Assembly: GCA_023137315.1 (NCBI GenBank)
Contig: JAGLPP010000004.1
Coordinates: forward strand, 1-58,371
Source of the DNA: Bacteriovoracaceae bacterium
Lineage (GTDB): Bacteria; Bdellovibrionota; Bacteriovoracia; Bacteriovoracales; Bacteriovoracaceae
Direction of reading: 5' to 3'
Length of the DNA: 58,371 bases
In this document: piece after piece, positions 1 through 58,371 of the stretch
Layout of the letters: the number at the start of each line of letters is the position of its first letter
How positions within the stretch are numbered: the first letter of the stretch is position 1
The notes under the pieces: generated by a model
What the model was told of the DNA's origin: nothing
Databases searched by the model: none
Seen by the model: the letters and a program-made list of their open reading frames with translations, nothing else
Translations under genes and position numbers: made by a program

Positions 1-10
1 CCTGATTATG

Positions 11-24
11 AATTGTTAAAGAGC
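11..24 (-). promoter_or_regulatory. BoxA antitermination motif of an rRNA operon
   Basis: Read on the minus strand this is GCTCTTTAACAATT, which matches the BoxA core (TGCTCTTTAACA) that loads NusB/NusE antitermination factors in rRNA leaders and 16S-23S spacers. It lies about 30 bases downstream of tRNA-Ala in the direction of transcription, as expected for a spacer or leader next to an rRNA gene. The rRNA itself would lie beyond the left edge of the window. The match is by eye and the identity of the following rRNA (16S or 23S) cannot be seen. Confidence 0.7.
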
Positions 25-54
25 GAAAATATCTACTATACATATCCTTTCTAA

Positions 55-130
55 TGGTGGAGATGACAGGAGTCGAACCTGCGACCCCCTGCGTGCAAAG
101 CAGGTGCTCTCCCAACTGAGCTACACCCCC
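55..130 (-). tRNA. tRNA-Ala (anticodon TGC), CCA encoded
   Basis: The minus strand folds into a full cloverleaf. The acceptor arms GGGGGTG and CATCTCC pair with two G-U pairs, and discriminator A73 is followed by an encoded CCA. The D arm is GCTC/GAGC, the anticodon stem CCTGC/GCAGG holds the loop TTTGCAC with anticodon TGC, and the T loop is TTCGACT. The length is 76 nt with CCA. The gene is first in its transcript: no tRNA-Ile or 16S lies upstream, only a promoter-like sequence and then a divergent cyclophilin gene. A BoxA follows it, so it is probably cotranscribed with rRNA outside the window. Confidence 0.96.
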
Positions 131-171
131 ATCGCATACTATTGATCACAAAGTAGATATACAGCTAGTGG

Positions 172-200
172 AATCTATGTGACTTAATAAACGATGTCAA
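172..200 (-). promoter_or_regulatory. rrn/tRNA-type sigma-70 promoter
   Basis: On the minus strand a perfect -35 (TTGACA, 200-195) is followed after 17 bases by TAGATT (177-172), a 4/6 match to TATAAT. The 50 bases upstream are almost pure A/T, like an UP element. It points at tRNA-Ala, whose 5' end is about 40 bases downstream. The elements are seen directly; their activity is inferred. Confidence 0.6.
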
Positions 201-319
201 TAATAATCTTTATGTAATATTTTATTTTTTTCAAATATTTATACAAATTGGCTTTACGAACCCACTAGAAAAATTAAGAATATCATGGAACAGTTTTTCA
301 ATAGAATTTGTTTTAACCT

Positions 320-904
320 ATGAGAGTAGCTAAAGTTTTTATTTTAATTACATGTCTTTTCCTGTTTTCTTGTGACAACAAGAAACAAGAAGAACAAATT
401 ATTCCAAACAATAAGGATTTTTCAAAACTACACTCAAGCGAACTTGAAACGGACGTAAGTGGCCTTTCCCACTTAAAAGCTGTCATCAAAACAGTTCACG
501 GAAATATCATCTTTAAATTCTATCCAAAACACGCTCCAAATACTGTTACACGAATAATGCAATTGATTCAAAATGGTTTTTATGATGGCCAGTCGTTTCA
601 CAGGGTCACTCCGAATTATGTTATACAAACGGGTGATCCAACTGGAACAGGAAAAGGCGGAAGTGGATTCAAATTAAAGGCTGAATTTAATAAAATTCAA
701 CACATCAATGGAACAGTTGGCATGGCACGTTTTAACGATGATGTCGACAGTGCTGACTCCCAGTTCTACATTGCCCTAACAACACTTCCACACCTCAATG
801 AAAAATATACCATCTTTGGTCAAGTTGTTGATGGTATAAACGTTCTTGATAAAATCAAAAAGGGTAATAAAATTCTCTCAATCTCACTTCAAAAAAATCA
901 ATAA
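320..904 (+). CDS. Cyclophilin-type peptidyl-prolyl isomerase lipoprotein
   Basis: A 194-residue protein predicted to catalyse cis-trans isomerisation of X-Pro bonds in the cell envelope. Residues 1-18 form a lipoprotein signal ending in the lipobox LFSC, so Cys18 would be lipidated. The cyclophilin fold spans about 53-190 and keeps the catalytic block FHRV (93-96, Arg95), Gln103 in the VIQTGDP motif, the SQFYI strand (147-151) and the KYTIFG segment, where the Trp of human CypA is absent as in many bacterial enzymes. No strong Shine-Dalgarno is visible before the ATG. It is a single gene, divergent from tRNA-Ala and convergent with tryptophanase, 12 bases away. Confidence 0.93.
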   Translation: MRVAKVFILITCLFLFSCDNKKQEEQIIPNNKDFSKLHSSELETDVSGLSHLKAVIKTVHGNIIFKFYPKHAPNTVTRIMQLIQNGFYDGQSFHRVTPNYVIQTGDPTGTGKGGSGFKLKAEFNKIQHINGTVGMARFNDDVDSADSQFYIALTTLPHLNEKYTIFGQVVDGINVLDKIKKGNKILSISLQKNQ

Positions 905-916
905 AAATATTCATAC

Positions 917-2308
917 CTATTTTTTAGGCTTAAGCTTGGCAGAAAAATGTCTCAAAAATGGTGGTTCTTCAACAATCTCATAGCCTTTTATTTTCTCTTT
1001 GTTACGATTCACTTCATGAATCACTTCAACAACATAATCAATATGACTTTGAGTGTAGACTCTCCTTGGTATTGCCAATCTTAGAAGTTCCATCTGGGCC
1101 GGTATCTCTTCTCCTGTTGCAGGATCTTTTTTAGCAAACATCAAGGATCCTATTTCGCACGCTCTTATTCCACCCTCAAGATACAATTCACATGCAAGCG
1201 CATGCCCAGGGAATTCACACGGTTTTATATGAGGTAACATTTTTTTTGCATCAATATATACCGCATGCCCACCTATTGGAAAAACGACAGGAATTCCCTC
1301 CTTTATCAATGCATCACCAAAATACTGTGTCGATTTAATCCTGTACTCAAGATAATCCTCTTCAATAACTTCATGAAGCCCCTGCGCCAATGCCGCAAGA
1401 TCACGACCGGACAATCCTCCATACGTCGGATATCCTTCAGTTAAAATTTCCATATTTTGAACTTTCTGAGCAAGATCATCATCATTAAAAGCAAGAAAAC
1501 CACCCATATTTACAAGAGCATCTTTCTTGGAACTCATCGTGGCACCGTCAGCATAGGAAAAAATCTCCTGGACAATTTCCTTAATCACCTTGTTTTCATA
1601 ACCTGGTTCTCTAATCTTTATAAAATAAGCGTTCTCAGCAAATCTGCAGGCATCAAGAAACAGTGGAATGCCATATTCGTCACAAATTTTCTTTGTCTCA
1701 CGTATGTTTTCCATTGATACCGGCTGCCCCCCACCGGAATTATTTGTAATCGTAAGCATACAGACCGGTATTCGATCTGTTCCTTTGTGTTTTTCAAAAA
1801 GTTCACGCAATTTCTTCAGATCAATATTTCCCTTGAATGGATGATTTATCGAAGGAGACTTTCCCTCCTGAATCACAAGATCCACTGCTTCGGTTTTGTT
1901 ATACTCTATATTGGCCCTTGTCGTATCAAAATGGGTGTTATTCGGAATAATTTTTCCCTCTTCCCCAACAATACCAAATAAAATTCTTTCTGCTGCCCTC
2001 CCTTGATGAGTTGGAAAGATATGCTTAAACCCTGTTAGCTCATGAATTGCATCATACATCTTATAGTAGGAACGACATCCGGCATATGATTCATCACCTT
2101 CCATCATTGCGGCCCATTGTGATGCAGACATCGCACCTGTACCACTGTCGGTCAATAGATCAATAAGAATATTTTCCGCTTTAATACAAAAGATATTATA
2201 ATTTGCCTCTTGAATATATTTCTGTCGCTCCTCGTACGTTGTCATCTTAATGGGCTCCACCATCTTTATTTTAAATGGCTCAAGTACTGTCTTAAATTTG
2301 TTTTTCAT
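917..2308 (-). CDS. tnaA: Tryptophanase (L-tryptophan indole-lyase)
   Basis: A PLP-dependent beta-eliminating lyase of 463 residues (E. coli TnaA has 471) that cleaves tryptophan to indole, pyruvate and ammonia. Family landmarks include DLLTDSGTGAMS near 50, PTHQGR near 99-104, and SSKKDALV with the PLP lysine at about Lys262. The close relative tyrosine phenol-lyase is disfavoured: the C-terminal LRHF (His454) matches E. coli His463 where tyrosine phenol-lyase has LRFF, and the IRACEIGS block matches tryptophanase rather than the VRSMERG of the lyase. The gene starts 26 bases after an unknown membrane-protein gene on the same strand, and no TnaC-like leader was found. Confidence 0.87.
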   Translation of the reverse strand: MKNKFKTVLEPFKIKMVEPIKMTTYEERQKYIQEANYNIFCIKAENILIDLLTDSGTGAMSASQWAAMMEGDESYAGCRSYYKMYDAIHELTGFKHIFPTHQGRAAERILFGIVGEEGKIIPNNTHFDTTRANIEYNKTEAVDLVIQEGKSPSINHPFKGNIDLKKLRELFEKHKGTDRIPVCMLTITNNSGGGQPVSMENIRETKKICDEYGIPLFLDACRFAENAYFIKIREPGYENKVIKEIVQEIFSYADGATMSSKKDALVNMGGFLAFNDDDLAQKVQNMEILTEGYPTYGGLSGRDLAALAQGLHEVIEEDYLEYRIKSTQYFGDALIKEGIPVVFPIGGHAVYIDAKKMLPHIKPCEFPGHALACELYLEGGIRACEIGSLMFAKKDPATGEEIPAQMELLRLAIPRRVYTQSHIDYVVEVIHEVNRNKEKIKGYEIVEEPPFLRHFSAKLKPKK

Positions 2309-2334
2309 AATTTTAATTTTCCAATAAAATAATC

Positions 2335-3648
2335 TTAAAAAGATTTAATCCAGATAAAGACCTTGTTCCTTCCCGGCGGATTGCCATGACGTGTTCTACT
2401 TTCATAAATAACCGCATTTCCAACATCATGAACCTGCATTAAAAATTCCCTTAAGAATTGCCTCGGAACAAAAAGATTGTAATAAACTCCCCCCGGAACA
2501 AACGTTCCAGGCTTCACATTATCGGCTTGTATTACGTTATATTTTTCCAACAGATTATTCATCATTTCCCGTGTATTTATTGTGTTTACGGAATTGACCA
2601 TGATTCTGTATGCTTTTCTATTACCAAAACGTGTATCACGAAAACCACCCTTTCTCATCTCCTCATAATCAGATTGTTCCAATTCAGTCAAATTAAAATC
2701 CTTGGGAAGAGCATCCCAGGAAGTAAGAACAACATCAGACTCCGTACCCCAAACGTTGGTTTCACCAATTTCCCTGTCCCCGTCACCCTTTGACATATTA
2801 ATTTTCACACCATCAAGATCAATTAGTTCAGGGTCAAGTTCCTTTATTGCATCAGTTGCATCCTCCTTGGTTTTATACTTCTTATCTATCCACTGAAATG
2901 GGGCATTATAGGTATCACTGATTTTTTTGTTTTGTTGTTTTTGATACCAATCATTATATTTAACAATAACTTCAACAAGAACAATCCCCAGCAGCAAAAT
3001 TCCCACTATCTCGGCAAAAAACAGTGGATATCGTTTCCACGAAGCCTTCAATTCCAATTTTTTAAGATCAACATCATAATAATAGAGATCTTTTTTTATT
3101 TTTTTAATAAAGTCTGTCCATCCCTTGTACAGGGTTATCTCCATTGACGGCATTATCTCAAATTCCCGACTTCCGACAAAATCCCCTGAAATATCCAATT
3201 CGTCTGAAATACTGTCAAACGTAATATCCAAATTTGAACTTGCTACATTCCCAATTTGAAATATTGTACTGAAGTAATCATCAAGATGAGGAAAAACATC
3301 AAGAAAAAAGCTTCTCAGAATTACCGCCAATTCTGAGACATTCGTTTCCGTAGCATCGGCTAGCGTAAGTATGGAAATATCCTTGTAAATAAATGAATAA
3401 CAAAGAAATTTTTCCCTTAACCATTTGAACCACGCAACAACAGGCCCAATTTTTATTTCACTGAATGCGTATTGAAAACGTTGAGTAACCTGGTTGATGG
3501 AAAGTCCATCAATAAAAAACAAATGCCAAAATTCTTCAAATTCTTTTTCAAATCGTCCTTGCCACGTCAAACCTTCTAGATTGAGCTTTATCCAATCCCT
3601 GAACTGTTGAAAATCTTTGGCAGAAAAAATAATATCGACTGGTTTCAT
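2335..3648 (-). CDS. Unknown single-pass membrane protein, possibly cotranscribed with tnaA
   Basis: This 437-residue protein is not recognised. The N-terminal ~200 residues look soluble and contain a possible helix-turn-helix-like stretch (SINQVTQRF, about 50-58). One hydrophobic segment sits near 210-230 (EIVGILLLGIVLVEVIVKY). The C-terminal ~180 residues look alpha/beta and contain a pattern of the kind seen in DUF4349-like extracytoplasmic domains (YRIMVNSV near 347, then VPRQFLREFLMQVHDVGNAV near 395). The architecture of cytosolic domain, membrane segment and exported domain would fit a sensor or anti-sigma-like protein, but that is inference. It ends 26 bases before tnaA on the same strand. 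Confidence 0.75.
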   Translation of the reverse strand: MKPVDIIFSAKDFQQFRDWIKLNLEGLTWQGRFEKEFEEFWHLFFIDGLSINQVTQRFQYAFSEIKIGPVVAWFKWLREKFLCYSFIYKDISILTLADATETNVSELAVILRSFFLDVFPHLDDYFSTIFQIGNVASSNLDITFDSISDELDISGDFVGSREFEIMPSMEITLYKGWTDFIKKIKKDLYYYDVDLKKLELKASWKRYPLFFAEIVGILLLGIVLVEVIVKYNDWYQKQQNKKISDTYNAPFQWIDKKYKTKEDATDAIKELDPELIDLDGVKINMSKGDGDREIGETNVWGTESDVVLTSWDALPKDFNLTELEQSDYEEMRKGGFRDTRFGNRKAYRIMVNSVNTINTREMMNNLLEKYNVIQADNVKPGTFVPGGVYYNLFVPRQFLREFLMQVHDVGNAVIYESRTRHGNPPGRNKVFIWIKSF

Positions 3649-3814
3649 ACCTGACCGGTTATATTTGTTTAAGTATAAATCGGCAAATTTTTCTCATAAC
3701 AAATATTCATATTACCGAATTCATTCAACTTACCATGATAATTGTATACTCATAGAATTCATTTCGACTATCCCCAATACATAAAAAACCATCCTGCGGA
3801 CAGTTTTTCCCATC

Positions 3815-3844
3815 TTGAGATATTCTGACGCAGCTCTGTATACT
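3815..3844 (+). promoter_or_regulatory. Sigma-70 promoter of the coiled-coil/FliG-like operon
   Basis: TTGAGA (3815-3820) is separated by 18 bases from TATACT (3839-3844). A start about 7 bases downstream would fall at 3850-3851, inside the first arm of the hairpin at 3848-3870. The boxes are seen directly; the start site is inferred. Confidence 0.55.
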
Positions 3845-3847
3845 TAT

Positions 3848-3870
3848 GTTATGGACATCGTGTCCGTAAC
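3848..3870 (+). promoter_or_regulatory. 5'-terminal hairpin in the leader of the coiled-coil/FliG-like operon
   Basis: GTTA-t-GGACA and TGTCC-g-TAAC form a stem with loop TCG and one T-G mismatch or wobble. It ends about 21 bases before the ATG at 3892, and a GGAG lies between. It could stabilise the 5' end of the mRNA or act as a protein-binding site. It has no U tract after it, so it is not a terminator. Confidence 0.5.
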
Positions 3871-3891
3871 ACGTATGGAGATTTTTTAGAT

Positions 3892-4320
3892 ATGACGTCA
3901 AACACCCTGTCAAACATTCGCCAAAGAAAACATGCCGAGCAGGAATATGCACGCCAGCAGTTGGAATTACGACGAATGAAATCTGAAAATGAAAAAAAAA
4001 TCAAGAAAGTCATTACTAACAATCAGACTAAATTACAAGAAACCAAAAAATCCTACCGGCTCAAAACAAATGATCTCGAAAACCAACTCCATAAAAAATT
4101 AATCAGTCTGAGAACACACCAGGCTGAAATATTGAGAGAGGAACAGGAAAGATTGGAGACTGAACTCAGTGGAATTAAAATACGACAGGCAAATCAAATT
4201 GCGGAACTAAGACAAAATAACAGAAACTCCATTGAACGCATTAACGAAAGTCATAAAGAAATTCTTGAAAATGCCAAAAACAAGTTCATGAGAGAAAAAA
4301 TGAAATGGGAAACAGTATAG
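3892..4320 (+). CDS. Coiled-coil protein of unknown function
   Basis: A 142-residue protein that is nearly all charged alpha-helix. From about residue 8 to the end it is rich in E, K, Q and R with heptad-like Leu/Ile spacing and no proline, predicting a long coiled coil. There is no signal peptide or membrane segment. The length is close to that of FliJ-type flagellar coiled-coil proteins, but I see no family signature and make no assignment. It is followed 16 bases later by a FliG-like gene on the same strand, so the two are probably translated from one mRNA and may interact. The ATG at 3892 has GGAG about 11 bases upstream. Confidence 0.7.
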   Translation: MTSNTLSNIRQRKHAEQEYARQQLELRRMKSENEKKIKKVITNNQTKLQETKKSYRLKTNDLENQLHKKLISLRTHQAEILREEQERLETELSGIKIRQANQIAELRQNNRNSIERINESHKEILENAKNKFMREKMKWETV

Positions 4321-4336
4321 GAAAAGGTTGGATACT

Positions 4337-4762
4337 ATGAATTCTGAACAATCAATATTTTTAAATGGAAGAGCTCAAATTGTAGAAATGCTTCAGTTTA
4401 TGGAGCCAGATCACAAAGAGGTTCTTCTGAAAAATCTTCGCATGCGAAATCCGGCCCTTGCCAATGAGCTTGTTGAACAGAGCCTCACATTTGATTACAT
4501 TGAAAGGCTTTCAGATCATGAACTTCGAATCATTATCAATTACGTACAAGCCACCATCATGGGAATGGCAATGAAAAATGTTAAACCAAGTCTTCAAAGA
4601 AAAATCCTTTCCATAGCACCAAGGGACTATGCTGAAGAAGCATACTCAATAATGACACGCCCACTTCAAAACGAAGAAGTTCACATAAGAAAGGCAAAAG
4701 TCAGGGTTTTGGATACTTTGGTTTCCCTTTACAAAAAAAAGCAAATATCACTTCAAAATTGA
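4337..4762 (+). CDS. FliG-like protein lacking the FliG N-terminal domain
   Basis: 141 residues from the ATG at 4337, chosen over the in-frame TTG at 4328 because AAGG lies 9 bases upstream. By eye the protein aligns with the second half of the flagellar switch protein FliG: residues ~10-45 (AQIVEMLQFMEP, NPALANELVEQ) match the end of the middle domain, and ~46-138 match the C-terminal torque domain (TFDYIERLSDHELRIII, GMAMKNVKPSLQRKIL, then a helix ending LYKKKQI). Full FliG is about 330 residues, so the FliF-binding N-domain is missing. The positions of the torque-helix acidic and basic residues (DD and RR patterns in E. coli) appear not conserved. A role in the flagellar motor is therefore doubtful. 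It overlaps the convergent cNMP gene by 10 bases. Confidence 0.7.
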   Translation: MNSEQSIFLNGRAQIVEMLQFMEPDHKEVLLKNLRMRNPALANELVEQSLTFDYIERLSDHELRIIINYVQATIMGMAMKNVKPSLQRKILSIAPRDYAEEAYSIMTRPLQNEEVHIRKAKVRVLDTLVSLYKKKQISLQN

Positions 4763-5265
4763 TTCCGTCCGCCAATAAATCTTTCAATTGACTCCATATA
4801 TCTATTTTCAACTTCTTTGGTCATTTTTATTTTTTTCTTTATCCGGTCATCCATAATTTGGTGCTCATCAAGAACGTTCAATGAGGCTTCCAAGCGCCCC
4901 CAAATGGTCTGCATAATGTCCGATACCCATTCCGGACATTTGTTAATGACGGCCTTCATATCGCTCATTTTAATCCGAACAATCTCCGTTGACTCAACGG
5001 CAATGGCCGTATATTCAAGATGCTTTTTCGAAAACAAATTATTACTACACAAAAACTCTCCGGCACCAACACTATTTTTTGAAAAAAGTCTGTCTTTGCT
5101 TTTATCAAAAAGTCCTATTTTTCCCCGATTAATAATATAGAAGTATTCTGCCTTATTGCCCTGAAGATAAAGAACTTCACCATCCTGGATAACAAAAACG
5201 TCATTATCCGTTGACGATTCAAGTCCCACACCACCTGCGCCCGGTTTTTCAAGTTCGAGATTCAT
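4753..5265 (-). CDS. Cyclic-nucleotide-binding-fold protein without DNA-binding domain
   Basis: 170 residues. About 22-115 form a CRP-type beta-roll: IQDGEVLYLQGNKAEYFYII, RGKIGLF and GAGEFL are the usual turns. The phosphate-binding cassette is degenerate: the stretch after GEFL lacks the Arg-Ser/Thr pair that binds cAMP (SKKHLEYTA instead), so canonical nucleotide binding is unlikely. The C-terminal 50 residues are charged helix and hold no helix-turn-helix. It is the last gene of a probable minus-strand operon, 18 bases after the AsmA-like gene, and converges on the FliG-like gene. Confidence 0.8.
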   Translation of the reverse strand: MNLELEKPGAGGVGLESSTDNDVFVIQDGEVLYLQGNKAEYFYIINRGKIGLFDKSKDRLFSKNSVGAGEFLCSNNLFSKKHLEYTAIAVESTEIVRIKMSDMKAVINKCPEWVSDIMQTIWGRLEASLNVLDEHQIMDDRIKKKIKMTKEVENRYMESIERFIGGRNQF

Positions 5266-5283
5266 TAATAATCCCCCAATTCA

Positions 5284-7626
5284 CTAATTTCCAAATAATT
5301 TTCCAAATGGATTTTTCTTCCCCTTAAGCATCTTATCAAGCGGAGATTTTCCCTTTTTTCCTTTAAAAATCTTTTTTACAGCATCCTGTATTTTCTTTTT
5401 ACCCTGGGTTTTCATATAAGCAGAGGCTCCCTTGGCCACTGTGTAACCAATATCCGGCTTCAATGCAAACCCCTGGCCCTTGAATCTTACAGGAATCTTG
5501 TCCATTTTCGTTTTTTGTTTCAATCCGAGCTTGCCGGTTAAATCAATGGCATTTAACTCAAGTACACTATCCCTGCCTCCAACCACAGGATAGATAATAC
5601 CAGCCTTGATTTCCTTGATTCCAAGCCATTTATCCTTGCTTACAAAATCAATCTTTGAAAGCGTATATGCTTTTTCCGTAAAACGTCCCTTCATGTAAAA
5701 TTTTTCGAAACCTTCCGGTATATCATGCTTCTTTTTGGACATCTTTTTAAGAAACGAGACTTTGGAGGTATATGTCTCAACATATTTTTTCAAATTAAGA
5801 CCTTTAATTTCTCCACCCTTGGCGGTCATCGTCACCTTGATATCATGAGTTAATTTACCGTCGTTGCCAATCACGGCTTTTCCACCGGCATCAGCAGAAA
5901 TATTACCCTTTAGCTCCTCTATATCTGGTGGAAGAAACACTGAAAAACTTTCAAAGTTAATATTCGCCAGTTTTATACCAAATAAATTTTTTATATCCCC
6001 GTTTTTAGAAAAAACAGTGGAATGTTTTCTAACGTTGATTGTACCATCTCCCAGCTTGAATCCAAGTTTACTGGTCACCACGCGATCAGGTCTGACTCCT
6101 ATGCGACCATCGCCTGAAAATCTTTCCTTTCCTATGAAGAGTTCTTTTAATTCTAAATTGATTTTTCCAGGAGGCAGTACAATTGGAGCAGGCTTTTTCG
6201 AAATTCCGGTTGAGGTCTTCGACTGTTTGGCAGATTTTGCACCGGAATCCTTACTGTCTTTTTTACCTTTTGATGAACCCGAATAAAGAATTTTTTGAAT
6301 TATCGGCCTGGTTAATTTTATATTATTTAAATTAATATCAAGCTTGAACGGATCAAGTTTCGCGATATCAATCTTCTTCTTATTCAAATCAAAAATAGTC
6401 TTGAATACAACATTAATTGAACCTTCCAGAAGCTTGCTTACAGAAGTGACGTTCAACGCTTTATCGATATATTCACCCTGTAACCCGGTGGTTCCTGATA
6501 CACCATGGTGATTGAAGGTAATACCTGGATCAAGTTTGAATTTTATCCCAGGAACAATCTTATTCGAAATAATCGCCACCCCTCCATTCATTGTAAAAAC
6601 AGACCTTTTGGCATCAAGTATCTTTTCCTCAAAACCTATCATTTCCATCAATTCCTGTATCGCAAGATGAATATTAATCTTATCCACTTTTACGTTCTGC
6701 CTGGCATCCACGGAATATCGTGCAGCAATACTGTTTGATGTCCCGCCAATTTCAGTTTTAACCACACCCAAAAGAGAATTGTCGTTTGTTTTTAATTCAA
6801 ATTTAATATCCGTTACAATTTCAGGAAGTTCATTTGGTAATTGTGCCAATTTCAGCTCATTGATTCTTATTTGCATATTAACAGGCAGATTCTGTTTTTC
6901 AATAAGCTTGCTTAAATCAAGTTCACTGATAATACGAAGATCGAAAGATGCCTGTTTATCGAAATTCATTCTTGAATCAATTTCAACTGCAGTCGTCTTT
7001 TTAAAATTCAAATCCTTGATTTTAAACATGGAAACATTAATAACGCTGTCATTACGATCTTTTTTAAGTCGATAACCGAACTGCATATCAACCAATTTAA
7101 AATTAAATTTAATTCCACTTAAAAATCCGGGAATTACCACTGCAGAATCCTTCGATTTTGTGGCAACAGTCGATTTGGATGGTTTTGCCACTGTTTTGGA
7201 AACAACCTTGGTCGTCTTCTTTTTATCTCCCATTGCATATTTCCAATTATTTCCGCTGGCATATTCCTTGTAGTAGACATTCGGCTTTTCAATTTCAACT
7301 TCTATCTTTCCACTTCCAAAGATTATTGCCCATAAAGGAATTTTTACGGTCATATTTTTTACGGAGAAAAGTTCCGCCTTCCTGTATCCTTTTGGAATAT
7401 GTATGTGAAGCTTATTCACTTTCAGACTGGTGCTAAAACCAAATGATAAATCCAATTTGCCCAAATCTATCCTCGCCTTCGGAAATGTTTTTCCAAGCTG
7501 CATAAGCGCTTGTTTATGTACTTCCTCTGGTGTTATTTTTGTTGAAGCATAATAGATTCCCGCACCAAGAGAAACTACAAGCAAAAATAGAATAACCGAC
7601 AAAATCACCAGGACTTTCTTTTTCAT
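5284..7626 (-). CDS. AsmA-family envelope protein
   Basis: 780 residues from the ATG at 7626, chosen because GGGGAG lies just upstream; the open frame extends 17 codons further. A single N-terminal membrane anchor (about 4-28, VILSVILFLLVVSLGAGIYY) is followed by a long periplasmic beta-rich region. The early LDLSFGFSTSLKVNKLHI and IPLWAIIFGSGKIEVEIEKP stretches and the late KGRFTEKAYTLSKIDF are typical of AsmA/TamB-like lipid-transfer proteins. Two low-complexity Ser/Lys linkers (about 140-165 and 450-485) separate blocks, and the C-terminus is very Lys/Gly-rich. It probably acts at the inner membrane in outer-membrane lipid or protein homeostasis. It lies between pcrA (112 bases upstream) and the cNMP gene. 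Confidence 0.82.
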   Translation of the reverse strand: MKKKVLVILSVILFLLVVSLGAGIYYASTKITPEEVHKQALMQLGKTFPKARIDLGKLDLSFGFSTSLKVNKLHIHIPKGYRKAELFSVKNMTVKIPLWAIIFGSGKIEVEIEKPNVYYKEYASGNNWKYAMGDKKKTTKVVSKTVAKPSKSTVATKSKDSAVVIPGFLSGIKFNFKLVDMQFGYRLKKDRNDSVINVSMFKIKDLNFKKTTAVEIDSRMNFDKQASFDLRIISELDLSKLIEKQNLPVNMQIRINELKLAQLPNELPEIVTDIKFELKTNDNSLLGVVKTEIGGTSNSIAARYSVDARQNVKVDKINIHLAIQELMEMIGFEEKILDAKRSVFTMNGGVAIISNKIVPGIKFKLDPGITFNHHGVSGTTGLQGEYIDKALNVTSVSKLLEGSINVVFKTIFDLNKKKIDIAKLDPFKLDINLNNIKLTRPIIQKILYSGSSKGKKDSKDSGAKSAKQSKTSTGISKKPAPIVLPPGKINLELKELFIGKERFSGDGRIGVRPDRVVTSKLGFKLGDGTINVRKHSTVFSKNGDIKNLFGIKLANINFESFSVFLPPDIEELKGNISADAGGKAVIGNDGKLTHDIKVTMTAKGGEIKGLNLKKYVETYTSKVSFLKKMSKKKHDIPEGFEKFYMKGRFTEKAYTLSKIDFVSKDKWLGIKEIKAGIIYPVVGGRDSVLELNAIDLTGKLGLKQKTKMDKIPVRFKGQGFALKPDIGYTVAKGASAYMKTQGKKKIQDAVKKIFKGKKGKSPLDKMLKGKKNPFGKLFGN

Positions 7627-7738
7627 AAACTCCCCATTCCAAGAAAATATACGACTCTTACTGATACGAACATACATTCTACCTCGCCCTATCCTAAAGA
7701 AAAACTATTATTTACTAATACCATAAAGAGGATGCTGT

Positions 7739-9967
7739 TCAAAAAGGCACTATCGGTGCAATACATGTCAAAAATTTTTTTCTGATTCCATCTTTAAAAC
7801 GAATAAGAATTTTTTCATTTTTCCCGGCCCCTTCAGTTTCCAAAACTATCCCCTCTCCGTACAAAGAGTGAATAATACGGCTTCCGGCCGGAAATTTATA
7901 ACCTGATTTTTCTCTTTTTATTTGAATAATTGATTCATCCCCATAATCCACTTCCTGCGAATTTTCCTCATAATCGGGAAAAACACTTTCATTCCGCCTG
8001 TCTCCACCGTACTTGAATTTTTTCCATTTAAAAAATTTTGGAGGAATTTCATTAATGTACCTGCTTGGTCCATTAAATTTTATTTGACCATGTAACAGTC
8101 TTCCCTGCGCAAAAATAATATATAATTTTTTCATAGCACGTGTCATCGCGACATAAAACAGCCTTCTTTCCTCTTCCACTCCAATTTCACCCTCTTCCAA
8201 ACTGCGATATGAAGGAAAAATATTTTCCTCTGCCCCTGCAATAAATACATAATCGTATTCAAGTCCCTTTGCTCCATGAGCGGTCATCAGGGAAACCTCT
8301 CCGCTGGTATTGAACTTTCCATCATCAGTTGAAGATTCGTTTGATGACGGATCCAGATTAATTGTTTCAAGAAATTCGAGCAGGGTTGGTTTATCCCGGT
8401 TCATCTCAAATTGTTTTATGGCGTTATCAAATTCATCAAGATTTTCCAAGCGGGAAATACTTTCATGATTCCGACTTGCACTTAGAAATTCATAATATCC
8501 GGATTCATGTAACACTTTCTCGTAAAGTTGTGATGGCCGTACTCCCTCACCATCCATAACTTTAACTTCCATCATCATTGAAACCAACTGCACAAGTGAG
8601 GATTTTGTTCTGGATGTCAGCCTGATATTTGCATAATTTTCCTGATTATCAACAAGGTCGCTTACTATTTCCCAAAGAGAAAGCCCTTTGGCAACTGCTT
8701 CATTCTCCAACTTTCGAAGTGTGGTGGCCCCAACACCCCTTGTCGGCACGTTTACAATACGGGAAAATGCCAGCGAGTCCTTATCATTCACAATCAATCT
8801 AAGATAAGCAAGAATATCCTTAATTTCCTTTCTTTCATAAAATTTAATTCCGCCAACAATTCTGTAGGCGATATTATGCTTTCTAAACATATCCTCAATG
8901 ATACGTGACTGCGCATTCATCCTGTAAAATAATGCAACATCCCTGTTCTCAACACCAGACTTTTTAAGCTTTAAGATCTCACTGGCAACAAATTCAGCCT
9001 CACTCTTTTCATCAGCACATTCTATTATGGGAATAATGTCACCATCAGGATTATCGGTCCACATGGCCTTTCCCTTTCGCATAAGATTTTTTTCAATCAC
9101 TGCGGATGCGGCCTCTATTATTATTTTCGATGAACGATAATTTTGTTCAAGTTTGATAACTTTTGCTTCTGGAAAAACACTCTCGAAATCGAGAATGTTC
9201 CTTATGTCGGCCCCTCTCCATGAATAAATGGATTGATCCTCATCTCCGACAACACAGATATTTCTGTGTTTCTCGGACAACATTTTTATGATTTCAAACT
9301 GAACCCTGTTTGTATCCTGATATTCATCCACTAAAACATACTTGAATTTTTTTTGATACATATCCAACACTTCGGGATGACATTGAAAAAGTTGCACCAC
9401 TGCTGTTAGAAGACCGCCAAAATCAAGAGCATTGGCCTTGTGTAACTCTGTTTCGTAATCCATAAAAAATGGGTGAAGATCCTCATCAATCGGAAATTCC
9501 CCGGTACATCCGTGGTAAAAGCCGTTATTTTTGAGATCGTTGATGTAGTACAGTATTTCGTAAGGTGATAAATCCTTTGGACTAATTCCTCTTCTTTTCA
9601 AAAGAAATTTTACAACTGTTTTTGATTCCGAATCATCATAAATTGTAAAACTGCGACTCAGTCCAAGATAACCAATTTCGCTCCTTAACAATCTTGCACA
9701 AAATGAATGAAAAGTTGTCATCTGAAGTGTCCCGATATCCAAATCCACTTCACATGCAACCCGCTCCTTCATCTCCCTGGCCGCTTTATTTGAAAAAGTC
9801 AGTGCCAGAATCCTGAATGGACTTATATTTTTTTCTTCCAGTAAATAAGTCACTCTGGAAACAAGAGTTCTCGTTTTTCCCGATCCTGCTCCGGCCAAAA
9901 CCATTACGGGCCCATCAGAATCGTAGACAACTTCGCGTTGAGCTTTATTTAAATTTGTCGTCAGCAT
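7739..9967 (-). CDS. pcrA: UvrD/PcrA-type superfamily 1 DNA helicase
   Basis: 742 residues, the usual length for PcrA/UvrD. This is a 3'-5' ATP-dependent DNA translocase for repair and for removing protein blocks. Visible motifs are the Q motif LNKAQREVV (6-14), Walker A GAGSGKT (26-32), TFSNKAAREMKER (Ia), VDEYQDTN (II), GDEDQSIYSWRGAD (III), LEQNYRSS (IV), MTAHGAKGLEYDYVF (V) and RRLFYVAMTRA (VI). The C-terminal ~50 residues (SRIIHSLYGEGIV) match the Tudor-like RNA-polymerase-binding tail of PcrA/UvrD. It is 11 bases after glmS on the same strand and probably cotranscribed. Confidence 0.95.
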   Translation of the reverse strand: MLTTNLNKAQREVVYDSDGPVMVLAGAGSGKTRTLVSRVTYLLEEKNISPFRILALTFSNKAAREMKERVACEVDLDIGTLQMTTFHSFCARLLRSEIGYLGLSRSFTIYDDSESKTVVKFLLKRRGISPKDLSPYEILYYINDLKNNGFYHGCTGEFPIDEDLHPFFMDYETELHKANALDFGGLLTAVVQLFQCHPEVLDMYQKKFKYVLVDEYQDTNRVQFEIIKMLSEKHRNICVVGDEDQSIYSWRGADIRNILDFESVFPEAKVIKLEQNYRSSKIIIEAASAVIEKNLMRKGKAMWTDNPDGDIIPIIECADEKSEAEFVASEILKLKKSGVENRDVALFYRMNAQSRIIEDMFRKHNIAYRIVGGIKFYERKEIKDILAYLRLIVNDKDSLAFSRIVNVPTRGVGATTLRKLENEAVAKGLSLWEIVSDLVDNQENYANIRLTSRTKSSLVQLVSMMMEVKVMDGEGVRPSQLYEKVLHESGYYEFLSASRNHESISRLENLDEFDNAIKQFEMNRDKPTLLEFLETINLDPSSNESSTDDGKFNTSGEVSLMTAHGAKGLEYDYVFIAGAEENIFPSYRSLEEGEIGVEEERRLFYVAMTRAMKKLYIIFAQGRLLHGQIKFNGPSRYINEIPPKFFKWKKFKYGGDRRNESVFPDYEENSQEVDYGDESIIQIKREKSGYKFPAGSRIIHSLYGEGIVLETEGAGKNEKILIRFKDGIRKKFLTCIAPIVPF

Positions 9968-9978
9968 AAATCAATTTT

Positions 9979-11826
9979 TTATTCAACAGTTACGGACTTG
10001 GCCAGATTTCTAGGCCGATCAATATCAGTTCCCTTGAACTTTGCCATAAAATAGGCGAGCAATTGTGTCGCCACATTAACGTAAACTGGAGAAAGTTCTC
10101 CCAATTCTGTAAAATTCATCGGAATGAAATAATCACTCATATCTTCCAATTCCGCATCATGCTCAGGCCCGATAATCACAATAATTCCCCGACGGGCCTT
10201 CACTTCCTGTATATTGGATATCGTTTTTTCATAAAGCTCAGGCCCTACAATGGCAATATTAACCATCTCCTCATCAATAAGGGCAATCGGGCCGTGCTTG
10301 AGTTCTCCTGCAGCATAGCCCTCTGCATGTACGTAGGCTATCTCCTTGAGTTTTAAGGCCCCTTCAAGTGCCACAGGAAAATATTGGCCTCTTCCAGTGA
10401 AAATAAATCCACGATGATTATAAATGCACTCTGCAATGTTTTTAATTTCCTCGCTTCTCAAAAGTAATTCATCAATTCTTTCAGCAAGCAGACTGAACTT
10501 TTTTGATATATTCTTTCTGCTTACATCAAGATTTAACAAATATTGACAGGTCAGATATCCGGTAAGAACCTGTTGAGTAAACGCCTTGGTGCTTGCCACT
10601 CCAACTTCAGTTCCCGCCTTAATCAGCAGATTTTCATCACAATCACGGAAAAGAGTCGAATCTTCCACATTAACAATTGAAAATGTTCTGATTCCTTTTT
10701 CCTTGCAAAGATTTTGTGCTGCCAGCGTATCGGCAGTCTCCCCGGATTGGCTGATAAATAAACCCATGTCCTTCGGTTTAATAAGAGGATTCCTGTAACG
10801 AAACTCACTTGCAAGATCAATATGGCAATGAATCCTGTTATAGCTTTCAATGAAATTTTTAATTATCAATCCGGCATGCCATGCAGTTCCACAGGCAACA
10901 ATATGTATCCTCTCCGGCTCTTTTTCTATTTTAATATTATGAAGATGCTTATGACCTTTTCCATCAAAATAATACCTGATCAAATTTCTGATCAGTCCAG
11001 GCTGCTCGTAAATTTCCTTGAGCATAAAATGCTCAAACGTTCCCTTTTCGGATATCTCAAAATTAATATCCTGTTTCTTTCGAAGAAAACGATTTGTTTC
11101 CGTAAGATCAAGGTCAAAAAAATTCAATTTATTGTGCCCTTCACCTTCACCGGCAATTTTGCAAATAACTTCATCGTCTGGAAAAAACAATTCATCGGCC
11201 ATCCCTGCAAGAGCGTAGGGATCTGAAGACGCAAACACCTCTCCTGTATTTGAATTTAGAGCACAAACCAAAGGGGCTGCCCTCTTGATCGCATATATTT
11301 CACGTTGATCTCTTGTCATTATAACAAAAGCGGAATTACCATCAATTCTTCGAAAAGCACTGGCAATGGATTCACACAATCCTTTTCCACTCTCCATTTC
11401 AATAACAAGCAATCCAAGAAAAACTTCAGAATCAGTCTGAGTCCTGAATTTGACACCTCTCTCATTAAGTTCTTTTTTTAAAACTCCGGTGTTTTCAATA
11501 ATACCATTATGAACAATAACAATGGTATGCTGGGGATTCACAGTCATGGAGTCGCTGATATGTGGATGGGCGTTGAGATCATTCACCTCTCCATGGGTTG
11601 CCCAGCGCGTATGCCCAATACACGTTGTTGAAATATGATTTTTTCCATCAAGAACTTTCTTCAGATTTTCAATTTTTCCTGATTTTTTATATAAGGATAA
11701 TGAACCCTCATTATTTTTAAAACATATACCGGCTGAATCATATCCGCGATATTCCAATCGTTCCAGACCGCTCAAAACAACTTCAACAGCATTCTGATGT
11801 CCAATATATCCAACTATTCCACACAT
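9979..11826 (-). CDS. glmS: Glutamine-fructose-6-phosphate aminotransferase
   Basis: 615 residues. It makes glucosamine-6-phosphate from fructose-6-phosphate and glutamine, the entry to peptidoglycan and lipopolysaccharide precursors. The start is fixed by MCGIVGYIG, where Cys2 becomes the N-terminal glutaminase nucleophile. The glutamine-binding GHTRWATHG block follows at about 72-80. Two SIS sugar-isomerase domains occupy ~280-600 (SQSGETADTLAA, STKAFTQQ) and the protein ends with the family tail AKSVTVE. glmU lies 8 bases upstream on the same strand, pairing consecutive pathway enzymes. No glmS ribozyme is possible in so short a spacer. Confidence 0.98.
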   Translation of the reverse strand: MCGIVGYIGHQNAVEVVLSGLERLEYRGYDSAGICFKNNEGSLSLYKKSGKIENLKKVLDGKNHISTTCIGHTRWATHGEVNDLNAHPHISDSMTVNPQHTIVIVHNGIIENTGVLKKELNERGVKFRTQTDSEVFLGLLVIEMESGKGLCESIASAFRRIDGNSAFVIMTRDQREIYAIKRAAPLVCALNSNTGEVFASSDPYALAGMADELFFPDDEVICKIAGEGEGHNKLNFFDLDLTETNRFLRKKQDINFEISEKGTFEHFMLKEIYEQPGLIRNLIRYYFDGKGHKHLHNIKIEKEPERIHIVACGTAWHAGLIIKNFIESYNRIHCHIDLASEFRYRNPLIKPKDMGLFISQSGETADTLAAQNLCKEKGIRTFSIVNVEDSTLFRDCDENLLIKAGTEVGVASTKAFTQQVLTGYLTCQYLLNLDVSRKNISKKFSLLAERIDELLLRSEEIKNIAECIYNHRGFIFTGRGQYFPVALEGALKLKEIAYVHAEGYAAGELKHGPIALIDEEMVNIAIVGPELYEKTISNIQEVKARRGIIVIIGPEHDAELEDMSDYFIPMNFTELGELSPVYVNVATQLLAYFMAKFKGTDIDRPRNLAKSVTVE

Positions 11827-11834
11827 TTTTTTTC

Positions 11835-13238
11835 CTATTGGCCTTTTTTCTTCAAAAATTTACGTGCCATTCCCTTATAGGTTACCTGTTTAGAACGTGA
11901 AACTGCAAATGATCCCTTTGGAAGATCCTTATTGATTGTCGAACCGCTTCCAACATAGCAATCATCCTCTATTTTCAAAGGAGCAATCATTTGCGAATCC
12001 GAACCAATAAAACAATTTTCACCAATATCAGTAAAGTTTTTATTTGCCCCGTCATAATTGCAGGTAATAAAACCGCAACCAAGATTGGTATTTTCACCTA
12101 TATGGGCATCACCTATATAGCTTAAATGACTGACCTTGACCCCTTTATCCAAAACAGCTTTTTTAATTTCCACAAAATTTCCAACCTTGCTTTCCTGACC
12201 AATATCTGCGCCTGGACGCAACCTGGCAAAAGGCCCTATCATTGCATTTTTTCCAACATGGGCCTCTTCCAACACACTATACGGCCTTAACTGCCCACCT
12301 TCTTCCACAATTGAATTCGTCAATATACATCCAGATTCTACAACAACATTTTTATCCACCCTGCTTCTTCCTCTTATGATGACGTTTGGATGAATAACAC
12401 TGTCGGGCCCGATCGAACAATCCCAATCCACATAACATGTTGTTGAATCGATAAATCTAACACCTTCGTTTCTAAGTAGATCAATTTTTTCAAAATTCAA
12501 AAACAATCCAGCTTCCTCCAATTGTTTGACGTCATTAACTCCCATAAAGCTTTCGGGATCATCAAATAAAACTGCCTGCACCCTGCGATTGTCCTTAAAA
12601 ATATCTGTCAGATAAAACTCTCCCGCCTTGTTATCGGAATCAATTTCCCTCAGATTATCTAAAAGAAAATCAGTTTTTACAATGTAAAGACCTGAATTTA
12701 CTTCACTGATTTTCCTTATTTCTTCATCAGCATCTTTTTCCTCAACAATATGAAAACCTGAATCGCCTTCTACAATTCTACCATAGCCGGAGGGATCATC
12801 TTCGAGAAATGAAGCCGCAACAGCATCCAGCTTTTCTTGATTGAGTATGTTCCATAATTTACTTAAATGTCTCTCCCGAATAAGCGGAGTATCGCCGCAA
12901 AGAATTAAAGTATAATCATAGTCTGCCGCATTCTTGTTTTGTTCAACATACATTTGAATGGCGTGTGCGGTACCCAACTGCTCCCTCTGAAGAACCAAAT
13001 CCATTTCAACACCATTTTCAATAAAATTCTCCTTTAAATACTCATCAAGCATTTCATGCAAATACCCTGTTACAGACGTGATCCCACCTTTTAAATTATT
13101 TTTATTCAAAAATAATAGCGCCTCATTTATTGGAAAATCTATTAGTGGCTTTCCGCCAACCGACACCATCGGTTTTGGGATATCCATCCTCATTCTCTCA
13201 CCGCGGCCACCAGCCAAAATAACAATACCTATGGACAT
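11835..13238 (-). CDS. glmU: Bifunctional GlmU (GlcNAc-1-P uridyltransferase / GlcN-1-P acetyltransferase)
   Basis: 467 residues, typical of GlmU. The N-terminal nucleotidyltransferase carries LAGGRGERM (8-16) in place of the common LAAGxGTRM, with the downstream Lys of PKPM. LCGDTPL and GEFYLTDIF follow. From about 255 a left-handed beta-helix of hexapeptide repeats begins, with RLRPGADIG, VGNFVEIKKA, HLSYIGDAHIG and CNYDGANK, the acetyltransferase active-site blocks. It produces UDP-GlcNAc for peptidoglycan and lipid A. It heads the glmU-glmS-pcrA run and diverges from lon. Confidence 0.97.
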   Translation of the reverse strand: MSIGIVILAGGRGERMRMDIPKPMVSVGGKPLIDFPINEALLFLNKNNLKGGITSVTGYLHEMLDEYLKENFIENGVEMDLVLQREQLGTAHAIQMYVEQNKNAADYDYTLILCGDTPLIRERHLSKLWNILNQEKLDAVAASFLEDDPSGYGRIVEGDSGFHIVEEKDADEEIRKISEVNSGLYIVKTDFLLDNLREIDSDNKAGEFYLTDIFKDNRRVQAVLFDDPESFMGVNDVKQLEEAGLFLNFEKIDLLRNEGVRFIDSTTCYVDWDCSIGPDSVIHPNVIIRGRSRVDKNVVVESGCILTNSIVEEGGQLRPYSVLEEAHVGKNAMIGPFARLRPGADIGQESKVGNFVEIKKAVLDKGVKVSHLSYIGDAHIGENTNLGCGFITCNYDGANKNFTDIGENCFIGSDSQMIAPLKIEDDCYVGSGSTINKDLPKGSFAVSRSKQVTYKGMARKFLKKKGQ

Positions 13239-13382
13239 ACTATCCCCCGAAATTATTAGTATATTACCTGTATAAAACAGTCTGTGATGCAGAGAGTCAT
13301 TTTGTAACTCATTATTTTCACTACTTCTTTTGAGTACTTTAATCCATTATAATAAAAAAAAAAAGACAAAAACGCTAAAAAA

Positions 13383-13412
13383 GTTAAAGACTTAAAGCTT
13401 ATTACCCGATTT
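13383..13412 (+). promoter_or_regulatory. Possible heat-shock sigma-32-like promoter of lon
   Basis: GTTAAAG (13383-13389), 15 bases, then CCCGATTT (13405-13412) resemble the E. coli sigma-32 elements CTTGAAA and CCCCATNT; the downstream box matches 7 of 8, the upstream one about 4 of 7. lon is a classical heat-shock gene and starts at 13467. A separate TATAAT occurs at 13348-13353 without a good -35. This is pattern matching only. Confidence 0.3.
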
Positions 13413-13466
13413 GTTATTGAAACAAAATTGCTCACAATTGGCAGAATATTGAGTGGAGGATGTGGA

Positions 13467-15896
13467 ATGGTCACCAATTATGACGGTAAAAGCATTGATT
13501 TTAATGAAGTTCTACCCCTGTTACCCGTCAGGGACATAGTAGTCTATCCCTTTATGATTCTACCCCTCTTCGTCGGAAGAGAATCCTCAATCGAGGCCGT
13601 AGAATATGCTTTAAACAAAACAAACCAGCTTATTTTACTTTCAAGCCAGAAGGATATTACGGCTGAACATCCTGAACCCGATGAAATTTATGAAATCGGT
13701 ACAGTTGCCATGATCATGAGAATGAGAAAACTTCCCGACGGCAGAATAAAGATTTTAGTACAAGGACTTTCGAAGGCACGAATTACTGAATTCGATAAAA
13801 TCAATCCACATTTTATAACAAAAGTTGAAAAAGTTGAGGATGTTGAGCTTCAAGATGAAGAAGATGTTTCTGTCAACGCAATCATGAGAACAATAAGGGA
13901 ACAACTTGAACGAATAATAACTCAAGGCAAGGTGCTCTCTTCAGATATACTCATGGTTCTTGAAGACATACAAGATCCGGGAAGACTGGCTGATCTTGTA
14001 GCAAGTAACCTTAACCTTCATGTCACTGAAGCTCAGATGATATTGGAGATACTTGATCCTATCGAAAGACTTCATAAAATAAATGATATCCTTACACGTG
14101 AACTGGAAATAATAAACATGCAGGTAAAAATCCGTGGCGTGGCCAAGGATGAAATCAATAAATCACAAAAAGAATACTTTCTACGCGAACAAATTAAAGC
14201 AATAAAAAATGAGCTTGGTGAAGAAGGTGGTGCCGTTGAAGATAATGAATTTTCAGAATATCGTGAAAAAATATTGAAATCAAAAATTCCAAATGAAACT
14301 GAAAAAGAAGTTCTAAAACAACTTTCACGACTGGAAAAAATGCATCCGGACTCATCAGAATCATCCATTATCAGGAACTATCTGGATTGGATGGTGGATC
14401 TTCCATGGAATGTTTCTTCGGAAGAACAGTTTGATCTTGATAAGGCCCAAACCATTCTGGACGAGGATCATTTTGATCTTATAAAAGTCAAAGAACGTAT
14501 TTTGGAATATCTCGCAGTTAAACAACTCAAAGGCCAAAGCATGAAAGGCCCTATTCTGTGTTTTGCCGGCCCTCCGGGTGTCGGAAAAACAAGCCTTGGA
14601 AAATCCATTGCTCGTGCCGCAGGTAGAAAATTTGTACGTATTTCACTCGGTGGCGTAAAGGACGAGGCTGAAATCAGGGGCCATAGAAGAACCTATGTCG
14701 GCTCAATGCCGGGGCGAATCGTTCAGGCACTCAAACAGGCCGGAACCAATAATCCAGTAATGCTTCTGGATGAAGTTGACAAACTCGCCAGCGATATCAA
14801 GGGGGATCCGGCAAGTGCCCTTCTTGAAGTCCTTGATCCTGAACAAAACAATTCATTCAGGGATCACTACATCAATGCGGCCTTCGATCTGTCCAACGTT
14901 GTTTTTATTGCCACGGCAAACGTTCTTGAAAACGTACCTGCGGCCCTGAGAGACAGAATGGAAGTAATAAATCTTTCCGGATATTCCCAGGAAGAAAAAC
15001 TTACAATTTCACGCAAATTTCTTATACCAAAACAAATGGATGAAAATGGAATTTGTGAAGAACATATTGAATTTTCAGATGAAAGTGTTGTCACTGTAAT
15101 CAGGAACTTTACCTGTGAAGCAGGTCTTCGAAATCTCGAACGCCATATTGGTGCCTTGTGCAGAAAAGTGGCCACTAAAATTGCGCGCGGAGAGGTTGGT
15201 AAAACACACATACTTCCGGAAACCGTGGAAAAACTTCTCGGGCCACCATTGTTTATAAAAGAGGATGAAATTGGAGAAGACGAAATAGGTATTGTTACCG
15301 GACTTGCCTGGACATCTGCAGGCGGAGAAATACTCCATATTGAATCAACCAAGATGAAAGGAAAGGGACTCACTCTGACCGGACGCCTCGGCGAAACAAT
15401 GAAGGAATCAGCACAAACAGCTATCGGTCTTATTCGCTCCAAGGCCAATGAATTTGGAATTGATGAGGACGTGTTCGAAAATCATGAAATCCACCTCCAT
15501 ATTCCGGCCGGTGCCATTCCAAAAGACGGACCAAGCGCGGGAATAACTCTGGCAACGGCCATCGTTTCCCTGTTAACTGGAACACCTATAGCAAAAAATG
15601 TTGCCATGACCGGTGAAATAACACTGACTGGTAAAGTCCTTCCTATCGGAGGACTCAAGGAGAAGGCCCTTGCCGCCATGAGGGTCAATATCGACAAAAT
15701 TATCATTCCATGGAAAAACAAGAAGGATCTCGTGGAAATCCCTGAGGAATATCGCAACAAAGTTAAATTCATACCTGTAAAAACCTTTGATGAAGTATTG
15801 AAAATAGCTCTCGTTGACTGGGAGGTACGCCAGAAAAAGCTTCATAAAAAATTATCCATCAGGGGCAAGGTATCCACACAGTCTGTGGCCGCGTAA
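13467..15896 (+). CDS. lon: ATP-dependent protease Lon, copy 1
   Basis: 809 residues from the ATG at 13467, which has TGGAGGA 6 bases upstream; the frame is open 13 codons earlier but without a ribosome site. LonA layout: N-terminal substrate domain (LPLLPVRDIVVYPFMILPL near 15-33), AAA+ domain with Walker A GPPGVGKT (368-375) and the VMLLDEVDK box, and C-terminal serine-lysine protease with PKDGPSAG (Ser690) and GGLKEK (Lys733). It degrades misfolded and regulatory cytosolic proteins. It stands alone after a long spacer and diverges from glmU. A second lon lies at 50315-52810. Confidence 0.97.
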   Translation: MVTNYDGKSIDFNEVLPLLPVRDIVVYPFMILPLFVGRESSIEAVEYALNKTNQLILLSSQKDITAEHPEPDEIYEIGTVAMIMRMRKLPDGRIKILVQGLSKARITEFDKINPHFITKVEKVEDVELQDEEDVSVNAIMRTIREQLERIITQGKVLSSDILMVLEDIQDPGRLADLVASNLNLHVTEAQMILEILDPIERLHKINDILTRELEIINMQVKIRGVAKDEINKSQKEYFLREQIKAIKNELGEEGGAVEDNEFSEYREKILKSKIPNETEKEVLKQLSRLEKMHPDSSESSIIRNYLDWMVDLPWNVSSEEQFDLDKAQTILDEDHFDLIKVKERILEYLAVKQLKGQSMKGPILCFAGPPGVGKTSLGKSIARAAGRKFVRISLGGVKDEAEIRGHRRTYVGSMPGRIVQALKQAGTNNPVMLLDEVDKLASDIKGDPASALLEVLDPEQNNSFRDHYINAAFDLSNVVFIATANVLENVPAALRDRMEVINLSGYSQEEKLTISRKFLIPKQMDENGICEEHIEFSDESVVTVIRNFTCEAGLRNLERHIGALCRKVATKIARGEVGKTHILPETVEKLLGPPLFIKEDEIGEDEIGIVTGLAWTSAGGEILHIESTKMKGKGLTLTGRLGETMKESAQTAIGLIRSKANEFGIDEDVFENHEIHLHIPAGAIPKDGPSAGITLATAIVSLLTGTPIAKNVAMTGEITLTGKVLPIGGLKEKALAAMRVNIDKIIIPWKNKKDLVEIPEEYRNKVKFIPVKTFDEVLKIALVDWEVRQKKLHKKLSIRGKVSTQSVAA

Positions 15897-15955
15897 TAAT
15901 TCTCAGAATTTACTTTCAGCAATCACATTTTTTGGATAAGATTTAATCTAGCGTA

Positions 15956-16006
15956 TATACCCATGCCGGTTCACTTTTTAAGTGAACCGCGGGCATACCC
16001 CATTAG
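15956..16006. repeat. Dispersed palindromic repeat, short copy
   Basis: TATACCCAT is followed by a perfect hairpin GGTTCACTT-TTT-AAGTGAACC (15968-15988), then GGGCATAC and CATTAG. The copy at 53443-53567 has the same blocks in the same order: TATACCAAT, GCTTCACTT-GAA-AAGTGAAGC, GGGCATAC and, further on, CATTAG. The stem bases vary in a compensating way. It sits just before the ribosome site of the CheY-like gene and after lon, so it could also act as an mRNA hairpin or terminator. Confidence 0.65.
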
Positions 16007-16020
16007 CAGGAAGTAAAACA

Positions 16021-16443
16021 ATGAATGACGAAAACACAACCGGCAACCAAACTAATAATCCACTTTCCAAATTAAAAATTGCGGTTGTGGATGATTCCGA
16101 TTTTTCCAGGAAAACAATGATCGAAATTCTGGAACAAGCCGGTTGCAACGTTATCGGCGAAGCAAGTAACGCTGAAATGGCAGTACAAATAGCACATACA
16201 ACTTCGGTGGATCTTTTTATTATTGATGTCGTCATGCCGAACATCAGCGGAATAAAACTGTTAAGTCACCTAAAGGAGATTTCAGATGACATAAGGGCCA
16301 TAATGATCTCCTCATTAAATATGGAAAATGTTGTAATGGATGCAATTTCCGGTGGTGCTCTTGACTACATTACAAAACCGTTTGAAAAAGAGGCCTTAAT
16401 TTCATCCGTAACAAAAATAGCCAATGACATGGAAAAAGAATAA
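16021..16443 (+). CDS. CheY-like single-domain response regulator
   Basis: 140 residues from the ATG at 16021 with AGGAAG upstream; the frame is open earlier only through the repeat. After a polar tail of ~15 residues comes one receiver domain: acidic pair Asp24/Asp25 (VVDDSDFSR), phosphoacceptor Asp69 (FIIDVVMPN), Ser97 (MISSL) and Lys119 (YITKPF). There is no output domain, so it acts by protein contact, as CheY or a phosphorelay element. The Ala/Gly-rich run GGALDYITKPF is CheY-typical. The histidine kinase partner is not adjacent. A small unknown gene follows 15 bases later. Confidence 0.92.
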   Translation: MNDENTTGNQTNNPLSKLKIAVVDDSDFSRKTMIEILEQAGCNVIGEASNAEMAVQIAHTTSVDLFIIDVVMPNISGIKLLSHLKEISDDIRAIMISSLNMENVVMDAISGGALDYITKPFEKEALISSVTKIANDMEKE

Positions 16444-16458
16444 TTGGGGGGACTGTTT

Positions 16459-16794
16459 ATGTTTTTGATAAAGTTTTTTTGTTATTTTGTATTCAGTTTT
16501 GCCATTTTATGCATATCCGTTGGCAATAAGCCACTTTTTTCACACCTGCATAAAATCACCTCCCCATACTCAAGATCCATTATGTCATCACTGAAAGATG
16601 CCGCCATAAAGGGATTGAAAAAGGGTAAAAACATTATATCAAACACCATTCCAAAAGAAGTTGACTCAGTTAATTCAACATATTCTGCAATAAGAAAAAG
16701 TAAATACATGAAAGTCGATAATGACATACCAGAAGATCAATACACGTCTGAAGAAAGGGATCTTTTGGAAAAAATCCTAAAAGAAAATCAATAG
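16459..16794 (+). CDS. Small protein with N-terminal hydrophobic segment, unknown
   Basis: 111 residues from the ATG at 16459, preceded by a GGGGGGA ribosome site. Residues 3-22 are hydrophobic with Phe and Cys (signal peptide or membrane anchor). The rest is polar, basic in the middle (LKKGKN) and acidic at the end. The family is not recognised. It follows the CheY-like gene by 15 bases and ends 10 bases before a strong terminator, so the two form a short operon. Confidence 0.6.
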   Translation: MFLIKFFCYFVFSFAILCISVGNKPLFSHLHKITSPYSRSIMSSLKDAAIKGLKKGKNIISNTIPKEVDSVNSTYSAIRKSKYMKVDNDIPEDQYTSEERDLLEKILKENQ

Positions 16795-16803
16795 CTGAAA
16801 AAT

Positions 16804-16846
16804 AAAAAAAGGGCCATCGGTTCCATTAACACAAAGGCCCTTTTTT
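16804..16846. terminator. Bidirectional rho-independent terminator
   Basis: An A run, GGGCC (16811-16815), a 20-base loop, GGCCC (16836-16840) and TTTTTT form a hairpin with A/T flanks that pair. It serves the plus-strand gene ending at 16794 and, on the other strand, the small secreted protein gene ending at 16869. Confidence 0.8.
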
Positions 16847-16868
16847 ACATTGGGGGGGGAACTATTTA

Positions 16869-17081
16869 TTAAACTTCAATAACCTTTTCAATCTTAACAG
16901 GTTCTTGTGCTTTTTCATCCAATTCAACAACATAACCAACAGGTCTTCTTTCCTGGGAAGACTGGCTTGCCGAACAACTGTAATTACCATCAACCTGTCC
17001 CTCTTTATTCTCTTTATTGACCGCAAAAACATTACCACTAAGAATGGTAAACACTGCAAGTAACATAAATAATCTTTTCAT
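16869..17081 (-). CDS. Small secreted protein A, RRP-VV family
   Basis: 70 residues from the ATG at 17081, which has AAGGAGAGGA directly upstream. A signal peptide (about 1-20, cleavage after VFA) leads to a ~50-residue mature protein with one Cys (NYSCSAS). The segment ERRPVGYVV resembles DRRPGKVV in the neighbouring small protein at 17303-17542, and both end in an acidic Val/Glu-rich tail, so they look like paralogues. It follows the other small gene and an RHS/YD-repeat gene on the same strand. Function unknown. A run of eight G lies just beyond its stop (16852-16859). Confidence 0.7.
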   Translation of the reverse strand: MKRLFMLLAVFTILSGNVFAVNKENKEGQVDGNYSCSASQSSQERRPVGYVVELDEKAQEPVKIEKVIEV

Positions 17082-17187
17082 AATCCTCTCCTTGTGTTGC
17101 CTCTCTATTTGAACCTTTAAGATGCACACATTATGCCAAACTATTTGACCTATATACTGGAGGTTATATTGGAATCAGCTACGAAAA

Positions 17188-17222
17188 GTGTAAAAAATTG
17201 CAATACTGTCAATTTTTTACAC
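17188..17222. repeat. Perfect 13-bp inverted repeat between the two small secreted genes
   Basis: GTGTAAAAAATTG (17188-17200) and CAATTTTTTACAC (17210-17222) are perfect inverted arms around a 9-base loop. It lies about 80 bases after the stop of the upstream small gene and about 105 bases before the start of the downstream one. It may be an operator or an A/T-rich terminator. Confidence 0.6.
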
Positions 17223-17302
17223 ACAGAAAGTATTAATTTGTTGAATTTATTGTTTTTTTCAGACACAAATAGCGACAGATAATCCTAACCAACTAAAATC
17301 AC

Positions 17303-17542
17303 CTACTTTTCCTCAACAGCTTCAGGAACAACTGATTCGCCTTCAGATGTTTGAGAAACGACCTTCCCAGGTCTTCTGTCTCCCTTATTAGGTTCCGGAC
17401 AGGGACATTTTCCAGGTTCAGTGCAAATATCATAAGTCTCTGCATTGGCAATCTTCTGTCCTGTATCCTCTTCCTTTTTATCTTCCGCATTAAGGACAAA
17501 ACAGAAAGAAAACATCAAAACAATCATTATTAAAATCTTCAT
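17303..17542 (-). CDS. Small secreted protein B, RRP-VV family
   Basis: 79 residues with a signal peptide (about 1-19, cleavage after LNA). The mature part is acidic and has a three-Cys cluster (CTEPGKCPC), then DRRPGKVV, which resembles the ERRPVGYVV of the protein at 16869-17081. It starts 9 bases after the stop of the RHS/YD-repeat gene, so it is almost certainly cotranslated with it. It may be a companion or modulator of that exoprotein, but nothing in the sequence proves this. Confidence 0.72.
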   Translation of the reverse strand: MKILIMIVLMFSFCFVLNAEDKKEEDTGQKIANAETYDICTEPGKCPCPEPNKGDRRPGKVVSQTSEGESVVPEAVEEK

Positions 17543-17551
17543 CCATCTCTC

Positions 17552-19186
17552 CTACATGTTCAAATTAACACCAGCAGGTTTTACAATCGAAAGCAATGAC
17601 TGAAACGCCTGGGTCACCTGAAGGGCCATCTTATGTCCCTGCTTTGATTCCACCTTCTTTATGCCACCGTAATTATCGTAATCAACTCTGATGGTTCCCT
17701 TTCCTTCCATGGCAATTGTAGTTGGTTTTCCAAGAACGTTGTATTCAAATTTCAACTTTCGCTTACCCTTTTTACCGGTAGTGTCTATCATCTGGGTAAT
17801 TCTTCCCTTCCTGTCGTAAGACAAGACAACCTTTTTACCGCCACTATTCGACGCCATCTGCAAATTGCCTCTTCCGTCATACTTAAATTTTGTCCAACTG
17901 AGTTTCTTGCTCTTTTTCCAATTTTCCACCTGGCGAATTTTGTTGTGTTTTTTATCATAAGCTATTTTTACAACATCACCACGACTTGTTTTCTTTTCAG
18001 TAAGAAGCCCGCTGGAATTATACTTGAAGAGCGTTTCAAAACCGCCACGTTTGATTTTCTCCGGAAGTCTGAACTCATTATAACCAGTATCAGTGGTAAT
18101 ACCATTAACTGAAGTGATAATTCTTGACGTATACCTGGCACCATCGGCTTTTGTCTTGATAAAATACTCGTATTTATTTACGCTATCCTTTCCCCCGAAT
18201 CCTTTCTTTGCCACCTTTGTCCAATAATGAAAGTCAGGTTTTTTTGAATCCGCCCCGTATTCATATTTAACCTTGACTCCATGACGATTCTTAATACTGG
18301 AAACAAACTGCGTCTTTTGTTCGTAACCAACCTCCATTTTCGATCCATCGGCGTAACCGACCCCTATCATATTGTGGTTGGAATCATACTTATATTTAAA
18401 AATGTTTCCGGCCACGTCCTTGCTTTCCAATAAATCCTTTTCCTTGAATTTGTATACCGCAGCTTTATCATCAACTGACCAAATCTTCTTCACACGATTG
18501 TTTGAATACCATTCGAAGAACAACTGTTTAGCATGGGAATCCTTGATGGACTTTAACGATCCCTGCTTATCGTAATTAAGATTTATCACATAATTGTTCT
18601 TATCCTGTATCCGAACAAGCCTCCCTGAAGAATTATATCGCTCCCATTTACCGTTATTGTAATAACGTATAAAACCATCTGCAACCTTCTTCAGCTTCTG
18701 TGGCCCATGATCATTTGAATAAAGCATTGAATTATTTGCTATCTTTGCGTGAACACCAAACCGCTTGGCGTAGGCTTGTCTTAATTCCGCGTCACCCTTT
18801 AACTGATCGACAAGTTTTTTCTCCTGCTTTATATCGAGTTCCGTTCCACGTTCTCTCATCTTTCCAATAATTGTTTTGGACGCAGCCTCAGCATCAACAA
18901 GACTTTTGGGAACAAATCTCGTCAAGGCACCTGCCCCGTTTTCGTGAATTATCACAGAACCGTCAGCCGATATGACAAGATATGTTTCAAAATCACTTCC
19001 CCAACCGAAACCGAACCAGCCGACATCAGTGGACTTCGAATTATACGTCCTAACGATTTTCAAATCCTGACCTTCACCTGGCACTACAATATCCGTGTAC
19101 GAAATGTAATAGTTTCCGTTTTTCAGATTCACACCAGCATAAGAAATTACAGGAAGAAGAAGAAAAAGAATTTTCAATAATTTCAT
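17552..19186 (-). CDS. Secreted RHS/YD-repeat protein without toxin tail
   Basis: 544 residues. A signal peptide (about 1-17, SYA) is followed by a DUF6531-like start (LKNGNYYISYTDIVVPGEGQDLKIVRTYNSKS) and WFGFGWGSDFE. From ~165 come YD-type repeats such as VINLNYDKQGSLKSI, KYKYDSNHNMIGV, LFKYNSSGLLTE, KFKYDGRGNLQ and KFEYNVLGKPT. Typical RHS toxins exceed 1,000 residues and end in a conserved core plus toxin; here both are missing, and the end (LSIVKPAGVNLNM) is short. It may be a structural surface shell or scaffold. It heads an operon with the small secreted protein B gene and lies just after the Tad locus. Confidence 0.85.
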   Translation of the reverse strand: MKLLKILFLLLPVISYAGVNLKNGNYYISYTDIVVPGEGQDLKIVRTYNSKSTDVGWFGFGWGSDFETYLVISADGSVIIHENGAGALTRFVPKSLVDAEAASKTIIGKMRERGTELDIKQEKKLVDQLKGDAELRQAYAKRFGVHAKIANNSMLYSNDHGPQKLKKVADGFIRYYNNGKWERYNSSGRLVRIQDKNNYVINLNYDKQGSLKSIKDSHAKQLFFEWYSNNRVKKIWSVDDKAAVYKFKEKDLLESKDVAGNIFKYKYDSNHNMIGVGYADGSKMEVGYEQKTQFVSSIKNRHGVKVKYEYGADSKKPDFHYWTKVAKKGFGGKDSVNKYEYFIKTKADGARYTSRIITSVNGITTDTGYNEFRLPEKIKRGGFETLFKYNSSGLLTEKKTSRGDVVKIAYDKKHNKIRQVENWKKSKKLSWTKFKYDGRGNLQMASNSGGKKVVLSYDRKGRITQMIDTTGKKGKRKLKFEYNVLGKPTTIAMEGKGTIRVDYDNYGGIKKVESKQGHKMALQVTQAFQSLLSIVKPAGVNLNM

Positions 19187-19286
19187 CGCTCAAATCCCTC
19201 TTATTTAAATTAGACCAAATAAGGCCATCAAATCACACTCTCTCCCACTTCTCGGATATTTCCCTGTAAAACTTTACTGTAAAAAT

Positions 19287-20177
19287 CTAAATCCGGATAT
19301 TAACAATCTTAAGGATTATATAACCGCCTAAAACATCCAATCCTATAGCACCAAATAAAAAGACAAGCCCCAGAGGTGTGTTGAAAATCGGCATCATTGA
19401 ATCCGGATCAGATGCAAAATACATCAATCCAACGATCCATGGCATACAAAAGATGGTAAGTCCCTGAAATCTTCCTTGAGCTGTGGCAGAATCAATTTTT
19501 TGCTTCAAACGTATCCTTTCACGGATTACATCAACAATTGTGTCAAATACTTCCGACAGGTTACCCCCTGTTTCGCGTAAGATATTTACACTGGATACAA
19601 ACATATCGTTATCCTCTGTTGGCACTCGCTTGGCCAGATTTTCAAAGCATTCCTCGAGTGTCACTCCAATCTGGTTCTGTTGCAAAATCATATTAAATTC
19701 CTGCGAAATCGGGGCCGGCATTTCATCAACAATCATCCCCAATGCCTGCGGAACGGAAAGCCCTGCCCTTATACCGTTTGAGAGCAAAGTCAGAGCATCA
19801 ACCATTTGCCCTGAATATTTATCAATCCTCCTCTCAAGAAGATAATTAATTATCGGCTTTGGTATTTTCCAGCCAACAAATGAAAAAACAAATCCCAAAA
19901 ATATCCCCAACCCCCAACTACCAAAAAGACCGAAAATAACCAGGGTCAGCAGACCTGTTCCAAACGAAAAAAATAATAACGCGTAAGTAATATGTGTAGG
20001 ATTGACCTTGATAAAAAGAAGTTCAAGCTTCTCCATTATATAATTCTGAGTTCCAAACGTATTTCTCTCAATCCAATCAAAGATCTTTTCAGAATACTTG
20101 TACACATAGAAAAATACTGCAATTCCAATAAGAATAATGATCCATTGCAAACCCAGCACTCCAGCTATCGTACTCAT
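19287..20177 (-). CDS. tadB: TadB/TadC-type (T2SSF) pilus platform protein
   Basis: 296 residues with hydrophobic segments near 10-27, 62-105 and at the C-terminus (~240-293). The middle soluble T2SSF/GspF domain has SNGIRAGLSVPQALGMIVDEM and ILRETGGNLSEVFDTIVDVIRERIRLK. It forms the inner-membrane platform that the TadA ATPase acts on. The start ATG overlaps the stop of the upstream TadZ-TadA gene by 4 bases (ATGA). Most Tad loci carry two such genes; only one is here. It is the last gene of the locus. Confidence 0.9.
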   Translation of the reverse strand: MSTIAGVLGLQWIIILIGIAVFFYVYKYSEKIFDWIERNTFGTQNYIMEKLELLFIKVNPTHITYALLFFSFGTGLLTLVIFGLFGSWGLGIFLGFVFSFVGWKIPKPIINYLLERRIDKYSGQMVDALTLLSNGIRAGLSVPQALGMIVDEMPAPISQEFNMILQQNQIGVTLEECFENLAKRVPTEDNDMFVSSVNILRETGGNLSEVFDTIVDVIRERIRLKQKIDSATAQGRFQGLTIFCMPWIVGLMYFASDPDSMMPIFNTPLGLVFLFGAIGLDVLGGYIILKIVNIRI

Positions 20178-22360
20178 TTTTTGACTCTCTGTCTTTGAGC
20201 TTTGGATACAGGATTATGTTCCTCTTTCTTCTGTGGAATATCCATTTGATCTTTATTTGTAAAAAGGGTTCTCGGAATATTGTAACCCTGGCGTTCCAAA
20301 ATTTCGATAAACTTGGGAATAAAACCGGTAGCCTGGAATTTTCCAATTATTTTTCCCTTCTTATCAATTCCCTCCTGTTGATAAAGAAAAATATCCTGCA
20401 GGATCACTACATCCCCCTGCATACCTCCAATTTCCGTTATGTGTGTCATTTTTCTTGAACCATCATCCATTCTGGATTGTTGTACAATCATGTGAACAGC
20501 ACTTGCAATCATTTCACGAATAACTTTTGGCCCCAAGCCTGATCCGGCATATTGGACCAGGGTCTCAAGTCGTCCAATGGCCTCTCTGGGATTATTTGAG
20601 TGAATTGTTGTCATTGAACCATCGTGACCGGTACCCATCGCTTGAAGCATGTCCAGTGCCTCCCCGCCACGACACTCACCAACGATAATTCTATCCGGTC
20701 TCATTCTAAGCGTCTGCTTTACAAGACAGCGGATATCAATCTCGCCTTCCCCTTCAAGAGACGGTGGTTTTGTCTCCAAACGAACCACATGCTCCTGCGG
20801 AAGATCAATTTCCGCTGAATCCTCACATGTGATGATCCTTTCATTTGCCTGGATAAACGCTCCAAGAATATTTATCAAAGTTGTTTTACCTGAACCGGTA
20901 CCACCGCTGACTATAATATTTCTATGCCCCTCAACAGCAATTCGCATGAAATCCGACATGTTCTGTGTCATTGATCCAAATTGCACAAAATCCTTCCAGG
21001 TCAATCTATTTTCAGGAAATTTCCTGATCGTAATACAACAACCATCTATTGCAGAAGGTGGAATAATTGCATGAACCCTGGAACCATCCCTCAAACGTGC
21101 ATCAACATAAGGGGTTTTCTCATCAATCCTTCTCCCTATGGGGGCCACAATCCTTTCAATAACATTTAAAACCTGACGATCATTTGTGAAAGTTACATTG
21201 GAAAGTTTGATTTTTCCGGATTGCTCATAATAAACCTTGTACGGACCAATCACCATGACTTCTGAAACTGTTTTATCTCCAAGAAGATCCTCCAACGGTC
21301 CCAATCCCAATGCCTCATCCAAAACTTCTTTAACGATCTGGTTCATATCCTCACGACTACTGAGAATACCCTTTGTATCTTCCTTGCCAAGAATTTCAAC
21401 AACTTTCTTTTTCGTTTTCTCCCTTAAAATTAATGCTGCATTTGGATCATCCTTATTCTGTTCACTAAAATCAATTTCATCCACCAGTGATTTGTGAATC
21501 CTTGTTTTAAGATCAATCCATGGTCTGTTGCCTGAACCGGCTTTTTTGTCATTCTTGCCGGAGGATTCCATTGCAAGCTTTTTAGTTTCCGGTTTTTTAT
21601 TCAGCCTTGATAGGCTTTGCAGGACATTTTTTTGAATAATTTTACGTACACATTCAATCATTCCCCTGGCAAAAAGACTTTTCTTGAATGCAACAACAAC
21701 AGGCTTTTTTACATTCAGTGCCTGGATGCACCATTGTTCATCCCTTGGAAGTGTGTGGAAAGTCCCCTTTCCAATTTGTTTTGAAACAACCTCTGAAGTA
21801 ACCGGATGACCCTTGACCTGTTGATTAACAATTATCTGAATCATATCCTTTGGAAAAAGCATCGTTATTAAATCGGTATAAATACGTTTCGTCTGGTTTA
21901 CTGCGAGTATGTCCGGAGTCACAACAAGAAAAATTACTGTCGAAAACTCCATTGCCTTTAATGCGAGTTGGTTTAGTTCACTTCCACAATCTATAACTGT
22001 AAGTTTATAGATATTCGGAACGGCCTTCAGAACCTTGCCAAGACCCTCTGGATCAATATTTGCAGATGTCGTTGTATCTGTTGGCATCGAAACATATGAA
22101 ACACCAGACGGATGATGGGATACAAATTGCAAAAGTGACTTTGGGTCTATTGCACCTTTAAAATCCGCCAAATCCTTTATGGTTTTTTTGGACTTCATCC
22201 CGGTAATAAAATTTTGATCACCACTTGCCTTCTGATCAAAATCCATCAAAAGAACTTTTGTTCTTGCCTCCTGTGCATATGCAAAAGCCAGATTTGCAGC
22301 AACCTGTGATTTTCCGACACCACCCTTACCCCCTGCAATAGCGACAACATATCCGGCCAA
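20174..22360 (-). CDS. TadZ-TadA fusion: ParA-like localisation domain plus Flp pilus ATPase
   Basis: 728 residues in two blocks. Residues 1-250 are a MinD/ParA-type ATPase like TadZ/CpaE: GGKGGVGKS (11-18), the LLMDFDQKASGD strand with Asp40, and VIDCGSE (122-128). A polar linker (~250-285) leads to a complete CpaF/TadA secretion ATPase (~285-690): GGTGSGKT (486-493), CEDSAEIDL (512-520), RPDRIIVGECRGGEA (Walker B/Asp box) and HDGSMTTIHSN (His box). The usual Tad locus encodes these as separate proteins, so placing the pilus and powering it are joined here. The start is a TTG with GGGGGAG 6 bases upstream, abutting the stop of cpaC. Confidence 0.92.
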   Translation of the reverse strand: MAGYVVAIAGGKGGVGKSQVAANLAFAYAQEARTKVLLMDFDQKASGDQNFITGMKSKKTIKDLADFKGAIDPKSLLQFVSHHPSGVSYVSMPTDTTTSANIDPEGLGKVLKAVPNIYKLTVIDCGSELNQLALKAMEFSTVIFLVVTPDILAVNQTKRIYTDLITMLFPKDMIQIIVNQQVKGHPVTSEVVSKQIGKGTFHTLPRDEQWCIQALNVKKPVVVAFKKSLFARGMIECVRKIIQKNVLQSLSRLNKKPETKKLAMESSGKNDKKAGSGNRPWIDLKTRIHKSLVDEIDFSEQNKDDPNAALILREKTKKKVVEILGKEDTKGILSSREDMNQIVKEVLDEALGLGPLEDLLGDKTVSEVMVIGPYKVYYEQSGKIKLSNVTFTNDRQVLNVIERIVAPIGRRIDEKTPYVDARLRDGSRVHAIIPPSAIDGCCITIRKFPENRLTWKDFVQFGSMTQNMSDFMRIAVEGHRNIIVSGGTGSGKTTLINILGAFIQANERIITCEDSAEIDLPQEHVVRLETKPPSLEGEGEIDIRCLVKQTLRMRPDRIIVGECRGGEALDMLQAMGTGHDGSMTTIHSNNPREAIGRLETLVQYAGSGLGPKVIREMIASAVHMIVQQSRMDDGSRKMTHITEIGGMQGDVVILQDIFLYQQEGIDKKGKIIGKFQATGFIPKFIEILERQGYNIPRTLFTNKDQMDIPQKKEEHNPVSKAQRQRVKK

Positions 22361-23896
22361 TTATCTCCCCCTTCTGAATTTACGTTTAATTTCCTCTGTT
22401 CCAGAAGACGCAGAACTGATAATTTCAGGAGTTATAAACATAACAAATTGTGATTTCGATACAATCTGGGACTTTGATCTCAAAAAAGAAAATAGTGGAA
22501 CCCCTCCTTCAACTTGAGTATCACCTCCTGGAGGATCCTTGTCATATTGTGTTTCATTCTTTTTGGAAAACACCCCGCCAATAACCGCCGACTCCCTGCT
22601 TTTCACAAGAAGTTCGGTTTTTACCTTGTTTTTCAAAGTCTCCGAGCTGCCAGCAGTTCCTTTTGCCGAAACTGTATCCGAATTCAAGCTAATATTCATT
22701 TTAACAAATTCGTCCTGGAGGATCTCTGGCTTGACAGTTAACGCAAAACCACCTTGTACATTGTGAACATCGTTGGTGTATTCTCCAGTCGAAAATTTTG
22801 TTGAAAGAAGTCTTGTTTTTTCCAAGCTGGCCTCAAATTTGTCCTTTACTATTATTATTCCTGATTGCAATATCCGCGCATGTCCTGCATTTTTCGCAGA
22901 TGATAATTTGGGAAAAAGATGGGAAATTGTACCTGTAAGTGAACCTTCCGACTGTGTTGTGACGGCCCCGCTGGCCCCTTTGCCAAATTTTATCGATCCA
23001 CCGGTTCCGGCAAGTAATGGTGACCATTTAAATCCAAAAATATCACTGAATGATTTGGTGAGTTCCACAAATTGTGCCGTGATTTTTACCAGCTTCGGCA
23101 ACGGCGTTTTTTCCTTTTTGGCATCAATAACAATAAAATCCTGTATTGGATCCTTGACCACAAATTTAATCTGGGAGTTTTCAACCCTTCTTGACAGGGT
23201 TTCATAGTCATCAGGCAAATAAATTGTTGCGATTTTCATTGCCTTATCCGCTTCCGTCTTGGATCTTACAATCCCCTCAAGAATAAATAATTTATTTAAA
23301 ACACGAACTGTAACATTTTTAAGTCCCACAGAATGAATTTCTTCCTGCATCTTTCTTGCAATCACCCTTTGAGAATGCGGTGACAATTCCACCATGTTAA
23401 CCACTTCCTTGTGCTTTGTAAGAACGTAACTGATTTTACCTATATCTTCCGGAATAACCACATGGCCGGTTAACGTAATAGTATCACCTATTATCTTTAT
23501 TTCGACACCTTCAACCCCGTCCAGAAAAGATCTTATGTCCTGAAGGATTTTTGATTGTGGATTTGTTGTCACTTTGACTTTGAAAATTTTTCTGATTGTA
23601 CCCGTAACATCTCTAAGCGTAACATTTGTTTTCCCGAACTTTAGTCCTTTCAGTGTTATTTCCTTCCTCCCTATTATTGGCTGTGTTTCAACAATGGCCC
23701 TGGATCCTATCTGGATCTGCCTGTCCGGAACGAAATCAAGTTCAATATTTTTATCAATTCCCAACACCACTTCAACTTCTTCCTCAATACTCGTTTTCGA
23801 TTTTGCCTCTTTTTTTAAATCGATTATCTCCTGCGCCAACGATACTTGGACCAGGCAAAAAATATTCAATAGAAAAAATATAAATAATCGTTTCAT
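22361..23896 (-). CDS. cpaC: CpaC/RcpA-type secretin of the Tad pilus
   Basis: 511 residues with a signal peptide (about 1-21, SLAQ). It forms the outer-membrane channel. The N-terminal pilus-assembly region (SRAIVETQPIIGRKEITLKGLKFGKTNVTLRD) is followed by BON-like repeats (~118-200: LDGVEGVEIKIIGDTITLTGHV) and the secretin domain (~265-495) with KFSTGEY, VQGGFALTVKPEIL, VIGGVFSKKNE and PLFSFLRSK. The C-terminal tail is basic. It sits between cpaB (2 bases) and the TadZ-TadA fusion (0 bases). Confidence 0.93.
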   Translation of the reverse strand: MKRLFIFFLLNIFCLVQVSLAQEIIDLKKEAKSKTSIEEEVEVVLGIDKNIELDFVPDRQIQIGSRAIVETQPIIGRKEITLKGLKFGKTNVTLRDVTGTIRKIFKVKVTTNPQSKILQDIRSFLDGVEGVEIKIIGDTITLTGHVVIPEDIGKISYVLTKHKEVVNMVELSPHSQRVIARKMQEEIHSVGLKNVTVRVLNKLFILEGIVRSKTEADKAMKIATIYLPDDYETLSRRVENSQIKFVVKDPIQDFIVIDAKKEKTPLPKLVKITAQFVELTKSFSDIFGFKWSPLLAGTGGSIKFGKGASGAVTTQSEGSLTGTISHLFPKLSSAKNAGHARILQSGIIIVKDKFEASLEKTRLLSTKFSTGEYTNDVHNVQGGFALTVKPEILQDEFVKMNISLNSDTVSAKGTAGSSETLKNKVKTELLVKSRESAVIGGVFSKKNETQYDKDPPGGDTQVEGGVPLFSFLRSKSQIVSKSQFVMFITPEIISSASSGTEEIKRKFRRGR

Positions 23897-23898
23897 AA

Positions 23899-24714
23899 CT
23901 ACTTCTTTTTGGATTTGGAGTATTTCTCGACAAAAAATGCTTTTGCCTCCATGGAATCCTCTCCAAGAACATCAAATATCTTTGTTGGTTTTATGTTCAC
24001 CCTTGCGCTGTCATTATTGTTCCTTAACACAAGATACGGTTGAGCATTGGCATATGTTAGCAAAAATACAAGTTTTTGAGCTTCAAATGAAGTCAATTCC
24101 AACGCAACCGTGTTGTATGCCGAATAAACACTAAGATTCATTGCCTTGATAACCTTATCAGTCTTTTTTCCATATATAGGGAGGGAATTTGTCATATTCA
24201 TTCCGGTTGACAGCACAAGCACATCCTGCAAAACCGTTGTTGTCTTTTGACGATGTTTCTGTCCGGATGAATAATCAATTGCGGCCAGGACATCAACCCT
24301 GTCACCAGGCTTGATAAGTTTACTCACGGCCTGTCTTTCTGTAATCGTAATTGATATTGCCCTCTTACCCGGACTGACCTGACGAGACAGTCCCGTTTTT
24401 ATCCCTGGATAAGATACTCTCGGACTGGTTATCTGTTCGCCTTTTTTAATTGGTACCATCGCCACCGTATTCATCAATTCCTTCATCTTGGAAAATGTTC
24501 CAGGCATGGCGAAATTTTTAGGAACTTCCATCATCTCCAGTTTTGAATCATCAAGCAATTCAAGTTCCTTGATATCCCTTTTGGCAACAACAACCGTTAC
24601 CAACTCCCCGTATTTTTTTAAGGTATTACTCCTTTCATCCTCAATGTAGGTATGAACCAAAAACATGGCGGCAAGGGCCAGAATTATTGCCAACGAAAAA
24701 GCACGTGTATTCAT
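23899..24714 (-). CDS. cpaB: CpaB/RcpC pilus assembly protein
   Basis: 271 residues with one N-terminal membrane anchor (about 5-24). A SAF/CpaB domain follows: VVVAKRDIKELELLDDSKLEM, VPIKKGEQITSPRV, GKRAISITITERQAVSKLIKPGDRVDVLA and the TTTVLQDVLVLS strand are typical. It is a periplasmic accessory of the secretin. AGAGGA lies before the ATG. The gene is followed at once by cpaC. Confidence 0.92.
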   Translation of the reverse strand: MNTRAFSLAIILALAAMFLVHTYIEDERSNTLKKYGELVTVVVAKRDIKELELLDDSKLEMMEVPKNFAMPGTFSKMKELMNTVAMVPIKKGEQITSPRVSYPGIKTGLSRQVSPGKRAISITITERQAVSKLIKPGDRVDVLAAIDYSSGQKHRQKTTTVLQDVLVLSTGMNMTNSLPIYGKKTDKVIKAMNLSVYSAYNTVALELTSFEAQKLVFLLTYANAQPYLVLRNNNDSARVNIKPTKIFDVLGEDSMEAKAFFVEKYSKSKKK

Positions 24715-24825
24715 AAAATCCTCTTTTTCTAAATTTTATCAAATTATGGAAATCATTATAATGACAGGAAGTTTTATCCCTACTTGATGGCAATTTTTAA
24801 AATATCATTGGAAACAAGTATACTA

Positions 24826-25338
24826 TTATTGACGAATGCAGAAACCAGAGTTCCAGTGTCCATTACTGATATCCATGAAATTGTCCGGCCCAATAACATT
24901 AAAAAAATACGCCGTACAAACGCCATGAACTGAATAAGGACGAATAAATTTTGATTTCGGAGCAGTAGAGTCAATTGCGTCGGTATCCTCACAGGTATCA
25001 CTGGCATCCTTGGATACCAATTCTTCAAGCTTGTAACAGGATGCTACTGCTTCCCTGCCGTCTTGATAGTCCATCCATCCCAAAGTATGCATACCGATCA
25101 TTTTCAGTCCGCCGGAATCATACAGTCCCTGCAAATCCTGTGGAGTTGGAATTTTTGTATTACTTTTAACTAGAAAATAAAAATAACCCCTGACTGATTT
25201 TATCTGATTAATGGAGCCATTTATTGATGCCGCAATTGTAATGGTCACCAGAAACATAATCAGGATAAGCGGTAAAAACATAAAAAACTCTATTATCGCC
25301 TGACCTTTCTCGTCAATTTTTTTAAACAACATAAACAT
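24826..25338 (-). CDS. TadE/TadG-like pseudopilin
   Basis: 170 residues from the ATG at 25338, 3 bases after the stop of the upstream gene. The start KGQAIIEFFMFLPLILIMFLV is a TadE-type pseudopilin helix (Gly-Gln-x-x-x-Glu-Phe then hydrophobic). The rest, with five Cys, is exported. Likely a minor component of the pilus, with class III processing at the Gly-Gln region not obvious. It follows two other pseudopilin genes. Confidence 0.8.
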   Translation of the reverse strand: MFMLFKKIDEKGQAIIEFFMFLPLILIMFLVTITIAASINGSINQIKSVRGYFYFLVKSNTKIPTPQDLQGLYDSGGLKMIGMHTLGWMDYQDGREAVASCYKLEELVSKDASDTCEDTDAIDSTAPKSKFIRPYSVHGVCTAYFFNVIGPDNFMDISNGHWNSGFCIRQ

Positions 25339-25340
25339 TT

Positions 25341-25922
25341 TTAACAACCATTATCAAAAAGAGTGAAATGAACCCCTGCCTGGCAATCTCCTCCAACTGC
25401 CTTGAGTGCTTCACACATTCTATATGCACAAGTGGATCTTGTTGGTTCCTTTCCCAGAAACGATTCCGATTTCAAATTCAATTCGGATTTTCCACCCAAA
25501 AGACCTACGGTAAATCTCTTTTTGAAATCAAATGAGGCTCCCACATATGGTAGACCCGTCACATCTGTGGGATGCTTGATACTGAAAGTGCCAAAACCCA
25601 AATCAATAAATTTTCCCATGATTTTTTCTGCTTCCTTGGCCGCAACATCATCCGCCCCGGAAGGATCGTTGCTGTTTACATCAATAACAGAATACGTTCT
25701 ACTCGCCATATAAGTCGCATAATGGACCATATACCCATCAGTCACATTAAGAGCGATCTTGATAAATAAAAAAAGAATTCCCAACGTAAATGAGAATGTC
25801 ATAATAAATTCGATAAGAGACTGTCCACTCTCCGTCCGATTATCAATCGGGATATTTCGAAAGTGGCATGAAAAATCTTGTTGATCTTCCCTTTGGAGAA
25901 GACGGATTAATATAGAGTTCAT
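25341..25922 (-). CDS. TadE-like pseudopilin, long
   Basis: 193 residues from the ATG at 25922, which has GGGGG close upstream. After ~35 basic residues comes ESGQSLIEFIMTFSFTLGILFLFIKIAL, the TadE helix, then an exported region with several Cys near the end (CAYRMCEALKAVGGDC). The gene overlaps the previous pseudopilin gene by 80 bases in another frame, unusually long, because the TadE motif lies only shortly after the overlap. A later start is possible but no ATG/GTG/TTG with a ribosome site precedes the helix within the overlap. Confidence 0.75.
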   Translation of the reverse strand: MNSILIRLLQREDQQDFSCHFRNIPIDNRTESGQSLIEFIMTFSFTLGILFLFIKIALNVTDGYMVHYATYMASRTYSVIDVNSNDPSGADDVAAKEAEKIMGKFIDLGFGTFSIKHPTDVTGLPYVGASFDFKKRFTVGLLGGKSELNLKSESFLGKEPTRSTCAYRMCEALKAVGGDCQAGVHFTLFDNGC

Positions 25923-26154
25923 GCAACCCCCCACTGTCTGTTGTAGATACATCATCATACCCTGGCGATCCATGGCGATAAGAGTATTCCTGATATTTTT
26001 TTAAGGCCAGAAAAAATGCTGAATCGGAACCCATAAAATCCTTGAATCTGCTGCTTCCCAAAATCGAAATGGATATGGTTCCAAGTACTGCCAAAAGTAA
26101 AATATACTCGACAACGCTCTGACCTTCGTTGTAGCACTCCCTACCAGATAACAT
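25843..26154 (-). CDS. Small TadE/Flp-like pseudopilin
   Basis: 103 residues from the ATG at 26154 with GGAG upstream. NEGQSVVEYILLLAVLGTISISIL near the start is an Flp/TadE-type signature. The remaining ~70 residues are polar. The start lies inside the last 14 bases of the prepilin peptidase gene, suggesting translational coupling. A longer frame is open to 26223 but has no ribosome site. Confidence 0.75.
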   Translation of the reverse strand: MLSGRECYNEGQSVVEYILLLAVLGTISISILGSSRFKDFMGSDSAFFLALKKYQEYSYRHGSPGYDDVSTTDSGGLHELYINPSSPKGRSTRFFMPLSKYPD

Positions 26155-26650
26155 CACGATAACTCCATCCGAAAAAAATCCACGCCAAAAATAATACCGG
26201 CGCATAAGCAAACTTTTTACCAAAAATTATTCCGGCCAATTGTTTAAATTCCCCGCTTCTCACGAACACAATCACCATGGAAAAACTTTTTAACACCTTC
26301 CAAACAAGTAAACACAAACTGACCACAACTGTCATCTTTACAAGCTCATAAAACAGGGCCTCATGATAAACACATGGAACCAGAAGATAAAAAGTAAAAA
26401 GATACTTCGCATCACCTGCACCCATTATGTTAAGCCAAAAAAGCAGAAAACCCGCCAATAAAACCCCTATAGGAAAATAAAATGTTGATAATTGTAAAAT
26501 AAAAAAATCCGGATAAATAAAAAATAAAATAATAAAAATCACCAGATTAATAACAGACCAATAGTTGGATATCTTATTATATTTCAAATCCAAATAAGAA
26601 ACCGCCGTTAATTCCAAAAGTAAAAATAAATAAAGGGCCTGAAATTTCAT
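26141..26650 (-). CDS. cpaA: Prepilin peptidase, TadV/CpaA type
   Basis: 169 residues, the short A24 form without the methylase domain. The two catalytic aspartates are in SYLDLKYNKISN (Asp21) and GAGDAKYLF (Asp79). Five or six hydrophobic helices match a polytopic aspartyl protease. It processes the Flp and pseudopilin leader peptides. It overlaps the previous pilin-like gene by 4 bases at the start. Confidence 0.93.
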   Translation of the reverse strand: MKFQALYLFLLLELTAVSYLDLKYNKISNYWSVINLVIFIILFFIYPDFFILQLSTFYFPIGVLLAGFLLFWLNIMGAGDAKYLFTFYLLVPCVYHEALFYELVKMTVVVSLCLLVWKVLKSFSMVIVFVRSGEFKQLAGIIFGKKFAYAPVLFLAWIFFGWSYRDVIW

Positions 26651-26862
26651 TCAATATTATTTTTATATGCTCTAAAAAAACAGGTTGATTCACACACTCC
26701 TGTTTTAAGTTGTCTTGAAAGCACCACTGCCAATCCTCCGATATTTGAAGACATAAATCCCTGAAGGGCCTTGACAAGATTAATTGAAATCATGGCCATG
26801 ATACAAAGAAAAATAAGATATTCCACCACGGCCTGACCAAAAATTTTTTCACGCTTCATCAT
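26647..26862 (-). CDS. Second Flp/pseudopilin-like small protein
   Basis: 71 residues from the first ATG (26862); a second ATG follows directly and no clear ribosome site is seen for either. FGQAVVEYLIFLCIMAMISINLVKAL is an Flp/TadE-type pilin helix. The tail has two Cys (CESTC). It lies after a hairpin that separates it from the main flp gene and overlaps the peptidase gene by 4 bases. Confidence 0.68.
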   Translation of the reverse strand: MMKREKIFGQAVVEYLIFLCIMAMISINLVKALQGFMSSNIGGLAVVLSRQLKTGVCESTCFFRAYKNNIE

Positions 26863-26884
26863 GTACAAAAATTATAGGTAAAAA

Positions 26885-26920
26885 ATAGAAAAAAGGACAG
26901 ACATTACCTTGTCCTTATTT
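26885..26920 (-). terminator. Attenuating terminator after the flp pilin gene
   Basis: On the minus strand AAGGAC (26916-26911) and GTCCTT (26898-26893) form a stem around a 12-base loop, followed by TTTTCTATTTTTT. It would end most transcripts after flp and let a minority run on into the assembly genes, a common way to make pilin in excess. Confidence 0.65.
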
Positions 26921-26979
26921 ACAAAAGACCAAATCAGTAAACCCGGAGATCGGCAGCCTCTCTTCCCACTCCATCCCGG

Positions 26980-27168
26980 CTACTGTTGTGATAACTCATT
27001 AACCATGTTCTCAGCATTACCAAACACTCCCTCTGTTAATTTGGTAAGCTTTTCCATCGCAACTTCTTTGAACTTGAACACAATCAACGCCACAACGGCC
27101 AAGAGTAGGATATATTCCGTGGAAGTCTGCCCATCCTCTTCTTGTAAAAACCTAAGAAGTAAACCCAT
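26980..27168 (-). CDS. flp: Flp-type major pilin
   Basis: 62 residues. DGQTSTEYILLLAVVALIVFKFKEVAM matches the Flp pilin pattern (Gly followed by an amphipathic start with Glu-Tyr after it, then a hydrophobic helix). The leader is only ~13 residues. AAAGGAGAA sits just before the ATG. It is the first gene of the Tad locus and is followed by a hairpin terminator, as for highly expressed pilins. Confidence 0.9.
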   Translation of the reverse strand: MGLLLRFLQEEDGQTSTEYILLLAVVALIVFKFKEVAMEKLTKLTEGVFGNAENMVNELSQQ

Positions 27169-27214
27169 CCAATTCTCCTTTCAATCCCGATAACGAATGT
27201 GCGCTTATACACAT

Positions 27215-27242
27215 GTATCGGCAACATCAAGAATTTTCTTTA
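27215..27242 (-). promoter_or_regulatory. Possible sigma-28 (FliA-type) promoter of flp
   Basis: On the minus strand TAAAG (from 27242) is followed, 16 bases after the TAAA, by GCCGATAC (27222-27215). The FliA consensus is TAAA-N15-GCCGATAA, so 7 of 8 bases of the -10 match and the spacer is one base long. Its position, about 50 bases upstream of the pilin start, is suitable. The spacer also contains no better sigma-70 pair that I can see. Confidence 0.45.
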
Positions 27243-27405
27243 CCCCTAATTTCGGGGGTTTTGGGCATCTTTTCCACCCACTACTTATAATTATAACTCT
27301 CTGCATTATTTAAAACAAGTTTTTTGCCTGTATTTATGTAACTACATGAAATTACGTTGTAAAGTGTTAAAAATTAGTGGCAATTTTATGTTGCATGACT
27401 ATCAC

Positions 27406-27435
27406 TTGAGCACAAACACATAAACGATGTATAAT
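27406..27435 (+). promoter_or_regulatory. Sigma-70 promoter of 6S RNA
   Basis: TTGAGC (27406-27411), 18 bases, then a perfect TATAAT (27430-27435). The predicted start, about 6 to 7 bases downstream, is the first base pair of the 6S terminal stem at 27441. Confidence 0.75.
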
Positions 27436-27440
27436 GGGCT

Positions 27441-27628
27441 ATGGGTCTTGTGGTTGACGCTGACATTTTTCTGCCCTACAACCACAAAAAAGGGAGCGGT
27501 CCCTGATCATGGTGAGCATGCTCACAATTGGTTATATGCCTTATAGTGAGAAGCCTAAAGTGATTACTAACTGCGCCCACCTGTCCAGATACGGCAGGAA
27601 AACTCCAAAGATCAACAGCAGGGCCCAT
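27441..27628 (+). ncRNA. ssrS: 6S RNA
   Basis: About 188 nt, the usual length of 6S RNA, which mimics an open promoter and sequesters sigma-70 RNA polymerase in slow growth. The ends pair (ATGGGTC at 27441-27447 with GGCCCAT at 27622-27628). The E. coli 6S landmark GGTGAGCATGCTC is found exactly at 27511-27523, followed at about the right distance by GAGAAGCCTAAA (27548-27559) and ACTGCG (27570-27575), as in E. coli GAGAAGCCTTAAAACTGCG. It has its own promoter. A 73-codon frame across it is not a gene. Confidence 0.88.
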
Positions 27629-27726
27629 CTTTGTTTACCTGATCCCAATAAAATTGATATTGACAAGTGGGGTCATCTTAAACATCATTTAACTAATAAT
27701 CTATTTTATATTAAAGAGGTCTTAAT

Positions 27727-28254
27727 ATGAACGAACTCACCTATTCACAGGAAAATACTACTCGTTGGATTGAGGAACTTGCCTTGGACGAATTAAACAT
27801 GGATGAGTCTGGAGTCATAAATTTCAACGAACACCTCAACCCCAGCCATTTTCTGGAGGAATCCTCCATCGAATTTATGAACCTGCTACGTGACAAATTC
27901 GAATTTTATGTTTCACGTTTTAACGAGTACAGGGGCCCAAATCAAAGTGAGTCCCAAATTAAAATTTTTAAGATATCAAACACCGTTAATGATTTTATGC
28001 TTTATAGGAATTCACTTAGATTGATCTTTAATCGCCGTACAAATGATCTTATTTCAATCGGATTTTTATCATCAAATGGAGAATTACTACCTGCTCGACT
28101 GAATATTCACAATGTCCAACAAACAACTCATGAAATCAAAGCACATATCGGACCTTTTAATAATATCAGTTGGAGATTTCATGGAGAAATTGTCAATCTT
28201 GATGCCCTTGTGAAACACTATCTAAGCGAGTTTATACGCAATTCTGCTAGATAA
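27727..28254 (+). CDS. Unknown protein downstream of 6S RNA
   Basis: 175 residues, soluble, no signal or membrane segment. AAGAGG 8 bases upstream of the ATG supports the start. Acidic in the N-terminal third; a DKFEFYVSRFNEYRG stretch and a C-terminal IVNLDALVKHYLSEFIR helix are visible. The family is not recognised. It is 98 bases from the 6S end and could share its transcript by read-through. It overlaps the convergent epimerase gene by 8 bases. Confidence 0.7.
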   Translation: MNELTYSQENTTRWIEELALDELNMDESGVINFNEHLNPSHFLEESSIEFMNLLRDKFEFYVSRFNEYRGPNQSESQIKIFKISNTVNDFMLYRNSLRLIFNRRTNDLISIGFLSSNGELLPARLNIHNVQQTTHEIKAHIGPFNNISWRFHGEIVNLDALVKHYLSEFIRNSAR

Positions 28255-29218
28255 AAACAATTCCTTCATCCCTTCCCTTGGCAATTTTCTCTGTACCCCG
28301 AAACCTTTGAAAGGTAAATTTCAGCGATTCTTCAACAGTTGGAAGTCTGGTGTTAAGATAATTCTCCAAATTCACCATATCCATCTTGCAAAAAATCGGT
28401 CCCCCTGACCAGGAACTTGTAGAAGAACTCATAATGGGAAAGGACCAATATCCTTTTGACAGACTTCTGTCTGATTGCTTGAATACCTTGCAATACAGTT
28501 TTGCAAAATCATAGAAAGTCATAAAATCAGTAGAACTGATTTGGAATAACCTGTTAACAACACCTTTTTCAATAATCAATTTGATGGCCATTCCGAGATA
28601 ATATGGGTCCAAAAACCCCTGGAATACATTATTATCACATAACATACTGTCGCCATTTTCAATTTTATTCTGCAATAACTCAAAAGTGGTCATCTGACGT
28701 GGAGCGGCTCCCCTTCCATAAAGAGCACACACTCTAAAAATAAGATAATTCAGTGAAGTTCTTTGAATAAAAAATTCTGCCGAGGACTTTGTTTTTCCAT
28801 AAACTGAAAGTGAGTCTGGAATATCAGACTCAATATAAAGTTTATCCACTCCTCCGAAAACCATGGAACTTGATATATAAATTACTTGTGACTTATATCG
28901 CTGACAATTTTCGACAACATTAAATAATCCAATTGTATTAAGTGCCTCTGCATAGTCCTTAGCCTTTGAACAATCATAGACCGATGAAAGACCAACAGAG
29001 TAAATAACAAAATCAGGTTTGAACGTAAAAATGGCGAGTTGAACTTCTTCCTTTGTCATCACATCACAGGGAATGGTTGTTACCCCACTTATAAATATTG
29101 GATGTTTGAAATAAGTTCCAATAACCCTGTAACTTCTTTTGAAAAATTCCGCAAGATTGGAACCAACAAACGAAGATACTCCAAATATCATGATTGTCTT
29201 TAATTCTTCGTTTTCCAT
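28247..29218 (-). CDS. NAD-dependent epimerase/RmlD-like extended SDR
   Basis: 323 residues. The Rossmann start IFGVSSFVGSNLAEFF (11-26) has the SDR glycine pattern with one Gly replaced by Ser. The catalytic triad is visible: SSS (116-118), Tyr140 and Lys144 in VYGKTKSSAEFF. YISSSMVFGG, the RVCALYG strand and a long C-terminal substrate domain match sugar-nucleotide epimerase/RmlD-like enzymes. The substrate cannot be read from sequence. It lies next to two flagellin genes on the same strand, so a flagellin glycan role is possible. Confidence 0.85.
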   Translation of the reverse strand: MENEELKTIMIFGVSSFVGSNLAEFFKRSYRVIGTYFKHPIFISGVTTIPCDVMTKEEVQLAIFTFKPDFVIYSVGLSSVYDCSKAKDYAEALNTIGLFNVVENCQRYKSQVIYISSSMVFGGVDKLYIESDIPDSLSVYGKTKSSAEFFIQRTSLNYLIFRVCALYGRGAAPRQMTTFELLQNKIENGDSMLCDNNVFQGFLDPYYLGMAIKLIIEKGVVNRLFQISSTDFMTFYDFAKLYCKVFKQSDRSLSKGYWSFPIMSSSTSSWSGGPIFCKMDMVNLENYLNTRLPTVEESLKFTFQRFRGTEKIAKGRDEGIVFI

Positions 29219-29250
29219 GTCATTATTATATCAGATACATTTATTAAATA

Positions 29251-29287
29251 AAAATACCCTTGCCTCATACGAGGCTAAGGGTATTTT
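29251..29287. terminator. Strong bidirectional terminator after the flagellin gene
   Basis: AAAATACCCTT with GCCTC pairs with GAGGC and AAGGGTATTTT (loop ATAC, one bulged T). T/A runs follow on both strands. On the minus strand it ends the flagellin gene at 29307 and stands 33 bases upstream of the epimerase start. Confidence 0.9.
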
Positions 29288-29306
29288 GAAAAACAGATTA
29301 TCTAAT

Positions 29307-30140
29307 TTACGAAAGTAATTTCAAGGCCACGTTGGGAAAATTATTGGCCTGACTCAGAACAGACACACCCGACTGCATTAAAATGTTGTCCCTAGTAAGA
29401 TCTGCTGTCGCCTTTGCCACGTCCACATCACGGACTCTGGAATTGGCTGCAGACAGATTCTCATCATTAATAGACAACGTGTTAAGCATCGATGTAAGCC
29501 GGTTCTGCATTGCCCCCAACTCAGCTCGCACTCCATTAACATGAACCAGGGAATCATCCAATCTCTGGAGCGATAATTGCGCCCCCTCTTTTGAACGAAC
29601 CGATTCATCCGAAAGACCCAACGAAATAAGCGTTGTGTCAGCCTTTGTACCATCGTAACGCACTCGATCCAGCAAAGGATTGTTATGAATTCCAACCTGA
29701 AACTCCATAAGACCGCCGCTTCCATCAAGGAGCTTTGTTCCATTAAACTCCGATGATTTGGCAATCCTGTCAAGTTCCTCCTTGAGCTGTTGGAATTCAA
29801 TATCAGAGAAGGATCTTTCAGTATTTCCAACAGTATCCGAGGCCGCTTGCATTGAAAGTTCGCGTAGCCTGATAATAATACTGGAAATCTCATTCAAACC
29901 ACCTTCTGCTGTTTGGACAAGTGAAATAGCATCCCCTGCATTTCTCTTGGCCTGTCTTAATCCCCGTATGCTTGCTTTTAAATTTTCACTTATCGCAAGC
30001 CCAGCTGCATCGTCTCCCGCCTTGGTTATCCGTTGACCGGAAGACAATTGACGTAAATTACTATTCATTCGTCTTGTCGTAGCTGATAATGATCTCTGCG
30101 CCGACAGTGACGGTACATTTGTATTAATTCTAAGACCCAT
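29307..30140 (-). CDS. fliC: Flagellin, copy 1
   Basis: 277 residues, the size of compact flagellins with D0/D1 only. The N-terminal MGLRINTNVPSLSAQRSL, LSSGQRITKAGDDAAGLAISENLKASIRGL and the C-terminal ANSRVRDVDVAKATADLTRDNILMQSGVSVLSQAN are textbook. A short variable middle (about 140-210) has no D2/D3. AAAGGAGAT lies 7 bases before the ATG. A TTGAAC/GTTCAA hairpin (30186-30202) lies in the leader. It and the next gene are tandem paralogues. Confidence 0.97.
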   Translation of the reverse strand: MGLRINTNVPSLSAQRSLSATTRRMNSNLRQLSSGQRITKAGDDAAGLAISENLKASIRGLRQAKRNAGDAISLVQTAEGGLNEISSIIIRLRELSMQAASDTVGNTERSFSDIEFQQLKEELDRIAKSSEFNGTKLLDGSGGLMEFQVGIHNNPLLDRVRYDGTKADTTLISLGLSDESVRSKEGAQLSLQRLDDSLVHVNGVRAELGAMQNRLTSMLNTLSINDENLSAANSRVRDVDVAKATADLTRDNILMQSGVSVLSQANNFPNVALKLLS

Positions 30141-30405
30141 ATTTAATCTCCTTTACGCATGATCAAACCTCCTGTTCTCTGCGTATTGAACTTCATGTTC
30201 AACAGAGCTATTATTAGTAGTTACCTAAATCCACAGTTTTTTCAGTTCTGTAGATAATCTGTTTTCGTTGTAGCATATCCACGTATTTCACAGCTTATGT
30301 TGCAGTTCACAAACCATGAAAAACTATCATCCACTGCTATTATCAAACATTTATCCCTCCAATGTTCATCAACACGTCAGTTTGATTCAAAATCAACCAC
30401 ATTTC

Positions 30406-31254
30406 TTAAATCTGGGCAGCAGACCTTATCAACTGGAGTGCATTCTTGGTGTAAGAATTCGCCTGCGATAAAACTGCCGTACCGGCCTCTACCAAAATAC
30501 TATTCTTGGTAAGCTCAGCGGTTGCAGCAGCAACATCGGTGTCTCTCACCCTGGAATTTGCAGCTGAAAGGTTCTCAATACTTACAGCAATGTTATTAAT
30601 AGTTGACTGTAAGCGGTTCTGCATTGCACCAAAATCTGCCCTTATTCCTGAAACAGAAATAATTGACTGGTCAATCGAAGACAGTGAATTTTGTGCCGAA
30701 ATCTTATCAGCAACACTGGCAAGATTGAGTCCAAGAGCAGCAGTATTGACGTCAGCGCTTGAAGCATCAAAGGTCAAACGGTCACTAATGGGATCGTTTC
30801 TGGTTCCAATCTGAATGTCAAAAACAGCTCCAGTTCCATTTAAGAGCTGAACTCTGTTGAACTCGGTCGAATTCGCAATTCTGTCAATCTCCGAAGTCAA
30901 CTGTTCAAATTCAACATTCAAAAACTTTCTTTCGGTCGAACCAATAGTGTCTGAAGCGGCTTGAACAGCAAGCTCTCTCAACCTGATGAGAATGTTGGAA
31001 ATCTCTTCAAGACCACCTTCAGCAATCTGAACAAGAGAAATACCATCCTGGGCATTTCTTTCAGCCTGTCCGAGACCTCTGATTTGTGCTTTGAGATTTT
31101 CAGAGATTGCCAATCCTGCAGCATCATCGCCGGCACGATTGATCCTTCGTCCTGAAGACAATTTTTCTAAAGTCCTGTCCATAGACAGACGCGTCTTTCG
31201 CAAATTCCTCTGCGCATTAATGGACGCTACGTTGGTATTAATCCGAAGTCCCAT
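30406..31254 (-). CDS. fliC: Flagellin, copy 2
   Basis: 282 residues from the ATG at 31254, preceded by CAAGGAGGATAGT; the frame is open 32 codons earlier but only by chance. N-terminal MGLRINTNVASINAQRNLRK and C-terminal ANSRVRDTDVAAATAELTKNSILVEAGTAVLSQAN mark a flagellin with small variable region. It is upstream of copy 1 on the same strand, 265 bases apart, so each probably has its own promoter. Multiple flagellins are common in this group and build one filament. Confidence 0.97.
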   Translation of the reverse strand: MGLRINTNVASINAQRNLRKTRLSMDRTLEKLSSGRRINRAGDDAAGLAISENLKAQIRGLGQAERNAQDGISLVQIAEGGLEEISNILIRLRELAVQAASDTIGSTERKFLNVEFEQLTSEIDRIANSTEFNRVQLLNGTGAVFDIQIGTRNDPISDRLTFDASSADVNTAALGLNLASVADKISAQNSLSSIDQSIISVSGIRADFGAMQNRLQSTINNIAVSIENLSAANSRVRDTDVAAATAELTKNSILVEAGTAVLSQANSYTKNALQLIRSAAQI

Positions 31255-31577
31255 ACTATCCTCCTTGATATTGGGTTCTGACAAAAGTCCTTTCTGCCAG
31301 AGAAGATTTGCAGTAATAGAAGACCACAAACTTCCTTCTGAAATACTCATCGCAATATTTCTTTAGAACTTAAGTTAAAAGTGTTGATTTTTTAGTCACT
31401 GAAAATATCCATGTTTAAAAACGCAACCATTTGTTTTTATGGATGTTTATATTAATTACCACCAGGCATATATTGCCATTCACACATCTTGAGAAAATCA
31501 GTCCATTAAAAAAATGTATAATTTTTTTATAGTAATCGTTGTAAAAACATATTCTCCCAACAAGGAAATGACATTAC
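31255..31577. other. Intergenic region between divergent flagellin and GNAT genes
   Basis: 323 bases, AT-rich. It holds the flagellin ribosome site, a 10-bp palindrome AACTTAAGTT (31367-31376) about 115 bases upstream of the flagellin start that could be an operator, and on the plus strand a TATAAT (31517-31522) about 55 bases before the GNAT start. The nearest TTGAGA is 22 bases away, too far for a standard spacer. No other gene or RNA is visible. Confidence 0.4.
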
Positions 31578-32633
31578 GTGAAAACCAAGGCCAGATATAT
31601 TCATACAACCTTAAAAAAACGTCCTGAACTCAGGGATGAAACAATCGAGCTCATAGAGGAGTGCTTTGGATATCAGCAACCATATAGCTATGAAGTCGAC
31701 TTCCTTCATTTGATGAACAAGAAAAATATGAATCAATGTTTTATCGTTTATGATTCAAAGGAACAAAAGGTCGTCTCACACGCAGGCGTGAATCTGCGTC
31801 TTATTGGAAATAGTGATTTTCAAATTCAATCAGCTCTCATGGGAGGAATGGCCACACATCCGGACTACCAGGGCCAGGGACACTTCAAATCGCTTTTTGA
31901 AAATGTTCTTCATCATTATGAAAACAAGGTATCACTTTTTATCCTCTGGAGTAATCTTGACAAGCTTTACGCAAAATTCGGATTTCATGAAGCCGGAGGA
32001 CAGTTGGAAACAGGCAAATTGCCTTTTAACGAATCACAATTGAACATTAATTTTAAAAAAACAAAGTTTTCAAAACTTGATTACAAAAACTTCAAACTAA
32101 TCCGTGATATCTACGAATTGGATACCAGTCGTGAATATACTACAATCATGCGAAGTAATATTGACTGGGAAAACATAAAAAATATCAATTCCACTGATTT
32201 ATATCTCTGCTACAACAAAAACGGGAATTTTGACGGATACTTTTGTGTTGGAAAAGGATTTGATCTTCAAGGCATCATTCACGAAACTGGATTTTACCCC
32301 GAGGTCAGAAATCAATATTTTGAAAAACTGGCCAAATATAAAATGTGGCTTCCTCAGAAAAATACATGGAAACCGGATAATGGATATCTTCTCTATCTCG
32401 CTCTTTTCAGGCCTGGAAATACTTCATTATTTAAAAACATGGTTGCAGCTTGGTCAAAAAACGATATCCTGATCAATAAGTATGATGGAAACATCGTATC
32501 ATACAACCACCTTGGTGAACCATTGATTGATACCATGGAGGAGTTTTTAAAGAAACTATTCGGACCGGAACCATTCTTTGAAGGATTTAATTATGGACCG
32601 CCTTTGTTCTTTTCTGGTTTGGACAGTGTTTAG
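31578..32633 (+). CDS. GNAT-family N-acetyltransferase with C-terminal extension
   Basis: 351 residues with a GTG start (AAGGAA about 9 bases upstream). Residues ~15-150 form a GNAT fold: LIEECFGY, FIVYDSKEQKVVSHAGVNL, then MGGMATHPDYQGQGHFKSLFENVL, whose Q-x-x-G-x-G/A acetyl-CoA pyrophosphate loop is QGQGH. YAKFGFHEAGG is the usual GNAT C-terminal strand-turn. The remaining ~190 residues are unrecognised but have a possible second GNAT-like copy shape. The substrate is unknown. It is a single gene between divergent flagellin and a convergent UbiB gene. Confidence 0.85.
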   Translation: MKTKARYIHTTLKKRPELRDETIELIEECFGYQQPYSYEVDFLHLMNKKNMNQCFIVYDSKEQKVVSHAGVNLRLIGNSDFQIQSALMGGMATHPDYQGQGHFKSLFENVLHHYENKVSLFILWSNLDKLYAKFGFHEAGGQLETGKLPFNESQLNINFKKTKFSKLDYKNFKLIRDIYELDTSREYTTIMRSNIDWENIKNINSTDLYLCYNKNGNFDGYFCVGKGFDLQGIIHETGFYPEVRNQYFEKLAKYKMWLPQKNTWKPDNGYLLYLALFRPGNTSLFKNMVAAWSKNDILINKYDGNIVSYNHLGEPLIDTMEEFLKKLFGPEPFFEGFNYGPPLFFSGLDSV

Positions 32634-32643
32634 TGTCTGGTAA

Positions 32644-34371
32644 TCAGACCCCTCCAACCCTTTTCAGTACCACAAACCCGGTAGCAAGCCATAAAGAAGC
32701 AATAACCCAAAATATCCCGCTTATAAGTGAAATACCGTTAAAAAGCATCAAATCACCCTTATCCATGGACAAAACTCCGGCAAAAACAAAAACACCCGTC
32801 AAAAAGGAAAATGACAGAAATAACATGGAAGCAAAAAGGTTGTTAAATTCCCTCTTATGGCCAACAGTTTTAATCTCCATGGCAAATTTATTTTTTGACC
32901 ATTCTTTTAAAAACCATTTTAGATGACGGGGAATAAGTCTTGCTGAAGACATGACATCCCTCATCGCCCAAATTCCCTCCTCAATAAGTTCATCCTTGTT
33001 AAATGAAGAGGCAATAATTTCGTGGATATTTTTTTCCAGAATACTGAAAAAATCACAATCCAGATCAAGAGATTTACCCACACCATCAAGAGTAATCAAA
33101 GAACGAAAAATAATAATCCATTCCCTCGGAACAAAGAGATTATGTCTGGTCATGGTCTTTACAACTATATTAAGAAGTTGCGAAGAATTAATATCTGAAA
33201 ATGTTAAACCAACATATGGCAATAATGCCTGTCTCACATCATGAATCAAGCTGTTCACGTCGGGGATAACATCGTATTCTGCAACATCAAGAAATTCATA
33301 AACAAGGTTTTCATAATTATGGGTCAATAAAGCATAAATAATTGCAACAAAACTTCTTCTGCCTTTTCCACTCAAATTCCCCATCAAGCCAAAATCAATA
33401 ACTCCAATTTGCCCATTTGGAAGCCAAAACAGGTTTCCGCCATGTAAGTCCGCATGAAAAAAACCATCATTCAAGTATGTTTTGGAAAATATCTCAATGG
33501 CCTTTTCTATTTTACCGCTTACATCATCCCTGATTTCATGAATTTTATTTTTGTTGGAAAAGGGAATGCCCCTTAATTGCTCCAAAACCAAAATATCCTC
33601 TGTCGTATATTCCTTATACACCCTGGGAACATGGAAGAGGTTGTCTGCATCATACCTTTTAATATTTTTATCAAAACGCACACAATTTAACGCCTCAATA
33701 TTAAAATTTAATTCGTTATGCAAACTCGCTTCAAAATCATCAACAATCCTTGAGATCCCAAGTGATTTCACTTCATCACTGAACCGTTCCACCCGGCCGA
33801 TCAAAAAACCAAGAATATTGAAATCAGTCTCAATAATCCTGATAATATCCGGACGCCGCACCTTTATCACCACTTCACTGCCATTTTTGAGCTTTCCCTC
33901 AAAAACAACGCCAATAGACGCCTTTCCAACAGGTTTGTGATTGATTTCCAGAAAAATATCCTCAATTTTTCTGCCAAGAGATTCTTCAATGGTCCTTTTG
34001 GCAACATCAAAGGACATTCCCCCCGCCTGATCACGCAAAATTTTCATTTCGTGAATAAAACTGGGGTCAAAAATGTCCTCTCTTGTACCAAGAAGTTGAC
34101 CAAACTTGATAAAGGAAGGCCCCAACTCCTCGAAACACCTTCTAAGACGATATCCGATAATCTGTGGCCAATCCCTTTTCTGGCGATTTGCAAGCTCCTC
34201 CTTTATTTTCACTTTGGAGGATGGCAGGACAAAATTTGGTATATTGGAGGTAATCTTACCTGAAAAGAACTCATCAAAGCCATTTTTGGCAAAAATAGAG
34301 ATAATTTCCTTGAGTCTGGCCATATTTTTAATGGTTTTTGTAAAAACAATACTGGTCTTAATGATATCCAT
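32644..34371 (-). CDS. UbiB/ABC1 (ADCK)-family atypical kinase
   Basis: 575 residues from the ATG at 34371; a TTG two codons earlier is possible. It has the UbiB signature FIKFGQLLGTREDIF (KxGQ), the Ala-rich loop replaced by GKASIGVVFEG, catalytic HADLHGGNLFW and VIDFGLMGNL (metal Asp). Two C-terminal hydrophobic helices (about 510-535 and 545-567) anchor it. This family supports ubiquinone or other isoprenoid-lipid biosynthesis through an ATPase activity. It ends 11 bases from the convergent GNAT gene and diverges from the recG cluster. Confidence 0.92.
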   Translation of the reverse strand: MDIIKTSIVFTKTIKNMARLKEIISIFAKNGFDEFFSGKITSNIPNFVLPSSKVKIKEELANRQKRDWPQIIGYRLRRCFEELGPSFIKFGQLLGTREDIFDPSFIHEMKILRDQAGGMSFDVAKRTIEESLGRKIEDIFLEINHKPVGKASIGVVFEGKLKNGSEVVIKVRRPDIIRIIETDFNILGFLIGRVERFSDEVKSLGISRIVDDFEASLHNELNFNIEALNCVRFDKNIKRYDADNLFHVPRVYKEYTTEDILVLEQLRGIPFSNKNKIHEIRDDVSGKIEKAIEIFSKTYLNDGFFHADLHGGNLFWLPNGQIGVIDFGLMGNLSGKGRRSFVAIIYALLTHNYENLVYEFLDVAEYDVIPDVNSLIHDVRQALLPYVGLTFSDINSSQLLNIVVKTMTRHNLFVPREWIIIFRSLITLDGVGKSLDLDCDFFSILEKNIHEIIASSFNKDELIEEGIWAMRDVMSSARLIPRHLKWFLKEWSKNKFAMEIKTVGHKREFNNLFASMLFLSFSFLTGVFVFAGVLSMDKGDLMLFNGISLISGIFWVIASLWLATGFVVLKRVGGV

Positions 34372-34453
34372 GGCCAATCCCCATCCAATTAAAGACGATA
34401 TTTTGTTTATCTTAACACTTGCTTGCTCGCAAAAAAACGAATAATTTGTGTTT

Positions 34454-34987
34454 ATGCGATGTGTGTTTTGTATTACTCACAGTCTTCTAATATTTTTCAT
34501 GTCCACCCTTGCCGGACATGCAACCGAAACCTGTAGTCGCACAGCGATAATCAATTATCAGGAAATACTTGTCGATACCAATTCCACGCAAAAGGGGGAG
34601 GGACTTCGTTACTATATTGAAAAAGACGCCATCGCGAAAAGCTATCTGGACAAATATCAAAAAAGAACAAAAATTCAGTGGCCCAATGTCGTTTTAGGCA
34701 CTGCTGGAACAATTATGACCCTCTCGGGATTTTTAGTTAACAAGGAAAGTAATAACAGAAGGGCCCTCATAATCGGGGGACTCACCATGCTAACAATAAA
34801 TTTTTTGGTTGCAAGGACAATTGCCTACAACAATGAACAAAACCTCCACGAGGCAATCAAGGAATATAACAAGAGAAATCTACCTCGAATCTATTTTAAT
34901 CCATGGCACGACAGCAAAAAGAAATTTTTTAACACCCAGGGAAAAATGTCACCGGCCATTATTATCAATATCGCAAGGAGTTTCTGA
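34454..34987 (+). CDS. Exported or membrane protein of unknown function upstream of recG
   Basis: 177 residues from the ATG at 34454; a GTG two codons upstream is also possible. A signal peptide with several Cys (about 1-23) precedes a polar region. Two hydrophobic helices (around 75-90 and 105-120: VVLGTAGTIMTLSGFLV, ALIIGGLTMLTINFLVA) follow, then a basic tail. No family recognised. The stop TGA is directly followed by the ATG of the zinc-ribbon gene, so the two are coupled. Confidence 0.65.
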   Translation: MRCVFCITHSLLIFFMSTLAGHATETCSRTAIINYQEILVDTNSTQKGEGLRYYIEKDAIAKSYLDKYQKRTKIQWPNVVLGTAGTIMTLSGFLVNKESNNRRALIIGGLTMLTINFLVARTIAYNNEQNLHEAIKEYNKRNLPRIYFNPWHDSKKKFFNTQGKMSPAIIINIARSF

Positions 34988-35296
34988 ATGTCTGATATTA
35001 ATACCAAAAAAATTCGTTGCTATAAATGCCGCCATATTCTTGATATTGAACAGTCAACAAAAATTATGAGAGGAGATGAATGTCCAAAATGTGAAACATA
35101 TTTGCGTTGCTGTAGAATGTGTCTTCATTATGATCCTTCGGCTTATAATGAGTGTCACGAGCCGGTTGCAGAACGGATTCTGGACAAGGAAAAATCCAAT
35201 TTTTGCGAATATTTTGTATTTAACGAAAATAAATCAAACAAGGAAGATGACAGTGATATCAAATTATCCGCAGCAAATTCCTTATTCAAAGATTAG
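34988..35296 (+). CDS. Small cysteine-rich zinc-ribbon protein
   Basis: 102 residues. Two Cys pairs CYKC (11-14) and CPKC (32-35) make a zinc ribbon, followed by a second Cys cluster CCRMCLHYDPSAYNECHEP and NFCEYF with the conserved pattern ...AERILDKEKSNFC. This pattern recurs in bacterial small proteins of unknown function. AAGGAG precedes the ATG. The tail is acidic. It lies between the unknown exported protein (0 bases) and recG (5 bases), an operon arrangement that suggests a nucleic-acid role without proving it. Confidence 0.8.
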   Translation: MSDINTKKIRCYKCRHILDIEQSTKIMRGDECPKCETYLRCCRMCLHYDPSAYNECHEPVAERILDKEKSNFCEYFVFNENKSNKEDDSDIKLSAANSLFKD

Positions 35297-35301
35297 ATCA
35301 A

Positions 35302-37401
35302 ATGACAAATGCCCCAAATTGGAACTCTCATCTTGAATTTTTATTCGGGGCCCGACTTCCCAAGAGCTATCACAAATTAATTGAGGCAGGTATCAACAAG
35401 ATTGAAGACCTGCTCTGGATTCTTCCTCTTCATGTACAGGAAGTTCCAACCCCAATGCCATATAAAAATATGCAGGAAAATCACTTATTCAAGGGACACG
35501 GAAAAATCGCATCGCTCAAGGTAAGGCCGAATTATTGGGCAAAGGGCAAGGGGGGAACGGTTCTTCAAAATATTACACTGCACATTCAAGATCGTTTTTC
35601 AGATGAAGTCATAATACTAAAATGGTTTAACACTTATCCATCAGTTAAAAACAAACTTCAATCACTCGATTTATTGGAATTTTGCGGAACAGTAGGAGCC
35701 TATAAGGGACAAAAACAAATCATTAACCCTGAATACAGGGAACTTGAAACCTATCCGTCCCTTACAGATTCAAAGGAGAAGGAACTTCTCATAAAATATC
35801 CAACCATCAATTCCGTAAACAATGCAAATTTTAAAAAAATTATCGACAGGATTCCAGATTTGCTATGGAACAATATTTCCGAGAATCTTCCGCTTGAAAT
35901 ATTGGAAAAAAGAAATTTTCTTTCGCTTGGAATGGCCTTCCAAATCTTGCATGGAAAAAAAATCCAAACAATGGAACTTGTCCAAAAAGCAAAGGCACGT
36001 TTAGTCTATGAAGAATTTTTTCGTGAACAAATAAAAATCCATTGCAGAAGAGCACTAATCAAAAGACCTGAATCAAAAAAGATTTCAGTATCACGCAATA
36101 AATTCAATAATATCGTCGATCTGTTCCCGTTTAAATTCACCGATGATCAGAATACAGTTCTTGAAGAAATACGCTCTGACATGAAATCAGGCCATCCAAT
36201 GATGAGACTCCTGCAAGGAGATGTAGGTTGTGGAAAAACTGCCGTTGCACTTGCAAGCTCACTCATCGCAATTGAAAACAGAACTCAGGTCGCCTTTATG
36301 TGTCCCACCGAAACACTTGCACTTCAGCATTATTTATCAACCAGGAAACTTTTTGAAAATACCGGATACCGAATTGAAATCCTCCTCGGAAACACCCCAC
36401 AATCCCAAAAAAAACCAATTCTTGATAATTTGAAGAAAGGTAATATCCAATTAATAATTGGAACTCATTCCCTTATACAGGATACCATACAGTTCAAGGA
36501 TCTGGGCCTTGCCATTATTGACGAACAACATAAATTTGGCGTTGATCAAAGACTGAAGCTATTGGATAAAAACAAAAATGGTCACTGTCTCATCATGACC
36601 GCAACTCCAATACCAAGATCACTGCGACTGACACAATACGGCGATCTGGATATTTCAACCATAAAAACGCTTCCATCATGCAGAAAAAGTATAAAGACAA
36701 AAATTATCACTCCAGATAACTTTGAAATGTTTCTTACTTTTATCAATACCAGGCTTTCAATGAAGGAGCAGGTATACATAGTTGTTCCGGCAATCCATGA
36801 AAGTGAAAACCTCTCCATGATGCACTTGGAGAAAGTTCATGCAAAATTTATACAGATTTTCCCCAAATACCGTATTAATTCACTTCATGGACAAATGAAA
36901 TCAGAGACAAAAGAGAAAATATTCAGAGAGTTTCAAAAGCACAATATTGATATCCTTATTTCAACAAGCGTTATCGAGGTTGGTATTGATGTTCGTACAG
37001 CAACAGTAATGGCAATAATCAACCCTGAAAGATTCGGTCTCAGTTCATTGCACCAGCTTCGAGGCAGGGTCGGTCGTGGTGGCAAACCTGGATTCTGTTT
37101 TCTTATAAACGACAAAAGAATCAGTGAAAACAGCCTTCATCGACAAAAAATACTTGAAAAAAGCAATGATGGTTTTCGAATCTCCGAAGAAGATCTCAAA
37201 ATTCGTGGAGAGGGGGATATGTTTGGTACTGATCAGTCAGGTTTGGTCAAACTATATCGTCTGGCCAGCATAATCACCCACGGAACCGAACTTATGGAGG
37301 CCAAACAAGACGTTGAATATTTAATGGAACACAAACATCCATCGGTAACGGAACTCATAAAGCAATATTCAAATGATCTGCAGGTCATCAGAACCATCTA
37401 G
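35302..37401 (+). CDS. recG: ATP-dependent DNA helicase RecG
   Basis: 699 residues, as usual for RecG, which remodels stalled forks and reverses branch migration. An N-terminal wedge/OB region (~60-160) is followed by two RecA-like domains. Visible motifs are LLQGDVGCGKTAVAL (Walker A), MCPTETLALQH (Ia), IIDEQHKFGV (II, the DExH typical of RecG), MTATPIPRSL (III), TSVIEVGIDVRTATVMAI and HQLRGRVGRGG (VI). The start at 35302 has no strong ribosome site, consistent with coupling to the zinc-ribbon gene 5 bases upstream. Confidence 0.96.
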   Translation: MTNAPNWNSHLEFLFGARLPKSYHKLIEAGINKIEDLLWILPLHVQEVPTPMPYKNMQENHLFKGHGKIASLKVRPNYWAKGKGGTVLQNITLHIQDRFSDEVIILKWFNTYPSVKNKLQSLDLLEFCGTVGAYKGQKQIINPEYRELETYPSLTDSKEKELLIKYPTINSVNNANFKKIIDRIPDLLWNNISENLPLEILEKRNFLSLGMAFQILHGKKIQTMELVQKAKARLVYEEFFREQIKIHCRRALIKRPESKKISVSRNKFNNIVDLFPFKFTDDQNTVLEEIRSDMKSGHPMMRLLQGDVGCGKTAVALASSLIAIENRTQVAFMCPTETLALQHYLSTRKLFENTGYRIEILLGNTPQSQKKPILDNLKKGNIQLIIGTHSLIQDTIQFKDLGLAIIDEQHKFGVDQRLKLLDKNKNGHCLIMTATPIPRSLRLTQYGDLDISTIKTLPSCRKSIKTKIITPDNFEMFLTFINTRLSMKEQVYIVVPAIHESENLSMMHLEKVHAKFIQIFPKYRINSLHGQMKSETKEKIFREFQKHNIDILISTSVIEVGIDVRTATVMAIINPERFGLSSLHQLRGRVGRGGKPGFCFLINDKRISENSLHRQKILEKSNDGFRISEEDLKIRGEGDMFGTDQSGLVKLYRLASIITHGTELMEAKQDVEYLMEHKHPSVTELIKQYSNDLQVIRTI

Positions 37402-37447
37402 CAAAAAAGCCGGATTCCAGTTAAAATAAATTCCAAGGAGAATATTT

Positions 37448-37897
37448 GTGCTTCAACTGGAATTTATCAATTCACCTGATCCCGAAATTCTTGGCACTGT
37501 CTCTTATGGCAATCCAAGATTAATTATCGGCACATCTCAAAATGACGACATCATTATCTGTGATCCCAAAATTAATCCTGCATATTTCACGATGGAAGTG
37601 AAAGAAAACGGCGTCATCTGTTATAATAATATTGATGGAATTTTTTACCTGTCCAACGGGAAAAAAATATCCGGCCGAAAATTACACAAGGTCGGGGATA
37701 CAATCAAAATTGGTGACACATTTTTTAAAATACTTTCACATACACCCGAAAAAAACATATCCCGAACAGAAACACTTAAAACCCTGTATACTGAAAAAAT
37801 TAAAAAGGATTCTCACATGGAAAAAATATTAAATTTTCTGAAGCAGGAATTACTACTGCTTCAATATTTGAAAAAAGAAAAAAATGACAAAAAATAA
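37448..37897 (+). CDS. FHA-domain protein
   Basis: 149 residues with a GTG start, AAGGAG 8 bases upstream. Residues ~20-100 form an FHA fold (LIIGTSQNDDIIICDPKINPAYFTMEVKENGVICYN ... GRKLHKVGDTIKIGDTFFKIL). In place of the usual R-S-x-x-H recognition loop it has GTSQNDD and NPAYF, so phosphothreonine binding is likely reduced or changed. The C-terminal ~45 residues are a basic helix. It overlaps the hydrolase gene by 14 bases. Confidence 0.82.
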   Translation: MLQLEFINSPDPEILGTVSYGNPRLIIGTSQNDDIIICDPKINPAYFTMEVKENGVICYNNIDGIFYLSNGKKISGRKLHKVGDTIKIGDTFFKILSHTPEKNISRTETLKTLYTEKIKKDSHMEKILNFLKQELLLLQYLKKEKNDKK

Positions 37898-38783
37898 CAA
37901 CTTCGCCAAGAGAAAAAAACAATATTTTTGCACCAGTGATGGGATCAAAATCGCCTATTCAACAAATTTCACAAAAATAAGAAAAACCGAGCCGGTTTTT
38001 GTATTTAATTATGGTCTGGTTTGCAACAACTCACACTGGAAAGAGCAATACAATTTTTTTGACAAGAAAGGTTTTCAATTATTATTGCATGATTATCGCT
38101 GTCATCATGAATCAACCTGCTGTACCAAAATATCACATCTGACTTTTGAGAATATTGCAAATGATATCAATGAACTGGTTATACATGTCGGAGGAAGTAA
38201 AATTATATTATTCGGCCACAGTATGGGAGTAAATGTTTCGCTGGAATTCGCCAGTAAATTCCCGCGAAAGACAAAAGGTTTAATCCTTTTATCGGGAACA
38301 ATAAGATCCCCGCAAGATATCATGTTTGACACCAACATCATCCGTTTTGTTTTTCCATATATCGAATGGTTAAGAGACAAAGCACCAAAACTGTTTAATA
38401 CAATCTGGAAAACATGTTTTATCAATCCATTGATCATAAAAACAATCCATCAAAGTGGATTTAACAAACATAGAATTCCCGAAGAAGTCATAATTCACTA
38501 TCTAAAAAATATAAGCAAGCTACCTCCACAGGTCTTCTTCCAGCTTTTTAAGGAAATGAATCTCCACGACATTGGCAAATCCCTAAAAAAAATAAAAAAA
38601 CCATCACTGGTCGTTGGGGGCAATAATGACAAGATTATCCCACCACACTTGCAGCGAAAATTACACAAGCTGCTGCCAAACTCGGAAATATATATCATCA
38701 AAAATGGAAGTCACATGCCCCATCTTGATTATCCCGTGCCAATCAACAAAAGAATTTTGAAATTTATAGAAAAGAATTTTTAA
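37884..38783 (+). CDS. Alpha/beta-hydrolase
   Basis: 299 residues, soluble, no signal peptide. The nucleophile elbow GHSMG (Ser about 111) in LFGHSMGVNVSLEFASKFP, the strand GGNNDKIIPP with the acid, and NGSHMPHLDYP with the catalytic His are in the expected order. Substrate unknown; carboxylesterase or lipase-like. It overlaps the FHA gene at its start, so the two are coupled, and ends 4 bases into the convergent gene. Confidence 0.88.
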   Translation: MTKNNNFAKRKKQYFCTSDGIKIAYSTNFTKIRKTEPVFVFNYGLVCNNSHWKEQYNFFDKKGFQLLLHDYRCHHESTCCTKISHLTFENIANDINELVIHVGGSKIILFGHSMGVNVSLEFASKFPRKTKGLILLSGTIRSPQDIMFDTNIIRFVFPYIEWLRDKAPKLFNTIWKTCFINPLIIKTIHQSGFNKHRIPEEVIIHYLKNISKLPPQVFFQLFKEMNLHDIGKSLKKIKKPSLVVGGNNDKIIPPHLQRKLHKLLPNSEIYIIKNGSHMPHLDYPVPINKRILKFIEKNF

Positions 38784-40024
38784 TTATTATTTTCGTTCAG
38801 ATTTTTTATCAATGCCCAAAAAACCCTTTTTATGGCCGCGTTCACCTTTGCTTTTTTGTAATCTTCGTGGGAGGCTTCCCCCTTCGTATTGATATTATGA
38901 CTTTCCTTATCCATTATCTGAACTTCGAATGGATAAAAAAACCGGATATCACGCGCAAGAAGCGATGTATCCAGAGAGAGTACTTTTTTTGCAAGCTTGT
39001 TTTTTTTATCAAGATCCCTTGCATACTGCTTGATTGTATTAAATTCCTGAAGAAATGGATCCTTGTAGATAATCAACTGAAGAGCTGTAAACTGAATCGC
39101 ACGGTACAGCTTCGACCTCTCCATGTTCCTTTCTAAAACAACTTCCTCCTCTGGAAAACAATCCGACGATTCCCTGTCCAGTGCCTGCAGAAATCTTTCC
39201 TCGGACAAATTATTTCTAATCGCCACTTTAAGAAGATTCCAGTATTTTTTACGAAACTTCGTTACATCAATTAACGAATTTACTGAACGACTCGGCTTTA
39301 TGTTATGTGGTATCACTATATTATTCCGTATAAGAAAACGAATCACTCTGAGCGCATCGAATGAGGAATTCGTAACAAATCGAACTCCAACCCTGTCAAA
39401 AAGTTCCTCTGCCACATTCTCATTTTTCGTCAAAAGCTTGATGATAACACTATCCCTTGATTTCTTTGCCTTTGTCTGAAAATCAAGCAATTGTATTTTA
39501 TCATCGGATCCTTTTATTCCAAGAAAAAGTCTATTTTCCTGGTCTCTGAAAACATATTTATAAAACCTGTCAAATATCTGTGTTTGAATAATCGAAAAAT
39601 AATTTGTTCTAAGATCCTTATCCACATGAAGAATCACATGCATAATCTTCAGAACAATTTCCGCCCAAAGTCTGTCAACATGATTCTTTACAGACTGACC
39701 TGTCGCCATCAAAAACAGATCGCTAATCTCTGTAATCATATATAACGAATTTGGAATTTTAAAATCCAATCCATCAGGATTGCCTTCTTTAAGAAAATAA
39801 CGCCTGATAAATTGAAGAGATTCCTGAAAAATTCCAAATAATTCGGATTTTGTGACCATATCAGTTGGATTAAGTCCATAACCAACAAGAAACTTCTGAA
39901 CCTGATCCTTGTCAGACATTGGCCCTACAAAAAATTTACTGTCCAACGCAGATTTGCCTCCGACAGCGACATCAAATAATTCCCAATCAAAATAATACTT
40001 CGAAAGATATTCAGGTCTTTGCAT
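38780..40024 (-). CDS. Conserved-looking unknown protein with RelA/SpoT-like fragment
   Basis: 414 residues, no signal peptide. The stretch DRVGVRFVTNSSFDALRVIRFLIRN (about 217-241) resembles the strand-helix of RelA/SpoT-type nucleotidyltransferases. The preceding IKLLTKNENVAEELF and the later FPFEVQIMD-like segment (FFYPFEVQIMDKES) fit that fold loosely. It may belong to the family sometimes listed as TIGR04552, which I recall from predatory delta-like bacteria but cannot verify. It is a single gene, convergent with the hydrolase and divergent from pgpA. Confidence 0.6.
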   Translation of the reverse strand: MQRPEYLSKYYFDWELFDVAVGGKSALDSKFFVGPMSDKDQVQKFLVGYGLNPTDMVTKSELFGIFQESLQFIRRYFLKEGNPDGLDFKIPNSLYMITEISDLFLMATGQSVKNHVDRLWAEIVLKIMHVILHVDKDLRTNYFSIIQTQIFDRFYKYVFRDQENRLFLGIKGSDDKIQLLDFQTKAKKSRDSVIIKLLTKNENVAEELFDRVGVRFVTNSSFDALRVIRFLIRNNIVIPHNIKPSRSVNSLIDVTKFRKKYWNLLKVAIRNNLSEERFLQALDRESSDCFPEEEVVLERNMERSKLYRAIQFTALQLIIYKDPFLQEFNTIKQYARDLDKKNKLAKKVLSLDTSLLARDIRFFYPFEVQIMDKESHNINTKGEASHEDYKKAKVNAAIKRVFWALIKNLNENNN

Positions 40025-40049
40025 AAGAAATCCAATACACTAAAATGAG

Positions 40050-40595
40050 ATGAAAAGCATTTGCTTTGCGAAAATTATGGAAAACAAAAAAAAAATCACA
40101 ATTAAAAAACCGGATATATTCTTCATGTCTTTTTTTGGAACCGGATTTTCGCCCCTGGCACCTGGAACTTGTGCATCAATAATTACAATTATCATACTCT
40201 ATTTACTGAAAAGAACCCAATTATCAATAATTATATTATCTGTTTTCTGCATATCGTTAACTATTGTTTCATGCCACCTCGCTCACTCTATTGAACTGAA
40301 ATATAAAATAAAGGACCCATCATGGATCGTTATGGACGAGGTTATAGGGATGCTCATGGCTTGGCTAATAGCTGGAAGAAACGACATAATAAATCTGAGC
40401 ATACTATTCATCCTTTTCCGCATAATGGATATTTTCAAGCCATGGCCGGCTTCCTACGCTGATAAAAAAATCAAACATGGTATTGGCATTATTCTGGATG
40501 ATGTTATTGCCGGGAGTTACGCCGCATTTGCCACACTAATTATTATCAATTGGCACTTTTGCTGGTCAAACGTTTTACGCATATTTTACGCTTGA
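40050..40595 (+). CDS. pgpA: Phosphatidylglycerophosphatase A-like
   Basis: 181 residues, or 172 from the ATG at 40077; neither has a clear ribosome site. It removes the phosphate from phosphatidylglycerol-phosphate in the inner membrane. PgpA landmarks are SFFGTGFSPLAPGT (~26-39), KDPSWIVMDEVIGM (~88-101), ILFRIMDIFKPWP (~120-132) and GIGIILDDVIAG. Four hydrophobic helices match the family. The last codons lie in an 11-bp tandem repeat (40573-40616). It stands upstream of recA on the same strand. Confidence 0.9.
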   Translation: MKSICFAKIMENKKKITIKKPDIFFMSFFGTGFSPLAPGTCASIITIIILYLLKRTQLSIIILSVFCISLTIVSCHLAHSIELKYKIKDPSWIVMDEVIGMLMAWLIAGRNDIINLSILFILFRIMDIFKPWPASYADKKIKHGIGIILDDVIAGSYAAFATLIIINWHFCWSNVLRIFYA

Positions 40596-40616
40596 CTTGC
40601 GCATATTTTACGCATA
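40573..40616. repeat. Four-unit 11-bp tandem repeat at the end of pgpA
   Basis: Four adjacent 11-base units read TTTTACGCATA, TTTTACGCTTG, ACTTGCGCATA and TTTTACGCATA. Units 1 and 4 are identical and the third is the most divergent. The first two contain the last codons and the stop (TGA at 40593-40595). The spacing of about one helical turn could suit protein binding upstream of recA, or it could be a replication slippage product. Confidence 0.75.
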
Positions 40617-40795
40617 CCCTGTAAATAATTAATCGGTATCCCTCAAATTTCGATGGTTGGTAAAATTAAAGTAAATAATTCCAACTTGTTGAAATAGATA
40701 AAGACCGACTTTTTTGCATAAGTTTTGAGTGCCCGTTTTTGAAAAAGAATGGTAATTAATAACAATAAAATCACCACTAACCGCTGGAGAAAAAC

Positions 40796-41896
40796 ATGAA
40801 TTTAACACCAAACTTGGACTCACAAGCAAAGACCAAGGCCCTTGATCTGGCACTGGCCTCTATTGAAAAGCAATTTGGCAAAGGCGCCATTATGAAACTT
40901 GGAGATAATGAGTCCAAAATAAAGGTTCAGACCATCTCCACAGGTTGTCTCAGTTTGGACATTGCCCTTGGTGTCGGCGGAATACCACAGGGACGCATTA
41001 TTGAAATATATGGCCCGGAATCTTCCGGAAAAACCACTCTTACACTTCATATCGCAGCGGAATGCCAAAAAGCCGGTGGCACTGTTGCTTTTATTGATGC
41101 TGAACACGCGCTTGACACAACCTATGCAGCAAAACTGGGAATTGATGTTCCAAATCTTCTTATCTCGCAACCAGATTGCGGGGAACAGGCATTGGAAATC
41201 TGCGACATGCTGGTCCGCTCAGGAGCTGTTAGTCTTCTCATTATTGACTCGGTTGCAGCACTTACGCCAAAGGCTGAACTGGAAGGCGACATGGGCGACT
41301 CCCATATGGGACTTCAAGCGAGACTTATGTCCCAGGCATTAAGAAAACTTACTGGCTCTATTTCCCGCTCAAATACCACTGTCATTTTTATTAACCAGCT
41401 AAGGATGAAAATTGGAGTAATGTTTGGCAACCCCGAAACAACCACTGGCGGTAATGCTCTAAAATTCTACTCTTCGGTAAGAATGGATATTCGAAAAATC
41501 GGCACAATCAAGGATGGGGACGAATTCATCGGTAACAGAACCAAGGTTAAAATTGTCAAAAACAAAATTGCTCCCCCATTTAAACATGTTGAATTTGATA
41601 TTATGTATGGCCTTGGGATTTCAAAAACCGGAGATATTCTTGATCTGGCCGTTAAAGAAAAAATCATTGCACAAGCAGGCTCCTGGTTTTCTTACAATAA
41701 TAACAAAATTGCACAAGGCAGGGAAAATTCCAAAAAATTTCTCTCGGAAAATCCAGATATTATGAATAAAATAAAAAAAGAAATATTTGCAAAACACGGA
41801 CTGGATAAAAAACAAGAAAAGATCGATATGAAAACCGGAGAAATCGTGGAAACAAAGAGTCCATCCACAAAAAACAAAAGTAAGAATCTTCAGTAG
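40796..41896 (+). CDS. recA: Recombinase RecA
   Basis: 366 residues. It forms the filament for homologous recombination and SOS coprotease activity. Walker A GPESSGKT (73-80), [26 protein letters not shown] (Walker B) and the loop-2 [33 protein letters not shown] block are diagnostic. GGAGAAAAAC is just upstream of the ATG. No LexA box of the Bdellovibrio type (TTAC-N3-GTAA) was found in the 200 bases upstream. It is followed by a terminator and then recX. Confidence 0.99.
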
Positions 41897-41903
41897 TAAA
41901 TCG

Positions 41904-41936
41904 ACACAGAAGGCAGGTAAAAACCTGCTTTCTGTG
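41904..41936 (+). terminator. Hairpin terminator after recA
   Basis: CACAGAA-g-GCAGGT pairs with ACCTGC-TTTCTGTG around AAAA, followed by TTTATAAA. It lies 8 bases after the recA stop and separates recA from recX. The U run is short, so some read-through into recX is likely, as in many bacteria. Confidence 0.75.
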
Positions 41937-41957
41937 TTTATAAACTGAATTTACCAA

Positions 41958-42452
41958 ATGAATCCAATACTAAAAGAAAAAAATTCAAAGGCTTATTTAT
42001 ACTCAATACGCTTGTTATCACGACAAGACTATTCAGAATACAAACTGACGAAGAAACTAAAGACAAGCGGTTTCTCTGAAGTTGAAATCGAAAATGCCAT
42101 TACAAAAGCAAAAGAAAAGGGATACTTGAACGAAAATAATTACGCCCAACTTCGAATAAAAGGATTCATGAATAAAAATTACTCAATGAGATACATTCAA
42201 CAAAAATTGAAACAGGAGTACGTTAATATCTCAATTGAACTCATAGATAGCATATACAAGGAACATGGACTAACAGAAGAACAACAGATCATGAACCTGA
42301 TTGAAAAAAAATCACGTACGTTGACATCTGACAACAAGACAGTGGATTTCAAGAAAAAGTGTAAGCAGAAATTACTGTCATATCTTGGTTGCAAGGGTCA
42401 CAATCCGGCTAACTCACTCCAAATCGTTAACCAACATTTAAATCACATTTAA
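41958..42452 (+). CDS. recX: RecX regulatory protein
   Basis: 164 residues. SIRLLSRQDYSEYKLTKKLKTSGFSEVEIENAITKAKEKGYLNENNYAQ and a second three-helix repeat (RYIQQKLKQEYVNISIELID) match RecX. It binds and limits RecA filaments. Its place right after recA is standard. Confidence 0.92.
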   Translation: MNPILKEKNSKAYLYSIRLLSRQDYSEYKLTKKLKTSGFSEVEIENAITKAKEKGYLNENNYAQLRIKGFMNKNYSMRYIQQKLKQEYVNISIELIDSIYKEHGLTEEQQIMNLIEKKSRTLTSDNKTVDFKKKCKQKLLSYLGCKGHNPANSLQIVNQHLNHI

Positions 42453-42501
42453 TTTTATTTCCACGGTATTTATGTTACTTTTACAATGAAAAGGATCTTG
42501 T

Positions 42502-45123
42502 ATGGAAGTTCATGAAATCAGAAAACATTTTACCAAATATTTTGTTAATAATGGTCATTTGAAACAGGCATCATCCTCGCTCATCCCATATAACGATCCT
42601 ACTTTACTCTTTGCCAATGCTGGAATGAATCAATTTAAAGATTACTTCACCGGCAAAATAATTCCAAAAAACAAACGTGCAGTTACAATTCAAAAATGTG
42701 TCAGGGCCGGTGGAAAACATAACGATCTGGATAACGTTGGGTTCAATGCGAGGCATCATACTTTTTTTGAAATGTTGGGAAACTTTTCATTTGGAGATTA
42801 CTTCAAGGAAAGTGCTATAAAATTTGCATGGGAATTTTTAACCTCTGATCTTAAGATTCCAAAAAACAAACTATTTATCACTGTTCATCATACAGATGAT
42901 GAAGCATACAATCTTTGGAAAAAAATTGCTTCGGTTAGGGACGATAGAATCTTTCGCAAGGGGGATAAGGACAATTTCTGGGAAATGGGAGAATTCGGCC
43001 CATGCGGCCCATGCAGTGAAATTTTTTATGATCACGGAGAAAAATACGCTACTTCTGGATATAGTCCAAATCCAAATAACGACGAATGTCTTTTGGATGA
43101 TGAAACCCGCTACGTGGAAATCTGGAATCTGGTATTCATGCAATTTGAAAAAACAAAAGAAGGTATCCGGAATCTTCCACATCCATCAATAGACACAGGA
43201 GCAGGTCTGGAACGCATTGCTGCTGTAATGCAAGAAAAATATTGGAATTATGATACTGACATCTTTCTCCCAATAATTTCCCAAATAGAAAAGATTACCG
43301 GAAAAAGTTATTCCGATAAGCGTTTCTCCGGTAATTTCAGAGTTATCGCTGACCATGTCAGATCAACCTCCATGCTTATTACTGACGGAGTTATTCCATC
43401 AAACGAAGGAAGGGGATACGTTCTTAGAAGAATTATCCGTCGGGCAATACGTCATCTAAAGGAATTAAATGCTCCCGATATTTCCCTTTATCGTTTGGTA
43501 CCAATTGTCTTTGAAGGCATGGGAAAGGAATATCCACAAAATGCCTCCGACCAGAACCTTGCTGAAAAATTCTTAAAACTGGAAGAGGAAAAATTCCTTG
43601 AAACTCTTGATGTTGGACTAAGGTTTTTATCAACCGCAATTAAAAATAATGTTCAAAATAGAATACTCTCGGGAAAATCTGCCTTTAAACTTTATGATAC
43701 ATATGGATTTCCAGTCGATCTTACGGAAACAATTTTAAGTGAACAAAATCTCAAAGTCGATATTCAAGGCTTCAACCAATGCATGGAAGAAAGAAGAAAT
43801 CTTTCCAAGCAATCATGGAAAGGAAATCAACTTGATTCAGATGACAGATTTTTTTATGAGATGAAAGAGAAACATGGCGAAAACCAATTTGTTTTTGATG
43901 AAATTGAACTTCAGGCAACTTTATTGGATCATCAAAAAACATCAAATGGAGAAATTCTTATATTCGATCAAACACCGTTTTATGCCGAGTCAGGTGGACA
44001 AGTAGGAGACCAGGGAAAAATTCTTGATTCAAGTAGTCGAGTAGTAGCACAAATAAGTGACACTCAAAAGCCCATGGATAATTTCACAGTCCACATCACT
44101 AAAAAATCAGAACCTCTGGAAATTGGCAAAAAATATAGTCTCATTATCGATAAAACAAACCGACAACTTACAGGATGCAATCATTCAGCAACACATCTTC
44201 TACATTCGGCGCTGTCCACGGTCTTGGGACCTCACGTAAAACAGGCTGGTTCGCTTGTCGGCTCAACAAGACTTCGTTTTGATTTTACACATCTAAAGGC
44301 CTTGACAAAAGACGAGATTGAATCCGTTTCCAATATTGTAAATAATCAAATAAAAAACAATCTTCATGTTACAACAAAAGTAATGAGTACCGAGAATGCC
44401 ATAAAATCCGGAGCAAAGGCCCTATTTGGAGAAAAATACGGGGATGATGTACGCGTTGTCAGAATGGGCAATAATCAAGAAAATTTTTCAATTGAACTGT
44501 GCGGAGGAACACACGTACAAAATACTGGTGAAATCGGATATTTTAATATTCTTTCCGAAAGTGCCTTGAGTACAGGTGTAAGAAGAATTGAAGCATTGAC
44601 TTCTGATACTGCAATCACAAGACTTAATCAGAGATCGAAATTACTTTCTGAAATTGAACTCATTTTTAACACAAAAGATGAACAAGTCATGACAAGAATT
44701 GAATCTTTAATGAAGGAACTAAAATCCAAAAACAAGGAAATCAACAAGCTCAAAGATCAGATTCAAAACAAGGAAAGCAAAAATCTTTTCGACAATCCTG
44801 AAGTGCTCAATGAAAATCATCCGTTTATTGCCATTAATGCCCCGGAAAATTCCAATCTCAGAAAACTTTCCGACAGTTTTATCAGTAAATATACAAATGG
44901 TATTATTTTCATCCATCTGAAAAAAAACGATAAAATGTCCGTCCTGCTACGAACAGGAAAAGATATAAAAAGTGTTAATTGTCCCGATATTTTGAATAAA
45001 ACCATGAAACCGTATAATGGCAGGGGGGGGGGACGTCCCGACATGGCACAAGGATCATGTGATAACTGTGACACACAAAAACTCATAACAAGCATAAAAA
45101 AACTACTGATATCCTCACTGTAA
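42502..45123 (+). CDS. alaS: Alanyl-tRNA synthetase
   Basis: 873 residues, typical length. It charges tRNA-Ala, whose gene lies at the left edge of the window. N-terminal class II motifs (VHEIRKHFTKYFVNNGH, FANAGMNQFKDYF, RHHTFFEMLGNFSFGDYF), editing-domain HSATHLLHSAL (HxxxH) and CGGTHV, and C-terminal GGGRPDMAQGS are present. A run of ten G (45023-45032) encodes part of the glycine-rich C-terminal segment. AAAGGAT precedes the ATG. Confidence 0.98.
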   Translation: MEVHEIRKHFTKYFVNNGHLKQASSSLIPYNDPTLLFANAGMNQFKDYFTGKIIPKNKRAVTIQKCVRAGGKHNDLDNVGFNARHHTFFEMLGNFSFGDYFKESAIKFAWEFLTSDLKIPKNKLFITVHHTDDEAYNLWKKIASVRDDRIFRKGDKDNFWEMGEFGPCGPCSEIFYDHGEKYATSGYSPNPNNDECLLDDETRYVEIWNLVFMQFEKTKEGIRNLPHPSIDTGAGLERIAAVMQEKYWNYDTDIFLPIISQIEKITGKSYSDKRFSGNFRVIADHVRSTSMLITDGVIPSNEGRGYVLRRIIRRAIRHLKELNAPDISLYRLVPIVFEGMGKEYPQNASDQNLAEKFLKLEEEKFLETLDVGLRFLSTAIKNNVQNRILSGKSAFKLYDTYGFPVDLTETILSEQNLKVDIQGFNQCMEERRNLSKQSWKGNQLDSDDRFFYEMKEKHGENQFVFDEIELQATLLDHQKTSNGEILIFDQTPFYAESGGQVGDQGKILDSSSRVVAQISDTQKPMDNFTVHITKKSEPLEIGKKYSLIIDKTNRQLTGCNHSATHLLHSALSTVLGPHVKQAGSLVGSTRLRFDFTHLKALTKDEIESVSNIVNNQIKNNLHVTTKVMSTENAIKSGAKALFGEKYGDDVRVVRMGNNQENFSIELCGGTHVQNTGEIGYFNILSESALSTGVRRIEALTSDTAITRLNQRSKLLSEIELIFNTKDEQVMTRIESLMKELKSKNKEINKLKDQIQNKESKNLFDNPEVLNENHPFIAINAPENSNLRKLSDSFISKYTNGIIFIHLKKNDKMSVLLRTGKDIKSVNCPDILNKTMKPYNGRGGGRPDMAQGSCDNCDTQKLITSIKKLLISSL

Positions 45124-45135
45124 GGAAATATTTAG

Positions 45136-46869
45136 ATGCGTAATCTTTTTTTAATCATCATAATCATTCTTTCATTCGTATCCTGCAGAAAGATAAAAAA
45201 AACATCACATAACGAAAATACACTGCATGTTGCGCTGGGAAATAAAATTCCAACATTTGATCCAGCACTCTCGTATGACACCGTTTCTGCAACCGTTGTT
45301 TACCAATGTTATGAAACTCTTTATGAATATCATTATCTAAAAAGGCCATACTCCATAAAACCGCTTCTGGCAGAAGAATTACCGAAAATAGTAAAAAACA
45401 ATACCCGTTATATAATAAAAATCAGGAAGAATATCCGATATCATGATGACCCTGCCTTCAATGGAAAGATTCGTTTCGTAAAGGCACAGGATTTTATTAC
45501 TCAAATTAAACGTCTGGCATTTATTCCAGTAAAAAGCAATGGATGGTGGTTGTTTGACAATAAAATCAAAGGATTAAACAAATTCAGAAAAAAGGCCGGC
45601 AATAATATTGAAAAATTCCATAATTTGACGGTTAGTGGGTTAAATGCCCCGAACGACCATACTCTGGTTATTGATCTTTTAGAACCTTATCCTCAAATGC
45701 TTTTCTCTCTTGCCATGACCTTCACTTCTCCGATCCCAAGCGAAATAATTAAATACTATAATAACAATCTTGAAAATCACATCATCGGAACCGGTCCATT
45801 CAAACTTCACGGATGGACAAAAAATAAAAAAATACTAAAACTTGTAAAATTCCATCACTACCATGAATCATTCTACCCGGGCCAGGGAGACAGAAAATCC
45901 ATTGAAATGGGCATATTAAAAAGTGCCGGACAGAAATTACCATTCCTTGATGCAGTCCACTTTCATATACTTCAAAAAACACAGTTACGATGGAAGAAAT
46001 TTCTTTCGAGGAAACTCGACTTTCTTCTTCTTCCGAAAGATTACTTTGACAATGCAATTAATTCCAAGGGTGAACTTGCAGATAATTTAAAACAAAAAAA
46101 TATCCATCTACAGTCCGCTCCAACACTCACTTATTGGTGGCTATCTTTCAACATGAATAATCCATTGTTTGGAAAAAATAAATATTTGCGATTTGCAATC
46201 GCACACGCAATTGACATGGATGATTATATAAAAAAATTCACAAATAATATTGGGTTAAAAGCAAATTCAATCTACCTTCCTGGCATATCGGGATATAATC
46301 CATCCAATCAATTGCCATACAAATTCGATATTCAAAAGGCAAAAGAATACATGGTAAAGGCTGGATATCCTGACGGAAAAAACCTGCCACCTATCACTTT
46401 TGATGTCAGAGGAATAAATACGACTGCAAAAGAACAGGCCAGTTTCATATCCAAGGCACTATCCAAAATAAATATCCGTGTTCTAATAAGCCACAATACA
46501 TTTCCTGAATTTATAAAAAAATCCCAAATTGGCTCACTCCAATTTTGGCAGGATGGATGGAATATGGACTATCCTGATGCCGAAAATGTTCTTCAACTTT
46601 TAATCAGCAAAAACCATCCGCCTGGACCTAACTCAACTTTTTATTCAAACAAAAAATTTGACCAACTATTTTCCGAGATGAAAGTCGTACAAAATTCTGA
46701 TGAAAAAACAAAGCTTATGCAAAAGATGGAAGATCTGATTCACGAAGATCTTCCATGGATTATGCAATATTATGCAAGAAACTATATACTTATACATGAT
46801 TATCTAAAAAATTATCGCCATTCGGATTTAATTTCCAACAATATGAAATATTTGAAATTTGAAAGATAA
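45136..46869 (+). CDS. Oligopeptide-binding lipoprotein (SBP family 5)
   Basis: 577 residues, a lipoprotein signal with lipobox VSC (Cys17). The family 5 solute-binding fold is visible: LHVALGNKIPTFDPALSYDTVS, LLAELPKI, YHDDPAFNG, IIGTGPFKLHGW, and SIYLPGISGYNPSNQLPYKFDIQKAKEYM in the C-terminal part. It would deliver peptides to an ABC importer; no permease or ATPase is adjacent. It follows alaS by 12 bases, so the two may share an mRNA. Confidence 0.93.
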   Translation: MRNLFLIIIIILSFVSCRKIKKTSHNENTLHVALGNKIPTFDPALSYDTVSATVVYQCYETLYEYHYLKRPYSIKPLLAEELPKIVKNNTRYIIKIRKNIRYHDDPAFNGKIRFVKAQDFITQIKRLAFIPVKSNGWWLFDNKIKGLNKFRKKAGNNIEKFHNLTVSGLNAPNDHTLVIDLLEPYPQMLFSLAMTFTSPIPSEIIKYYNNNLENHIIGTGPFKLHGWTKNKKILKLVKFHHYHESFYPGQGDRKSIEMGILKSAGQKLPFLDAVHFHILQKTQLRWKKFLSRKLDFLLLPKDYFDNAINSKGELADNLKQKNIHLQSAPTLTYWWLSFNMNNPLFGKNKYLRFAIAHAIDMDDYIKKFTNNIGLKANSIYLPGISGYNPSNQLPYKFDIQKAKEYMVKAGYPDGKNLPPITFDVRGINTTAKEQASFISKALSKINIRVLISHNTFPEFIKKSQIGSLQFWQDGWNMDYPDAENVLQLLISKNHPPGPNSTFYSNKKFDQLFSEMKVVQNSDEKTKLMQKMEDLIHEDLPWIMQYYARNYILIHDYLKNYRHSDLISNNMKYLKFER

Positions 46870-47084
46870 ACCAGCGATATAACCAGATTATCCACATAAA
46901 TCCATGTACTTTCCCACGGGAAAAAAATTCCTAAAACACACATAGGCAGCTCTTGTTTTAATTTATTCCTGATTTAGTCGATAAAAATAGTAATGAAGAC
47001 GTGAAGATCATGGATGAGATTTGCCTGGGAACACCATCAAAGACATCGGATGTCATCGATTTGAAGGTGTTGAGGATTGGACAC

Positions 47085-47489
47085 ATGAAAGTCAAAATCG
47101 TAATCCTGGCCTTGCTATCAATCTTGATTTTACCAATAAAATCCCTGGGGGCAAAAAATTACATTATTTATAGTGTGGTTCAGGATATCCCGATGGGATT
47201 CGATAACGAAATTCCGAAAAAAAATTTTTATATTAACATGGGCAGCCATCAAGGAGTAAAAAAGGATACTATTCTTGATGTATATAGAACTATTTCAAGA
47301 CTTGATCCTTACTCCAGCAAAAAACGATTCAATTATAAAATCAATATTGGCAAACTACAAATCCTGCATTCAGAGGAAAACGCGGCAATAGGTAGATTGG
47401 TTCAATTGGAAAACGGTAAAAATTCACCCCTCTATGAAATTGATGGATTCATGATTGGTGACCAAGTCGATATCCACATCACAGATTAA
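47085..47489 (+). CDS. Small exported protein, unknown
   Basis: 134 residues from the ATG at 47085, chosen because a signal peptide (about 4-22, ALLSILILPIKSLGA) starts there and GAGGA lies ~10 bases upstream; the frame is open 28 codons earlier. The mature part has a beta-rich FYINMGSHQGVKKDTILDVYR and IGRLVQLEN stretch, like the beta-barrel domains found in flagellar FlgT-like or PilZ-like envelope accessories, but no family is assigned. The 130 bases before it show nothing clear. Confidence 0.65.
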   Translation: MKVKIVILALLSILILPIKSLGAKNYIIYSVVQDIPMGFDNEIPKKNFYINMGSHQGVKKDTILDVYRTISRLDPYSSKKRFNYKINIGKLQILHSEENAAIGRLVQLENGKNSPLYEIDGFMIGDQVDIHITD

Positions 47490-47495
47490 CTACAA

Positions 47496-47729
47496 TCAGG
47501 TTGACATGCTTTTGATTTTATCTCTACGCTCCAAAACCATGTTTGTTATTTTTTCAACTGCACGCATCGTTTTTTGCATTTTTTGAGAACACTTTTCATC
47601 TATCGAAGTATTTTCCTTAAGTACTCCTTGTACATAATCACCCATTCCCATCGCTATCACCAGTTGATTACTGATTTCATGAAGAAACTTTCTTTCATCC
47701 AAAATATACGTTTTTAATTCTTCACTCAT
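47496..47729 (-). CDS. Mini histidine-phosphotransfer (DHp-like) protein
   Basis: 77 residues, helical. ERKFLHEISNQLVIAMGMGDYV (12-33) matches the H-box of histidine kinases with the candidate phosphoacceptor His17 in FLHEISNQL. The C-terminal helix (MRAVEKITNMVLERRDKI) would complete a two-helix DHp hairpin. There is no ATPase domain. It could act as a phosphotransfer or dimerising partner for a kinase elsewhere. AAGGGG precedes the ATG. It is followed on the same strand by nothing and preceded by the gene at 47763. Confidence 0.7.
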   Translation of the reverse strand: MSEELKTYILDERKFLHEISNQLVIAMGMGDYVQGVLKENTSIDEKCSQKMQKTMRAVEKITNMVLERRDKIKSMST

Positions 47730-47762
47730 AAATTACGCCCCTTTTCACTTTGCTTAAGGATA

Positions 47763-48029
47763 TTATAATTCAATTTGGTATAGGGCCACAAGTCTACACA
47801 CAAGAGTTTCTTTCGCAAGTTCCAAATATTCAAGTTCCAGCAAATAATCCTCTCCAATCTCAAACAACTCATCATCACAAATAACGTGAATATTTGCTAT
47901 TTTTCTGCCCTTGTAAAATCCTCTGAAATGAAAAATAACCGTATTATTAAACTCAATTCCATAAAGTATGCTTTGTGCTGCGTCATTCTTTTTACCAACA
48001 CATTGTGTTAGTGCCACAAAACGTCTCAT
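47763..48029 (-). CDS. Small unknown protein next to the DHp-like gene
   Basis: 88 residues with GAGGAGT 7 bases before the ATG. Predicted alpha/beta with an acidic middle and a repeated LELEYLELAKETL stretch. No family recognised. It precedes the DHp-like gene by 33 bases on the same strand, so they are likely one mRNA, and diverges from the acyl-CoA ligase gene, whose open frame overlaps it by chance. Confidence 0.6.
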   Translation of the reverse strand: MRRFVALTQCVGKKNDAAQSILYGIEFNNTVIFHFRGFYKGRKIANIHVICDDELFEIGEDYLLELEYLELAKETLVCRLVALYQIEL

Positions 48030-48177
48030 CTCTCACTCCTCGATTATTTGCCCACTTTCTTGCAAAAAAACCTGGAAGATTATAACCAGTAACATATTGA
48101 TTCTATATGGTTTATTATTAGAACTAAAAAATAAGCTAAACAATTCAACATCAAAAAAAACCATAGGTGGACTTTTT

Positions 48178-50007
48178 ATGAAAAACGACAGAACACTTGG
48201 AAATCTTTTACTTGAAAAACTTGAAACATCGTCTGACAAGAATGCCATTGGCTGGATTGAGAACAACAATGTTTACTACTACAATTATAAGGAATACTTC
48301 AAAACAATTGAGTCATTATCCACCGGACTCGCATCCTTGGGATTGACAACTTTCTCCAAACTGACAATTCTTTCGGGATCAAGAAAAGAATGGAACATTG
48401 TTGACCACGCCACCATTTGTCAAAGAGCAACGGTCGTTCCAATATATCCAAGCTATCTTTCAAACGAAATAGAATACATTATCAATCACTCAGAAAGCTC
48501 CATGCTAATAGTTGAAAATCAGGAACAACTGGATAAAGTTGTACAAATTCAAAATCAAATCCCAACTCTCAAAACCATTATTTCAATCGAGGAACTACCA
48601 AAAAATAGTTTTGCTAAAATTAACAACGATATTGATTGTTACAATTATAATGATGTAATTGAACGTGGAAAAAATCTTGCCCGGAATAACACAGGTAAAT
48701 TTGCCACAACTATCAAATCACAACAATGCTCTGATATCGTCTCAATTATTTACACCTCAGGAACAACCGGACAACCAAAAGGAGCAGTTATTACACAACA
48801 TGCTTTTGCCTCAATGATCGCAAACATGAAAGACACCCTTGAAGACGCATTTAACGAAGCCGATAGATCACTTGTATTTCTACCACTTTCCCATGTATTC
48901 GGAAGATGTGATTCGTGGCTGAATATTGCGTTCGGAATTGAGGCCGTATATGCCGAATCAATTGATAAGATTATAGATAATATCGGAATTGTAAGACCGA
49001 CCCTTATGCTCGCAGTTCCGCGAATTTTCGAAAAAATTTACGAAAAGATCATGCACAAAATTGAAAATGGCCCATCCATCAAAAGAAAACTTTTCCTCTG
49101 GGCAAAAGAAGTCTCCGATGTTTATTTTGAAAAAATTGAAAATGAGATCAATCCATCATTAGTGGATACTTTCAAACGTAAAATTGCCTATAAACTTGTT
49201 TTTTCAAAAATATATGAACGCTTTGGTGGCAGAATCCGTTTCTTCGTCTCTGGTGGTGCCCCAATTGAAAAAGAAATTGTAAAATTTCTCCGCAATGCCC
49301 ATCTGACAATTCTTGAAGGCTATGGATTAACCGAAACAATCGCGCCTTGCGTACTTAATCCTGTCGAAAAACAAAAACCTGGGTCTGTGGGAATTCCACT
49401 TAGCGGCGTACAGCTTAGTTTCGCCGATGACAATGAAATCCTGATTAAAACAGACGCTATGTTCAGCGAATATTATAAAAACCCCGAAGCCACTTCTTCG
49501 GCCATCAAAAATGGCTGGTTCCATTCCGGTGATATCGGAAAATTAACCGATGATGGCCACCTGATTATTACTGATCGAAAAAAAGACATTATAATCACTT
49601 CTGGTGGAAAAAATATTGCCCCACAATCCATTGAAAGCAAGATAAAATTACAAAATTTCATCGCACAATTCATGGTTGTTGGAGATAAAAGAAAATATCT
49701 CACTGGAATCGTTGGTATCGAAAAAGAACCATTTGCTGAAAAACTTAAAGAATTTGGACTTGATGAAAATATTTCCGTTGAGGAAATGGCCGCTCATCCA
49801 AAAATCAGGACATTAATTCAAGAAAATATAGATAAGGTTAATAAATCCCTTGCAAAATTCGAAACAATTAAGAATTTTTACATCTCTCCAATTGAATTTA
49901 CTGTCGAAAGCGGTCTTATGACCCCATCAATGAAAATAAAAAAGAAACTGCTTTTGCAAAAATTTAAGAACGAGATTGACGCGATGTATTCACAAAATCA
50001 AGATTAA
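48178..50007 (+). CDS. Long-chain fatty-acid CoA ligase (AMP-binding)
   Basis: 609 residues from the ATG at 48178, with AGGTGG upstream; the frame is open 70 codons before that into the divergent small gene. Adenylate-forming signature IIYTSGTTGQPKGAVITQ, FLPLSHVFGR, GYGLTE and the GWFHSGDIG and DRKKDIIITSGGKNIAP blocks are typical of FadD15-type acyl-CoA synthetases. It activates fatty acids for lipid synthesis or degradation. Confidence 0.95.
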   Translation: MKNDRTLGNLLLEKLETSSDKNAIGWIENNNVYYYNYKEYFKTIESLSTGLASLGLTTFSKLTILSGSRKEWNIVDHATICQRATVVPIYPSYLSNEIEYIINHSESSMLIVENQEQLDKVVQIQNQIPTLKTIISIEELPKNSFAKINNDIDCYNYNDVIERGKNLARNNTGKFATTIKSQQCSDIVSIIYTSGTTGQPKGAVITQHAFASMIANMKDTLEDAFNEADRSLVFLPLSHVFGRCDSWLNIAFGIEAVYAESIDKIIDNIGIVRPTLMLAVPRIFEKIYEKIMHKIENGPSIKRKLFLWAKEVSDVYFEKIENEINPSLVDTFKRKIAYKLVFSKIYERFGGRIRFFVSGGAPIEKEIVKFLRNAHLTILEGYGLTETIAPCVLNPVEKQKPGSVGIPLSGVQLSFADDNEILIKTDAMFSEYYKNPEATSSAIKNGWFHSGDIGKLTDDGHLIITDRKKDIIITSGGKNIAPQSIESKIKLQNFIAQFMVVGDKRKYLTGIVGIEKEPFAEKLKEFGLDENISVEEMAAHPKIRTLIQENIDKVNKSLAKFETIKNFYISPIEFTVESGLMTPSMKIKKKLLLQKFKNEIDAMYSQNQD

Positions 50008-50019
50008 TTAGCATATATT

Positions 50020-50048
50020 TTGACAATAAGTGCATTTATCAATATATA
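50020..50048 (+). promoter_or_regulatory. Sigma-70 promoter of rpoZ
   Basis: A perfect TTGACA (50020-50025), 17 bases, then TATATA (50043-50048), 4 of 6 to TATAAT. It lies about 45 bases before the rpoZ start. Confidence 0.55.
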
Positions 50049-50092
50049 TTGGCTATTGATTAATTGATTTTCATACTTTTGTTGGAGTTTAA

Positions 50093-50305
50093 ATGGCACG
50101 AATCACCATAGAAGATTGTCTTGAAAGGGTTGAAAACAGGTACGAACTTGTTCATCTTGCCACAAAAAGAGTAAAACAGTTACGCGAAGGTGCTGAAAAA
50201 CTCGTCTCATCAAAAAATAAAGACATCGTTGTAGCACTCAGGGAAATTGCCGCAGGCAAAGTGACTCACTCACCAGTAAGTGAGTATGATTCCGACGAAT
50301 TTTAA
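50093..50305 (+). CDS. rpoZ: RNA polymerase omega subunit
   Basis: 70 residues, the usual size. ARITIEDCLERVENRYELVHLATKRVKQL is the omega signature. It stabilises the RNA polymerase beta-prime subunit. The acidic tail SEYDSDEF is common. It ends 9 bases from the convergent lon copy 2. Confidence 0.95.
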   Translation: MARITIEDCLERVENRYELVHLATKRVKQLREGAEKLVSSKNKDIVVALREIAAGKVTHSPVSEYDSDEF

Positions 50306-50314
50306 TTTATGCTT

Positions 50315-52810
50315 TTATTTTTTCTGTGGAATTGCCAATTTGATGACCTCATCAAATTGTTTTACTGGATAGAATACCAATCCCTTTCTATGTCGTTCTG
50401 GAACTTCTTTTAGATCTTTTTCATTTTCCTTTGGAAGAATCACTTCCTTGATTCCGGCTCTTTTGGCAGCAAGAACCTTTTCCTTGATCCCACCTACAGG
50501 CATCACCCTTCCAGTGAGAGACAATTCTCCTGTCATCGCCAACGATGATCTAACCTTTTTCCCTGTAGCCAAACTATATAATGCTATGGCCATGGTTATA
50601 CCTGCACTTGGCCCGTCCTTTGGTACTGCACCTGAAGGTAAATGAAGATGGATCTCGTGACCAGCAAGGTAGTCCTCAGAAGGTTCTTGTTTCTCTTCCT
50701 TGTTATCAACTATCTTCTTTATTGTTTTTTTCTTCTTTTTAATTTCTACATTTTTAGACTTCATCTCAACTTGAAGAATTTTTCTCACAAAACTATAGGC
50801 AAGCGTCGCTGATTCATTCATTACATCACCGAGTTGTCCTGTGAGCTTAAAACCTTTTCCTGCAAGCGGTAATGTTTCAATAAACAATATTTCTCCACCG
50901 TAAGCGGTCCAAGCAAGGCCGGTTACGACACCGGGCTGGTTATTCTTCGCTCTCAATTCCGATTGAAATATGGTTGGCCCCAAATATTTATCCAAATCCA
51001 CAGGTTTTGGACAAAATTTACCCCTCCTCCTCTTACGAACCTTCTCAAGAGCTGCACGCCGACAAAGTTTTGCGATATTTTGCTCCATAACCCTCACACC
51101 AGGTTCACGGGCATAATCGAAAATCAGCTTTTTTATTGCAGAAACGTTTAAAGAAAAATCTTTTCTTGTCAAACCATGTTTTTTCAACTGTTTTGGAATA
51201 ACCCATTTTTGTGCAATAACCACTTTCTCTTCCAATGAATATCCGGATAATTCAATTGTCTCCATACGATCATGTAATGGTGTTGGTATATCTGCAATAA
51301 AGTTTCCTGTTGCGATAAATAAAACCTTGGATAAATCAAATGGAACATCAAGATAATTATCAATAAACTGGGTATTCTGTTCAGGGTCCAATACCTCCAG
51401 AAGAGCAGAAGCAGGATCTCCTTGAAAGGATTTTCCCAGCTTGTCTATTTCATCAAGCATTATCACCGGATTATTCACTTCAACTCTTTTTAAGGCCTGA
51501 AGAATTCGTCCAGGCATTGCGCCTATATATGTTCTCCTGTGTCCTTTTATCTCAGCCTCATCACGCATTCCACCCAAACTAAATCTATAAAATTTCCTAC
51601 CCAAAGCGTGGGCAATACTTTTCCCAAGAGAGGTTTTTCCCGTTCCAGGAGGGCCTGAAAAACACAAAATAGTACCGTCATACTGCGGTTTTAGCTTCCT
51701 TACAGCAAGAAATTCCAAAATTCTTTCTTTTGGTTTCTCAAGGCCGTAGTGGTCGTCTTCCAAAATTTTCTTTGCCTTGTTAATATCAATCTTTTCGTCT
51801 GTTGATTTATCCCATGGTAAATCTACAATCCAATTCAAATAACTTCTTGCAACGTTGAATTCGGGGCTACTGTCAGGAATAACCTCCAGACGTTCCAGTT
51901 CCTCTTCTGCAGCCTTTTTTACAACTTCCGGAAGATTGATCTTGTCCACTGCCTCCGAAATCCTTTTCATATCCCGTGATTTGTCATCATCATCCATTCC
52001 AAGTTCAGAACGAATAACTTTCAATTGTTCTCTGAGAAAGTATTCTCTTTGGTATTTATTAACCTTGTCATTTACCTCATCAGATATTTTTTTCTGAATA
52101 TCGGCAACATCCTTTTCTCTTTTCAAGTAAACAAGAAGCTTGGCAAAGCGCTTTTTAACGGCCAGAGTTTCCAAAAAATCCTGTGCCTCGGGAATATCCA
52201 AGGAAATGGCAAACGCAACTAAATCCGCCAATACGCCTGGAGACGGTGAATTAAGCATGGCCAATTTCATCTCTTCATTAAAATATGGATTTATTTCACT
52301 GAGTTTTTTTACCTGATTGATTACTGACCTTGTGTAGGCATCCAGTTCCTCGTCAGTTTCAATAATATCATCAAATACTTCAATATTTGTCACCAGTAGT
52401 GGTTCCTCGGTAAGAATTTTACTCGCACGATAGCGTTTTATTCCATGTACAAGTAAATTTACCGACCCATCAGACAGTTTTATTTTCTTCACAACCTTGC
52501 AGAGAACTCCAACTCTGTATATATCGCTTGCCTTCACCAATACATAGTCACCATCATTCTCTTCATCATATTCTTCTGTTTGATTGTTTTGTTCCCTGTA
52601 TTTGACCAAATTGAGAGCAACAAAACCTGATTTTTGAATAAAATTTTCAAGTTCTGGAGTGAATTTATCTTCTGTTAAAATTATAGGAACAATCATTCCA
52701 GGAAAAATCGGACTATTCATTATTGATATAATAACAACTTCATCTGGAAAGTTTTTTTGTTTCTCATTCTCTGCTTTTATCTGAACCTGATAGCTATTTC
52801 CATCTTCCAA
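50315..52810 (-). CDS. lon: ATP-dependent protease Lon, copy 2
   Basis: 831 residues from a TTG at 52810 with AGGAG 6-7 bases upstream; this start clears the upstream gene, whereas the open frame would overlap it by 46 bases. Same LonA layout as copy 1: AAA+ Walker A GPPGTGKT (386-393), VIMLDEIDK, and catalytic PKDGPSAG (Ser735) with GGIKEK. A Lys-rich insert (KNVEIKKKKKTIKKIVD) lies before the protease core, absent in copy 1. Two lon genes are known in some delta-lineage bacteria with distinct roles (LonV/LonD in myxobacteria). Confidence 0.96.
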   Translation of the reverse strand: MEDGNSYQVQIKAENEKQKNFPDEVVIISIMNSPIFPGMIVPIILTEDKFTPELENFIQKSGFVALNLVKYREQNNQTEEYDEENDGDYVLVKASDIYRVGVLCKVVKKIKLSDGSVNLLVHGIKRYRASKILTEEPLLVTNIEVFDDIIETDEELDAYTRSVINQVKKLSEINPYFNEEMKLAMLNSPSPGVLADLVAFAISLDIPEAQDFLETLAVKKRFAKLLVYLKREKDVADIQKKISDEVNDKVNKYQREYFLREQLKVIRSELGMDDDDKSRDMKRISEAVDKINLPEVVKKAAEEELERLEVIPDSSPEFNVARSYLNWIVDLPWDKSTDEKIDINKAKKILEDDHYGLEKPKERILEFLAVRKLKPQYDGTILCFSGPPGTGKTSLGKSIAHALGRKFYRFSLGGMRDEAEIKGHRRTYIGAMPGRILQALKRVEVNNPVIMLDEIDKLGKSFQGDPASALLEVLDPEQNTQFIDNYLDVPFDLSKVLFIATGNFIADIPTPLHDRMETIELSGYSLEEKVVIAQKWVIPKQLKKHGLTRKDFSLNVSAIKKLIFDYAREPGVRVMEQNIAKLCRRAALEKVRKRRRGKFCPKPVDLDKYLGPTIFQSELRAKNNQPGVVTGLAWTAYGGEILFIETLPLAGKGFKLTGQLGDVMNESATLAYSFVRKILQVEMKSKNVEIKKKKKTIKKIVDNKEEKQEPSEDYLAGHEIHLHLPSGAVPKDGPSAGITMAIALYSLATGKKVRSSLAMTGELSLTGRVMPVGGIKEKVLAAKRAGIKEVILPKENEKDLKEVPERHRKGLVFYPVKQFDEVIKLAIPQKK

Positions 52811-52833
52811 TTCTTTCTCCTGATTGCTTGATT

Positions 52834-53325
52834 TTATTGTTTGATATCGATAACTAAACGTCCGGGAGATTTTAGACAAAAAATATCAAAAGTCACCTTT
52901 TCCTTGAAATTAAGCTCAACTGACAGCATCTCTTCACTTAGCGGAAAAAATTTTACATCATCGACATATTTGCTGCTACCAAATGAACTAATATTGCCAA
53001 ATAACTCCGTATCAAAAAAATCCACATGGAGCTTTTTATTAACGGAAGAGAGATGACCATATATTCTTGGAATTTCCGATGTCGTAAAATCAAAAACAAT
53101 TCTCTCGTGGCCGGTTTGTCTGGAAAAAGAATGTCGTATTGCCTTCAATTTCGACAACCTCTTTGTGCCACCATTGTGAAAAATGCCTTTTTCCAAAAAA
53201 ATAGATTTTTTTGCGCAATGAATGCGACGAAGTCTCTCGGAAAAAAGATTTTGTGCGAAAGACTGATTTATAACAATGGTCAAAATACTTAATACAAAAA
53301 CCCATTTAAATCCGCTCATACCCAT
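52834..53325 (-). CDS. Secreted AMIN-domain protein
   Basis: 163 residues from the ATG at 53325 (an ATG two codons on is possible). Signal peptide about 1-23. The C-terminal ~90 residues (ERIVFDFTTSEIPRIYGH ... FDIFCLKSPGRLVIDIKQ) match the AMIN domain that targets amidases and secretins to the peptidoglycan, here alone without an amidase. It precedes lon copy 2 by 23 bases on the same strand. Confidence 0.78.
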   Translation of the reverse strand: MGMSGFKWVFVLSILTIVINQSFAQNLFSERLRRIHCAKKSIFLEKGIFHNGGTKRLSKLKAIRHSFSRQTGHERIVFDFTTSEIPRIYGHLSSVNKKLHVDFFDTELFGNISSFGSSKYVDDVKFFPLSEEMLSVELNFKEKVTFDIFCLKSPGRLVIDIKQ

Positions 53326-53442
53326 AATTCCATAGCTCAAATTAATATTACATTTACATTATGATACCATAGGTCCATTAAACCAACCATTTTTTGCCAT
53401 GTCCCGTAATATTTCAATATCAATAATTTTCGATTTTTTGAC

Positions 53443-53567
53443 TATACCAATCGCGCTTCACTTGAAAAGTGAAGCACTGGGGCATACAACGCTTTTTAAG
53501 GTGCATTAGAGCTTTCACTTAGTCAGCCGAAGGCTGACCGCGTGAAATTTCAAACGTCATTGGTATA
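53443..53567. repeat. Dispersed palindromic repeat, long copy with terminal inverted repeats
   Basis: 125 bases bounded by perfect 9-bp inverted ends TATACCAAT (53443-53451) and ATTGGTATA (53559-53567). Inside are GCTTCACTT-GAA-AAGTGAAGC (53455-53475), GGGCATAC, CATTAG, and a second hairpin TTTCAC..GTCAGCC-GAA-GGCTGAC..GTGAAA (53513-53547). The hairpins and GGGCATAC blocks also occur in the copy at 15956-16006. Shape is that of a REP/MITE-like element. It overlaps the last codons of the matrixin gene. Confidence 0.75.
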
Positions 53568-55405
53568 AGCGCACTTTGCATTCTCGATCCAAATACAATT
53601 GTCAACAACAATCCAAATGTAAAAACAAACAGAAACTGTCCAGGACCGTTTTCATCATCACCACCCAATGTAGCACAAGATAAAACATCATCATCATTGC
53701 GTCTTATTGCAGAAGAATTAAGTGCCTTGCCTGGCACATGGGCCATAACAGAGTATGTTTCCGAAGCATCAGGACATAGTGTATTATCCTTTAACGGAGT
53801 ATGGTTCTTACTTGAAATAATGGTATATTTTTCGGAAATATCTGGATCTGTTGATTTCTTTTTTGATACATTAAAAATTAGAAAATAAAAAAACAGGTTA
53901 TCGTAAAAACCTTCATCCATTTTATAAAGTGAATCTTCATAAAGTTCATTTACAGGACACATCACGTCGTTGGGAAGAATCAGGGTATCTGAACATTTTC
54001 CCCATCTGTTTTTTGGACTAATGGTGAAATCAAAACTATTTTGACCTGGACTTGTTTTGCTCAATAATATTCTTCCCGAATATTCCAATTGCGGAATATT
54101 ATCTGAATCGTAAAAATTGAATGATTGCACCATACCATTAATTTCGATATCAACAAGCAGCTTGGAAAAAATCGATTGGCTAACAAGACGATATTCGAGA
54201 TAAATATCCTCATCGCCGGCTACCATTGTTGAAAAATTCACAGTAGTCAAATCAATCGAAAAATTATCCTCTCCATCAAGAATTATATAGCTGATCAAAT
54301 CACCATCATAGACATATTTCTTTGTAAAAAATCCAACAAATGCATCCCCGATATATCCATTTAAATCATCAAGCATTACCGCATTGGACGTTGATGGTTT
54401 ATTTTCAAGATAATCCTGTGCAATATCCATATTACATCTGATTGTAATATTTCCGACTTCAATATGTGGGGATGATTCGGAAATTTTAATTCCCGTGGGA
54501 TACCCCTCCTCATCCGAATAACATCCTTGAAAGAAACTACCTCTATATGCTGTCCGGGAAGAACAAAAATTGGATCGGCTACTAAAATAATAATCCGGCA
54601 GCGCCGATTTAACTTTGAGAGGACTTACGTAAAGATAAAACTTGTTCTCATTTATTAACGGCAGGCCCTCAATTATAAAACGACCATCTGAATTTGATAT
54701 CGCGGCCCCTTCAACTTTTCCACTAAACATTGAAACTGCTTGCACATGTGCACCAAAAACACCTGTCAAATTATCACCACCAATTATCTTTCCAGCAATT
54801 GTCCCTTTTATGCCATTTGGATACAGTGAAAATAATCCTGCCTGATCATCTGATGACGTCGTTCGTTGACCGACATGTGCTTTGTAATACATACTGGAAG
54901 CAAATACTTCACTATGCCCAAGACCCGCAACATGACCCAATTCGTGAGTAATCACATTACCAAGATAGTTATCATCAGTTGGATTTGAAGAAAAACAATT
55001 AGAAGTCCCATTTAATAAAACATCCGCTTCGCTAATATCTCCACCTGAATTATAGATAACCGTGGTAATCGCCAAAACCCCGCATCCGCCGGAAAAATAC
55101 GTTGCATCACTACTGTAATATATATCATTGAAACCATTACCGCACAGGCTTGTCGTCGGGCCCCCTGCACTCGAAACTTCCATTCTCAAACTTGAATGAC
55201 CATTCCACACACCAATTGAATCGGAAAGAATTTGATGATCATTTCCTGATAAATACGAATTCACCATTACCAGCATTGATGTACCTGGCCATCTAACTGA
55301 ATTTCCAAGCGAACCTTTTATATGAACATATGCATACGAACCAGTATTCAAAATAAATAAAACCACAACACAAAAAAGAGATTTAAGGGAAAATATATGA
55401 TTCAT
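53519..55405 (-). CDS. Matrixin-type metalloprotease with C-terminal membrane segment
   Basis: 628 residues. Signal peptide (about 1-25, SYA). The zinc motif HELGHVAGLGHSE (154-166) is HExxHxxGxxH and Met172 in SSMYY supplies the Met-turn, so it is an M10 matrixin-like metzincin. GDISEADVLLNG precedes it as in the family. From ~195 a carboxypeptidase-regulatory-like domain (AGKIIGGDNLTGVFGAHVQAVSMF) follows, then beta-rich regions and a C-terminal membrane helix (about 591-608). The last ~16 residues (ending QPSAD) are read from the repeat at 53443-53567, so the original end may have been displaced. The partner gene lies 2 bases upstream. Confidence 0.88.
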   Translation of the reverse strand: MNHIFSLKSLFCVVVLFILNTGSYAYVHIKGSLGNSVRWPGTSMLVMVNSYLSGNDHQILSDSIGVWNGHSSLRMEVSSAGGPTTSLCGNGFNDIYYSSDATYFSGGCGVLAITTVIYNSGGDISEADVLLNGTSNCFSSNPTDDNYLGNVITHELGHVAGLGHSEVFASSMYYKAHVGQRTTSSDDQAGLFSLYPNGIKGTIAGKIIGGDNLTGVFGAHVQAVSMFSGKVEGAAISNSDGRFIIEGLPLINENKFYLYVSPLKVKSALPDYYFSSRSNFCSSRTAYRGSFFQGCYSDEEGYPTGIKISESSPHIEVGNITIRCNMDIAQDYLENKPSTSNAVMLDDLNGYIGDAFVGFFTKKYVYDGDLISYIILDGEDNFSIDLTTVNFSTMVAGDEDIYLEYRLVSQSIFSKLLVDIEINGMVQSFNFYDSDNIPQLEYSGRILLSKTSPGQNSFDFTISPKNRWGKCSDTLILPNDVMCPVNELYEDSLYKMDEGFYDNLFFYFLIFNVSKKKSTDPDISEKYTIISSKNHTPLKDNTLCPDASETYSVMAHVPGKALNSSAIRRNDDDVLSCATLGGDDENGPGQFLFVFTFGLLLTIVFGSRMQSALIPMTFEISRGQPSAD

Positions 55406-55407
55406 TA

Positions 55408-56142
55408 TTACTTCTTTCTCGTTCTACAACCGGCCAAACAGATCCCAAGAACGGCCAAAACCACCGCAAGCCAAAAAATACTTATTGAATTGTTATTTCC
55501 CGTACGTTCTGTTTCCTCTTCGTGGATTGAAGCAACCATCCTGGCCGGACCTCTCTTTTTTGAATCCTTGGCGTAAGTATTTCCATTATTGTCGGCAAGA
55601 TATATCTTTTTACCGTCATGAAAACTGATAAAATCCTTCTTGAAAACCTCTAATACCTTTTCTTGAAAATGTTTATAATCTATTTCTCCCAACTTGGCGT
55701 GTTGTGGAAATACTGAGGATTTCAGATATTTCCTGCCTTCTTTTTCAATAATCTGATACTTTCCCATCGCTTGATTATGAAGAACAAAACCCTGCTCCCC
55801 TTTATTCACGATCAATACTACTTTTTCTCCTTTCGAAAATTTGGAAACACCAGGTACGCTATAAACTTCATTCTGCCAAACCCCACCGGGAACCAGTACC
55901 TGAAAATAATTCTGATTAAGTATTTCATTTCTTCTCAGGCCAACAAATTTATCCACTTTAAAGGTTAGCACGGTCAGAACATCTCCGTCCTTTGTCTGCT
56001 TGTAATCCTTTCCGTAATACTCTGCCTCAACAACTCCTTTGGAATTAATTAGCTGGCTTTCAAGTGGAATTGGAACATAAGTCATGGCCCTTACAAGTAG
56101 TGAAGTACTAAAAATAAACCATGTAACTACCCAATATCTCAT
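55408..56142 (-). CDS. Membrane-anchored partner of the matrixin, C-terminal sorting-like tail
   Basis: 244 residues. Signal peptide (about 1-19). The mature part is beta-rich (LTVLTFKVDKFVGLRR, FQVLVPGGVWQNEVYSVPGVSKFSKGEKVVLIVNK), and the end is a hydrophobic helix followed by GCRTRKK (Cys239 then basic residues), a layout like C-terminal sorting signals that end in a membrane helix and basic tail. AAAGGGG precedes the ATG. It lies 2 bases before the matrixin gene, which also ends in a C-terminal helix, so the pair probably acts together at the envelope. Confidence 0.7.
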   Translation of the reverse strand: MRYWVVTWFIFSTSLLVRAMTYVPIPLESQLINSKGVVEAEYYGKDYKQTKDGDVLTVLTFKVDKFVGLRRNEILNQNYFQVLVPGGVWQNEVYSVPGVSKFSKGEKVVLIVNKGEQGFVLHNQAMGKYQIIEKEGRKYLKSSVFPQHAKLGEIDYKHFQEKVLEVFKKDFISFHDGKKIYLADNNGNTYAKDSKKRGPARMVASIHEEETERTGNNNSISIFWLAVVLAVLGICLAGCRTRKK

Positions 56143-56261
56143 GAAAATACCCCTTTCTATGACACATCATACCTATCGGGTATTTCCAAAAAATACTTTA
56201 CTGATTTTATCTATTATATAAGTGATTACAGATCTTAACTTACCAGAATTACATTACTGCT

Positions 56262-56296
56262 AAAAAAAAAGGCCACTTTTAAGTGGCCTTTTTTTT
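56262..56296. terminator. Terminator of the rplM-rpsI operon
   Basis: GGCCACTT (56271-56278) and AAGTGGCC (56281-56288) around TT, with nine A before and eight T after, form a near-perfect bidirectional hairpin. It lies 27 bases after the rpsI stop on the minus strand. Confidence 0.9.
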
Positions 56297-56323
56297 ATAA
56301 TCACACAAAAAATTGAATAATTC

Positions 56324-56728
56324 TTAACGCTTGGAAAACTGGAATGCTCTTCTGGCACCACGAAGTCCAAACTTTTTCCTCTCCACTTTCCTTGCATCCC
56401 TTGTCAAAAATCCAGCCTTCTTGAGTTCACTCCGAACAGTTGGATCCAACTTGACAAGTGCTCTTGCAACACCAAGTCTTACAGCACCGGCTTGCCCCGT
56501 CGTTCCACCACCATTTACGTTGATAAGAATATCATATTTTCCAGCCACTTTTAGAAGATTAAGGGGTTGGTTAACCACATACTGACAAGTTCCTTGGGTA
56601 AAATAATCCTTCAAGGTTCTTTTGTTAACGGTTATCTTTCCAGATCCCTCTACAAGATAAACTCTAGCTACAGAGCTTTTTCTTCTTCCAATTGCATGTA
56701 CGTCCCAAGTTTTTCCTTTAATCGCCAT
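56324..56728 (-). CDS. rpsI: Ribosomal protein S9 (uS9)
   Basis: 134 residues. [24 protein letters not shown] and the basic C-terminal [17 protein letters not shown] (ending SKR) are diagnostic for S9. It is the second gene after rplM, 22 bases away. Confidence 0.98.
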
Positions 56729-56750
56729 ATTTTCTTCCTTTAATATTCAA

Positions 56751-57191
56751 TTACCTTATCTCGTAAACTTCGGGGTTTTGAGCCTGATGAGAATGATCCT
56801 GCCCAATAAAAACCTTTAGTTTCTTAAGTTGTTTTCTACCGAGAGAATTTTTTGGAAGCATGCCTTTTACAGCATCCATTAAAATCTTTTCCGGATGTTT
56901 TTTAAGTTGTTCTCTTGCTGTTCGTTGCTTCAAACCACCAATATGACCTGTATGCCAATGATAGATTTTTTTATCCCATTTATCTCCGGTAAAACTTACC
57001 TTGTTTGCGTTGACAACAACAACAAAGTCTCCTGAATCAGTGTTGGGAGTGTATTGTGGATTTATTTTTCCCCTAAGAATGCTGGCAATTGATGTTGCAA
57101 GTCTGCCAACTACTTGATCTTTCGCATCGATAAGATACCATTTTTTCTGAACCTCTGCTGGTTTCAAAACAAACGATTTTTGCGTATACAT
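56751..57191 (-). CDS. rplM: Ribosomal protein L13 (uL13)
   Basis: 146 residues. WYLIDAKDQVVGRLATSIASILRGKINPQYTPNTDSGD, and KMLPKNSLGR and LKVFIGQDHSHQAQNP in the C-terminal half, are diagnostic. It is followed by rpsI, the universal order. Confidence 0.98.
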   Translation of the reverse strand: MYTQKSFVLKPAEVQKKWYLIDAKDQVVGRLATSIASILRGKINPQYTPNTDSGDFVVVVNANKVSFTGDKWDKKIYHWHTGHIGGLKQRTAREQLKKHPEKILMDAVKGMLPKNSLGRKQLKKLKVFIGQDHSHQAQNPEVYEIR

Positions 57192-57256
57192 ACTCTACCT
57201 ACTTTAGAAATAATTTTTATTTACCCATCCATAGCTTACACGTGAATAGCCAATAT

Positions 57257-57286
57257 CTTATATAGGCACTTGGGGCCCTCCGTCAA
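57257..57286 (-). promoter_or_regulatory. Sigma-70 promoter of rplM-rpsI
   Basis: On the minus strand TTGACG (57286-57281), 18 bases, then TATAAG (57262-57257). The rplM start is about 65 bases downstream. Confidence 0.7.
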
Positions 57287-57328
57287 GCATCCGTATTACT
57301 TTTTCTTTGAAAAATTGCGGAAAATTAA

Positions 57329-58371
57329 CTAGAAATAACCGATGGAAAGATGAAATCTGCCGAAACTTTCACGCTTACCACCCACATGGGTTTTTCGTTG
57401 AATTTTAACACCATAATCAAAATCCAATGTTCCAACCGGAGTAAGGAATTTCAGACTAATACCTGTTGCAGTCCTTAATTTTACTGGTTTAAAATGATTT
57501 ACGAACACCCTGCCTGCATCCAAAAATACACCCATCATGATATTATCATCAACAAGATATCTGGGTTCAAATTTAATATTGGCAAAAAAAGCGGTATTAT
57601 CAACAATAACTTCCGATATATCCGGAACATTCTCCATATCAACACGATTGATTTCTGCATCCTCAAATCCTCTAACAACATCCACACCGTTAAGCCTGAA
57701 TACCTTTATTGATGGAATAAATCCACGCGTAACACGTCCATCATCTTGATAAATATATTTTTCTTTAACCATGTTTTTTTCGTATCCACCGGATATGGAT
57801 AGGGCAAATACCATATTCTTATAGGAGGCATAGAATTTATTTCTGGAAATCAGTCTGATAAAATTAATTTCCAAATCCGGTTTATTCATTGAATAGAAGT
57901 TTGGATTTGCAATCTCGTACGATAATCCGAAAAAAGTTCCTTTCCTAGGATTGATTTTATTATCCCGATGATCAATGGAAATTGAAGGTATAAAACTTCC
58001 AATTCTAAAATAATCCCTGTCCTTTTCCTCTGACGCATCAAAAGGCGCGATAACTTCAAGCTGATATTTTACGGACAGAGTCAACCATTTCAATAAATTT
58101 TTTGAAAAAGTAGTAGATACCTTGGAAATATCCGCATCAAAACTGAAAAAACGTCTTCTTGAGTGTGACAACTCAAGATCAAATTCCATTGGAAAAATTG
58201 GAGTATGTGGTTCAGTGAATCCTGTTTTCACTGAATATTCAATGACTCTTTTCCTTTCCATTCTTCTTCTTTCATCAAAATTATTATAGTCCAATCTTGA
58301 ATTCGCCTGCACCTTGAACATCGCCGATCGATTCATGCCCATTAGATTATTATAGGCTACCGCTCCTGAAA
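57329..58371 (-). CDS. Omp85-family outer-membrane barrel, C-terminal part (truncated at window end)
   Basis: At least 347 residues; the frame stays open to the right edge, so the N-terminus is missing. C-terminal Omp85/BamA-type strands are visible: DHRDNKINPRKGTFFGLSYEI, then VRGFEDAEINR (the VRGF/Y insertion-loop motif), the VFLDAGRVF and LTPVGTLDFDYG strands and a terminal Phe. It could be BamA or TamA; the POTRA domains that would decide are outside. It ends 138 bases upstream of rplM on the same strand. Confidence 0.85.
   Translation of the reverse strand, partial: SGAVAYNNLMGMNRSAMFKVQANSRLDYNNFDERRRMERKRVIEYSVKTGFTEPHTPIFPMEFDLELSHSRRRFFSFDADISKVSTTFSKNLLKWLTLSVKYQLEVIAPFDASEEKDRDYFRIGSFIPSISIDHRDNKINPRKGTFFGLSYEIANPNFYSMNKPDLEINFIRLISRNKFYASYKNMVFALSISGGYEKNMVKEKYIYQDDGRVTRGFIPSIKVFRLNGVDVVRGFEDAEINRVDMENVPDISEVIVDNTAFFANIKFEPRYLVDDNIMMGVFLDAGRVFVNHFKPVKLRTATGISLKFLTPVGTLDFDYGVKIQRKTHVGGKRESFGRFHLSIGYF

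Follow-up and report, generated by a model that had tools for sequence, protein, structure and literature searches.

Introduction

TadZ is thought to position the Flp pilus, and TadA is its motor. In Caulobacter, CpaF alone powers both directions, and its disordered first 78 residues are not needed for pilus extension as judged by a phage-infection test (PMC11300603). An in situ model of the Caulobacter machine surrounds the CpaF hexamer with a ring into which six CpaE dimers are fitted; contacts between the dimers are attributed to their receiver (REC) domains, and CpaE shifts from the membrane to the CpaF base in the piliated state (PMC13170226). The Bdellovibrio Tad operon is controlled by the flagellar sigma factor FliA, and its Bd0111 protein was detected in attack-phase cells by mass spectrometry (PMC5430801). 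The RHS protein of the Bdellovibrio Tad/hit locus is Bd0109 (PMC3818213). Bd0111 has been labelled TadA, TadB or ATPase in the Bdellovibrio literature searched, never a fusion, and two of these papers exchange the tadA and tadB labels. Here we describe a Tad locus within the window, a stretch of 58,371 nucleotides of Bacteriovoracaceae DNA, in which a TadZ-like ParA domain and a TadA motor are encoded by a single gene (tadZA).

Organization of the Tad locus

The genes flp, tadV, rcpC, rcpA and tadB stand together around the tadA-containing tadZA gene, confirming the Tad pilus locus of the original prediction. The operon runs in the order flp, tadV, Flp-like pilin, two TadE/F-like genes, rcpC, rcpA, tadZA and tadB, followed by an RHS/YD-repeat gene:

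26647..26862, minus strand: flp pilin of 71 aa, the operon's first gene, with the canonical GQAVVEY motif
26141..26650, minus strand: tadV prepilin peptidase (PF01478, 26.8 bits against a cut-off of 26.5)
25843..26223, minus strand: Flp/TadE-like pilin with a GQSVVEY motif
25341..25973, minus strand: TadE/F-like minor pilin, assigned from a GQSLIEF segment and position, with no family match
24826..25347, minus strand: TadE/F-like minor pilin, assigned from a GQAIIEF segment and position, with no family match
23899..24714, minus strand: rcpC/cpaB (TIGR03177, 149.5 bits, cut-off 71)
22361..23896, minus strand: rcpA/cpaC secretin (Pfam search)
20174..22360, minus strand: fused ParA(TadZ-like)-TadA gene, tadZA (728 codons, 728 aa, TTG start)
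19287..20177, minus strand: tadB, inner-membrane platform (T2SSF), its start overlapping the tadZA stop
17552..19186, minus strand: RHS/YD-repeat protein, Bd0109 homologue, after tadB
16869..17129, minus strand: small ORF, putatively secreted, corresponding to Bd0108 in position only

Intact Bdellovibrionota loci from seven families were checked, and in these an RHS gene lies 3' of tadB; its product has a conserved C-terminal ending (PAGVNLNM-like) in Tad loci phylum-wide. It may be a constant surface or signalling part associated with Tad. In the hit locus, Bd0108 is the protein of the lifestyle switch, and the ORF at 16869-17129 occupies the corresponding place. A flagellin gene (29307-30140) lies near the Tad operon, and no consensus match to a FliA-type promoter was found upstream of the operon in the window.

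A tadC-like T2SSF gene is present elsewhere in the genome (L122:9165-10079), unlinked to the Tad operon; it stands alone after a dnaK-dnaJ-mreB region, and its best-matching Acidobacteriota relatives are the platform genes that come second, after tadB. A profile of the fused ParA domains revealed no second, stand-alone TadZ in the window's own genome, the next-best ParA being a 279-aa MinD/FlhG-like protein at 64 bits. The genome also encodes a solitary TadA paralogue of 376 aa (L121:8376-9506) that has no ParA part and branches with the fused TadAs. This paralogue adjoins a cupredoxin-like ORF and a large subtilisin-like protein in otherwise unrelated surroundings, with no other pilus gene beside it, and has relatives in many members of the family.

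Domain architecture of the fused protein

The tadZA reading frame (minus strand, 22360-20174) is one uninterrupted ORF. A GGGGGAG ribosome-binding sequence lies a few bases 5' of the TTG start, and the rcpA stop immediately precedes it. Five features were distinguished within the gene:

21599..22360, minus strand: ParA/MinD domain, aa 1-254, without a receiver domain in front
22307..22333, minus strand: deviant Walker A motif GGKGGVGKS, aa 10-18, tested positions invariant in 72 fused sequences
21530..21598, minus strand: fast-evolving linker predicted to be disordered, aa 255-277 (pLDDT < 50)
20252..21529, minus strand: TadA/CpaF motor, three-helix N-terminal domain and ATPase core, aa 278-703 (CpaF match)
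20882..20905, minus strand: TadA Walker A motif GGTGSGKT, aa 486-493 (motif and conservation)

The original prediction of a complete ParA-like domain and a complete secretion ATPase joined by one linker in a single ORF was borne out, with both domains above their Pfam cut-offs: CbiA/AAA_31 (ParA/MinD) matched aa 5-209 and T2SSE (PF00437) aa 351-629, the latter at 198.7 bits. AlphaFold2 predicted two confident domains separated by a disordered segment at aa 255-277. The predicted ParA half resembles solved ParA/MinD folds, with 3ea0 as the best match (TM-score 0.92 by target). The full model matched CpaF 8rjf in Foldseek with an E value of 4.5e-48 and 46% identity, and the C-terminal 448 aa matched solved Caulobacter CpaF at 412 bits across the length of CpaF.

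The C-terminal part has the T2SSE domain with the Walker A, Asp and His boxes of a TadA/CpaF motor ATPase, and its CpaF-like similarity is full-length, including NTD1. The motif GGTGSGKT and residues E513/D514, E562, H579 and H587 are all intact. The TadA part missed the NCBIfam TIGR03819 cut-off (298 versus 373 bits); since TIGR03819 is a narrow hypothetical-equivalog model and not a family definition, the miss counts against membership of that subgroup only.

The N-terminal part is a ParA/MinD ATPase domain of the kind found in TadZ/CpaE, with its Walker A motif GGKGGVGKS, D40/D42 and D124 all intact. It begins at aa 2, the window protein has no Response_reg match ahead of it, and it lies within the same ORF as TadA and not in a separate protein. 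As a description of the gene, "TadZ-TadA fusion" therefore needs qualification: the natural ParA-TadA fusion stands, but the N-terminal part is a REC-less, TadZ-like domain and not a whole TadZ.

An internal start yielding free TadA was considered and appears unlikely from the sequence, as the only candidates near the linker, ATG264 and GTG293, have no clear ribosome-binding site. Nor is there support for an amphipathic membrane helix of the MinD type at the junction, where the hydrophobic moment is unremarkable (at most 0.5).

Conservation among fused proteins

Conservation was measured against the window protein in 72 fused sequences, nearly all from Bacteriovoracaceae. Mean identity was 61% for ParA, about 14% for the linker (aa 256-280) and 81% for the TadA core. 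The nucleotide motifs, which had been predicted to be intact in both domains, are conserved throughout this set, the tested ParA and TadA positions being identical except in one or two sequences that end at contig ends. The 72 sequences were picked by their Walker A strings, so Walker A invariance is by construction; the invariance of D40, D42, D48 and D124 is independent of that selection, and K12, K17, D42 and D124 are also invariant in an independent alignment of 20 diverse fused rows. The identity of the ParA nucleotide residues in all 72 indicates that the ParA NTPase is under strong constraint in this set.

Two families depart from this pattern. In the small-genome family f4 (L147:4819-7575, L148:4990-6852), the fusion is kept while the GGKGG signature, switch motifs and parts of the ParA domain have been lost. 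With the signature lysine and switch motifs gone and TadA intact, the ParA NTPase is dispensable in this family. In a genome of family f5 (L163:1358-2758), an FHA-like domain replaces ParA in front of TadA.

Proposed role of the ParA domain

The fusion puts the ParA domain beside the three-helix domain of TadA. We propose that the fused protein is most likely a hexamer of the CpaF type in which each subunit bears a ParA domain on a flexible linker, six in all. These domains would pair in an ATP-dependent manner and, by touching the membrane or a landmark, would keep the motor at the base of the pilus; with ParA tethered in this way, neither a separate TadZ nor its receiver domain would be needed. 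Because of the fusion there is one ParA per TadA (1:1), compared with six CpaE dimers per CpaF hexamer in the Caulobacter model. On balance we favour this account, in which ParA pairing and docking keep the hexamer at the pilus base. It is plausible that the ParA part localises the pilus, or that localisation is tied to the motor; the same data would also fit a ParA part that regulates or tethers. Against positioning stand the decayed ParA motifs of f4, the FHA-like-TadA protein of f5 and the solitary paralogue, the latter two without ParA.

It is rather less likely that ParA acts mainly as an allosteric gate of the motor, governing extension versus retraction or engagement, with its nucleotide state altering TadA subunit geometry or TadB/TadC docking. 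The relocation of Caulobacter CpaE from the membrane to the CpaF base on piliation (PMC13170226), the driving of both directions by CpaF alone (PMC11300603) and a junction at the TadA N terminus, adjoining the three-helix domain, would all suit a gate. A linker that is poorly conserved and predicted to be disordered, however, argues against rigid allosteric coupling.

A third possibility, that ParA serves as a passive tether for the membrane or the hexamer, with its ATPase unneeded and its motifs persisting for folding, is improbable. Family f4, which retains the fusion with decayed ParA motifs, is consistent with such a tether, but conservation of catalytic residues is not expected under pure tethering, and K12, K17, D40, D42 and D124 are invariant in the 72 fused sequences, as are K12, K17, D42 and D124 across the 20 diverse ones. 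Sequence alone cannot separate the three accounts; we rank positioning first, gating second and passive tethering last.

A bolder version of the positioning account may be advanced tentatively: the fused Tad motor would position itself with ParA and TadA in an exact 1:1 ratio, giving each hexamer three ParA dimers, and without a receiver domain or separate TadZ, so that motor assembly would set the pilus site in these predators.

Distribution of fused and split forms

Among 59 sampled relatives, 48 gave a single match in one open frame that begins at aa 1-5 and extends to aa 701 or beyond, and the others were contig-end breaks, f4, f5 or solitary-paralogue cases. A phylum search of Bdellovibrionota matched 363 of 369 genomes; nearly all of the roughly 150 matches listed were full-length fusions, and the stops counted inside some matches were terminal where checked (L157, L207). 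All intact Bacteriovoracaceae loci found by name were fused. In B. bacteriovorus HD100 (a single contig of 3,782,950 bases), Bd0111 is a 753-codon ParA-TadA frame, its locus having been recognised via six published primer sites that all fall in one locus.

Outside the phylum, a draw of 99 Acidobacteriota genomes yielded the fusion in four, one of which carries two copies. In two others a split pair was picked up as a single match, and further Acidobacteriota genomes had a TadA to which no ParA was fused. A fusion was seen in none of 100 Actinomycetota and 249 Pseudomonadota genomes. In 11 of the former and about 9 of the latter, tadZ immediately precedes tadA, in frame with it but separated by a stop; the search joins same-frame pairs only, and these counts are uninformative on other frames. 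The split arrangement, verified in nine loci, has the order and frame of the fusion with a gap of 3-40 nt (L180-L188, Actinomycetota and Pseudomonadota), and the closest pairs are one stop-codon change short of fusion. About 140-260 residues precede the ParA domain in split TadZs, whereas none do in fused forms, and weak Response_reg matches were obtained in two of three split TadZs tested (L178, L180). Localisation and motor functions are normally on separate proteins, as originally stated, and other lineages have two genes for them.

We conclude that the ParA-TadA fusion is a real, old and nearly phylum-wide architecture, shared with some Acidobacteriota. It is not a singular event: the original prediction underestimated its extent, which includes the well-known Bd0111. 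That prediction would have been undercut by an arrangement both common and already described. The arrangement is common; no description of it as a fusion was found in the literature searched, and an earlier one is possible in the founding TadZ papers, which lay outside that search.

Origin of the fusion

In the unrooted TadA tree, one branch parts the split forms from the fused forms and solitary paralogues (98/99), and it persists when long branches are removed (99/99). With all fused forms on one side of this branch and all split forms on the other, the most economical reading is one ancient event, in which the TadA N terminus probably acquired a ParA domain that is TadZ-like but lacks REC. 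The simplest account has this one fusion of a receiver-less TadZ common to Acidobacteriota and Bdellovibrionota by descent or transfer. Later loss of ParA is the simplest history for the solitary paralogue, which lies on a long branch and whose placement is therefore unsure.

The N-domain (ParA) tree, unrooted and weakly supported, does not reject one fused clade (p-AU 0.178), and TadZ and other MinD-like origins are not firmly separated in it. Recruitment of the ParA part from a MinD/FlhG-like protein instead of TadZ is fairly unlikely. The missing receiver domain, minD_arch as the top NCBIfam match and the placement of two non-Tad FlhG-like proteins near the fused group in this tree would favour it. 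True split TadZs, however, are likewise topped by MinD models, giving the same MinD-like NCBIfam profile as the fused ParA part; the best-scoring relatives in a fused-ParA profile search are split TadZs (up to 143 bits, compared with 64-82 bits for non-Tad MinD/FlhG-like proteins); and the fused domain order agrees with the split tadZ-tadA gene order. These comparisons suggest that the fused ParA part likely descends from TadZ.

A frameshift, assembly or sequencing error that merged two genes, which would have overturned the original prediction, is virtually excluded because dozens of independent genomes, some of them single contigs such as HD100, show the same single frame.

Comparison with known Tad systems

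The TadA part of the window protein has the same three-helix N-terminal domain and active-site boxes as CpaF of C. crescentus (PDB 8rjf, 8rkd, 9e24); where the first 78 residues of CpaF are disordered, the fused protein carries a whole ParA domain. With TadZ/CpaE, which consists of a receiver domain and an ATPase, it shares the ParA domain, and split loci have tadZ directly before tadA; it differs from TadZ/CpaE in lacking the receiver domain and in not being a separate protein. The Acidobacteriota fused TadZ-TadA proteins (L174-L177) have the same domain order and also lack a receiver domain, and their TadA parts lie with that of the window protein on the fused side of the branch dividing fused from split forms. 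Their loci have tadC beside tadB, unlike the window genome, and no RHS gene was found in the stretches of them examined.

Bd0111, the "TadA" of the B. bacteriovorus hit/Tad locus, is the same fusion, and the gene order rcpC-rcpA-tadZA-tadB-RHS is common to both loci, whereas Bdellovibrio lacks TadV (PMC5430801) and the window locus has tadV. Bd0111 is accordingly re-labelled as a two-ATPase protein; predation requires the flp1 and flp2 pilins encoded in its Tad operon.

Being natural and conserved, the fusion serves as "Rosetta stone" evidence for TadZ and TadA acting as one unit, and provides a natural test of their coupling. Stoichiometry is its strongest consequence: the fixed 1:1 ratio, together with the absence of the receiver domain proposed to link CpaE dimers in Caulobacter, makes models of the machine directly testable. 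The fused motor is an ancient variant of the known Tad machine, and if it does position itself with one ParA per TadA, its organisation would differ from the 12 CpaE : 6 CpaF model of Caulobacter.
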